Assembly (NCBI RefSeq): GCF_031877795.1
Contig: NC_133931.1
Span: 22,579,264 to 22,643,263 of the forward strand
Origin: Strix aluco
Taxonomy: Eukaryota > Chordata > Aves > Strigiformes > Strigidae
Length of the DNA stretch: 64,000 nucleotides
Reading direction: 5' to 3'
In this document: piece by piece, positions 1 through 64,000 of the stretch
How the letters are laid out: each line of letters opens with the position of its first letter
Position numbering within the stretch: position 1 is the first letter of the stretch
Notes under the pieces: model-generated
Database searches by the model: none
Seen by the model: only the letters and a program-made list of their open reading frames with translations
What the model was told of the DNA's origin: nothing
Position numbers and translations under genes: made by a program

Positions 1-338
1 CCCGGAGGGCGGCCCGCTGGGAACACCGGACGGGTCGCGTCCCCCGGGCACGGCCCTGCCCCGCCCCGCCCCGGCAGCAGCAAGGGGGCCGCCGCGCCGC
101 CTCCATTTTGGGCGGCGGGTGTCGGGGCGGTGCCGGTGCCGGTGTCCTCCTGCCCGCCGGCGGCGCTCGGCGCATGCCCGCCCGCCGCCTCTCGCACCCC
201 GGCCCGCCGCGGGGCGGGGACGGGAGGGAGGGAAGGATGGCGGAGGGGGGGGGGGGCGGTTTCGGCGGCGGCGGCGCCTCCCGCCCCGCGGTGCGGTGAC
301 GCGTGGCGCCAGGTCCCTCCCCGCCCTCCCGCCCGCCC

Positions 339-344
339 TATAAG
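339..344 (+). promoter_or_regulatory. TATA box of AZIN1
   Basis: TATAAG lies in a very GC-rich stretch just after a CCCGCCC-rich block. A start about 30 bases downstream (near 368-372, in a pyrimidine-rich stretch) would give a first exon of roughly 290 nt. A TGACGCGT element resembling an ATF/CRE site lies at 297-304. The start itself is inferred. Confidence 0.6.
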
Positions 345-369
345 AGCGCTGCCGGCAGCGGCCCCCTTC

Positions 370-657
370 TCCTCGCCTCGCCGCTCGCCCAGCAGCCCGG
401 TGGCCGTGCTCCCGCCTCCACCCCCAGCTGCCGCAGCCCCGCGCCCCCGGCCCGCTCCGGCTCTGTCTCTCTCTGTCTGTGCCCTCTCGTCCCAGCGCTG
501 CGCTGCGCTTCCCCCGCCGGTCGCCCCCGCAGCCTATGGCCCTGGAAGGCGCCGCTGCCGCCGCCTGTATTTCTGCTGTAGGTTCCCACATCCCTCTTTA
601 AAAATTCCGCCTAAAAAGAGAAGACGATTTACCAAATCTTTCGGGCCGTTATCTCAC
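370..657 (+). other. AZIN1: AZIN1 exon 1 (5' leader)
   Basis: The 3' boundary is the donor after ...TTATCTCAC, followed by GTGAGT at 658. The 5' end is only inferred from the TATA box. The exon contains one AUG uORF (536-601) and the first 18 codons of the polyamine-responsive uCC (from 604). The E-box CACGTG spans the exon/intron junction. Confidence 0.75.
536..601 (+). CDS. AUG-initiated uORF in AZIN1 exon 1 (21 codons)
   Basis: This is the only AUG I find in the inferred exon 1. It opens a 21-codon frame starting MALEGAAAAAC and ending IPL, with TAA at 599-601. The start context is mediocre (C at -3, G at +4). It is in a different frame from the uCC and stops two bases before the candidate AUU start at 604. 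Whether it is translated depends on the true transcription start. Confidence 0.45.
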   Translation: MALEGAAAAACISAVGSHIPL

Positions 658-3600
658 GTGAGTACCGGTGCCGGGGGTCCCGGCGCCCCCGGCCTCCCGC
701 CGGGCCGGGGCTCGGCGCCGCGGGGGAGGTGGCAGGCGGGAGGGAGGGAGGCAGGCAGGCGGCGACGCCCACCCTCAGCGCCGGAGCGGGCCGGAGCGTC
801 CCTTGACACTGGCGGCGGGAGGGAGTGGAAGGAGCTTTTCCCTCCCTGGGGCCTGGGGCTTGGGGAGGGGCAGGGGCAGGCCCTTGTTCCCCCCGGTGCA
901 AGGAGAGGAAGGGGAGCGGTGGCTGCGGCACCCGGGAAGGGCGGAGAGGCGCCCGGCGGGCAGCACAGCCGCCAGCCGCCGTGGCGGTGCCGGGCGGGGA
1001 GGGGGATGGGGCCGGTTCCTCCCGCTGCCCTTTCTTCGCCCGGCGGCGTGGGGCGAGACCGGCTGCCACCGGCGGCGGCAGATGGAGAGCGGCGGGATGA
1101 GTCAGAGCCGAGGCTCCCCCTCTCCCCGGCGCGCAGCGAGGCGCCGGGCGATGCGGGGCCGCCGCCCGGCAGGCGGGCGGGCGCCGGGGCCCCCCGCGCC
1201 CCGAAGGGCTGTGGTGGCGGCAGGCGGAGGGGGTCAGCGGCCGCCACGCTAACATGGCGGACAGCCCTGCGTGTGAGAGGCGGCGAGGCGGGAGGGGGAG
1301 GCCGGGGACCGGGGCGAGGGCTGCGCCGGGGCCGCCGTTCCGCCTTCTCCCCCAACCCCGCCGGGCGTGGGAGGGCGGTGGGGTCGCCGGCTCCGCGGGG
1401 AGCGGGAGCGGGGGCTCGGCGGCCGCCCTAACATGGCGGATTCCTGCGGAGGGGGGCTGTGTGGTGTCTTCCCTCTCAGCAGCCGGGGCAGTGCCCTGCG
1501 GCGGGAGACCCGTTCCCGCCGGGCGTTGCTACCCCTCGCCGTGCGCCTCTTCCTGGGGAGGGGGCGATGGGCGTCCTCGCCTGGACCCCCCCCCCATGGA
1601 GAGGGGCTGCCCCGGACCCCGGCGTGCCGTCCCCTCGCCCTGTGGCAGCTGCCCGGGCTCGGGATCACCGTCTCCCGTGCAGGATCCCTTCCCCTCGGTG
1701 TACCCGAACGCAGGAAGCTCCCTGGGGCCCGGGAGGAGCAGCTGTGTGACAGGCTTCGAGGCTGGCCTGGCTGACGGGCGGCAGAGAGGCTGGAGAGTGG
1801 CATGGCTGCGGTGCCTCTCCTCGCCTGATTCTCAGAGGCCATGTTGTGCGTCTGTAACCGTGACTATCCATCCGGGCTCCCACTGTCACGTTCCCCTTTT
1901 CCCCTCACCTGAGCTGCACATGCGGGTGCCTGCACGGGGCCTCACTGTGTCCCCCTCGGCATGGAGGAATGGGGGTCATGCCAAGGAGCAGGGTGGCAGC
2001 GTGAGCTGTCAGGACACTGCACAAGTTGTTAGGGCATTGCACAAATGACGCTTTCCCGGACGAGCGCTGGGATGACAGGGCAAATTGCCTTCACGCAGAG
2101 GGGCCGGGGGGTCCTCCAGCGCATGGAAAGTGGAGCCCTTCCTTCTTGTTAGCAGTTTCCTCCCTTTGCCAGGGGTGGCTGGTCATCTCAAGGACGCACG
2201 TTTTCCCCCTCCCCTTGGTCAGTCTGTTAGTGTAGCAGTAGCAGCTCTGGTGCTGCCAGCCCTTCTGGAAGTCTCAGCCTCCTTGGCTTGACTGCCTCTG
2301 TCGGTACTGTACTGGTCAGTAGTGCATGGTACTGTACGGCCGCTGCTGTACTGGTGGCTTTTAGAAAGTATGGAGAGGAGGGTCCAGTTGCTGCTCAGGT
2401 GCTGGCGGGGTGCATGTGTAAAGCACTTGGATGTCAGGGTATGCTGAGTGTGTGTGTGCTTGCTGCAGTGCTGTTCTGTGTTTGGGGAGAGGTCAGCAGA
2501 GGTGCCCATTACTGGTTGTAGCGGTGAGGTCAGCAGAGGTTCCTGTTACTGGTTGTAGAGGAGCTGGAAGTACCGTGTGGGAGTGGGGGGCTTGTGTGTG
2601 TGTAAGGGGGTGCAAACACAGGAACGTGGGGCAGCTGGCGTGGCTGAGGAGAATGCTGTTACAGCTTGTTACCAGACAGCACTGCAGGTCTTTTCCAGTT
2701 GGCAGTCTGGGCTCGTTCAGAGCCCAAGAAGCTGTGTATCTTGTGCTGGGGGGGACCCCAGTTGTAGTGAAGAGGGGAGTAAGTGAGTTTATATCTTTTG
2801 AGTCTTTCTGAAGTGCATCTCCTGCAGTGCAAAATCCTGCACAACTGACATGTGCCAGTAGGCAGAAGTGCTGCGTTTCAGACCTCTGCAGCAGTCTCTA
2901 GTGACCGAGCAGGATTTGATTGTGTAGTCCCAGTCGAATATAGCCGCCCAGAACGAAAGCATCGTGTGGTGTCCAATAAAGCGGGTTAGACCTGCCTACC
3001 CTCCCAGCCAGACGCATGGCTGGGTCTCCTGTGTGGTGGTGGGTTGGTGGCGGGGAGTGCTGCCCCACTTCTGCCCTCACCCCGGCTGCTGGATTTTTGG
3101 CTCTGAGGATACTGCACTTGCCCGCTATTCTTCCCTGGATAAATGCGGGAGGCAGCGGTGCTGGGGGGGAGGTGGGGGTTGTGAATAATGGTGATGGTAG
3201 GAGGGGTTTGTTCCAGTCTGGACTGGTCCAGTCTAGTTCTTTCCTTCCTGTCACCGTGTGAACAATGCTGCTGCTGCCGTGGCTGATGCTTGCGACACGG
3301 CAGCCCCCTCCCCGTGTGCTTCAGGCTGTGGTGAGCTCCCTTCCCTGCCTCCTCTGCCTGCCGTAGGCCGAGCCCCCCCGCAGCCGGCCGGACTGCTGCC
3401 CCCCCCCGTCCTTCCCGCCGGGCCTTGAGCTCTGGGGGAAGCTTGTTAAACTCCAGAAAAAGAGGGGTCTTTACAAGACTTTGGGAGGGGGAGGGTGGTG
3501 TTTGGTTGAACTGCAGTGGGAATGTTTCTCCCGTGGGGACAGTTTCACTGGAGGCCAGAGGCAGGCTTACCGCCTTTCAGCACTGCAGCCTGCCCCCAGC

Positions 3601-6570
3601 CCAGAGCTTGTGCCTCTGGCTGCTCCCTGTGCTGGAAGGCTGGTGCAGGTGTGTGTTCGCAGCAGTGCTGGGCTGTAAGGTCTGGAAATGATTCCATCTC
3701 TCCAATTAAAGGAGAGACGGAGTGCTCTGGAAGGAAATTAAGACTGTCCCTTCCTGAAAGGGAGACTTAATTGTGTAATGGACTAATTTGAGTATAATGG
3801 CAAATTTCAGTTCAAAATGCTGTTGATGTAGTGCAGGAGCAAGAGTGTGGTTGATGGGAGCATTCCTCGGGGATCTGTGCTCCCTTCAGGACCTGCTCTC
3901 GCCCGCCTCCCTACAACGCCCTGGCCCTGATCTGGAAAAGGCCTATTGTAATGGAAGAATAGCTGTTTTTTTGTGGACCAGGGTAACTTTGGTGCCTCTG
4001 AGTCTGTCAGTTGGTGTAAATGTGCAAGCTCATCGTACTGCTAGATTTTTAGGGTTTGGCTCATGGGTATTTTAGCTCAGGTCACTAAAGGGTCTCTTTT
4101 CAGAAACAGAACGATGCAGTGGATCGTTTTTTTCAAAGCAAATGAATCGGTGCCTGGTTTTACAGGCTTGTCTGCATCAGACATGGGGAGCTGAGGGGGC
4201 CCATGAACTGGAAAAAGCCTGGCCCCGACCGGCCTGCTGGCACTCATAGGGCTTGCAGTGGGGGTGCAGTTCTGGCAAAACTATGCACTGTGGATGACTG
4301 GGGGGTTGTTTTGTTCCTCAGGTGAGTGTTGCTGTTCAAGTATGAAGTACAGCGTTGCTGGTCGAGCTGCAGTCAAAACTTGAGGCACCTGTTAGTAGAG
4401 TATACTAACAGATGATATAGAAATACATGCATATGGTGTCACTTGAGTATTAAAAGGCAAAGCTGCCTTCCTGATTTTTTGCTGTTTAGCAAAGAATGTT
4501 TTTATACCTGCTTTAAGACCCTTAAACAATGAGCACTTCATTGTGGCTGATCACATACGCAATTTTTCAAAATCTGGGTTTGCCCATATGGGTTATGGAC
4601 ACCAAATACACTTCTGCTTAAAATGGTAGTCCTGCTCTGCCACAGTACAGCGAACTCTTTGTGCTGTTTAAAGCAGAGTAAAATTACTATGATTTGAATG
4701 GCTCAAGTTGTACCATTTTCCTCTCTGAATATTTAGTATTGGCAAACCTGCACAAACGAGAGCAGTCAGGCTATTTTCTATACATTTGTATAGATCCTTC
4801 AGATAAATAATTCTCATTTAAAATAAATTCTGAAGGGCAATTACAAATCAGCACAGCTTGTAGTTGACTATTGCTACAGAAAATGATTGGGTTTCATTCT
4901 AGCTCCATGGGAACTTTCACTGCACACTTCTTTCTTGGGATATGTGAGAATATTTATTGGAGTAGTACTGCAGGTGATATATGTCTGAAGCATGGCTTTT
5001 TAAGTTTTGCACTAAAGGTCATGTGCTCTCCCTAGAAGCACCTGTTTCAATGACTTGTTTTGCTGGGAAGGTAAACTTAATTCATAATCATTGGACAATT
5101 TGTATGAGTTCTTGAGTATAATTGAAACAGCACTAGAAAATAGTGCTACTAGTTAATTTGACAAAAGGAGAGTGTTGCCAGCTTTTAAAACTGTTGTGTG
5201 AATACTCTTAAGAACTAAATGTTGCTGACATCTTGCATTAGTGGAAGAAAGGAATAAGAGTAAATACACTGCATATACATTAATTCTAGCTGGAAAAATT
5301 CCTTAATATCTCAGTTTTGAAGTGCTGAGGTTTATTTTTAATGTTATGTGCTACCAAATGTTAATTTATATGATACAGCTGAAGAGATTGCTCTGTGGAG
5401 TTGCTGTAGAAGTTACCCTCAAGTTGCATTCACTCTGTGATTCACTACTTTACAGAGTATGCTAGTTCAGTTTTCTAATAGCAAGAATAAGTGGAACAAT
5501 ACACTTCAGAAGTTTGCTTAACTAATATGGTTGAAAACATGATCATTTGGGTTAGGTGATTCCCAGAAGCCAGGTTTTTGTAGTCAGCACATGTAGTCTC
5601 ATTTAAATAATGAGCAGCAAAGATTTATTTTTACAGTAGGTTCCCTGTTTCATGACATAGACCACAGTGAATTTGTAGAAACTTTGTTATATGTTGGGTT
5701 TACACGTGACCAGTTCTGTACTGTATTTAATTCCATGAAAATGACAGTTTCTTTTAGAAGAAATAACTTCTCAGTGGGTCTGGTTAAGGTTTCCTTGACT
5801 GCTTTTTATGTTCATTGTACTGTTCTGTGTGATTGTTTTACCTTAATTTGACTAAGCTAGACTTGTACTTTAAAATGCTACTTTGGTGTTGTGTGTAATA
5901 GTCTTTAAGGGCCAGCTGAACTGTTTCCTCATTCCTGAAGGCAAGCATAAGTTTCTTTTTGCTGTCTTGCTCATCTCTGGGTTTGTCTGTATGGTGTTCA
6001 GTTTCACTATATAAAGCACTATTTTTCACCCACATGCCGTGTTCATTCACAGCAGAGGAAGAAAGAACATGGCAAGGGAATTCTAAAATAGAAAGTGGCT
6101 ACAGGGTCAAGAACACTTCTGGGAGGGTAGTCGAGTATTAAGCATACTACCCTAAAGCAGGAGCTCTTTGCCCTTTAGTTTTGAAAGTCTTCCAGTTCAG
6201 ACTATGAAAGATAAGTACAAACAAGCAGTTTCATGTGTGTAATTCATGTGTTTTAGCAGTTCTTAATACATCTGACTTGATCTGGCTCAGAGTTTACATT
6301 CACTCTTGAAAACTGGGTCTTTTATGTGATTATAAACTTTCATGGTGGAGTGTTGCAAGCCTCCTTAAAAGCAGTACTGAAAAGACATTTGTTACATGTT
6401 TTAAGATAAAGCTTCTATTTTGTTCTGGCTATGAAATTTATTTTTGTATGCATTTTCTCCCACAGGGCAAAATCTCTGATCAAGTTTACAACTATCCAGA
6501 GGGCTTAGGAGAAGTGCTTTATAGAGAACAGTTCGACTTCAACGCTGAGCCACCTTGGGAACCTAGCTGA
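604..6570 (+). CDS. AZIN1 upstream conserved coding region (uCC), non-AUG start, PPW stall motif
   Basis: Joining 604-657 to 6466-6570 gives an uninterrupted 52-codon frame. It starts at a candidate AUU (604-606), passes through a basic stretch PKKRRRF, crosses the junction at SH|GK, and ends NAEPPWEPS before a stop at 6568-6570. Vertebrate AZIN1 mRNAs are known to carry a roughly 50-codon uCC starting at a near-cognate codon. High polyamine stalls ribosomes at its PPW (6550-6558); the queue behind favours initiation at the poor start and represses the main frame. The PPW and frame continuity across an intron are seen directly. AUU is chosen from knowledge of the family, since the frame stays open further upstream and has no in-frame AUG within the inferred leader. 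Confidence 0.85.
655..660. promoter_or_regulatory. Palindromic E-box CACGTG at exon 1 donor
   Basis: CACGTG is the core site for MYC/MAX and USF bHLH proteins. It lies about 285 bases into the inferred transcript, with its second half forming the GT of the splice donor. ODC1, in the same pathway, is a classical MYC target through intronic E-boxes. Binding here is inference. Confidence 0.4.
1250..1261 (+). promoter_or_regulatory. YY1-like motif, copy 1, in AZIN1 intron 1
   Basis: TAACATGGCGGA matches the YY1 core (ATGGCGG). An identical 12-mer recurs at 1429-1440. Both are on the + strand, downstream of exon 1, inside the CpG island. Confidence 0.4.
1429..1440 (+). promoter_or_regulatory. YY1-like motif, copy 2, in AZIN1 intron 1
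   Basis: The same 12-mer as at 1250-1261 occurs 179 bases further on. Occupied YY1 sites are commonly found just downstream of CpG-island transcription starts. Confidence 0.4.
2489..2562 (+). repeat. Two-copy 37-bp tandem duplication
   Basis: Units starting GAGGTCAGCAGAGGT begin at 2489 and 2526 and end in ACTGGTTGTAG, with a few mismatches between copies. It is a small local duplication in intron 1 with no evident function. Confidence 0.6.
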
Positions 6571-6603
6571 TGATAGTAGGGTTCCATCTCCTAACTTGTC
6601 CAT
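6466..6603 (+). other. AZIN1: AZIN1 exon 2 (5' leader, uCC 3' part)
   Basis: The exon lies between acceptor ...CTCCCACAG and donor CAT|GTAAGT and encodes the last 34 codons of the uCC including PPW. The uCC stop is the first of four tandem in-frame stops (6568-6579). The remaining 24 bases are non-coding. Confidence 0.88.
6568..6579 (+). promoter_or_regulatory. Four consecutive in-frame stop codons ending the uCC
   Basis: TGA TGA TAG TAG follows directly after the AGC serine codon in the uCC frame. It would allow almost no readthrough from the stall peptide. Confidence 0.85.
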
Positions 6604-8079
6604 GTAAGTCTCTTCCTTCTCTTTTCATCTATATGCGGGAGGATAAGCACTTCCAAAAATACAAATGGCACGTATTGGCTTTTTGATAAGCACATAACTG
6701 TCTTGATGTAGATTATCAAAATTTGAAAATAGTGGCATGCATATTATATAGGGCTTTCATTCAGCTTTCCTCAACAGAGTTATCTGATGAATTTCTGAGA
6801 GACTTAAACATGTGTGAGTAAGCTTTATAAATAGTTACTTTTCTGAATTAGGCCTGTTGGATGCAGAAATCCTAAAATAAAAGTTGGTGGTAATTCTGAA
6901 GTCATGAATTGGCACTGCATGACTGTTAACCATCAAACCATTATTTCCTGAGTATATGTGATTTCTTAGATATTTTATACTGAAATAGTTTAAAACTGCT
7001 ATTGTAAACAGTAACGAATGCTGATCATGAAGGGTGTGCCTTCCCAAATGCCTGTCTCCATTATTTGCTAATTACTATTCACTTCCACAAATAGTTGTAG
7101 TTGAGCTACAGTAGAATGTGGAATTTTGTGTTGGCTGGAAATGGTGTACCAATTATAAATGCCTTTACATTTTTAAGAAGTAGTTAATAAAGAAAAACAA
7201 GACCCATGATAACTGAAAACAAATGAATGCACATAGCTGATCTTAAAGAGCAGAGAAAACTCTGGAATGTGTGTGGTTATCCTGTTCTGTTAACATAAAA
7301 CAAAAGCTTTATGTGGTTTTAACAATAATCTTAAATGCATTTGTAATATCTGAGTTAAGCTGATTTTATACAGTATTACTTTTTTCCTGTCTAGCTGAAG
7401 GCATTTTCGTTTGGCTTGGTACCTATAAATTATATAATGCTTTTTAATGTAAAACTTGAGAATGAGAATGGTTAAGTGCATCTAACTCAGCCAGGTGCTT
7501 TTTAAAGACCACAAAGAGTCCAAATGCCAGTTGTGTTAGTATGTCTCCTAATAAGGTACTTAATGTAGATGACCCTGTTCTTTGAAAATACTGCAGTAAG
7601 AGAGGCACAGGGTGAGCTTGGTTTATGATGATTTCTGGCTTTCTCCAGAGGTTGTTCTTTTTGTTTTGTTTGAAACTTACTGAATTATCTGCATACATTT
7701 GATTCTATGTAGATGACTGCTCTATTAAAGTCAATATAGTTCACATTGAAAATCCTCTGAATATCACTTATTTTGTAGGTGTCACATGATTTTTATAAGC
7801 AAAAGATCTGATAAAATTGTTGCTCTTGTTCAGTTTCTGAGTTTTGGCTCTCTTGTACGTGGGTAGAACTCTTGAGTGACACTTTGAACTTCAACAGGAA
7901 TAAAGTAGTAAAATGATAAGAAAGGCAGAAGAACTAGGAGGGAGTGAATAAAGTTTAAAATCTTAATGTACTATAGATGCATTTTCATTTCTAAAAATGT
8001 TCTGAAGGGTATTTTGGCTTTGACTGAAGCTTTTCCCCTTTGAGGAGAAGGTTCTTCTGGTACCTTCATTGCCAAGAAA

Positions 8080-8115
8080 GGTTGGACCAGATGGTCCTTG
8101 AGGTCTCTTCCAACC
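8080..8115 (+). mobile_element. 3' terminus of a CR1 LINE (severely 5'-truncated)
   Basis: The stretch GGTTGGACCAGATGGTCC followed by TTGAGGTCTCTTCCAACC is the typical 3' end of avian CR1 retrotransposons, including the short GGTTGGA/TCCAACC inverted repeat. Immediately downstream is the octamer tail. CR1 copies are usually 5'-truncated, and here only about 36 bases of body are recognisable. Insertion is in the sense orientation. Confidence 0.85.
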
Positions 8116-8438
8116 TGTGATTCTGTGATTCTGTGATTCTGTGATTCTGTGATTCTGTGATTCTGTGATTCTGTGATTCTGTGATTCTGTGATTCTGTGA
8201 TTCTGTGATTCTGTGATTCTGTGATTCTGTGATTCTGTGATTCTGTGATTCTGTGATTCTGTGATTCTGTGATTCTGTGATTCTGTGATTCTGTGATTCT
8301 GTGATTCTGTGATTCTGTGATTCTGTGATTCTGTGATTCTGTGATTCTGTGATTCTGTGATTCTGTGATTCTGTGATTCTGTGATTCTGTGATTCTGTGA
8401 TTCTGTGATTCTGTGATTCTGTGATTCTGTGATTCTGT
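8116..8438 (+). repeat. (TGTGATTC)n octamer satellite, about 40 perfect copies
   Basis: An uninterrupted 8-bp repeat of about 323 bases (about 40.4 units) follows the CR1 3' end. CR1 elements normally end in two to a few ATTCTRTG octamers, so this is a CR1 tail expanded into a long, apparently perfect array. Because 3 x 8 = 24, the minus strand reads open as a repeated ESQNHRIT peptide, which is an artefact. Copy number may be uncertain in an assembly. Confidence 0.95.
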
Positions 8439-11400
8439 CTGGTAGACTTGTGCTCTGACAAATAGTGCAAGATATAGCTTGTCCTAAAATGGAAAGATGT
8501 GTTTGTTTTGAGCTTGGATCTATTATGTGTTGGCTAATAATATGCTGTACACAAATATAAGTAGTTCAGTATTGAATGTAGTGGTGATGTAGGTAGCAGT
8601 AGTCTGCAAGTCTTTGCCAGTAAATTTGTACCTGTTGTGGTGTGCTGAAGCACAGGTGATTGCCTCAAAACACAGCTAAGATGTAAGTTAGCTATCTAAT
8701 TAGTAGTTTGAGTCCTGTTCAACTTGCAAAGTGATTTAATGGGGAAAAGGTCAATTGAGCTTTTAAATATAATTATTAATATTATGTTCCAGTGGAACTC
8801 AAATAAAAATCTTCTGTCTGAAGGTATACTCACATTCCCATTAAACTTGCTTCCTTTTTATAATTATCTCCCTCCCACTTTTGTCCTTGTATTACACTGG
8901 CCAAGGAAGAACTTGGAATTTAGTTCTGTCTCCTTTTAAAATCTGTTCTATTTATTGCCACATCTGGTTGATAGGAAATGGAGGGGATTAGTGATGGAAA
9001 TCTGATCTATTAACAAACCCTGTCTATGCCAAGTGGAAGCAGAAGTTATCTGGACTGGCTAGCCTTTAAAGTTCTCTTGACTGTCTAAATAGACCGGGTG
9101 GCAGTCGGGGAACAGGAAGGCAGGGAGTTTGGAGGATTGGGGAGCAATGGGGAGGCCAAATACTAATATTGATTAAGCAAGTAAGAGGAATGTGTAGGAA
9201 AGTGCTTGCATTGTCATGAAAGAAGTGCTAGTGTGGTACCGCAGAAGTACACATGCACTTCCAAGAGTAGTCATTTTTGTAAGCTTTGCTAGCTTATTGG
9301 CTTTGAATAATGTATTCAAACTTGAAGAAAACAGAAGGAGGTTCTTGAAAGCACAGTTCCTGTAGATGATGTCAGTTGACTGTTATTTTTTAGTATCTAC
9401 CCCCTTTGCTTGCTCACTTCAGCAGAGATGCTCTTGTTGCATTGCTCATTTAACTGTGTGGAATACTCCTGAGAGAATGGTAGGATGCAAGTAACATAAG
9501 CTGTACAGGTTGTGACCCTCAGGGGATTTGTACTGAGAGGCAACTTGGGTAATGCAAAATGCCCACTGCCATTGTAAATGGAGACACCTGCTTCAGCATT
9601 TCCATCAGTTGGTTAGTGGCTGCATTGAGCTAACCCTATGATAAGGATGTAAATTGGCAAAACGACATCTTGAAATATTTTTTAAAAGATGCCCCAGTTA
9701 CAAATAGGCACTTCCTTCACTGAAAATGGAAGGCTTGTGTTTCTACTCTTCTACTATACCTGTTCTGTATTTAATTGCCAGTGTTAGTGACAAAATGCTT
9801 GTACTTTTTTGATCTGTTACCCCCGAAGAACCAGTATTGTAAGGAATGTGAGATGAATGTATTTTACCTCTATGATTTTTGAATCAGCATAATTGTTAAT
9901 CTCATAAATATTTATTTTACTTAAGACATGTAGTTGAAAGGTATTATTTGGAGCCTGTTTGGTTTGCAGAGACTTTGTTCTTTGCGGAGGAAGATTTTAA
10001 TGAAAAAAACAAGCCTCAAGGTTTTGGTTTTTTAGGCCAAACAACATGTAGTTCTGACAGTGTAAAGAAAACGGAAAATTATGTGTTTGTTATGGATGCT
10101 TGCATATGACAAGCATGTGTTTAGTCACTTTTCAGAGCATTTTAATTTTCTTCTATTCCAGATGTCTGCATTAATTACAGTGTTTAAATACATAAACTTT
10201 TATCTTCAAGTTCTTCATCTGGGAAGTCATTGTCTTAAACCCTAAAGAGCCTGAGGATGTAATGCTTACTTCAAAGAAAGCAATTGCATGCCTATGTAGA
10301 AGTCTCATACCACTTGACAGCTTTTGTTTGCCCTAAAATATATGTCCTGGAGCATCGTGCAGACTAATATTTCAGGTGGTAAAATGGGTGGTGTTACCAC
10401 ACTAAGTCTGTCAAATCATGACTTGCAGCAAGTCAGCACTTCCAGCAAGGACTGAACTCTGTACTGTAATGATTTCTGACTTGTCTTACAGGCATAGAAG
10501 TCTTAGACCATCCTCTCTATTTCCTTCTGTGTGTATTCATTTATCTTCCACAAATTTTATCATTGATTCTCCTCCCCTCTCGGGGGGGGGGGTCAGTCTG
10601 AACAGAGTAAGCTTATAACACAGTCCCAAATCCTACTGCTACTGCAGGTGTTAAGCCCTTAAAGAAACGTTTCTCAAGTATGCACTGTTTTGTGGTGGTG
10701 CTATAGCAGTGCTGGTAGGAATTTCAATTTTATCTTTGTAGAATATTCTTCCTATCTGGTTCTCAACAAGGCGGAAGAGATGCAATTTCTTGCAGAGCAA
10801 GAGCAATTGAAGAGAGGAATGGACTGTGACTCTAAGGACAGAAGTTGGTAGGCTAATGTTAGCTTTTTTTACTAGACAGATTTTCCTAAATGAAAACAGT
10901 TAGGCATGCTTTGAAAAAGCAATTGCTGTTTAGCAGCCTGGGAGAGGTTATACTAAGTTGTTTATGGCTTGTTGCAAGTTGTTCTATTAAGTCTGTACTA
11001 GCATGGATTTGGTTTTGTCCCTGTCTCTTGACCATAAGATCCTTTTTGGATGAACGAACTACAGTAGACAATGTGTGTGTTAGGAAATTACCTTCATGTG
11101 TTCTTTTTTGTTGTTTTTGGGAAGTTAGTGGTAAAGAGGCCTCTTCCTCCCCATTCTTTACTTAAACCAGTTCTCCCCCTTCTTCCCACAGGGACTCCCC
11201 AAAAGGGCAGCTTTTCGAGGAAAGTGGTGTTCTACACTGTCTCTGAAAGCTATAGACACTGCAGTCATTAACTATGAAAAAACTTTTAAGAGTACTACAA
11301 AATTAGCTTCAATTACTCCAGTGTAACTCAGATGAACACCAAGACTCAAATCAAAGCTAGCTGTTTAGACCAAGCTTCTTCATTGGAAATAGGAGGCACA

Positions 11401-14400
11401 AGCAATTAGCCTGCAGGGTGGGTGTGTGTCTCAGCCTAAAAAGCTATTCAGTGCTCTGACTGGTTCAGCTGGGTGCACTGAGACCTCCCAGCAGGGCAGA
11501 TGGGGGTGTGCATTCATTCAGTGGAAAGGACTCTTGACCATCTGTATGCTTTACTGTGTAGGAAGTAGGTTGTAGTACAAAAAAACCCCCACCTAAACTT
11601 TAAAATCTAGCTTAGTACCATTGTATATACAGTAAATCCTTAAAATGCTTTAGTTTTGCCTTCAGGCTTCTTAACAGGTTTGTATGATGTGTCAGGGAAC
11701 TGTGAGCTTATGATGAGAAACGCAGAATTTGTCCAACTGGAATAAACAATAAAAAGAATCTCAGATATGAGGCTTCTGCCAGCCCAGTCACTTCTCACAT
11801 GCATTCAATTGCAGGCATTTACTGGTCAGATGTGAGTGGGGAGGGAGAAAGAGGAACTGGGATCATGGAAGCTCATCCTGTACAGAGTTACTGTGTCAGA
11901 ATGTTGCCACTGAGTTTTGTTGAACTTTTTCTGAAGTCATAGGACAGATCAGATGTGTCCTGAAAGATTTTCTAGATTTAGATACAGCACAAAGCATAGT
12001 TGAAATTTTAAATTTTTCCTTTAACACCACTCTGTCACAAAAGGATTGAAGCACTTTTGGTTTTGAATGGTTAACAGATCTCATACACTTGAATAATCTG
12101 ATGAAAATGGAAATCACTTTGCTCTTGCATGTGTTCACCATGGCTGGTTTACTTACTCCTCTCTTTGGACATTATTTTTCTTGCAAGAAGACAACAAAAG
12201 AGCTATTATTGGAGCAGACAAGTTTAATGTGTTCATTACACAACCAGCAAGTTCCTGAGGATGCGTGAAGTACTTCAAAATTTAGTTAAACATTAAGCTG
12301 TTTAAGTCATAGTATAAAGAGATTATGCTAAAAGTATTAAACTCTGCTGTTAGTCTTTTTCTTTTTTTGATCTTCATGTTTTGAATCCTCCATAACTATA
12401 TAAAGTTTTCAGTAAAATGCTGATGCCAGCCTTTCTTTCCGGAGGTGGGTGGAGGGGAGGGGAACCCAAACCCTTTTTGGTGCTCTGCTCCTGGAAATCA
12501 TGGATACTTTATGGAGGAGAATGTGTTGAGGACTTTCTGCTAATCAGCTAGCAAATCAAGGATACTGATGAAGAACCTGTTTAGAGGGTGACAGTAGCTA
12601 TGTAAACATGACTGTGGTGTTCACGTTTGTTTCGCTGATTAATAAGTCAAACTTAGTTCACAAGCTTCTCATTGTTTTTGTTTGGTGGTGGGTTTTTTAA
12701 GGAGCTCTAGCTGTCAATCACAAACCTAAACTGAGATGTGACTAACTGAAGAAGTTTTTCCTGGTTATTATAGTGTCTACTACCTAGTCATTGTTTATAT
12801 AATTGTAATTTACTTAAATCCTTACATCAATGTGATAATTACCTTGCTCCTTAGTGATTATTTTGGATCTTAAGGATTCACTTAAATAAGCATATGACTC
12901 ACTATGTGCAAGACAAGTATGTTCTTACCTAGCATACTTGTCTTTATCATTCAGCTTCTGAATGTAACTGAAAATTCTTGTTGCCACTGAGTTAAATTCA
13001 CCTGGCAGTAAATATGTCTCTTAAACATAGGTGGCATAGTTGAGTTACACAGCATACAAAACTGCTGGCTCTTTTCCCCATTATTTGGTATAATGACAAG
13101 CAGCAGCAACTGCTGCTTAGTTGTCTTAGTATTAGTTTGAGCAAAAGTAACTTTGTTCATATTATTAACAATGTTAACCAAACTTATGTTGCAAATTGTG
13201 GAATTTTTTTGACTGTAGGGGGGTGGTGGAAGAAACCTGAGACTGGTAATACCATGGCCTTGTGACCATTTGAAGCCAAAATTCTTCTTAGCTTTTAGTA
13301 TTTAGTGAAGCATTTTTACCTGCGGCTGTAATGTTTCTGGTTTTTATCAACACTTTTAATTAGAAAAATAATTTTGTTATTTTAAAGCCAAGTACAGGTG
13401 GCTTTAGAAAATAACCATCACTTTATTATAAAAACTATGCAACTTCTGTTGGGAAATTAAAAATAGTCTTGGGTGTTCATGTGAAGAAGGAATCTAGTTA
13501 GCTGGCTGGTTTTTATCAGTCTTGTGTTAGTCATGACGATGACAGTTGAAACAGAAGTCTGGTCAGTTAGTTGCTATAAACTAATAAACTGCTTTTAAAC
13601 AAGACCTACAACTCTAGTGAAATGTAAACTGCAGATTGCTGTATTCATCAAGTAAGGCTGATGAGGGTATATAATCAACTGTTGGTAGTTTTCTGCTTTC
13701 TACTGATTTTTACTTGAGACTGACTAATCCATATTCTAAGACTGTATATTTAACAATGGTTTCTGGTTTTGGACTTCATTGATTCAGGTTGTCTTTTGGA
13801 AAACTCTGCTTATAAACAACATCTAATTTGCAGTGAAGGTTTAAGGATAAACAAGATGCAAATAAAGCTAGGCTATAACTGTTACTTTCTTTTAACACTA
13901 GTTTTAGTTACTGAGATTAATTGTCATTTTTAAAACTACTTCTAGCTATTGGCTTCTTCGTTAACCTCTATTGAAGTGAAGGTTTTAAAGTGTTTTAGGT
14001 AATCTTATGAACAGAGCAACAAAATAAGTCTAGTAAATATAGTGTGTGAAGGCAATGGTTATAAACTAGCATCTAAACAAAAACTTGAATGTTAACACAA
14101 ATAGGTGAATCTAACCAATATCAATGCTAACATTTAATCAATAAACTACAAGTTTTAAGAAATTAGAAACGTTGTATTAGTCTTCCAGTTGCATACTTGA
14201 ATACTAATGTTGCTTAAGGTGCTATACTTAAGAATAGCTGACGTGTTTGTACAAGTATGGTACACTTGAAGTATTTTCATAGTTTGCGTAAGCTCAATGC
14301 AGATCAGTGTGCATACAGTCAGGGAGTCTTCTCAAGAACATCAGTGGTTTCTTACTCATCCTTTAGTATTGGATTTAAAGTACACAGCTTTTGTTTTATT

Positions 14401-14601
14401 CTTGGCTTCAGTAGAATTGCTCTGTCCTTATCCCTGGCAAATGGAGGGTGAACAGAGTAAAAAAAAAAAAATTATTTTTTTTGTAGAAAGGGTGTGTGTG
14501 TTACGTTTGTAGTAATCAGATGTAGAAATGTGTCTGATTTTTAAATAATGGCATAGTATGCTTTGTGCCTCTTCCCATTGATTTATATTTTCTTTGTGCA
14601 G

Positions 14602-14799
14602 TTTGTTGCATAATTTAAGGACCCGGATATAAGGCTTGGAAGCCCATCCCTTGTGTTTCTTGGTTTATGACTGTCGGCTTTGTGGAATACGGCTGAGATG
14701 AAAGGATTTCTTGAGGATGCAAATTACTCCATTGGTCTGTTGGATGAAGGAGCAACTCTTGCAGATGTTATTGACAACTGTATTTATGAACATACTCAT
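14602..14799 (+). CDS. AZIN1: AZIN1 exon 3 (start codon exon)
   Basis: The acceptor is TTTGTGCAG and the donor CAT|GTAAGT. It has 96 bases of leader, then ATG at 14698 and residues 1-34, ending in phase 0 at EHTH. The leader part contains a nine-codon uORF ending one base before the main AUG. Confidence 0.95.
14667..14696 (+). CDS. Nine-codon uORF just before the AZIN1 start
   Basis: The frame reads MTVGFVEYG and stops with TGA at 14694-14696, leaving one base before the main ATG at 14698. The uAUG context is weak (T at -3), so leaky scanning is likely. Reinitiation in the forward direction is implausible at this spacing. Translation is not shown by sequence alone. Confidence 0.5.
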
Positions 14800-17700
14800 G
14801 TAAGTTTTTCTGAGTTTTCCAAATCTTCTGGTGCAGTTTTCTAGGTCTTCAAACTAGGTCAAGATATTTAGCACTGATGAGCTAACAGCAACAGAGGAAC
14901 AGTCGACTAAAACTCACCTTATAAAGTAGTTCCCTCTTCTAATTCTACTACTTTGTTTGCCTTGGGCTGAATTCTGTTGGGGGAATTTGGGCAACAGTTG
15001 TTACCTCCCTGAGTGTGGCTAGCAGGAAAGCTTGTTGATGTAATTAAATACAGGTTCCCATCTCATTGTTCCAAGAGATTTTATTATCAGTGGGGTTTAG
15101 ACCAGGAACCTGAAATTGGGCAAGTGGATATCACTGAGTTAGAAGCTTTTTTGCTCTTTCCCTAAAAATATGGCAAAACTTAGACATATATGTATGCTGA
15201 GCCAGTTTAAAGCCATGTTTAAAATTTCTGTGGTCACAGTTGTATGGCTGTACACCTTCCTGTTACCCTTCTTTCTGTTGGAAACATGGGTACAAGCATA
15301 TTGTGAGGTGTTACCTTTTTTCTTTCGAGACAATAAACTTGTCTAAAAGCTATTAAGGTTTAGCAACCTACTGGAAAGAAACTTAAATAATTCTGTGTAT
15401 ACAGTAGTAATTTTATTGAATAAGGCTTCACTCGCTCCTTAAGAGGCAGGAAGATGTTGTAGCCTTTGATTTATAGACCAGGTTGTAGAAAGAGTGAGCT
15501 TTTAAAAAAAGTTTGAAGTTTCATTAAGCAAATCCTGTATCCTTAATATGCCATACCTATGAGTTGTTCACCTTTCCCTTTGTTTATCAGAACTAATGTT
15601 CAAATGCAAGTGCTCAACTATAGTAGAGCAAATAGCTAAATCCCATGGCCTTCTGAACTCAGGTGTAGGATTCCCAAATCCTGATTCCTAATATTCTTTT
15701 TCTGTCTAGCAAATAAATAGGTAAACTACTGGCAACATGTCATGTCTCCAACCACTGGCTGGCTCACAGAGGATAGCTGCCTCCTGCTGCTTTCATTTAC
15801 TCCTTTAGCTCAAGGGGTAGAGGCCTGTGCCATGGATCTAAAGCTCCAGATCCCATTCCTGCTGGTGACCCGTACAGGGGGTCAGTATGCTTCCACCCGA
15901 TGGAATTTCTATTTGTGTTTTTTAAACAGAAATAAAGACATTGTATACAATAAGCCACAACATAGTTGCGAAAGTCAAGTGCTAGAATTAACATTTGATG
16001 TACAGTCTTAATTCAGATTGATCCTATGTTTTGTGATGGTCTTTAGTTGATATACACTAGGCCATTCATTTACAGGAATTTTACTGAGTGCACATTATAA
16101 ACAAATATAGAATGATCTGTTTGGATTTTCATCCACTACATCCACATCATAACTTGGTATTGAGAAAGACTATGGTAACAGATGTACAAGGGGGATTGTT
16201 AACAGATTCCAGAAAAGTGTCTGTGCATTTTGTTAAAGATTCTGTGCTTAACTCTGCAACCTTAGCACACTGAGTTTAGTTTAGTTCTTAAAATTCTGTT
16301 GAACTTTGTGTTAATCAAGATGTGGAGAACAGTCTCAAACTTGACTTCCTGAATTAAAATACTATCAAAACAAATTTTTAGTAAAAAGAGCTATTAGCTA
16401 GATGTTAAAATAATGGTAGTGCCTTAGATTTATTCCTTGTATAAGAAGATATAAATAATGTTGAGACTGGAAGCTTTTGTCCCAGTGGATTTTCTTCCTC
16501 CAAAAAGTTGCAGACTCCTGAAAATACAAAGTTGGAAGAGATTTGTGACCTATTCTGTATTTTTCGATAAAATCAGCATTTGGCATTTAAGTAGTATCTT
16601 TTGCTCAGGAATCTCAGAATATTGTCTAAATAGCATTCATAATATCTCTGAAGTGGTAGGTATTCCCTTTGATTTTATTTTTTTTAAAGAACTAGTTCAA
16701 ATTGCTAGGTGAAAGTAAAAGCAAAAGTGTTGTACGAGGTCAAACCTAAAAGTTAATAGTAGAGTGAAAAAAGTACGTAATTCTTTAAGACTTTGTTTCA
16801 TGGGTTGTTTATGTTTTGACAGCAAACCCACAATTTCAGACATTTTATTTTCTTACTCTTCCTTTTTTTTAGACTGGAAAAAGAGCATTTTATGTTGGTG
16901 ATCTTGGAAAGCTTGTAAAGAAGAACATACAATGGCAGAACATGATGGCACCAATAAAACCATTTTATCCTGTAAGATGCAATTCTACTCCAGGTGTACT
17001 TGAAATTTTGGGAACTCTTGGTGTTGGATTTGCATGTTCCAGTAAAGTAAGTTTCTTTTCAGTGTGTCTTTTCTTCCATATATCTGCTGTTTGAAAATCA
17101 GCTTATTGCTATTAAGTGCCATGGTTATAAATTTAAATTCTAAATTCCTGTGTAACTGGCTGTTGAAAATATATACTTCTATCCTAGAAGCAGTGGGTAG
17201 TTTTCTGTTGAGTGTATTTGACTGTTTAGTACAGTACTAGAGCACATCTAATAAAAAATCAACAAAGCTAGCACACTGGACTGTGTCAAACTCTGGTATG
17301 CTCCTGTTTTTCAGTCTGAAATGGCATTGGTACAAGACCTGGGCATTTCTCCTGAAAACATTATATATACAAATCCTTGCAAGCAAGCTTCTCAGATAAA
17401 GTATGCAGCAAAAGCTGGGATAAACATCATGACTTGTGACAGTGATATTGAGCTGAAGAAAATTGCACGTAACCATCCAAATGCTAAGTAAGTGTCAAAA
17501 TTCTGGTTTTGTTCTTTATTTGGGGGAAACTTAATTTTGCCTGTATTCTGTGTTGAGTTGCAAGCAAGGTACATGGCTTCTTTAATACAATTCACCTGTA
17601 CCTGTTTTTCTCTTCTCTTTGTCCACTTTGAAGGTAGCTTTCAGGCAACTTTCCCCATACTGGGTCTCAGCTTCCTAATATGATAGTAAGACCCTTGTTT

Positions 17701-20700
17701 TGGGAGAAATCTTACATTTTGATTTAGTAGGGCAATCTTAATGTAAGAGTTTCAGTGATTAAAGTTCAGGTCTGGCACCTCATCTGCAAGTAAATCTTCC
17801 TGCTCTGTTGTGGCTTCACTGTTTTCTTTCAGGGCATTCTGTTTAGATAATAGTGGCTTGAGCTGAAGTCAGGGTTGAGACTATCAGCAAATGAGAGTGT
17901 GCATCAGGTCCCATCTAGGGTTTGGGCGTGCCCTGCAGATCTGTTAAATACACCTACAGGTATTTTCCCACTATTAAAACAGAAATTTGACTCCAGTTCT
18001 GGTTTTAGTCACTTCTGTATTGGCCCCAATGCTTTCTGTAAAGTGATCAGAGCTTATGTCCTGGTTGTTAAATATGAGAATTTTATTGCTGCCAATGTAT
18101 TGTGTTCTTTAGACTGATAGGCGCTCATGTCACTGTCATGTCCCTTACATATGAATACTTTGGCTGGGGGCCATACCTTCAAGAAATTTGGAGTCAGACC
18201 CCAAGTGAACATTACAGTGCTTTCCAGTGATTAACAAGATACAGCTTCCCACAGATGTCATCAGAGCACACTAAGAAACTGAATTCCTGACATCCTTTAC
18301 AAAGCCCTTGGTTCTAGGCAGTCCTTATTAGTGTCATGTCTTCTCCCAGAACTGTGGCCATAGTTGTAGAATTGGGAAGATTCTACCAAGTTCAGTATCT
18401 GGAGACTCTGCTCATCCCATGTAGCTACTTTTTTTTTTTTACTACCTCGAGTTCACTATTACTGTTGCTAGTGATTACACTTCATCCTCATGGAAGCCTG
18501 TCAGTGCTTTGCATACTGAAGAGTACTTCCTGCGTAAAGAATGTTATGTATGATAAATAATTTTGTGTGTAAAATGCTGGCCTTGACATACTATGTGCTT
18601 TTGAAAGCCTTAGCAATGCTAAAGCTCTTATGTCATTAGTGTTTTACCAGTTATCACTGGTGGTGTTAGTGTTTTGTTAGTTTTTATGTTGATTTTTCTC
18701 CTTGAGTCCAACAGCCTCTTTAAGAAGATGCTGTCTATGGAAACATCCACAACAAGAGGAGTTAGGATGCAGATTTTTCTTGAGCCAGAGGAATTGTAAA
18801 GTGGTGAGACAGAATGAAGGAGTTCCATGAGCTAGAGAAAACCAACATAAACTCTTTACTACTTTCAAGGATCCCATAGTCTTATTATTTGAAAAAGTTC
18901 CTGTTTACCAAGGACATGAAACTCAATATCTACAAAAGAACTGCAATTTGCTGTCTAAATTTTATAGAAACCTGATCTCCAGCTCTCCTATTGGGTAGAG
19001 ATTTGTTTGTTTTATTAGATTTCTCTTATTCAGGTCATTAAAACTTTGATGCTGAAATAACAGCTATGAGTTTTCTTCTTTCTGTTCCTTGGCATAGTTT
19101 CAAAGTCAAAGCCTTTATATAGCCTTGTTCTTGTGGTTGTTATAGCTAGGTTGTCTTTTTGTAGATGAAGCTAATTACATTAGAGAAAATCCTGCTTAGA
19201 AACCTGTAATTCTCATTTTCTGAAAATTCTTGTAACTTTCTGCACTAAACTCAGTAATGGGTGGGTCTCTTTATAATTGATGTTTCTGCCTTTAGAAGTC
19301 TCAGTAACTCAAATGATTGCAAATTCTTTTTTTAAGAAAGAGCAGAAATGTCAGAAAGGAGTGCTTAGTCTTTCATTTGTTTATACCTTTGGATTTTTCC
19401 AGGCAAAGTTTAATTGCTAAGGTTGCTGGTGTCCTGAGAGTTCCAGTAGAGGCATGGTTGTTATAAGTATCAATGCTTCATTTAAAATAAACAAAAAACC
19501 GAAACCCAAACACGCACATCCTCTAGCCCTGCTCTAACTGGCTGAAACCCAGGAAGAAGCAGCCTACTAGATTTCTAAAAATCAGAACTGCACTTTTCCA
19601 GTGGTTTGCACTAGAAAAATATCTTGACTCACTTATAATGCTGCTGTAATAATTCATCAATAAAACTTAACATTGGATGTCTAAGAAGTGGTTTTGTGTT
19701 ATCTTCATATGAGATACAAACTACTGTATTACGAATTTGAACTTTTCTACATTTTAAAGCATTTAACTTTTGACAATTTTTTGTTATATCAATTTTTCAA
19801 AATACTTTACAAAATGTTGTTTGACTACAGATTTCTTGAACAGAATTGTCTATGCTAGAGGAGAAGCAGGAAATGAGAGGCTAGTCACAGTTTCTCAAGA
19901 TGAAGTTGTATAAATTAAAATTATCAAAGATTGGTGGGCAACCTGTGTGAGAATTTAGGATTTTTGCTCTTTACAAGATGCATTTTAAACAAATCATGAG
20001 ACATTTGGAAAGGGCTTTTAGAAGTGAAGGTAGCTGTTAGGCCAACATGTATTTTGTAGTGGCTAGGCTAAGTTTTGCTTGTTGCATGTCTTGAAAAGAT
20101 CTATTTCATCTTGAGTGCAGAGCTTCTACCACTTGTTTAAGCTCTCCAGCTGGTTAACTGTCATGTTGTGCTCTCTGCAGTCTGCATACGTGCCATGACA
20201 CAACTTCTGTTACAGCATAGCTAATTGATGTTTATTGGGGCAACGGGGAGGAGTGACTTGGTGAACAGCAGTGTGAATTTGTGAGTTCTGGGGGTATACG
20301 TCTAGAAGATTTGATGTGAACATGCCTGTGCCACTGAACTGTTACTTTAGTATAGAAAACTGTCAACATTGGCACTCCAGTTTGCCAGACCTACTTGGAA
20401 TGAGGCTTTAACCAGAGGGAGGAAGCTGTCTCACTGCATAAGTCTGTAAGAGATGGTCCTTCTTGCCTCCCAGCTCCACAGGTGCCCTGGAAGAAGGGGC
20501 AGGGAATGAACTGACACCCCCCACCCCATCCCCAGTCCATGTGTTTAGCCAGGAGGAGAGGTGGAGGGATGTGGCCAGGGTGTGCTTTCAGTGCGTCAGC
20601 CTGGTGTTCTCCAGATGCTGGGCTTAACCAGATCTGGTACATGACTGACTGAAGGGGAATCTCCACACCCTCCTCTTGGCTAGAAAGGGGGACAGCGATG

Positions 20701-23700
20701 GGAAAAGCATATCATGGTCTTAATGGTTTTATGAGGAAGTATACTTTATTAGAAGGTAACATTCTCTTTTATTACAGCACTCAACAGACTCTTGCTGCTA
20801 CAAAAGAGTCTTAGTTGCTGCATTTCCAAATCCCTTGTCCTTGTTGGCTCCATGTTTTAGCCCCTAATTGCTAGTTTTTTCTCTGTACAGGATTGTTTTT
20901 ATTAGGTTCACTTGACTCATCCATCGATGGAGCTGGAGTGCTGACAACATAATCAACACACTTCTGACAGTCTTCAGGCTTCACATGTGCTGATGATGTA
21001 AACCAACTGCCCCAATCATCTTCCCCTTCTCTTAGGCTCTTACTGCACATTGCCACAGAAGACATTACTGCTGATGAGGAGATGAATATGAAGTTTGGCA
21101 CCACCCTGAAGAACTGTAGGCACCTCATGGAATGTGCTAAGGAGTTGGGAGTCCAAATAGTTGGTGTCAAGTGAGTAACTTTATTGTTCTCTGCTGGCTG
21201 CGCAGATGTTTGTATGGTGTACTGAAGACAGAATATAAAAGAATTTTTTTCCTCCTTTGGCACTATTTTACAGGGTTTTTTGAAAAAAAACACAAACCAA
21301 AAACTTCTGGATTGAGCTTTTGCTTGCAAGCAAAGTGCTGTATACAAGCAAAAAACAGTATGAAACAATGTAACTATTACAGACATCAAAGCAATTTGAA
21401 ATGGAGTATCAGAAATCCTGTCAGCATTAAAGCAAAGTGTAGAAGGCTCTCCTATTTTCTAGCTGTACTCTTGAACTTCTGTGGTAACTTGATTTGTATT
21501 TTTCCAGCAATAGACAGCATAACACAAGTGCTAGTATATCATAGAATGGCTTGGACAGACTTTGAACAAGATGAACATGGAGTTTGATTTTTGAGGAGTT
21601 AAGTCCTATGTCACTCTTTGATCATATCAAGACAAAATACTCAGATAAATTTTTGACTTGCAGATAGCAGGAATGAATCCTAGTGTGCTGAGAGCTTCCA
21701 AATGATCTGTGGTATTTGAATTTGAAGTTTAACAAAGACTTTACTATATGTAGGAAAAATGCATGCACAAGTGTTTGCTGTCTACCTGCAGCTACTAATG
21801 TATCACATGCTCATGAATGTTTGAAGAAAACAACCAAACAAAAGAGGGTGGGTCATCAAGACAGTAATTTAAAATGGAAGCCAGATTTTGAGGATTTAAA
21901 CCACAATTGTTTTAATGTAAATATCCTTGAAATTTATGTTAAATTAAAGCATAAACATACTATAGTCATTACCAATGACAAAGGTGTTTAAAAGTTAGAT
22001 TGTACTACTGAGAAAATGTACCTCTTATGTAATGTCTAACTTTAACAAAAAATCACATGGCTTTTGTGCATTTTTATTAAAAAAAAGAAAATAAAAATTG
22101 TGGATTCACGCAAGTAAGTTTAGAAAGTGACCCTTGCCTCAAAATGGCATTCCTTAAAGGAGTAGACTTGGAGTAGAGAGTGTTGTGGCTCAGATGGGTG
22201 TGTGTATGGTCTGTCCAGAACCAGCAGTCCATACTAGTCTTTAGGAAGCCTGTAGGAATGTTGGCGCTTGATTTAGCACCCCAGTTACTACTAGTATTAC
22301 GGCAGTACTTAAACCTTTTGGACAAGAAACCAGAGAGGATTCAGGAGCTTGTGGGAGGCATCAGGAATCTGCTTCTGATGACCTGCTCACCAGCTTGTTT
22401 GGCCTTGCTGTGAAACTAAGACCTGGCCTGGAGTGAAGAAGCTTCATAAGAGGATGGCAGTGGGACACACCTCTCCTCATCCTCTCCCAAATGGTGGGGA
22501 GAGTAGATAGCATGCACAGTACAGCCCTAGCTTGGAGGAGAAAACTGGGTGGCCCAGGAGAGAGGATATACAGGCAAGGCAATACAAAGTAGGTTGAGAG
22601 AGGGGAGACAGTATACAGGTATTGTGTTAACGTTGGCATCCACTGAAGAACAAACTTCAACCACTTTGATAGTGAAGACTGAAAGGTTCAGTAAATCTGT
22701 TCTTAGTTCTTAAAGATGAGAGTATTATAGGAGATTCTTTGCATTAAGAGCAAGACAAGTACAATCAAGTACAAATTCAATGGAATAGAAGGCCATCATC
22801 TTCTGAGCTTATTCTTTGCACAGTTACTGTATTATCATGCAAGCTTGTCCTGATCCACTTGGGAATGAATTGGTTCTGTTGCTATTTTAGATGGTGAAAC
22901 AGTTTGCTTGGTCTGAAAGCTACATGGTTTCAGTGTATTAACTGTGGTTTTATTTCTTTCAGATTTCATGTTTCGGGCTTTTGCAAGGAATTGCAAACGT
23001 ACATTCATGCTATATCTGATGCTCGGTGTGTGTTTGACATGGCTGTAAGTAGACAAATACACACACACATGCAATTGCTACAGTAGAGGATTCATTTTTT
23101 TGTAATCGTACTAACAAGCCAACTACGTTATTTCCAAAATACATCAATGTAGGAAATGGAACTTTTAGTAAGGGACTAAATACTCCATTGCAAGACATGT
23201 GGTAGAAGTAAAACAAACTTTATAATCCTAATTGTGGACAAAGGTTAATGAATACTGTCCCGCTGACCGGCACTAGCATTCTGTGATGTTTTCAAATAAA
23301 AAAATCAGCTTCCCCCTTTTGGTAAAGGCTTCTTGAAATTCAGATCTCAGTCCTGCAAATATGCAGTTGACATTTTTAAGTTATATTAAAATATTAAGTA
23401 TTTGTATGCTGGCATTTATCGTGATATAACCACTAATTTGGTGCATGTGATCTGAGGTTAATAACTAAGCATCATAAGAAATAAGTGTCATGTTGTGGGG
23501 GGGAGAATATCCAAATTTGCATGAAGAGGAATGGATTTGTTGGATGCTTCAGATGACTCTGAGTCTTACATCTTTTATATGTATTTCTCATATTGCAAAA
23601 TTCAAAAATCCATTCTCTAACATCTGGCTTCCTGTAAACAAGAAGCTTGTAAACTAGAGAAGACCGCAAGTCATTTTACTACTGTGGTTAGTGCATTAGC

Positions 23701-26700
23701 TGTGACTGGTAACACATGGATGGCAACAGAACTGAAGTTCTCACTGATCTTCGTGCAAATTCACTGTAGCAGTCCTGTCCCATAAGCACTATCCAAAGGA
23801 CTTGCATTGTATGTATTTGTAAATTCCTAAAACTTTCTTTTGTCACCACCCTGTTCAGCAAATATTGTCTGAATATAACAAACACCACAAGATGGGAGTT
23901 GACATTGCTGTGGGACTTCTACTTAAGAATTGTGTAACCAGCTTGTATTGACATCCCAATGCTATTACTACTAGGTTAAATGGAGCTGTACTAACTTTTA
24001 CAATGCTGATACTCCCTCACTAGACATACTCTGCTAGATATGCTCAAAAGTATATAAGTACATAGAAAACAACCACAGTAAGGAGAAAACCACAGTAAGG
24101 AGCAACAAAAAAATATTTTTATGGTTACAGTTGTCCGTGTACTTACATTCTGCCTATGCCTTTTAGGAAGAATTTGGCTTTAAGATGAACATGTTGGATA
24201 TTGGTGGGGGCTTCACAGGTTCAGAGCTTCAGCTGGAAGAGGTATGCAAATGTATTGGAAGTTGAAACTCTTAATTTTGATTTAGGAAGCTGAAGTGTTT
24301 AACCTTCGGTAGCTGAAACTAATCCTAAATTCCATGTTAGACTGTAAGTCGTGAGATCCAAATAATTGGTTTTATAGTCTTTATCATGGGTAGTGTAATC
24401 AGTCCTTGGAGGTGATCGTTCCTTTTTAATCCTGTTCATATTGGGTGAATGCTGACTTAAGTATGTCACAGATTAAATTACTATCCTAAGCCACCTTAAC
24501 AGTAGTAATTCAGGTTTTTTTGGCAGTTGACAGTTGTCCAGCTGGTTGCTCTATTGCATGGCTTGGACCAGAGTTGCTTAGCATGCTTTGGATCATAAAC
24601 CATATTGCTGCTGTATGAAAGTATGAAACTTTGCTGTAGAACTGAAGACTAAAGGGCTTGTTTTTACCTTTGCTTTGGCTAGCCTTTGATTTGGATCTTT
24701 AGTATTTAGTGGCACATAAAACAGAGTAACCTATTTACACTTATGTTGTCTTAAACACAAACTACTTTGAATGTAGGACAGTGAAAGTGATTCAGTGAAA
24801 AGCTACTGACAGCAGTCAGGGCTTTTCTTTCTTAGTTCTAATTGTTCTGCTACTTGTCCAAAATACTTGTTAATCTCTAAATATCTGGCTTAAGATTTGA
24901 ACATCAGTATTTAATAATTCATTCTGTTTCTAATACAACAGTATTCAGAACTGATCACAAAGGCTCTTTCCTTGTGTTTTGAGATTCATATGTAACTTTA
25001 CATTATCTGTGCTGCACAAACTTTGAAATGACTTGTACAGTCTCGAGTGTACCACAGTCTGTATTTTGGTTGGTAGGAGAGACTCTAGTACTCAGACCCA
25101 TGGTACTCAATCTTCAGTGTTTAGCAGAATGACCTATTTTCTTAACACTTCTGTAAATGTTGGACCTCTGGTAAGGGCACTTGTCAGAGAACAGAGAAAT
25201 GACTTAAACTTTTGGTGCATGTACTAGAACTGTTGCTGTCTGAAAGTGTGTGTGAGATACATAAGCTGAGTTTCATTGTTCTTACCCCTGACTCAATTTC
25301 CTAGGTTAATCATGTCATCAGGCCGTTGCTGGATGTCTACTTTCCTAAGGAATCAGGTGTTAATGTGATTGCAGAGCCTGGGTGTTACTATGTTTCATCT
25401 GCATTTACACTAGCAGTTAACATCATTGCAAAGAAGACTGTTGAGTATGATAAACTTCTTCCTTCTGGAGGTAAGGGTTGTATTTATCTCTTGCATGTTA
25501 CAAATCAGTACAGATAGCTGCCCACTTCTAGTCAGTCTAGTTTGTCTCAGCATGTATTTAATATGTTCCCTCATGCTTGCATTGTAATCTGCCTTTTGGG
25601 TTCTGACTGTATGTTGTCTGTGTATCTCACTTTCTCTGTTACATTTATGTAGCACTTGTTTCCTCATTAGGTTTGACTTCTTAATGGTTAAACCTATATT
25701 GGGTGCTTTACTGAAGGTGTATTAAAAGGTTCTGTATTAGAAGAACACATAGAGCAGTCTGCTTCTCTGCTAAAGTAGAAACTGGATTTATATTAATAGT
25801 GATTATTACTGAAAGTATTAATTTTACAGCTGAATTTATAATCTGGTCTCATACAGATTACTCTGCTCGTAATTTTCCCATTCCAGTATATATGGAACCC
25901 CCTTGTCAGGAGAAAGCAGTTGACTTAAGTAGGATTGCAAAAGGACTACTTATGACAAAAAATGCATGCAAGACAACTTCTTTTTTACTTCCAGTGGAGC
26001 AAACCAGGAATGATGATGAACCAGTATTTACATATTACATAAATGATGGTGTTTATGGTTCTTTTGCAAGTAAATTGTCTGAGAAACTGAATACTATCCC
26101 AGAGGTTCACAAGGTGAGTCCTTCTATATTCTTCAGAGATAGTCCTTATTATCCTTATATTTTTTATACATATTTAACTCTTCATGTGGATATAATTATT
26201 TATAAGATCGTCCTTATATAAATTTGAAAACTTACTTTTTCAATAAACTGAAGCCTGAATTACCTGGATTTCCATATAGAAATACAAGGAAGATGAGCCT
26301 CTGTTTGCAAGCAGCCTTTGGGGTCCATCCTGTGATGAGCTTGATCAAATTGTGGAAAACTGTCTTCTTCCCGAGTTGAGCGTTGGAGATTGGCTGATCT
26401 TTGGTAATATGGGTTCTGGTACCTTAGGTGAACAGTCTACCTTTAACGACTATCAGAGGCCACTGATTTACTACATGATGTCTTTCAGTGACTGGTAAGA
26501 AAATTCTCTTTGTAGTGGCAAGATTGTTTTCACTTCCTTCAAAGGTGTACACTTACAGCCAGATATAGATTACATTTGATGACAAATATAGGTAGATGCA
26601 ACTGAGTGTAAGAATGTGCCTTTTTAGTTTGTGGCTTTTTTTACTATTGTCTGACTTAGCTGAGAGTAAACCGAGAGCTGCAATAAAATGCCTACTTTGC

Positions 26701-27227
26701 TTTAAAGTTGACAAAGGAAGGCAAAATACCTCATGTCAACTGACTTTAGTGGTAGTTCTAAAGCCTTTTACTGTTTAACATCAACCTCTGAGCTTTCCTA
26801 ATACTAGTAATTGCAACTTGTGCACAGTAGTAGTACCATTGTTGTAGGCAGGAAGGGCAGTAATGCTGATGTGGTGATGGTGAGAGTTGGGTGACCTGTT
26901 CCAGTACTGAGGTAGCCAGGGCCCTGCGCCTCTGCCAGTGGAGAGTCATGGCCTTTGTCTGCCAGGCACCTGCAGAGCTGAAGTCTCCCTTCTGCTGAGA
27001 CTGGCGCCAACCTATCCGGGGCAGTAGATGTCAAATGCTATATTCAAGGCTGGTTTCTGATGTGAAATTGTACATGAAAACACCTTATTACAACACTCAT
27101 CCTTTTCTGCTGCAGGGATGAGATGCAAGATGCTGGAATTGCTTCAGACACATTGATGAAGAATTTCTTCTTTGTGCCTCCTTGCATTCAGCTGAGCCCA
27201 GAAGACCGCTTTTCCACTGCAGCTTAA
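14698..27227 (+). CDS. AZIN1: Antizyme inhibitor 1 (catalytically inactive ODC homologue)
   Basis: The coding sequence is join(14698-14799, 16873-17046, 17315-17487, 21036-21170, 22963-23044, 24167-24241, 25305-25470, 25995-26113, 26280-26494, 27116-27227), giving 450 residues; the human protein has 448. It starts [18 protein letters not shown] and ends in EDRFSTAA, as expected for AZIN1. The family is an ornithine decarboxylase fold: PLP-type TIM barrel at about 45-280, then a beta-rich C-terminal domain. It binds antizyme more tightly than ODC does, releasing ODC and stimulating polyamine synthesis and uptake. The antizyme-binding region corresponds to about 117-140. Several ODC active-site positions are lost: R69 for Lys69, A88 for Asp88, H154 for Arg154, C274 for Arg277 and G389 for Tyr389. 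H197, the GGG motif 235-237, C360 and D361 remain. Loss of catalysis is a family property inferred here from these residues. The start is the first AUG matching the family N-terminus. Confidence 0.96.
14800..16872 (+). other. AZIN1 intron 3
   Basis: This AT-rich intron includes a possible tRNA-derived SINE relic near 15805-15865. I recognise nothing else. It ends in a polypyrimidine tract CCTTTTTTTTAG. Confidence 0.8.
15805..15900 (+). mobile_element. Possible old tRNA-derived SINE relic
   Basis: TTAGCTCAAGGGGTAGAGG (15805-15823) resembles a Pol III A box as found in tRNA-derived SINEs. AGATCCCATTCC (from 15848) resembles a degraded B box at plausible spacing. It lacks intact tRNA folding and a clear tail, so I treat it as a decayed repeat, not a tRNA gene. 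The boundaries are approximate. Confidence 0.35.
16873..17046 (+). CDS. AZIN1: AZIN1 exon 4, residues 35-92
   Basis: Phase 0 at both ends. It encodes [17 protein letters not shown] and ends GFACSSK. Residue 69, the PLP-binding lysine position of ODC, is Arg (AGA at 16975-16977). Residue 88 is Ala where ODC has Asp. Confidence 0.95.
17315..17487 (+). CDS. AZIN1: AZIN1 exon 5, residues 93-149 (antizyme-binding region)
   Basis: The acceptor is GTTTTTCAG and the donor GCTAA|GTAAGT. It encodes [10 protein letters not shown] through ARNHPNA and two bases of codon 150. Residues about 117-140, including [14 protein letters not shown], match the antizyme-binding element of the ODC family. Confidence 0.95.
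17488..21035 (+). other. AZIN1 intron 5
   Basis: This 3.5-kb AT-rich intron ends in CCCCTTCTCTTAG. I see no recognisable element. A run of Ts lies near 18430. Intron 4 (17047-17314) is short and featureless. Confidence 0.75.
21036..21170 (+). CDS. AZIN1: AZIN1 exon 6, residues 150-194
   Basis: It completes codon 150 (Lys) and encodes LLLHIATED through [10 protein letters not shown]. The ODC Arg154 equivalent is His. It ends two bases into codon 195, before GTGAGT. Confidence 0.95.
21171..22962 (+). other. AZIN1 intron 6
   Basis: The intron is AT-rich and ends in TATTTCTTTCAG. A short stretch at about 21537-21560 (ATCATAGAATGGCTTGG) resembles the reverse complement of a CR1 3' end, too short to call firmly. 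Nothing else is recognised. Confidence 0.7.
22963..23044 (+). CDS. AZIN1: AZIN1 exon 7, residues 195-222
   Basis: It encodes [20 protein letters not shown] and RCVFDMA. His197, the PLP-stacking histidine of the ODC family, is retained. Phase 0 at the 3' end before GTAAGT. Confidence 0.95.
24167..24241 (+). CDS. AZIN1: AZIN1 exon 8, residues 223-247
   Basis: It encodes [20 protein letters not shown] and LQLEE. The glycine loop GGG (235-237) that binds cofactor phosphate in ODC is intact. The donor is GAG|GTATGC. Introns 7 (23045-24166) and 8 (24242-25304) show no recognisable element. Confidence 0.95.
25305..25470 (+). CDS. AZIN1: AZIN1 exon 9, residues 248-302
   Basis: It encodes [18 protein letters not shown] to YDKLLPSG and one base of codon 303. 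EPGCYYV replaces the ODC EPGRYYV motif, so the phosphate-contacting Arg is Cys here. Confidence 0.95.
25995..26113 (+). CDS. AZIN1: AZIN1 exon 10, residues 303-342
   Basis: It encodes [18 protein letters not shown] to NTIPEVHK. The acceptor is TTACTTCCAG and the donor AAG|GTGAGT. Two extra residues relative to the human protein lie in or near exons 9-10. Introns 9 (25471-25994) and 10 (26114-26279) are short and plain. Confidence 0.95.
26280..26494 (+). CDS. AZIN1: AZIN1 exon 11, residues 343-413
   Basis: It encodes [20 protein letters not shown] through MMSFSD. Cys360 and Asp361 of the ODC active site are kept, while the ODC Tyr389 position is Gly. Codon 369 (AAC, 26358-26360) is Asn where human AZIN1 has the edited Ser367. 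It ends two bases into a Trp codon. Confidence 0.95.
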
Positions 27228-27790
27228 ACAGGCATTAACGCTTCATTTAGACCTGCAGTTGCAAGTCTGTAGTTTGTCTGGTCAACATTCCAGTGTGGAA
27301 GAAATGGAACAATCTTGAATTCAATTCATTCTCTTCAAAACTTGAAAAATTAGTAATAGCTAATGGGGACCAGGCAAAACAAGCTACAGCTACAATTCAC
27401 TGGGGGGTGGGAGGGTTAGATAATGGTGTCCAAATTTAAAATCAAGTTCATTTAACCCCTGAGCGTTTAAATATGCAACAAAATGGATGACTTAGTGGAG
27501 ATGGAAACCCATCACTTGGGTTCTTCAACAGTTTACATACAAGTACACAGTTTTTATACTAAGGATTCCTGTTAGAAAAGTCTTGTAAAGTTATTGTCTT
27601 TCGCCCAGATATATCAAATGTCAGTGGGAGACCAGTGTGACTTCATTAGATGTTTAGTGTATTTAGAATGTGTAAATTTGTGCTTTGAACTGTAGTTTAA
27701 TAAATGTAAAATTGCATCATAGTATTTGTTGTATTTGACCCTTGATGTATCCCTTGTATGATTGCAATAAAACTTTGTGTAGATTTTACT
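27116..27790 (+). CDS. AZIN1: AZIN1 exon 12: C-terminus and 3' UTR
   Basis: The acceptor is TTCTGCTGCAG. The coding part (to TAA at 27225-27227) encodes residues 414-450, including [17 protein letters not shown]. The 3' UTR is about 560 bases with two polyadenylation signals. Longer 3' ends cannot be excluded. Intron 11 (26495-27115) holds nothing recognisable. Confidence 0.93.
27699..27704 (+). terminator. Polyadenylation signal AATAAA (proximal), AZIN1
   Basis: AATAAA lies about 475 bases after the stop codon, with a T/G-rich region (TTTGTTGTATTTG) about 20 bases downstream. Confidence 0.7.
27766..27771 (+). terminator. Polyadenylation signal AATAAA (distal), AZIN1
   Basis: A second AATAAA lies 67 bases after the first, followed by a TGTGT and T-rich stretch typical of cleavage-factor binding. 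Cleavage would be near 27785-27795. Confidence 0.75.
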
Positions 27791-27794
27791 GTTT

Positions 27795-30700
27795 TTCAGG
27801 CTAACTTTGGGAGGGGCTAGGCAGAAGAGGTAGCTATAAAATAGATGTATACATGATTGTTTTGAGAAGCCTTCTTTTCTCTAGCCCATTATTTCAGCTT
27901 TGTATTAAACCGTAAAAAATGTAAGATTGATAAACCTGTGTGAAGTGCAAGTCATAGGTTCCTGGAAGGCTAAAAGGCAATTTGTGGTGTATTTTAGGTT
28001 CAGTTCTTAACACCAAGCAGCAAACCTGCAGTAGATACGGATGTGTCCAGAAGAGGTAGTCTTTTAGCTAGCGTGCATGTGCCTGAGGCAGCATGGGTTA
28101 GTCCTGCTCCGCAAGTTGTCCCAGAACCTTTAGCTCTGCTTTCTAATGGCATTTATTGGAGAGTCTTTCACCTTCAGCGCTCAGTCCTAAGAGAAGGGCT
28201 TATGCCAGTCTTCAGAAACCTCAGTGCTCTCTTGTGCTGGACTTAAATATGTCCACAAAGTAAAGGTAAAGCATTCTACTAGAAGTTAACTGGAACTGCT
28301 GAAATTATTCAGAGGACTTCTTTATTATGGAGCCTCCTGACTTCTTCAAGGTCCTTTTCTTACTTGCTCATTTTAACTTCCCTCACTTGAAAACTGGGGG
28401 AAGGAGAAGGGCTGTCAGGGCTTTGCAATGGTACATTGAGCTCTGGATCCTGCAGTCAAAGGAGACTTTTATCCCTTTTGTTGGAGGTAAAATTTCTACC
28501 TGTTGGGTGCAAGTGTATTTTACATGAGTGCCAACTGGTTGGAAATTGTTAACTTCTGGCTCTGTAAAGCAAAGATTTTTATGAAACTTGATGAACTTTT
28601 AAAAGTAAAGAAAACTCTCAGTTTGGACTCAACTTGTCAGAACAGTTTTACAGGCCATCTAAAAGAGGTACAAAATGGCTTATGTTTTGAAGATACAGTC
28701 AAAACTATTATTACTGGATTTAAATGTGGAAGTAGGAAAGGGGGTAAACAATGGTAACAGGAAAGCTGTTTTGTTGGTTTTGGTTTTTTTCTTAAATCTG
28801 AAGTTACTAGCTGTCCCCATGTTTCAAGAAGTGAGATGCACTTCAGTCTACCAGTTGAGGTTTTTCTCCTAGACAAAACACAGACTGCTGTGTGCTTTTT
28901 GACTAAGTACAAATTACAATTGCCTAAAATAAGTCTTAAGGAGAGGTGTTTCATGTTAACTTATAAATCAGTTGAAAAGAATTCCTCTATAAATGATAGT
29001 GGGCAGAGCAGAAATATTCATTGTATTTGAAGACAGTTTGCCATTAAAAACAACCTGGAGTTTGAAAACAGTATGTATTGCAACTTGACTTGCGAAGTGT
29101 TACTATTTATATTGTAATTGTAATTCAGAATTTTACTCAAAATATAAAAGGCAAATGGTTTCTATATATTTGGAACTAACAGTAGCTCTGTTATGCTCAA
29201 TGTGCATCTCTAACTCCTCCTGTTGACTGAGGCCGTGGCTCTCGTAGCCCTGTGGGTACAGCTAGCTGCAGTAGCTGGAATTGCTTTGGTACAGTGTATA
29301 ATACAGTTACTCATCGTGCATGCCAAATGGATCCCACCTGCTTTGGCCTGAAGTACTGCATACCATTTCCCAAGGAAGATCCAGGGCTATGCTACTAGTG
29401 GTGCCAGTTACTCCTCAGGAATGAGAAAAAATTATTCTACCTTTTCCTTGTGTGTCTGAGCAGCTGCGCAACTGGCTTACATTGGCTCAAAATAAAAGTG
29501 GGTGCCCTGGATCCACCATTGGATGTGTTGCCACTTCATATATACTCTGCATTGCTGCTTTTTGGGGGGTGGTGGTGGAGTAGTCTATTAATGTTTCATA
29601 GTAACCTTATACAGCTTAAATGTGTTTCATAGTAAGCTTATGCAGGCTTGAACCCTGCCTTTTTTTTTAAAAAAAAATCTAGAACTAAACAAGCAGATGC
29701 TTTAAATTATTTAAATGAGCGTGCAGTGAAAAATCATGTTCATAGTGCTACTTCTCTCTTGGAAAAAAATACCTTCTTTTAGTCCCTGCTTGCTGGGTAA
29801 GTGCCAGGCTCTGGTCTAGCTTGATCTTGCTGATCAGCTTTGTTTTGCGCTCTGACTCCCACAAAGCCCAGGGGGAACCATCCCTTTGGTCTCCTCTTGT
29901 GTCAGGAGTAGTGGGGTGATGCTCTGGGGCCTTCACCAAGGTTCTCAACCACAGCAAGGCCTGATGCTGCTGCTCCCAGGAGGGGCTCAGCTGTGGGTGC
30001 TGGCTGTGCCAGCTGCCTGCCCAACGCTGCCAGGAGCCCAGAGAAGAAGCAGGGGATGTACCAAAGATGTCTGAACTGGTCTGATTGTATCCAAAAGAGA
30101 AAGTTTCTGCAACTGCCCCTGTCTTCCAGTTCATGTGCTGCAGGAAGGCGCTAGATGATACACATCTGATTTTTTCCTTACAATGGAAACACTATGCTGA
30201 CCACAGGCTTCTTGCTCATTCTCTGAACCCTTATTTCCTCCCTTCCTATTGTTTTAATACACGATGAGAGTCCTGTGCTTCAAGTGCTTGCCGTGAGGGT
30301 TTGGGAAAAGCGTGATCCCTTATGCCTGGCAGGCCGTGCCCAACAGCACCACTTCCCACCACCGATGGGGAGTGGGTTTGTTCACAGGGCTGGTACCCAG
30401 ACTGCTAAGGGAGGGCAGAAGATTTTACCAATTCAGAGCTGTGGGGCTGTTCCCTGAGAGCCTGACAAACTGCTGACCTTGGAGACAGGGTGGGAGTGGT
30501 AACAGTGCGGGAGTGGAGTGGACCCCCCTTATTAAAGTCTATCCTTGGAATAACAAGCTTTCTCTCACTGTATTTAAATCTCTTTGCAACTACATAGTCT
30601 TTAATCTAAATTAGGGGCATTAATAGGATTACCCTGTCAGCAACACAGGACAAAGCTAATTGCACTTGTCAGTGTGAGTCAGAAAATAAACTCTGCACTG

Positions 30701-31165
30701 AGGGCCAGCGGCCTCTGGTTACAGGTAGGTCTTTCTCCAAAGACCGAATGTTGCCTTTCCCATAAGTTCTGTTGAATAGAATACTCTTATTTTAATGTTC
30801 TCTGACTGAAATGCTGCAGTAGGCAGTAGTGCAGACCACAACCTCTGTCAAATGTGCATCATGTAATGACACGTCCTACTACACTGCTTCAATATAAGCC
30901 AGCTACTTGGTATCAGTCAGAAACGGGAGGGAAAACTATTTCAGGCCCAAGAATTTAAAGTGTGATTTAGTGAGTACCTGCATGGTTTTAGATCCTGATT
31001 GTATATTTTGCTCACCTACGCAGTCTCTGAACATGGCCCTTCTTCATACCGTTAAGAAAAACACTTGGATATTTGTGTCACAAATTTATTACACTTCTCC
31101 AGTGGAAGCACCTGCTGGGAAGGTGGTGAAGCGGGGGGGGGGGAGCTGATGCTTGGGGTCGCTGC
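27795..31165. other. Intergenic: no gene seen
   Basis: AT-rich to mixed sequence. Short open frames have no recognisable similarity and no splice context I trust. A further AATAAA near 29490 could serve a rare long AZIN1 3' end. Confidence 0.6.
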
Positions 31166-31169
31166 AGCA

Positions 31170-31300
31170 GCAGCACAGCCCGCGGTCACTCGCGCGTGGG
31201 TTGCTGTGGCCGGTCAGGTGAATGCAGGGACAGCAAAGGGGTGCGCTGGGAGCAGAAGCGATGGACCCCGGCGCTGACACCCTCCTCCCGGGAAAATCCC

Positions 31301-31332
<32 letters not shown>

Positions 31333-32060
31333 TACCTAGCGAGCCCTGCAGGTATCGCTGCTTGAAAGCAGCACCCGAAACAGCGGCACCGGGGCACCAG
31401 GGCCAAGCTGCCTCAGCCTGGGCCCGGTTTTCCAGCCGGATGGCGGAGCGGGGCCGCGAGCTCCGCCCGCCCGCGGAGCCGCCGGGACCTGCCCAGGCCC
31501 GCCTGGGCCGGCGGGGGCGAGGGCTGAGCCTCCCCCTCCCAGCGCCTCCCCGCGCTCCCTTCCCGCCCGCTCCGTCCCGCGCCCAGCTCCCGGCCCGGCG
31601 CCGGCCCCCGCTGCGTGTCTCGGCCCCGGCGGCCGCTCGTGCGGGGGGCGCGGCGGCGGCCGGTGGCGTGTCCCCCGTCCCCCGGAGAGTCACACCCGCC
31701 GGGTCACACAGGCTGCAACCTCCGCGGGGCGTTTTAACCCGCTCCTTAAGTGCCCCGGGAAACTCAGCGGCGGGGGGCAGGCGGAAGGCGTCGGGCATCG
31801 CAGGGGGGTGCCCCGCGGGGCTGCCGCTCGCCGCCCCGGAGGCCTTTGCAGCCCTGGGCAGCCCGGTCTGACCTGATGGCTGACCCTGCCCGGGGCCGGC
31901 GGCTGGGCCAGAGACCTCCGGGGGCCTCTTCCCCGTGGAATTACCCCGTCATCCCGCGGCAGTGGATCACGAACCCTCCTCTCAGCCTGAGCTGTGCCTC
32001 CGCCCTGCCCGAGCGGTGCCGGCTCACCCAGCCGGAGCCACGGCGCTAGCAGGGAGCATG
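31170..32060. promoter_or_regulatory. Orphan intergenic CpG island
   Basis: A CpG-dense stretch between AZIN1 and KLF10, richest from about 31400 to 31900, contains GC boxes and an ATGGCGGA YY1-like site at 31440. It is interrupted by a 26-A run at 31303-31328. No coding exon is recognised. It may be a promoter for a non-coding transcript or an enhancer island. Confidence 0.55.
31303..31328 (+). repeat. Poly(A) run, 26 bases
   Basis: A pure A homopolymer sits within the orphan CpG island. It could be a retroposition tail, but I recognise no parent sequence to its left. Confidence 0.85.
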
Positions 32061-35000
32061 GACAGGGCTGGCTGGAAAGTCAGTTCTCTTCCAAGGTGTC
32101 CGAGGGTCCAAAACCTTCCTGTTCCATGTGGGAACAGGACTGACCTACCCAGGCTGGAGCACGCAGCTGGGAGAGACTCCGGGACGCAGGACCAGGGGAA
32201 CTCAGTCTCCCACATGCCCATGGACATTCCCATTAAAAGTTTAAATTTCAACAAACTACTATTTTTCCAACGACGAACACCCCAATGGCAAGTTCCCAGC
32301 CTGCTCTAGGTCCCCAAGCGAGTGGCCCTGGGACACCAGCATGGAGGGGAAGGCCGAGGAGCAAAGACGCCTCCTTCTCCGGTTGTCCTTGGCCCCGAGG
32401 TGCTCACAGCCGCCCCCTCCCCGCCACAGTCACTGTCCCGCAGGCCACCTGGCCCGAGGCAAGCTGCCCTGGCGTGGTTTCAAGGCCGGGGCGCAAGGCC
32501 TGCGCCTTCAGCAGGGCCGGGCTGGCAGCACCCGCAGCGTGGGCGCAGTGCTGCCAGAGCCACGCTTCATGTTGTTCCTGCGGGACAGGGACTGGGACAC
32601 GCCAGCCACTGCACCTGACGTCCCTGCCGCTGCACCCCTCTGCAGGCCGCACCGGGATGAGTGGCTGCAGCGGGGGTACAGTGGCGACAAGAATGAAAGA
32701 CACCCTTTGGCACTCAGTCGGGGACATTTTTTTCCCAGGCTGGGAGGTATAATGGAGGTGGCAGCTGCCACGCCGTTTGAAGGCTGCACCATCTCCTGAG
32801 CTCCCCCGGGTTCAGGTTTCCTTCCTCTCCCCTCCAGAGCCACTGGCTGGTGTCACAGGCGGCCGCTGCCAGACCCGGCCCTGCCCGCGTGGCAGGCACG
32901 GGCGCCCGCGCGGGGTGAGCCATTCGTCCCGGCTGTGCGGAGCCAGCGGCAGCCGGGCCTCACCTCCCGTAACCCCACCAACCTAAATCAGTTCAGCTGA
33001 AATTTTCCACTTGAGATGCATGCGAGACCAGAATAGATTTGCAGGGTGTTGGTGTTGTTTTTTTTTTCCCGCTAGCTAGAGGAAAGCCAGACAATGCTTT
33101 GCAATGTTTGCTTTTAAAACATCCTCCAGATGGCTTTAGGGAGTCCCCATTGCACAGGCAGCCCCACAGGGAAGAGCCCCTCAGGCTTGAGTATGCCAGG
33201 CTCGGCTGCTGCTCCCCCGGCAGTCCCAGCCCCTGGTCCCTGGGGGCCGGTGAGCCGAGTCCCGTGGAGCCACGACGCAGTTTTTCCACGGTGCTGCTGC
33301 AGCGGCTTCCAGGGCCGGGTGGGATCCTGTGAGGCCGTGGGCAGGCGGGGGAGGGCTGGGCTGCCACAGGCAGGCGGAAAGGCAGGAACAGAAGAGGGAT
33401 TCCCAGCTTCAGCTCAGCTCCCAAAGCGGCGTTTTATTTGGTAGATTGTGAAAAAAAAAAAAATCCGCAGAGCAAAGCTGGTTCAGCTTAGCACATTTTG
33501 GCATGCTGTTCCTCTGCTCCTGCCAAATCCATTCTGCAGTCTCCCTGGAGTGGGGGCTCTCCCATCGCCTGCGCTGCGGAAGGGCTGGACCCTCACTCCA
33601 GCAGTAGCAGGCAGCCCGCAGCCCCGGTCCCTCTGCGCCCACGGCGCACAGCCCATCCGCACCCACCTCGACGAGCCGCTGCTGCTCTGCCTGCACAGCC
33701 GGGGTGCAGCTGCTGTCCCCCGAGCCCAAGGCCTTGAAGCATGCCACCCGCTTGTGCATTTCTGTGGGGGGTCAACCATCTCAAACCTCAAACAAGGCTG
33801 TTGGCAAGCAAAGAGGAGTCATCCGCAGCCTGGCTATGAAAGGGCAGGCACATAAAGCCCAACAGCTCCCTTGCTGCCCACTGTCCACGCACAGATCTGG
33901 CTCTGGACAGGATCTGCCAGTGCCACTCACCTGGCTGCCAGCACGTGGGGTGCAGGTCTGGGTACCAGCCCTGCACAGCCACACAAAGCTGCTCCTGGCC
34001 CAAGCAGTCACTAGCAACCATGAGGCAATCCCCCCCGGGCTCAGAGTGGAGAGTTTCTTTGACACTGAATCTCTATTAAACCTGCAGACCAGTTATGTTG
34101 GATGCAGCTCAAGCAGGAACAAACTCCAGCTCCAGTGCAAAACCCCGGAAGATGCCAGAGTTAGGAATGTTTCAGAGGAGGCAACTCTCTTACCTGCCAT
34201 GTGTCCTAACGTGCATTCACATCAGACTCAACCACCCACCATGAGATGGTGGCTGTAATCCCCTGCATGCAGGAATGCAGATGGTCTGCACGCAAAGCCC
34301 TGCACCTCAGCCACGGTGCTGGGCTGAGCACGCCCAGCTGCTGAGGCACGGGCACCCTCCGCACCCACCAGCCATGGCCCCGCGCTCACCAGGATGGGGC
34401 TCAGCACTGCAGGAGACAGCCCTGGATGTGTCACTGGCAGTGGTGGAGAGGAGAGAGGGGACATGGTGCCACTGGTGCTCCCTGCCATGCTGGAGCCTCC
34501 GGCAGTCCTTTATGGCACCTTCCCCCCGCTGCAGCGCCAGGATTTCCCGGGAGCAGGGGCAGGCTCCCTGTGCCGCCGCTGAGCCCCCCTGCCCCGCATC
34601 CTGCCTTTGGCACGGGCAGGGCATGGAGAGAGGGCAGCTGGGCTTGGTCTGCTGCCTGCTCCCATATGGTCACATTTTCTTTCTATGTGTGAACATTTTT
34701 GCCTTTCCGGTGACTACTCAGGATCCCCCAAACTCAGACTGACACTGTCCCTTTGAGCTTCTGGGGTTTGTCTCATACTGTAGCAATTGAACCTTAAAAC
34801 ATGTTGCCTTGCAAGCTCTCTATTTATACCTACATAATGCTGGGCTTTGGGACACTTCTGTGGCATGTCCCCAGGACAGACATTTGATAAACCAGTCATT
34901 TCTTTACCCATTACAGTTCCCAGTTTCTCACTGATTATGCACTCAGAGATCTAAGGTTATTTGTCTCATTTTTAACCCCAGGAGCAAGGTTTCAGATAAG

Positions 35001-38000
35001 GCGTACAATGGAAGGGTGAAGTTGAGGGCATGCGCCATGACATATAAAGCAGCCTGGTCTGGAATAAGCTGAGCTCAAACTAGCTGAAGGCCCTGACAGC
35101 AAGTCAGAAGGCATTGTTTCATCATTAAGTAGATGCTTGTTAATTTTTTTAAAGAAATTCAGCTTCTGCACTAGGCTCTCTTGCCCAGTTGAACGAAGTG
35201 ATAAAAGCAAGCAGCGGAACTGTAATGCTCCAGATAAAAGGCCAGTGTTTGGCTTCGTACCCAGTTCATAATTCATGTAAAGTTTCTATGCTGTCTATAA
35301 ATCGCAGGACAGGATGAGTAGAGACAGGCCTATTAAACAATTCTAGCTTTTGTGGGATTTTTTAAAAATCAGTGATTACGCGGTTTCACAACAGATTCCC
35401 AAAAGGCCCTTTTGCCATGGTTCACAGCCTGTCCTGTGCCTGCAGAGAAACAGCAAAGGAGGAGGGTGACGTGGTGGCTTGCCCATCTCCCTCAGGCCTC
35501 TCCAGAGCTGGCACGAGTTGTGGATGTGTAGCTGTGTCTGCAGGTACTCCTGAAGGACGACGGATGCAGCCACCGAGCCGTCACTCCCTGCATCTGCTGT
35601 CGACGCTTTCAGCCCACAGCAGAGACTTCTCCCACCCAGGGCAGAGAGGAGCCGCTGGACGCTGGCCCCAGCAGAACGCGGGGCTGCTCTCAGGGCGGGC
35701 ACCGAGGGTGCAGGGCCAGCGCTGGGGAAGGGGCTGACGCCTCCAGCCCGCTCTGTGGCTACTCCTTGTTCAACCAGAGTTGAACCAGAGCGTGTTTGGG
35801 AGTGTGCGAAGGGGGCATGTCCTCAGTCTGGCAGTGCAAGTCCTGCAGAGGAGCTAACACCCACGGCAGGTACCACCAACATCTGGGACAGCCACAGGCT
35901 ACTCGTCTGAGTGCCACCAGGGCCACGTGCCCAGCTACAATTAAGAAAAAAAAAGGGCTATAGGATACAAGCGTAGGAAAAGGTGCTGGTGCTCCAGGCA
36001 GGTATGTGAGTACTCTTCTGGCGCTGCAGGGCGTGCTGCCCTGCCAGGGCTTGGAGCCTGACTTGTCAGTGTTTGTTCTTGAAGCCAGAGAGGAAAGGGG
36101 GGGAAAAAGTGCCTTTGATAAACTGCTGGAGACAAATGGTCTGTGAGCATTTTCTTTAACAAAACACCTGCACCATTTCCAGCAAGGAGGCTGGCATCCA
36201 CCTGACCACAGCCGTTTCCACGTGGGAGACAACTGGGGAGAAGATGTGAAGAGAAGCCCCTTGCTCACACTGGCCCCCCGAGGCGGGGGCCGACGGTCCA
36301 CTTGCAGCAGAGCTGGTGGCAGGGCACCCAGCCAGTGCACCCCACGGCTGCAGCTCCTCCGAGCTTCAAGCAGCACCTCGCCAGACATGGGGATTAGCTA
36401 ACAAGCCGCCTTGGGAAGCAACACCAAGACAGGCTGTGCTTTACTCTTCCTGCCTGAACAAAACTGCCTGTGCAATGTGAGCGCTTCCCGCTTGGGACCC
36501 ACGTAAACAGAGCACACACGTGGCCCCTGCAGCCTTTCACCTACTAAACTGTGTTTACATATTTCACTCCTCGCTTTTTTCCCACTGCTGCAAACCAATA
36601 CCTGGGGGGGGGTATTGCATTTGGCAGGGCCATATGTTTTCCTGACATATATTTGAAGCCAGATATGTAATTGTACTGCTGAGAGATTTAAAATGAGAAA
36701 ACCTTTTCAGGACATTTAAGCTGTATAAATAATCATAATAAAAGGCCTTTATAAATCTGTATGTTTAGTTCTGACAAGCTCCTTGCTACCCTACTCAGTA
36801 CGAAATATAGACAGACTGTGATTTAAGGACTTCCTCAGTAAACAAAACAGCAAATGAGTAAGATAAATGGATATGTCTAGAGAACCAAATCATTCTTAAA
36901 ATTCCATTTAAACACATTTTATTTTATGGCAGCAAGAAAGGAGTCCTTTTAACAGGGAAAAGGTCTTGCTCCCATGCACTAAAATAAGCAAAGAATTATG
37001 GCTCAGATTTTCAAATCTGCCTAAGGGATTCAAGTCTCCAACTAAACCAAACAAAGCGAGCATCCAAATCCTTTAAGCAGTGTCGAAAATCCTCCTAGCC
37101 GTGTGCACAGGGCTGTGCATATAAACGCATATAGAGTTGCATGAGTAAAAGACTTAATACACCTTTCACCAACTATTTCAAGGTATTCTGAGTATATAAA
37201 TACATAAAAATGAACTCCAGTGAGTTGCGGTATTTGAAAGAGTGCTTGATTATTCTGTCATATGATCTAATCAATACTCACTGTTTATTTAACAAGAGTA
37301 AACTTGACCCAAAAGTTTCTAAAGCCTCGAGCTCTCCAACACCCATGGCCAGCAGGATTATTTAAGGGCATTCACCCAAAGTTGCCAAAGAGCCCTGCAG
37401 TAATCAAACAGACCCACACACCATTTGAGTCTGGGCTGGCCAGACCCTGTGCTATTAATAGTCATCCCAAAGAGGGGAGAGGGGTCTGTGCATGTTGGGC
37501 CACACATAGGTCTGCTCCTAAAAAACATGGCTTTACTATATCATCTGTGTCATCCCAATTTGGATCCATAAAGCTTCCTTCAGCATGGGCTGCTGCACTG
37601 TGTTTCTTTAGTTTAACAGATGCTTTCCAGACACGGTCTTATTTCACATAGATGTATGCTCGTATCTCAGCTTTGCTGTCCATAGGTGTGCTGCCCAGGA
37701 TGGGATATCACTGATTTCACGATGACTGCAAACATTCACAACTCCAGCTGCTCTTACACGAAATGTGAGCCTTTAATTCACTGCACGTAAGGATCCAAAC
37801 TATGACAGACTGACGATATGTGACAACACAGCTCACACAGGGCAGAAAATACTGGGGTGGAGGAGACAGGGGTGTCACACCAGCTTTAGGAGTCCCCAGG
37901 ACTTTTCCAGAAGGGAGAAGTCCTGGGAACCTGAAGTCCTTTGCCTGACCAAGGAGCAGGCAGAGCTTTTTGGAGAATTGTTACGGACGCTTCCAGCTCC

Positions 38001-40660
38001 AGAGGACTATACATTATAGCTTATACTGTACACTGTCTCATAACATTGACCTAGATTTGAGGTTAACATCAAAGCTTCCTGAGGACAAAGGAAGCCAAAA
38101 GGCTTCCACCTTCCTCCTTTTGTCTGTACTCATGTTCCAGCACTGGTCCCAGCCAGCGCTCACTGATCGTGATCAGGACCCATGAGGATGGCATCCACAG
38201 CCTGTGCATCCAGGTTCGTGCAGCGGAAGGCTGAATACACAAGCAGAATAAAAGTGTGGAAAATGTGAACCACCTTATCTGACAAAGCCTTCTGTGGGCA
38301 CAAGAACACCCTGATCTTCACTCACTGCTTTCCCTTCCACCCACACTCACATCAATGCTGGAAATGTCCTTTTTTGGAAGGGCTCTGAAGATGGTTCCTG
38401 GTAAGCACATGATCCTGACCACGCAGAGAGGGATGTAGCTGTTTTCTGACAGTTAAAACTGTTCCATCTGCAAAACAAACACATGTACACACACAGACAT
38501 TACAACATCAATGTTTCTTTTACAGCTGGTGCCATCAAATAAATGAAGATGGTCTTCCGGAGTGCCTCTCGAAACCAACAACTGGATGCAAGCTTTCTTC
38601 TGGTAGAGGTCTCTCTTTCACATTCTGCCCTTCAGTCCTTGCTCAAGACAGTTCACCACACTGGAATCAACAACTGCAGGATCACGCCCTCTTTCTTTCT
38701 GCTCAATATCTGCATTTTCAGTCCCTAAACAAAGGGAGATGAAATAGCATTTTGCAAGAATCATTTTGTCCTGCCCCTACTGCAAACCAGACAGCTACTT
38801 TTCAACAGCACCCGTGAAAAGGTTTCACAGAAGTTCATGCTAAAAATTAATGCCTCAGTCAAGCTTCAGCCATTCCTCTTGGTGTAGAAATAGAGCTTAC
38901 CTGCAAAACCCAACCGACATTAACTCAGCCACAGGAAAATACTAGAAATATATTGAAAGTGAAAGAAAAAAATATTTCACAAAACCAAACATTTCTGGAA
39001 GTAGTGAGAAATGAACATCAGTTCTCTCTTGGGAGAATGGTGCTAGTTATACGCAAATCTTCTCCTGATGTTTTTTTAATTATTTTTAAATATGAGCTAT
39101 ACTTCTGAAACAGCTCTGAAAACCGCAGGGATCACAAAGCCTTTGACTCCAGTCTTACGGCTACAACCAGTGAGACAAACCCAGGGGCCTGAGAAAAGAT
39201 TCATGGTGGACGAGTATGTTTCTAAGAACTCAGCAGAACAGAGCTGCTGCCCCTCAGCAGAGCCACCTCTGAGAGATGGTGTCAGTCAGCTGGAAGCTTC
39301 TGACGTGGGACAGAGGGAACCATGCTGTTCCCCGGGCAGCAGCTCTGGGAGAGCCCGGTTCCCTACAGGGTTTGAGACTGTTCTCTACGTGCCCCATCTC
39401 AATAGGTGCAGCATCCCTTCTTCTCCACTTCCTTGGTCCCCCTGCAAGATCCTCAGGCTTCCTCAACTTCTCAATTTTAGTCCCCAGTGCCCCCATCACA
39501 GTATCTCCTCTCTCCTCCCACAGTGTTTACCCAAGCCTCTTGGCAGTAAAGGGCAGTCTGTGCTCTGTCCAAGTTACAGCCACGCACGTGAACGCCTGCA
39601 TGCCAAGCAGCCAGCAAACAGGCAGGCCCCAGGTCGCTCACTCTATCCCTCCACAAAACTCTCCACTGCCCAGCTGATGGTTCTCATTGGCCTTGTAGGC
39701 ACACATGGTGGGATCCACCTCACCTCACCTCACTCCACCTGCTTTGTAGACTCACCCGCCTGTGCTAGCTGCCCAGACTCCCATTATCGGCACAGAAGAT
39801 GGAGTCAGCAGAGTTCAGGGTGCAATTCATCCCACATCAGGAAAAAATGAAACATGCCCGAATCCTGTGGTTTATATTTATTAGCAGTCCACTGACTATA
39901 AACAGAGCTATAAAAACAGACACTTGTGATATAAGCACCTAATCTTAGATGAACTCCACCCATAGTGACTCTGGGTACATTTATATTCACTTTGCTATTT
40001 GAACTCAAGAACAACCTCGGGCCCAGGGTCAAACAGTCCAAACTGGCTCGCTTCCCAGCTGCTCACAACAAGGGTCCTCTGGAGCAGAAGATTTGCACCC
40101 ACAGAAGAGATGAGTGGGAGCATGCCAGCGCACTTCCCACCTCCCCAGGCCTCCTCGGCCTCCCATGCCAGCACACTCACTAGCACAGGCCACACTCCAC
40201 AGTCCTCTGTGGCTGTTTTGCAACAGACATGTGCCTACACATCTACACCCTTCCAGGCACTGACCTCATCCACCATCCCTTCTTCCCCTCATGGAGAGGA
40301 GACTTTGGACCAGGGAGACAGCAGTCACAGGCAGGTTCAGATTGATGAGGTCTTTACAAGGCTGCCTGCCAGTCCTTTAACTCTAGCACATCACTCCCTG
40401 GGTCCCCATCTCAATGGACTGGAGAATTGCCACCACCCTTTGGAGGCTGGCAACCACTGCAGAGTCATGGGTACCACAACTATCTACACGGGCTCAGTCG
40501 GCACTGCAGATCCTATCGGTAAAGCATATCCTGTCTACTATGCACAAGCCAGTGCCCTCTTCTTCTAGAAGAGCTTCCATGAGGTCAGGCTGCCACTCTG
40601 CATGTCATCTCAAACAGGGCCCACACAGTCCCTCTCCTTGTCACTGTGGCTCCTGCAGAG
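32060..40660. other. Intergenic: no gene seen
   Basis: The GC-moderate part (32-36.5 kb) carries many chance open frames. AT-rich sequence at about 36600-37650 has no repeats I can name. A 252-codon open frame at 39092-39850 lacks any recognisable domain and looks like chance. A 13-A run lies near 33450. Confidence 0.55.
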
Positions 40661-40664
40661 TGAA

Positions 40665-40860
40665 CATCTGTGGGACCAAGGTGTGGCGTGTCTCCAAGGT
40701 TGAGCTGCGGGACAGAGGTGACTCTCTCCAACAGTAAGCTGCAAGACCAAAGTGTGTATCTCCCATGAGGAGCTGCGGGAATGAGGTGCATGGCCCTAGA
40801 ATTGAGCTGCAAGAGCAAAGCGAGCCACACAGAGGAGGATTCAGGGAGCAGTGAGATGCC
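40665..40860 (+). repeat. Degenerate 34-bp minisatellite, about five to six copies
   Basis: Units beginning RAGCTGCRRGA start at 40702, 40736, 40770 and 40804, exactly 34 bases apart. A diverged unit lies upstream (about 40665) and a weak one downstream (about 40838). Alternate units are more alike (GAGCTGCGGGA at 40702 and 40770; AGCTGCAAGA at 40736 and 40804), suggesting growth by a two-unit step. Confidence 0.75.
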
Positions 40861-40864
40861 AGCA

Positions 40865-43800
40865 CCCTGCTGCCACGCAGGTGGTTGAGATGGGTTGCAC
40901 ATTGAATAACCTGCAAAATCTCCAGCTAGCCTGCTCCACAGGGATCTGCAAAGTCCAGGGGTTTGACACACATGATTACAACCTTTGGGCATTTTTCTGG
41001 TCATGAGGGCAATCCCACTGACAGGGGTTCTCTCCCTGTGGTCTATGACAAAGCCAACACCATCTCTGCACATGGTGCATTTAGAGAGTAAACAGGGCTC
41101 TCTTCTGCAGTCCCTTGCGTAGATCTGAGATCATAGTGGAGACACTTGCACTGAGCAGCACCAAAGCTGGCTTTCACATAGGCTCTTGTTTTAAAAATTT
41201 AAAGTAGTGTTGCTCAACCCTTACATTGTTGCCAAGAGCAGCAAAGCTGTGACTCTTGTGATGTCTCTTTAAATGAAACACAAGGCCTTGATCATCTCCA
41301 CAGGTCCCTCAAGCGTGCCCTCTGCCCTTAGTTCTAGTGACATCTTAAGGAAAAAAAAAATGAAATCAATTACTAATAGCGAGTAGATTGCTTAACAGCA
41401 TGCCAGTGGTGTGTTCTGTACAGTGATGCCAAGGGCGTGGTATGTGAGCCAGGCATTTGGCAAGAGACAGCAGCGGGAGATGGGAGAGCTCAAGGCCTGC
41501 CGACACATACAGGAGGAGTGTATTGGGTGCAGGGAGCAAAACTGGATGCAGTTTAGTCTGTACTGTATGGAGGACATGCTACCTGCATTTTTGCAACTGC
41601 ATTTTCCTATCTAGAGACTATTTGCTTGCTTGAATATAAACTAACAGGTATGCAGTGGGGTTGGGAACAAGTATTAGCATCAACAAACTAACACTGCAGG
41701 AGCTATTCACATCTCTATCTCACCTGTCATACGGGGCTGAAACTAGTCAATAGTTCAAAAATTATTAAAGATAGATAGGCTTAAAGAAAAGAAAGGCCTT
41801 CATTCACTTGACTCCTATCAAAATACCTATAATGGGAGGTGTAGAAATGCTGTTACCTGTGTTAGGAGAAAAGGTAAAGCTGTCCCTGCTGACTTCTATA
41901 CCATATTGATACGTCACACGAGATTCCCTGGCCACACCACCATCTCATCTCCTTCATACCTCCAGGATTTAGCCTATCAGAAGAACTCTTGAAATGCAGC
42001 GGCCGTTAAGTCACTGTATAACAAGTAAATTCGGTTTTGGGATGAAAAAGCACCCAAATGTTCTGATGCTTCCATCAGGAAAAATGTTTATCTGATCGTA
42101 GCATGCGCAGGTGGCGTTGTTAGCTACACAAGCTCCTTCTACAATGCTTAGAGGCTGTCTCCTTCTCATCTTACTGGCAGACAGTTCAGCTCCTACGTAT
42201 CTGATTTTGTTAGCAGAAATTCACATTGATCAGTTAGGTTTTGTACTAAATAGTTAAACAAATCATAACACCGGGAAAACTCTGAATATAATAAATACAC
42301 CGTTCAAAGTGGTGGAACGCACAGACCCATATGTTATCCTTACAAGCAGAAAAGGTTCTCAGTTGTGTGTTCTGATATTTTCCAAGCTCTGCCTGCAAAT
42401 AAACAATGCCACTTTACCATACGCTTCCACAGCTCTCCAAAGGTATCCATGTTCTTGTGAAATGGTGGATCCCCACATCAGGCATAGGACTCAACAATGT
42501 TGACCTTTACTGGAGGTATCAACAAAACCACCAGCACTGAACAAGTGAAGAGAGACCACACAAGATAGAAAACAAAAATAAACACACAATCACACCATGT
42601 GAAGTGAAATAGGAAGCATGATTTACATGGGATTAATCAACAAATCATTCCAATATTAACTCTTGATTTCCACTACAGAGAGTTCCACGGATTTCTTGGA
42701 CCAAGATATGCAGCAAGTAAGCGACTTGGCTGGTTTGAGCTGATCAGACACCTGTTCTAGCTGACCTTCCAAAAAGATAGATGGGAAGCAGTGCTGTAGC
42801 CAGACCCATTGTCCTGTCCAGTGTCCTGAGAAAAAAACAGTCCCTGGGACAGCCACAGGACTTGAGGAAAGTTCTGGTTGGTGTACAACCTGATGGTGCA
42901 GTGAAGGAATTGAATATAAAACCTCTCACAGTCTTTAGCGGATACTGAAGCAATCATTATGCTCTTTCTGCTCTGACTAAAATAACCATCTATCCCACAG
43001 TTTTCTGTGAACAGGTATACATCTAACATGAGAGGTTAAAAATACCCCTTGATGTCCCATCACAAGAAGTGGAAAATAGCTCTTGCTTATTAGTATGTAA
43101 AAGCCAAGAGTTTAGGATAAAGGAGCAACTTAAAACACCTTCTTAATTCTGTATGCCAAAGCTGAGATAAGCCACAGATAACAGAGCTGTATTTCTTAAG
43201 AGCAGGGTGAAATTCAGGAGACTGGAGTTTCGCCTGACTTAGCCTCTGTCCCTAGACTGCTGGACAGGACTGCAGTTACACAGCTGGTCAGTGATTTACC
43301 AGCTGTGTTGCCAATTCACTTCCCTAATTTATCTTCCAATCCCGTGACAATTTAGCTTTCCACATCAGAAGAATATGACCTGCAGGCTGGATAAGTGGTT
43401 TTCTGGGAAATTTAAACTTAAGATATAGTGTAATAGGCATACATAAATAACCCACAAGTGCTTAAAAGTCAAAATCCTAAACATCTTCCCAACAAAAAAC
43501 CCAGACATGTCCGTTTTCTCCTGGGCAGCATAAAACCACATCCCCAGCTTCTCTGGGAAACTGAATGGAAAATACAAATACATGTGAACTGACAGTGATC
43601 CTTCAGCTGCTTCCAGCGATTGCCAGAGAAAGTCAGTTTCACTGAAAACTGCACACTTGCCAAAAAGAAGTTTCTCTTACCTGTCCTAGGTTTCTTAGGG
43701 GTATTTGAGGTTTTTTTCCCCTCGCCAGGCTGTCTCCTACAGCAGCAGCGCAAACATCAGTGCTGCTAACAGCCTCTGAAGCCTTCCATTGAACAGTGCT

Positions 43801-46800
43801 CAGCAGGCACAGCAGGACTGGAACTGTGGTGACTCAGGAACAGCCACAAATGCTCCAGAGAAAAAGGGCCGTGAGCAATACTGTGTAAAATGCACGTACA
43901 CAGAAACTGGGGTTAGCATCATGTAGGGCTGCCAGACAAACAGGACTTGCTCCGTCTGGCAATCAGACTGGTAAAGCAAACTAAAACCCATAAACTGAAG
44001 TCTTAATGACAAGTAAGTTCTGGTTTTCACCTGGTACCCTAATAAGCAATTGCAGAACCAGGAAAAAGCAGGATTTTCCTAAGGTTGGGATGCATAAGGA
44101 AAATGGGCTATGAAGAAGAACAGAAAAGAACTTAGAGGAGAAAAAAAGAGGACAATCGACCTTGTTGCTGATTATATGCTCCACCTCTCCAGTTACCTGA
44201 TATATAAAGCTCTGCAACTGCTATCTGTAGCAGCAGAGAGACTTTTCCGGTTATTAATAAATGAATGCGACCAGTAGAAGGCATGCCAGGGAAAAGAGAA
44301 CAGCCCCACACTGTACAACCCTCTCTTGCCCTGAACTCGTCGTCCGCTGCCTCCAGCCTTCCTTCCACCCCCTCCCCATTCTCGGTTTGCTCCCTTCCTT
44401 CCGTCCTTCCTCTCGTGTTCCCTGGCTGCCACTTCCCTGCCATTTCAGAGCTGCCTTTCCCTGGCCACCCCCTCAGCCTCAGCTGCTTTCAGACACCCAC
44501 CGCAATGCTCTGCATATGAAAATGAGCTGTCACATTTTCCAGCCTCTGAAGCAGAGATTATTTTGGGGAGAGGTGGTTTTGACAGTTCTGCCCTGCAGTT
44601 CACAGGCAGAGCACTATGTCAGTGCCAGGCGAGAAGAGGAGGGAGAGTACAGCCGTTCAACACACATCCGGGGCTCCTGGCTGTGCACTCAGAAGGCACC
44701 GAAGGTCTGTGGGGGGACACGAAGCTCCCATGGGATATGGGAGTCAAGGAGCAGTTAAGTCTCCCCACTTCCAAAGGCTGTTCTTTCCCAACCCAAGGCC
44801 AGTTGCTAGGAATGCTGCTACAGGACACGCCACCGAGATGACAGTGGAGCCCACCGGTGGAGGACAGGCACAGCGAAGCCCCTCTCCACCTTCTCACACA
44901 AAGTCCCTCAGGCAGCTGCATCCCTATCGCCCCCAGGCAGTCTCTCACAGAGCCCATACTCCTGCCAAGTGCCACAATCAGCATACAGATGTCATCTGAA
45001 GATCTGGCCTAAAGGCCGTGAAGAGGGGAAGTGTAACAGGATTTTGACTTACCAGTCTGGTCCCAGACATTCTGTGCGCTTTGACTGCAGCTGATCGGCG
45101 TATAATGTGAAATCTGCAGGGCCGGAAGGTCCTGTGGAACATGGATGGCGGCAGCAGAAGACAAGCACTGACATGGTGGGAATAAACCCCAGGGGTGAGA
45201 GGAGATACTAACGTGGGAGGAGGGAGAATGAGCGAGAGGTTTCCCGGAATAGCAGAGACTGATGAGAAGATCAGCAGCAGAGGGTTGCTCTGGAAATTAA
45301 AGTTGAAATAAGCTGGGTAAAAGAAGCAAGCAGAGATGGCAGCTGGGGAGACAGAGCTGGGAGCACCCTGGGATGGAGCAGCTGGAGGTGGGGGAGGAAC
45401 AGATAGAGAGGATCCAGACACGGTGGAGGAGGCGGCAGGGTATCAATGGCCGTAGGTGGTGCGGAGCAGGCTCCGGCAGGCACACTGGGAATGGCCACGG
45501 GGAGAGGCTTTCACGGAGGAAAAGCAGTACGGATGTCATGGGAAGGAAGGTGCATTAAGAAGTATTAAGTATTAAAATGTGGTGTGTGCGCTAAGGGCAT
45601 ATGAGGCTGGCAAGCAGGAAAGGCAGGTTGTGAGGACTAGTGGCAAATTACTGCTGGCAGCAGCGAGGGCAGTCCTGCAGGACCCACAGCAACAAAGGCA
45701 AAGAGCCAAGAGGTCTTACTGGGAAGCCAAAGCGAAAATGGACGAGGAGGTAAAGCAAGGACAGGAGGAGAGAGAATAAGAGCAGGAAAAGAACAAACCA
45801 GAACAGACCACCCAAAGCAGGAGCTGATATTGCAAGTCAGCCCCTCATTATTTTCTCATGGTTATACCATAGCGGAGTTCAGAAGTACCTGTCTGTGTTG
45901 GGTCACATCCTACTTCACGTTACACAACCCGAGAGAGATACGGCCAAAACTCCAAAGTATTTACAACAGCCTCACTCAGTGCCCCCTGAAAGCTACCCTT
46001 ATGACAAATCTAAAATGCATGGGATCCAGCTCAGACATTGCTACACTATTTTCTTCATCTTTCCATTTTATGTGAAAATTATTCTGTTTTCTCCAAAAAG
46101 CAGTTTATTTCTTCTAGAAAATTACTGCAGAATCACCATAACTTCCACAAATAGTCCAGCACATACCTCCAACATCTTGCCATAGCAAGAAAACTAAAAA
46201 TGGTAACAGCATTTCATGTTACAGACCTTCAGTTAATGTTGGCAACTGTATTTTTAACACTAAACTTCTCACTGTACCAGTAAAACTTTTGTGTATATGC
46301 ATTGTATACATGTAAGGGTGAAAAAAGTGACAAAGATCTGCCTAATTTTCTGCTGACGTACAGGCAGAAGCTATTAGTTTTATGAATTAATTTATCATGT
46401 AGGGTGAAACTGTAATGCTGGTGCAACTTTTACAGATTTTGGTTTAGGGGCAGTAATATGCTCCAAAAGATATGTCAAAATGTTTTAAATAAAAACAATT
46501 GTAATCACAGAAAACATGACACAACCTGCCATAAACAGAAAACAGAATTTCATCAAGCACTATTGTGCATTGGTTCCACAACCTCTATTTCAGCCGGAGC
46601 AGATGCAGACAGAGGCACTCACGAGCCAAGAAGCCTTTCCCCAGCTGTGCCTCGCCTGGCGGTAGCACCTTTTGGCAAAGGAGACCATGTTCCGGGAGTC
46701 AAGCGACCATTTCATCAACATTTTTTCCTCTTGATTTCAGTGGGAAACACACAGTAAACAGACTTTCTCCTGTTAAGGCACCCAGAGATGTGGGATCCAG

Positions 46801-47925
46801 TGGAGTAATTTGTAAGCAACTGTTTGCTACTGCTAGTGAAAAGGATTTGGATCATCCTGAATTGAATTCTCTTTTGGGAATTCCCTCTAGATAAGGTAGT
46901 CAAGCCCATCAGTTTCCCCGCAGGCGCGGCAGGGATCTCATGAAATCTGGCCAAAAGGCAGGCAGATGCTCAGGTTACATAGCAGAAACAGAAGATGGGA
47001 GACGCAGATTTCCCTCTGTCAAGCAGCACGTTTTCTCAGACGTGACAGTCACGGAAGGTGCAGGAGTGAGGCGAGAGGGATCCCACCCCTGGCAGTCTGG
47101 TGCAAGGGGGCACAGCAGGAGAGCGCATCCCTCCAGACATGTACGGGGTACTGGTGTGAAGCCGGACAACAGGAATTCCAGCTGTACAGTGTATCAGTGG
47201 AAACACTGGAATTAAAGCGATACCAAAAAAAAGTGTCTTCCCGATAATAAAATTACCACTCTTCTATCAGTAGACAAGTCTTTGAAATAATTAAGAATTG
47301 TTTTAAATTATATTTCATTCTGTGCTCATGTTTTGCATTTGTTATATCCTTATTCTTCCTTCAGGCTGAAGAAACTGCTCGTTTGCTATTCCTGCAGCAT
47401 TTTTTTTCAGACATAATTAAACACTCTGAGAGGTTTCCAGGCGAGTTACAGGAGGACATAACCTGCTGTCAATTGGGATCGACTGACAAGGGGAAGAAGA
47501 ATTAAGCATAATGAAAGGATACTGGACCATGACACCACTGAAAAGGGGAAAGACAGGAAGATGTATATTAGAAGAAGAAAAAAAAAAAAGTAAAAAAATG
47601 CTCTGAGCAAACAAGGCTGGACTGCCTAAAAGGAGGAGGGGAGATCTCTGAAGTGAAGCTGAATAAAGAGGAGAATAGAACTGAACCGTAACAAAGTATC
47701 AGCAGTATTTCTAGAGCAGAACGGCATGCCGGCACCAGCAGCCCTCCAACAGCTGCAGCCTGGCTCGGGATCCCGCTTCTCGGGTGCTGACACACGCAGC
47801 CACCTTTTCTGCTTTTATCAGAACTTTCTGACAGGAGAAAGAATCCGCCTTAAACTCTGCATCGAGTGGAACATACCAAACAACTCTCGCCCTTCTGGAG
47901 CGCCGCAGACTGCAGTGTAACGCAA
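40865..47925. other. Intergenic: no gene seen
   Basis: Mixed composition with no coding exon or named repeat recognised. AT-rich segments at about 45830-46560 and 47250-47420 could be conserved non-coding DNA, but that cannot be judged without alignment. A small TATA-preceded hairpin lies at 44203-44238. Confidence 0.5.
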
Positions 47926-48470
47926 TTAGCTGTGACCCGCTAATTGGCAGCCGTTACCGCGCTAGCGGGCCGGCCGCTGCCGGGAGCTGGGCGAGGGGGC
48001 CACCGGGGCTGCGGCCAGCGCAGCTTGCGCAGACTGGCCGCTTCGCAGCCAGGCATCGCCGAGCCGCGACGCTCTCCGGCCTGCGGACCGCCGTGCCTGC
48101 GGGCCCCGCGGGGCTGGGGTCTCCCTCGGGGCTCCCGGGAGCAGGGCGGGGCCCTTCCCGGGGGGCTGCGGCCTGCAAACCTGGGGAGATCCCGACGCGT
48201 GGCGCCGACCCCCCCCACACACACACCGCGCAGACGCGGCTGCGTGGGCCTCCACCGGCGTGGGCCCGAGGGTGCCGCCAGGACAACCCCCGCGGGTACC
48301 CACCCATGGTGGTTCCTCGGGGCGGGGGGAGAAAGGCCCGAGGAGGCCGGAGCGGCCGCGCCGCCCTCCTCCTCCCCCACCCCCTCCGTGGCCCCGCTTC
48401 ACCCCAGCGCGGCGGGAGCGGGCGGATGGGCGGGGGCCGCGCCGGGCAGGCTGCTCCCCCCGCTGCCGCG

Positions 48471-48791
48471 TGACCTCATGCGCGAGGAAGCGCCGGCCGC
48501 CCCCGCCGCTCCCACCCGGAGGCGGGGGGGGAAGGGGGAGGGGGCGGCCCTGACTCAGCCGGCGGCGGGGACTTACCGCGGGCCGCGCGCACGCCGGCGC
48601 TGACACACTGGCCACGCCGCGGGGCAGCCGCCGATCACGCGCGGGCGCCGGGCGCCCATTGGCCGCCGCCTCACACACCTTTGCCGGCGATTGGCGGCGG
48701 GCGGCCGGGAGCCCCGCCCCCCCCCCCCGCGCGCGGGCCGGGGGAGCCGCCACCTGAATGGGGAGCGGCGAACAAAAAGAGGAAAATAAAG
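48471..48791 (+). promoter_or_regulatory. KLF10 proximal promoter elements
   Basis: In order: a CRE-like TGACCTCA (48471-48478), an AP-1 site TGACTCA (48551-48557), inverted CCAAT boxes ATTGG at 48658-48662 and 48690-48694, and a TATA-like AAAATAAAG (48783-48791). This suits an immediate-early, TGF-beta- and growth-factor-inducible gene. If the TATA-like element is used, transcription starts near 48815; otherwise it starts upstream. Confidence 0.5.
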
Positions 48792-48853
48792 GCAGCGGGC
48801 GGAGAGCGGCGGCGGCGGCGCGGGCTCCGGTCAGCCTCGGCTCCCCGCCACTG
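48758..48853 (+). CDS. KLF10: KLF10 exon 1 with possible in-frame N-terminal extension
   Basis: The exon ends at donor CCACTG|GTGAGT. An ATG at 48758 gives exactly 32 open codons (starting MGSGEQKEENK, then an Ala run, ending GSPPL). These join in phase 0 to exon 2 codons Glu-Glu-Glu-Met. In human KLF10 a short coding first exon also joins here in phase 0, but its sequence is different. The ATG has T at -3 and G at +4. If transcription starts at the TATA-like element (about 48815), this ATG is outside the mRNA and exon 1 is non-coding. Confidence 0.4.
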
Positions 48854-50924
48854 GTGAGTGGTCGGCTCCGCCCGGCGGGCCCTGTGACGGGGGAGGAAGC
48901 GACCACGGCACCCCCGGGGGCGTGTGGGGCACGGGGTGTCCTGAGGTGGGGGTGGGGGAGTCCCTGGGGATGGCGCGACAGGGGGATCCCGGGGGGACGC
49001 GCGGGGACGGCCGGCGGGCCGGGGAAGAGGAGGGGGCACGGGTGGGAGATCGGACCGAGGCGGCGGCTGGAGGGAGCGAGCCGCGGCGGGGGGACCCGCG
49101 CTGCTGCGTGGCCTGCGGGGCGAGAGGGACGAGTGGGGCAGCCCCCGCGGGGAGAGCCCCCACTGGGCAGGCGGGCGAGGGAAGCCGCGGGAGGGAGAGG
49201 AGCTACCGGGAGCCTGTTGGCCCCGCCGGGCCGGCGACGTGCAGCCTGTGTGCGTGCGTGCCCGGGCGCGCTCGGCGCGGGGGAGCGGCAGGCTCCGCGG
49301 CTGCACGTGCCAGGCGGCGGCGGCGGCGAGGAGGGAGCCGGGGGGATCCCGGCGCGGCGGGATCCCGGCGCGGCGGGACCTCGCGAGGCTCCGCCGCCAG
49401 GAGCGGGTGGGCGGTGCGGAGGCCGGGAAGCGGGCTGGCGCTGCGGGGAAGAGCCACCCGCAGCCCCCCCCCCGCCCCCGCCTGCGGAGCCGAGCCGTGG
49501 GCCCGCTCCCCGCGGCGACGCCGCTTCGTTCCGCTCCGCTCCGCTCCACTCCCCTTCCCTTCCCCCGCGGCGGGAGGCGCCGGGCGTGGCGGCGCCGACC
49601 CCCGCCCGCCTGTGAGGCGAGGCGGTGTGGTTCTCCCGGCCGGGCTTTCCTCCGCCCCGCGCGGCCCCGGGGGGCGGGGCGGGTCGGCCCGGCCCTGCCC
49701 TGCCCTGCCGGCGGTGGCGGGCTCCCTTCCTGCCGGCCGCCGCCAGGCTGAAGGCGGGGGCGGCCGCGCGCGGGGAACTAGGTGAAAGGTCGGCGCGCGG
49801 CGGTACCCGCGCGCCGCCGCCGATCACGCTTTGTTCGCATGCCCCCGCCCCGGGCCGCGCCTCGATCGGCGCCGGCCAATGGGCGCCGGCGCGGCGCGGC
49901 GCGGGGAGCCAATAGGGGCGGGCGGGGGCGGGCGGCGGGGGAGCGCTGGCGGGGTGCGCTGAGGTGAAAGTGGCGCGCGCCCAACGGCCGGGGGCGGGGC
50001 GCGGAGCGCGGGCCCCGCCCCCTCAGCCCGCCGCCGTGGGGGCTGCTGGGGGGGGCAGCTGGTGGCGGCCGCTGCTGGCGGCCGCTGCTGGCGGCCGGCG
50101 CCGGTCTCTGCCCCATCCGCCCGGCGCCGGCCGGGTCTCCTCAGAAAGGTGCAGCTTACCCGTGACTGCAGCTGCCTGGGGACGCGGCTTCCAGAAACGC
50201 GGCTTTTCCACCCGGGCCATCTCAGCGGGGCGGGGGGGCGGGGCGGAGGTGGAACTCGCCAGCAGCGCCGGACACCATCCCTCAGAAACCAAAAGCTGTG
50301 TCAGGGATAAGGGTGGAACACACTGCTTCGGGGGCTTCCTGCGTGGGTTGGTTCCGTGTGGTGATCGGTCAGAGAGGGAATATATATAGTTCAGTTCTCC
50401 AAGTTGGTGACTTTCCTTGCGTGGACCAATGCGTGAGACCTTTTGAGTATTTTCTGGAACATTTTTGGTAGCCAATACCTTTTGAAGAAAATGTGCATCA
50501 GTTCCAATACGGTCCTTTCTCGTGTGTCAAAATAAGCACAATACTGAGGGCTGTGTTTAAAGCGAAAATGGAAGGAGGGTGGGATGGGGGAGGAAGTTTT
50601 GTTGTCTTTTTTTGGGGTGAAGATTTTTGTTAAACGTTCAGACACAACACTTGCAATGTGGAATGACTTCAACTGTTGCTTAAGATTTGTGGGGAGTTCT
50701 TTTGTCTCAAGAAAATGCATAATCTTCACCAGATGGTCAGATTTTCCTACAAACAACTTCGTAAAATTTTTATATAAATAAGAAAGAGGGCAGGAAAATA
50801 CAGGTATACCCCCCACATGACCGAGTGTATTTACCTTGCACAGGTTGCCTTCTTATAAGTAACTGCAAAATATTCAAACTCAGCATCAGGTTTAAAATTC
50901 CATTTTTTCCTCTAACCAAAACAG
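48854..50924 (+). other. KLF10 intron 1
   Basis: Most of it is CpG island. A second cluster of promoter-like elements lies near 49876-49942. From about 50340 it is AT-rich. It ends in TCTAACCAAAACAG. Confidence 0.75.
49876..50148 (+). promoter_or_regulatory. Possible second KLF10 promoter and alternative first exon
   Basis: Direct CCAAT boxes lie at 49876-49880 and 49909-49913, followed by dense GC boxes. About 200 bases downstream a plausible donor (GAAAG|GTGCAG at 50148/50149) could splice to exon 2. No ATG in frame is visible in the interval, so such an exon would be non-coding. The elements could instead drive an antisense transcript. Confidence 0.3.
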
Positions 50925-50933
50925 GAGGAAGAA

Positions 50934-54530
<3,597 letters not shown>

Positions 54531-54539
54531 ACCTCTCTT

Positions 54540-57500
54540 GGTTTTTAATTCATAGAAGAATTTATCCCTTTGCAAGGAAAGTAACCTCAAAACAAAATAT
54601 AATGTCCATCATTATGTGTCTTGACCAATGAAACACTCTCTCTTAACTTTTGATATTTTTTTAAGCTCTATAAAGCCCAGAGGGGTGGAATTTCAGGTCT
54701 GTTCTTAGTCTCTGTTTTGCTGTGGCTTGTTGTTTTTTCTCCCCACTATTCATTCTTCCCCCCCCCCCCCCCCCGCCTTTTCTTCAGGCACCCAAAACTA
54801 AACGTGCTTATGTGGACCATTATAACACTGGTGACAAATATTTCCCTTTTGTTGGCGATGGAGCCGCCCTGTCCCCCCCAGGCCGGACCCCAGCCCCTGT
54901 GCCCGGCTGGCGAGGCCCGCGCTTGCCGTCACTTCTCCAGCCCGCTGGAGCTGTCTGCCGGGACGGGGAGAGGGCAGGGCGGTGGGGTTTCACCTCCGAG
55001 GGCAGCGGGGGGGCAGGGGGCAGCACGGTTGCTCTGCCTTCTCCTGCCCCTGCCTGCCTGCCTGCCTGCGGGGGTGGCCACTTAGTACGACCTTCTGCCT
55101 CCTGCTCTGGCTCCCCTGCCTGCAGGGATCCCTGGGTTGCACAACTGCGAGGCTGTTGACTCACTGCGGGTGCCTGGGGCAGGGGCACTCCTTACCTTAT
55201 CCTGTTTGCGCAGTGCCCTGCGTAGGGAAAACCTGAGTCATGGCCCTTTCTTCTTGTTCCAGGGGGAATATGCCATCGCAGCCAGTGCACAGGAGGCGCT
55301 TCCCCAGCAGTGTGAGTCGCACTCTGCCATTTTGCATCCGGGTAATTTACGTTTCATGAGCATAAGATAAAATACCGTAACAGCTCTGGGTCTGACACCC
55401 TTCCACATCTGCAACTAGCCACTGGGCTAGGAAGCCAGGTCCCCTTGCCAGCTGTGCCTGGCACACTGAATCCAGTTTTGTGCCGTGGCCCCACGTAAGG
55501 AGGGCACAAGGAAAGTGCCACCCCCCTGTCGTTATCCTGCCCACACCAAGCCAGTCACGGCTCTCCTCGGCAGCGTGTACAGTGGGCTTTGAACCCCACT
55601 CTAGCTCAGCAGGGAGCTGAACTTAAATCTGACTTCCCAGGAGAGTGCTCTCATGCTGGCATGAAATAAAAGGAGTTTCCGTGCTGTGGCCATCTCCACT
55701 GCCTGTTTTCTGAAAAAAAAAAGCAGCCAATGATGCTTTTTGTGTGGCATCCAGCTCCAGAGGTGTGTGTGGGACATGCCCTGAGAGCACCCGCTGGCGG
55801 CACCACTGGGGAGGCTGCAGAGGAAAGTCTGTTTCTGGCACTGCCGTGAGCTAAATAAAACACAGTTTCTCACTCTAAATACAGAATTTAACAGTAAGAA
55901 GTGCACTTCTGAGTGGTTCCAGCCAAAGGCAGAGCTGTAATTGTGAATTTACCTCACATGCCATTTTTTAAAGCTTAACCATGGAAGCCAACTGGAAATT
56001 AACCCACTGTTTGGAGGTTTAATCCAAGTCTAACCTGAAAAATGTAGTTGAAAGGGCATTATTAGACACCTTTTCAATGCTGACTTTATTGTGTGGTCAA
56101 ATTTGGTTGCATAGGAGGAAAGAATTTGCATGAATTTTTTACAAATTTCTGCAAATAATTAGAATTGCCTTACTCCTGTTTGTAAACCAAAAGCACACCT
56201 CGTATGTTGTCCTCCCACTGGGGTTTAATGATGAAGCCAAACAGAAATGCAAACCAAAATGCTCTCAGCAAACCCCCACGACTCGTACTTGGATGCCAAC
56301 ACTGGCGGGTGCTGGCTGTGGCAGGCTTGCCGAGGCAGCCGCCGCTGTCATTTTCTGTGCAGACACCGGGCTCCGGGGAGCTGATCCAAAGGGATCCAAG
56401 AGATCAGTGTATATTCTTGGAAGCAGATTTCAGAAGTGTCTAAAAACCTTTCATCTTGCTGCTTAGCATTGATCTCCAAAGTGATGTGTGCACATAAAGA
56501 TCAATGCCGCAGTGGTGCCATCGATTACGCGAGTTGGAGCGAGAGACATTCCCCGTCCCGGTGGGCAGGGAAGAGCAGCAACAAGTTGTCCGGGGAAAGG
56601 AGGGAGCGAGCCACTGTGTCCAAAGCCAAGCGATATAACCCCACGCTTAGTATGCCTACCCTGCCAACGGGCGCTGGGGGAGACTGGGGGGCAGAGGGTG
56701 GCTGCCTGCCCGCGGGGTAGTGCAGGCAGCTCGCTCCTACCACAGGAGGAGCAGCAGGGCTGAGCAGGGCTGAGCAGGACATGTTGGGGGGCTCAGCATC
56801 TGGTTATCCCACCCCTTGCCTAAACCAGGACAGATCAGCGATAGGGGACTGCAGTGCCAGGGCACCCTGTACGTGCCCTGAGTGTGCTGTTGCCAGTGCT
56901 CATGGATTTTAATCTCTTCAGAGAGGATGGAGAGAAGGCTGGAAAAAGGCAAACATTTTCCCTTGTGGTTTGGAGAAGGATAATTTCCATTACAGCAGGA
57001 GTATTTGTGGGAGGTTTAGATGCTCTATGAGTGAACTAATATGTATTTTAAAAGAAGAGAGGTCCTGAGCTGGGGCAGCTTGTCTGCAGCCACAGATGCA
57101 GCTGAGACAAGAACCAGGGCAGCCTGTCTACCCATCCCGCCTGGAGAGCTTGGCTTTCTGAGGTTTTTCCTCCCGAGCTTTACCATCCAGTGGTGGTATT
57201 TCAAGACACCCTTAACCAACCAGTGCTGTGATCCTGGCAAAGGGTCCATACAGCTTCTGTGTCAGGGTGGGTGCCACGGTGCAGGCGTGGCACATGCCCA
57301 GAGAGCCAAGGGGAAGGGCTTTATTGTCAGCTGGCTGGAGTCTTGCACACCGCAGGCAGAGGCATCAGGTATTCCCCTGGCAGCTCCCCACTTTTACTGT
57401 AAATAGATGATTCATTTGTCTGCTTTGGCAACAAACTTAGATCACCAAGGGAACACTCACAAGCTGTCAGAAAAGTTAGAGCACAAAATCAGGTCAAGAG

Positions 57501-60500
57501 AAATGATGAATGAATGAATACGTGCATTACGGGCTCAAGTTCTCTGTTCTGTACCACAGATTTTCTGCAGAAATCTTTGCTTCTCTTGGAGAGTGTGGTC
57601 AGAGGGGTAATATTCAGCTAGAACAAATGTTTTTGGAATATGTCTTACGATGTAATCTAGCATGTCACATGGAGCTTCTATGTCTTTTCTAGGGATGTGG
57701 GCATCTGCAACACTTTCTGTTCTCACCAAAACAAAATGTGATACTTTAGCAATAAGAAAACAAGAGCAAAACACATCTTTAGCCATCATGAGAAGATGGG
57801 GCTAAACTTGCTAAAATGCTTGCTGTGTTGTGATATAAATCAATTAATAATCATATAAAATGCATTAAATAATTCAGAAGCTTTGTTAGGATACCACAGT
57901 TTTGATGAAACTTTATACTTGCTTGTGTATTCTACTCTGAAAGTCAAGGTAATTGTCTGGTGAAAAAAATTCTGCTGTTACTGCTACTTCAACTACTCTG
58001 AAGGTTCTGGTAGGTGTCAAGGTACTCGCATGGCAACAACTTCCCAAATAAACGGATGCAGCAGTTGTGGGGACTGCCCATGTGCCAGCAGCTGTGGCGA
58101 GGCACAAGCACACCCTGCCTTGGCTAAATATTCCCCAGGGCCTTGGCAAAACTTAAATGTCTTTGAATAGTTGAGGCATAGAGCATCTCCTCTCTGCCCA
58201 GCTTATCTCCTGGCTGCTTCCAACACATGCAGGAGGAACTGACATTTAGCAAGTCTATTTTTTTTTTTTAAACCTTCACAAACTTCGTATTTCATCAATA
58301 CTATCTGGGCTGAATTCCATACAGTTGTCATCATTTTAATTGTGAGGGCTGGGATCTTTGCAGCGATAGCCAGGGGACTGGCACGAAGTACTTACTGTGA
58401 ACAGCAACCTCAGGCAGTTTAAACACTTCTGCTTGGAAAACAGAGCTTTTAATTTTTAATTGCCTAGCAGGCAGCTGGAAAGTACAACCACCACCTCCCC
58501 AAAATGAAAAGAGAGAGTATCTCATGCAACCTGAGTAGAATTAAAGAAAATATAGAGTACAGAGAGTACATTAATGGCCTAAAATGCAGGGTGGTCAAAA
58601 CGTTAATGAAACCCTCACCAACCAAATGATAAAGCAACTTCCCTGACCGCCCATCAGCCACGATGTAACATCGCCAGTCGTTGCACACCAGAGGAGCAGT
58701 CGCTAAATAAAAAGGCAGTTAAAAGCCGCAGCTTGGCAAGAGGACGGAGCAGCCATCTTCAAACAAGCTATGCAATCAGCTTAATGAAGACGTAATCCTT
58801 GATCAGCTGTAATCAGTATTCCTTGGATAATCCTGACTAAGGTGGAAGGGAGTGCAAAGGCAGAAGCAAGGGCCAGGGTAGCCAAAGGGATTCCCCCGTT
58901 TGCAGCTGCAGCACAGAGTGCGCAGGGATGGCCAGAGAGCTTCTGCTGCCCCTGGGGCTGTACAGCCTGTGAGCACTGGTGCATTGTGCCGCTGCTGGGG
59001 TATGATCACTACGTGGGTTTAGGGAGCAGTTGCCTTTAATGCTCTTGGTTGAGCATAACCAGTTTTATTTCCTTTTCTTCACCCCACCAACATTACCTGC
59101 CTTCATGGTGCCACACAAGTGCTCTGGGGCCCTTTTGGGCTCCCTGGAGCTGTCAGACTCCCTGCCCTCCCCGGGATGAGAGCACTCAGTCCTGCCTGCA
59201 AGCAGCTGCATGTTGCCTGCAGGAGAGGGCATCCCCCATGCCCCTGGGCTGCGGGATGGGTTATAGGGAGCTCCCACTGCTGGGAATTAGGCCATGAGCT
59301 TCCCATCAGCACCACAGCCCTTCCACCTGTCAGGTGATGGTCACCCTGTTATCCTGTCCCCGCATCGCCCCGGCACCCTGCTGCTCCTGGCTCTGCACCA
59401 GCTTCCACAGCTCAGAGCAGAGCTTGGGAAATGGGAACCCACAAGTAACCCTGCTGCGTGGGAGCCTTCGCTGGGGGCACTGGAGCAGCTTGAACCCCAC
59501 GATGGAGCCATGCCACTGCCTGGCCACATCCCTCGCTGACCCTGACCCATGGGCTTGCCTTCCCTGCCAGCATCGGCACTCACTGAGCCCCAGCCCTGCT
59601 CGGCAGCAGTCTGAAATCTGGGTGTCTTCTCACGAAGCCTGGGAGATGTGTCTCTGGGACCTCACCTCCTCGCTCAGCCACGGCTGAGATGACCCATGAG
59701 CTTTCCATGCTGCCAGCAAAGCTGGTGGCTGCTCAGGAGGGTGGTGTGATCACCTCCATCTCCTTGAGCTAGGAAACCATGCTGGCAAAAGACTCTTGCC
59801 GTTTCCTGAAATAAAGGGGAAACTGGCATCCCCATGAAATTCTCAATGCAGTACATGGGTCAAAAATACCTGTCATTGAGCTAAGAAGAAGGAAATTGTT
59901 AACATCTGGAAGTACCCAGAGGGAAGCAGAGCAGCTAGAAAGGACAAGGACTTACAGATTAGCTGGCCTAGATAGCATCGCTTGTGTCTCACATGGATTC
60001 ATCTTAACAATAACTCTCCTAGCCATGGGACAGCAGGAATTATTTCAGGTCTTTCCATAGGAAAACATCGAAGTGGTTAGTTGCTAATCTGCAGCTGGGG
60101 GGATCTTTTCATTATTTTTTTTTTCCATTTATGCAAGAGACTTTTCAATTCCCTATTTAAGTGAAGCAACATGTATGATGAGTCGATGATGAGTCACCAG
60201 GCCAGGAAAAAAGCTACAGGAAGGCTGGACTATTTATAAAAGAAAGAAAGGAAATATATTCTAGATGCAGATAGATCTGGAAGGTGACTCCAACTTCTTT
60301 TGTGGGATCACGTATTCCAGACGCCAGACAGCAAACCTCCCAGGAAGGAGAAGAGAAGCACTGGCAGGGTATACATGCTTTTTTGGAAAGAATTCATTAA
60401 TATTGCACAGAGCAGCACAGGCTGCAGAGCAATCCGTCCGCTCACCCCTGACGCAGCTCTCCTCTGAGGGGCATGGCCAAGCAGCCAGGCTCCCCCTCGT

Positions 60501-63500
60501 TCCTGACTTTGCAGCGGCTCCGCACACCGAGAGGGGAGGTAAGCCAGCCCGAGCTCTCTGCCACCATGGCACAAGCGTTGGCTGTGTGTGCCAAGGCAGC
60601 TCATCACGAGTAAGGTCAGATACTACCGTGTGAGTCACCACAGCTGGCGGCGCAGATGTGGGGCTCTGCCAGGCAAGCAGAGGAGGAGGTGGAGGTGTCT
60701 GGAGGGTCTTCCTCCCCCTCACTCTCTGTTGGCTCCTCTGCTGGGAGGTACTGGACCATGAGCAGGAAGCCTCGCCATGATTCAGTCCCTCCAGCTCTCG
60801 GCTCATCCTGCTCACACCATCTTATCGCGAGGTGGGATGGAGAGGTGCCACTGGGGAATAAACAAACTAAAAAGCTATTTGGCAATAATTGTGAAGCCTT
60901 GGCATGCCTGGCAAGGGCATTACTGAGTGTGCAAACTGACCTAGGTGGTCCTACAACCTGGATATACCACTGCCTGACACTGGGCTTGGGCAGCGGAAAG
61001 CAACGAAAGCTTCACCTCCACCAGACACTGCCAAAGCTGTCTCTAAGAGCATGTGCAAGCAGCGTGGTGTGGCCTCCTCACACAGCAAATGATCACGCAT
61101 GTCCCTGGGTTTTGAGAGTTAAATTTTGGTTAATTGTAGCTGCTCTGGGATGTGGTTGGGTGGGGTCGGAGGGAAGGATCCGTTGCCAAGTGGCAAAGAG
61201 CACCTGAGGTTTTGAAAGTCCCAGATGCAAAACACGTTCAATGTCTTCTGGATGGGGTTAGACTGCACCAATACCTGATGTTTTCAGTGCAGGGGGCTCT
61301 GCAGCCCGGGTCATTCAGGTGGCTGACACAGCTTTGCCCTCATGCCCCTGCCCTGTGCTCACATAATCCCTACTTCTGACACTGGATCAAAATCCATCAC
61401 AAAACCATGTCACAGCACAGTTAGACAGGTGCTTAAACAGGCCACATGGACTGGAAGGTGATGAGCTTTCTTTATCACTTTAGACACGGATTATGTGCTG
61501 GTGGCTTGATTCAGCACTCACAGTTCTCATCCAAGATGTGGTTTGGTGCCGATGTTCAGTGCAAGTCCCAGTTTGTGGGTTACCTGAATGAGTTACTTAA
61601 TGAGTTTTAACATGTTTAGGAGTTTATTTAGGTTCTAGTTTCATAAAGCACTGGATCTGGGGAAGAAGGAGGACAGATCTTTAGTGTTTAAGTGATAATT
61701 TCTCTTGACTAAGTGTACACAAGGTGAAAAAATGGTCTGTACTATTCACACACCATTTCAGACTTTGAATGGACAGCAGTTCAGTGAGTAAATAGCATGA
61801 GCTGGGTGACAGCTCCTCAACTAGTGCATCTTTAAAGAAATCACCCAAATCAGCATGTTTATGGGGGGAAATCAAAGTGATGCCTCACTTGAGGAAAGTT
61901 AGTTTTGTTTGCTAAGGTTAAGAGAGTTGGCTGCCTTTGTTACCCACAGCCTTTAAGGAAAAAAAGGAGGGCACACAATTTGTATGTGCTTAAAGTATTG
62001 TTGGTGTTAGTAGATAACAAGAAAAGAAAAAGAAATGCGCTCCTGTGAGGGTGGTTTTTACCACCACCATCAATGGAAATTTTGCAATGATGTATTAACG
62101 GATTTAGTTTTGCAACACTGCTGCTGGGGAGGAGGAGAATTCCTCAGCAGCATAACGTGGTGCTGTCTCAGCTTCATCATGTCGTATCTAATATGGGCCC
62201 TGCCTCTTGAAAGCACTTAAGCCTGTGTTGAAAGCCATTCCAACACTAAAGCAAACTTTAAATTGTCTTGAAACGTGTTGTTTTCCTGAATCACTTAAAT
62301 AAAAATCATCCCTGCAATAAGGAATCGATCTGCTTTATTTCTGTGCATTGCTAATGTCATTGGTTGGCTTAAATGGGCTATAAAACAAACCATTTCTTCT
62401 GCTTGAGTAGTGCTGTTGTGATACACAGTCTGCGATGGCTGGGAGCTCTTGGGAAGGCACTGCCTTATTCCACAGAGACTTAGCAGGGCTTGCTGGGTCT
62501 GGTGTCTTCAAACTAGGTTTCAGAAGTTATGATATCTGCTGCTTTGCTTTGTTGCCAGGCAGGACAGCCTGCGGTGGTTAAGTCTGCAGTTTGGAGACAA
62601 CCCTCAGTGTCGGTATTGTGCTGGCAATGATTTAGGGTTTCTTTCTCCTGGACTCTCACCTGCCTGTCTTGAGTTCTGAGCCTTTGGTATACAGTTACTC
62701 TATGAAAGCTTTGGTTCTTGTCTTATTGACAACTATGCTAGACTTGCTTGGCAGAGATGATTACCCATGCCCAGGAGAGTCAGGAGGACCAAGCATCACT
62801 TGGTATCAAGGGTGCAGGGCAGTTTTCACTTCCCCCTGTTCTTCCTCTTCTGGGTGCTGATTGGCTGGGGAGGAGGGAGCTGGGTTGTGGCCTCCCCACC
62901 CTGAGCCTCTGCACTAATACACCTCAGAAGTGGGGCTTGGGGAGAAGGGGAAAACCAGGTAGGAAGAGCAGAGGTACAGGGCCACCCCTCCACCCACCTG
63001 CACCGGGAACCACAGCCAAGGCACGGCCTTGCCACTAATTACTGTAATTAATACCCATGCAACAGGAACTCTTTACAACTCTGAGCACTGATTGCAATGT
63101 AGTTTCAGTGCTGGGTTTGAAGCCACAGGACTCTGTTAGTGCCACTGAAGTATAATAAAACACTGCTATTAATTAACTCTTTTGCCTTTTGGCCTGTTTT
63201 TTCCTGGTACTTTTTGTTTGCACACTGATACTCTCCTTTCTGTTTTCCTTGCTGCTGCTTATTTCTTTCTCTCTTCAAATTTAATTCCCCATCCTCTCCA
63301 CAGTTGCTTTGCCACCATTTTAATTTGTCTCCAGTTTTGTGGGTGCACTGCACAACAGGAAACGGGATGTTTTGATATGCTGGGTTGGATTTTAAACTTT
63401 TGACAAACACGGATATTTCCCATGGCAACAATCCCCATATGATACAGCACACAGCACAAGCCTTGCTCTTGCAGAAACAAATGTCACTCTGCAGTGTTGA

Positions 63501-64000
63501 CTGCTTTCTAAGCAAAGGTTTAATTGCAGATGAGATATGAAATGGAGTCCTGAGGCCTGGGCAGGATGGGGGAACTCCGGGGCTATGTTGGATACAATAA
63601 AATTAACTGCTTGAATTTACTGGATGTGAGGTGAAACTCTGCAAAAAGAAGAGTTTGTGGCTTTTGCTAGGACAGTAGTTGGTGCAGAAACCTCCTCCAG
63701 AAAGTCCCCCTTGGTCTGGCACCCTTCTGGGTCCCACAAGGCAGCAGACACTACCCCTGCCTCACAAAACATATGCCAGTGGGTTTCAGATCTGGGCATT
63801 TGCTGCCTGAGACATCAATGCATTAAACTGAACAGTCATCTGAAGGAGGGATTTTCAAGGCAGCCCAGGACATGTGAACATGGGAGCCAGCTGGGCTCAC
63901 ACAGCTGCAGCCCAGCTCTCCGGCCTTGGTTTGCCTTCTGGCTGGCTAGGGTCAGAAATGCAACCATGCCATGCCATCTTCATTACATCAAATTTCTAAG
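54540..64000. other. Intergenic downstream of KLF10: no gene seen
   Basis: No exon of the neighbours expected from human synteny (ODF1, UBR5) is recognised. There is a 17-C run at 54758-54774, a short TGCC repeat at 55051-55069, and an AP-1 site TGAGTCA at 60190-60196. GC-moderate stretches at 54.8-55.3, 56.2-57.4 and 59.0-59.7 kb yield only chance open frames. I cannot exclude non-coding transcripts or enhancers. Confidence 0.55.
54758..54774 (+). repeat. Poly(C) run, 17 bases
   Basis: A C homopolymer lies about 230 bases beyond the KLF10 3' end. Length is likely uncertain in the assembly. Confidence 0.85.

Follow-up and report, generated by a model that had tools for sequence, protein, structure and literature searches.

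A split, non-AUG upstream frame ending in Pro-Pro-Trp in the predicted AZIN1 leader of the owl Strix aluco, a probable orthologue of the polyamine-responsive vertebrate uCC

All vertebrate antizyme inhibitor (AzI) mRNAs available in 2008 were reported to carry an upstream frame of about 50 codons, the uCC, with a conserved AUU, and in a mouse uCC reporter either the change of this AUU to UUU or an alteration of the last ten sense codons essentially abolished repression by polyamines (PMC4458265). According to later papers, high polyamine causes ribosomes to stall at a Pro-Pro-Trp (PPW) motif and to queue back to the AUU (PMC11058473, PMC9082881, PMC11550727), with eIF5A as the sensor (PMC8705083), and a model of queuing that includes the PPW end has also been presented (PMC10855120). 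A plot of uORF conservation across 46-vertebrate alignments includes AZIN1, and the accompanying text mentions the AUU uORF (PMC4383229). The human peptide is printed as IPPKKRRRFTRLFGPLSHGELSDQVYNYPEGLGEVLYREQFDFNAEPPWEPS in the legend of S5 Fig of PMC9648851. In the portions of the AZIN1 uORF literature that were found, no bird uCC is named, and the combination of AZIN1, uORF and chicken led to a passage mentioning the mouse AZIN1 case (PMC7530721). No paper matched any of six DNA strings that were queried against the literature.

The window analysed here is a stretch of 64,000 nucleotides from Strix aluco (NC_133931.1), and all genes, exons and reading frames described below lie on its forward strand. 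An earlier note had proposed that joining position 657 to position 6466 gives an open frame without an in-frame AUG that ends in PPWEPS and a stop, and these coordinates proved exact. The spliced frame has 52 codons, from ATT 604 to TGA 6568-6570, and reads IPPKKRRRFTKSFGPLSHGKISDQVYNYPEGLGEVLYREQFDFNAEPPWEPS; four consecutive in-frame stops stand at its end (TGA TGA TAG TAG, 6568 to 6579). Its first part covers codons 1 to 18 (604 to 657, from ATT 604-606, the start expected from the human AUU, to the exon 1 donor), and its second part covers codons 19 to 52 and the stop (6466 to 6570), with the published stall motif encoded by CCA CCT TGG at 6550 to 6558. No in-frame ATG occurs between the first base of the window and the stop, so that length and codon content agree with the description of the AZIN1 uCC as about 50 codons and AUG-less. 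The G+C content falls from 72% in 366-603 to 43% in 604-657, and the segment contributed by exon 2 has 46%. Two leader stretches folded at -19.9 and -16.9 kcal/mol, values with no shuffled control behind them. Pfam gave no match for the uCC at E<=0.001.

The splice signals agree with a division of the frame by a 5.8-kb intron, as had also been suggested. The intervening 5808 nt (658 to 6465) are bounded by canonical GT-AG sites, exon 1 ending at 657 with CAC/GTGAGT and exon 2 beginning at 6466 after TTCTCCCACAG, and the peptide match to human described below runs over the junction without a gap. From these features, the joining of 657 to 6466 into a single mRNA frame is predicted. GTRAGT sites in the first 6700 bases are found at 658, 2779, 2783, 4322 and 6604. 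The last of these would be the donor (CAT/GTAAGT) of a predicted leader exon 2 (6466 to 6603). When the owl's own genome was searched at the DNA level with the exons joined, the matches listed at E<=0.001 were the two exons themselves; among the best candidates scored in that genome, none was a retrocopy of the joined sequence. A TATAAG box can be read at 339 to 344. If, as we assume, transcription starts below it near 366-372, a start near 366 would give a leader of about 526 nt.

Downstream lies a 450-aa main ORF (14698 to 27227) in ten coding exons with GT-AG introns: 14698-14799, 16873-17046, 17315-17487, 21036-21170, 22963-23044, 24167-24241, 25305-25470, 25995-26113, 26280-26494 and 27116-27227. 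Its best matches among solved structures are antizyme inhibitor 1 (3btn, 815 bits; 4zgz, 799 bits), and the best ornithine decarboxylase structure follows far behind at 473 bits. The first coding segment belongs to exon 3 (14602 to 14799), which would contribute 96 nt of leader ahead of the main ORF start, its acceptor being predicted from splice signals. With the two leader exons, AZIN1 would have twelve exons in total, and the uCC would lie in its 5' leader as delimited by these signals. Within intron 2, TRF detected a perfect 8-bp tandem array, CTGTGATT repeated 40.5 times (8115-8438); the stretch directly before it appears to resemble the 3' terminus of an avian CR1 element. Elsewhere in the window, at about 50900-53300, there is a C2H2 zinc finger gene. 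Pfam recognises zinc fingers in it, with the finger of the first piece scoring below the cut-off. From its sequence this gene is presumably KLF10. A KLF10 chain is among the best 60 of its 79 PDB matches, the top ones being other zinc finger proteins.

The owl peptide was then compared with the printed human uCC (PMC9648851). The two are of equal length, align without gaps, share the first and the last residue and are identical at 48 of 52 positions. The four substitutions (R11K, L12S, E20K and L21I) flank the exon junction between codons 18 and 19, and residues 22-52, the last 31, are identical. In both peptides 46 codons separate the first codon from PPW. The BLOSUM62 score of the alignment is 274, against 10,000 shuffles that average -51 and reach 38 at most, which shows that the match is not due to chance. 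Each exon piece is also distinctive by itself. Over about 128,000 six-frame positions in the window, the exon 1 piece matches human at 16 of 18 residues (next best 8) and the exon 2 piece at 32 of 34 (next best 10). When the peptide was used as a query against the owl's own assembly (1.41 Gb), four matches were listed at E<=10, of which two are the uCC exons (E 9.4e-18 and 0.001) and the other two are at chance level (E 2.3 and 7.9). The identification as the AZIN1 uCC made in the earlier note is thus upheld by the human match and by the position of the frame ahead of a clear AZIN1 coding sequence.

Constraint on the uCC appears to be no weaker than that on the protein under its putative control. 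Against a provisional human AZIN1 sequence, the main ORF is identical at 351 of 448 aligned residues (78%), with two further gap columns, as compared with 92% for the uCC (Fisher's exact test, p=0.017, with this provisional sequence). The difference is modest, because 22 of 399 main-ORF windows, each 52 columns long, likewise reach 48 identities.

The open frame would be of little weight if considered alone. When the 156-nt uCC stretch was shuffled by mononucleotides, 898 of 20,000 versions (about 4.5%) were likewise open, so an open frame of this length is, by itself, weak evidence. The motif proves nothing by itself either, since scanning for DNA that encodes Pro-Pro-Trp-Glu-Pro (CCNCCNTGGGARCC) turned up 363 matches over both strands, compared with 222 for a reversed control. 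A chance open frame or a mis-joining of exons was nevertheless ruled out by the human peptide match, given the gulf between its score and the best shuffle, and we consider its probability negligible. It is also very improbable that the conservation reflects an element acting at the nucleotide level, such as an RNA or splicing signal, rather than a translated peptide. Such a reading draws on the fact that the identity evidence is a comparison with the human peptide and not with the DNA of a second vertebrate; the scan made on that side, of viral contigs with the 52-residue peptide, gave 18 pattern matches and no relative. However, the conserved block holds the frame exactly over the intron and ends at the stop, it equals the peptide whose start and last ten codons mattered in the mouse reporter (PMC4458265), and Rfam returned no family at gathering score anywhere in the window.

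The AUG-initiated uORFs bear on a further alternative, in which termination followed by restart also, or mainly, controls the leader. Three AUG uORFs are present in the predicted leader, each with one end abutting or overlapping the adjacent frame. The first (536 to 601; 21 codons, MALEGAAAAACISAVGSHIPL and stop; context cagcctATGG) is in another frame, is part of the mRNA only if transcription starts upstream of 536, and has a stop that ends 2 nt ahead of ATT 604. The second (16 codons, MIVGFHLLTCPFCCII and stop) would be formed by splicing of 6570-6603 to 14602-14618, and its start codon begins within the uCC stop (UGAUG). The third (14667 to 14696; nine codons, MTVGFVEYG and stop) has a weak context (tggtttATGA) and a stop that ends 1 nt ahead of the main ATG. 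The uORFs 536-601 and 14667-14696 could thereby deliver ribosomes to the AUU and to the main AUG, making the polyamine response hinge on reinitiation in addition to leaky scanning. Such abutments are mildly unusual: in 5000 dinucleotide shuffles a stop fell 0-3 nt before the AUU in 96 cases and before the main AUG in 325, though the test is weak, having been made post hoc, after the sequence had been seen. Restart very soon after termination is usually poor, which counts against this alternative, and we regard it as unlikely. It is equally doubtful that the bird uCC sits within a chain of frames in which termination-coupled restart feeds or bypasses it; if it did, the restart chain would alter the steepness of the AZIN1 response to polyamines. 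Counting against the uCC mechanism as published is the AUG uORF whose stop lies 2 nt short of the AUU, a feature that does not occur in the available portions of the published scheme.

The position at which translation of the uCC begins is not set by the limits of the frame, as no in-frame stop occurs upstream of 604 back to the first base of the window. From 366 onwards the frame contains the near-cognate codons GTG 400, GTG 406, CTG 463, AGG 547, CTG 565, AGG 580, ATT 604, AAG 616 and ATC 6472, counted up to 60 nt beyond the ATT. We place the start at the candidate ATT 604-606 (context ttaaaaATTc) on the strength of the human peptide together with the AUU of the uCC in print. Another start, for instance CTG 565, may also be compatible with a frame that is open upstream.

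Taken together, these features indicate that the locus carries the avian orthologue of the uCC known from vertebrate AZIN1, an upstream frame that starts without AUG and responds to polyamines; we assign this reading a probability of about 95%. The earlier note had also held that PPW stalling under high polyamine drives the choice of a near-cognate start, and this agrees with the mechanism as described in PMC11058473, PMC9082881, PMC8705083, PMC10855120 and PMC11550727. AUU initiation, stalling, queuing and the polyamine response are taken over from that published work, mainly on mammals, and polyamine sensing in the owl would follow by orthology. Most scanning ribosomes would skip AUU 604, and antizyme inhibitor would be made. 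High polyamines would blunt the help of eIF5A at Pro-Pro-Trp (6550-6558), so that a ribosome started at the AUU stalls. The queue behind it would span the 138 nt back to the AUU and cause more uCC starts. AZIN1 output would then go down, antizyme would be freed, and polyamine synthesis and uptake would fall. The unchanged length, the PPW spacing and the identity of the last 31 residues fit a mechanism for which both the distance and the C-terminal peptide matter.

The element itself is already known and has been in print since 2008, which its supposed absence from most annotation, put forward in the earlier note, would not change. The owl adds one more genome, an avian one, to those that bear out this published example of a metabolite-sensing uORF without an AUG start. 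Its practical value lies in annotation, as a split, non-AUG frame of this kind belongs in AZIN1 gene models.

The owl frame shares with the known AZIN1 uCC its position in the AZIN1 leader, the AUU, the 52 codons without AUG, the PPWEPS end and the 46-codon spacing, and differs from the human peptide only by the four substitutions listed above. Two published descriptions deviate from both sequences in detail. PMC9082881 places the AUU "~30 codons" upstream, whereas the printed human peptide and the owl frame both have 46 codons to PPW, and PMC10855120 gives the motif as PPWxxPS-stop, whereas both peptides end in PPWEPS. Among other polyamine genes, the AMD1 MAGDIS uORF (PMC9648851) is also a stalling uORF but has six residues and an unrelated sequence. 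The yeast HOL1 uORF (PMC10855120, PMC11550727) likewise shows a polyamine- and eIF5A-dependent stall at the uORF end, with a ribosome queue and repression of a polyamine gene. There the gene is a different one and the stall is at Pro-Ser-stop termination, an ending that is also present in the owl uCC.
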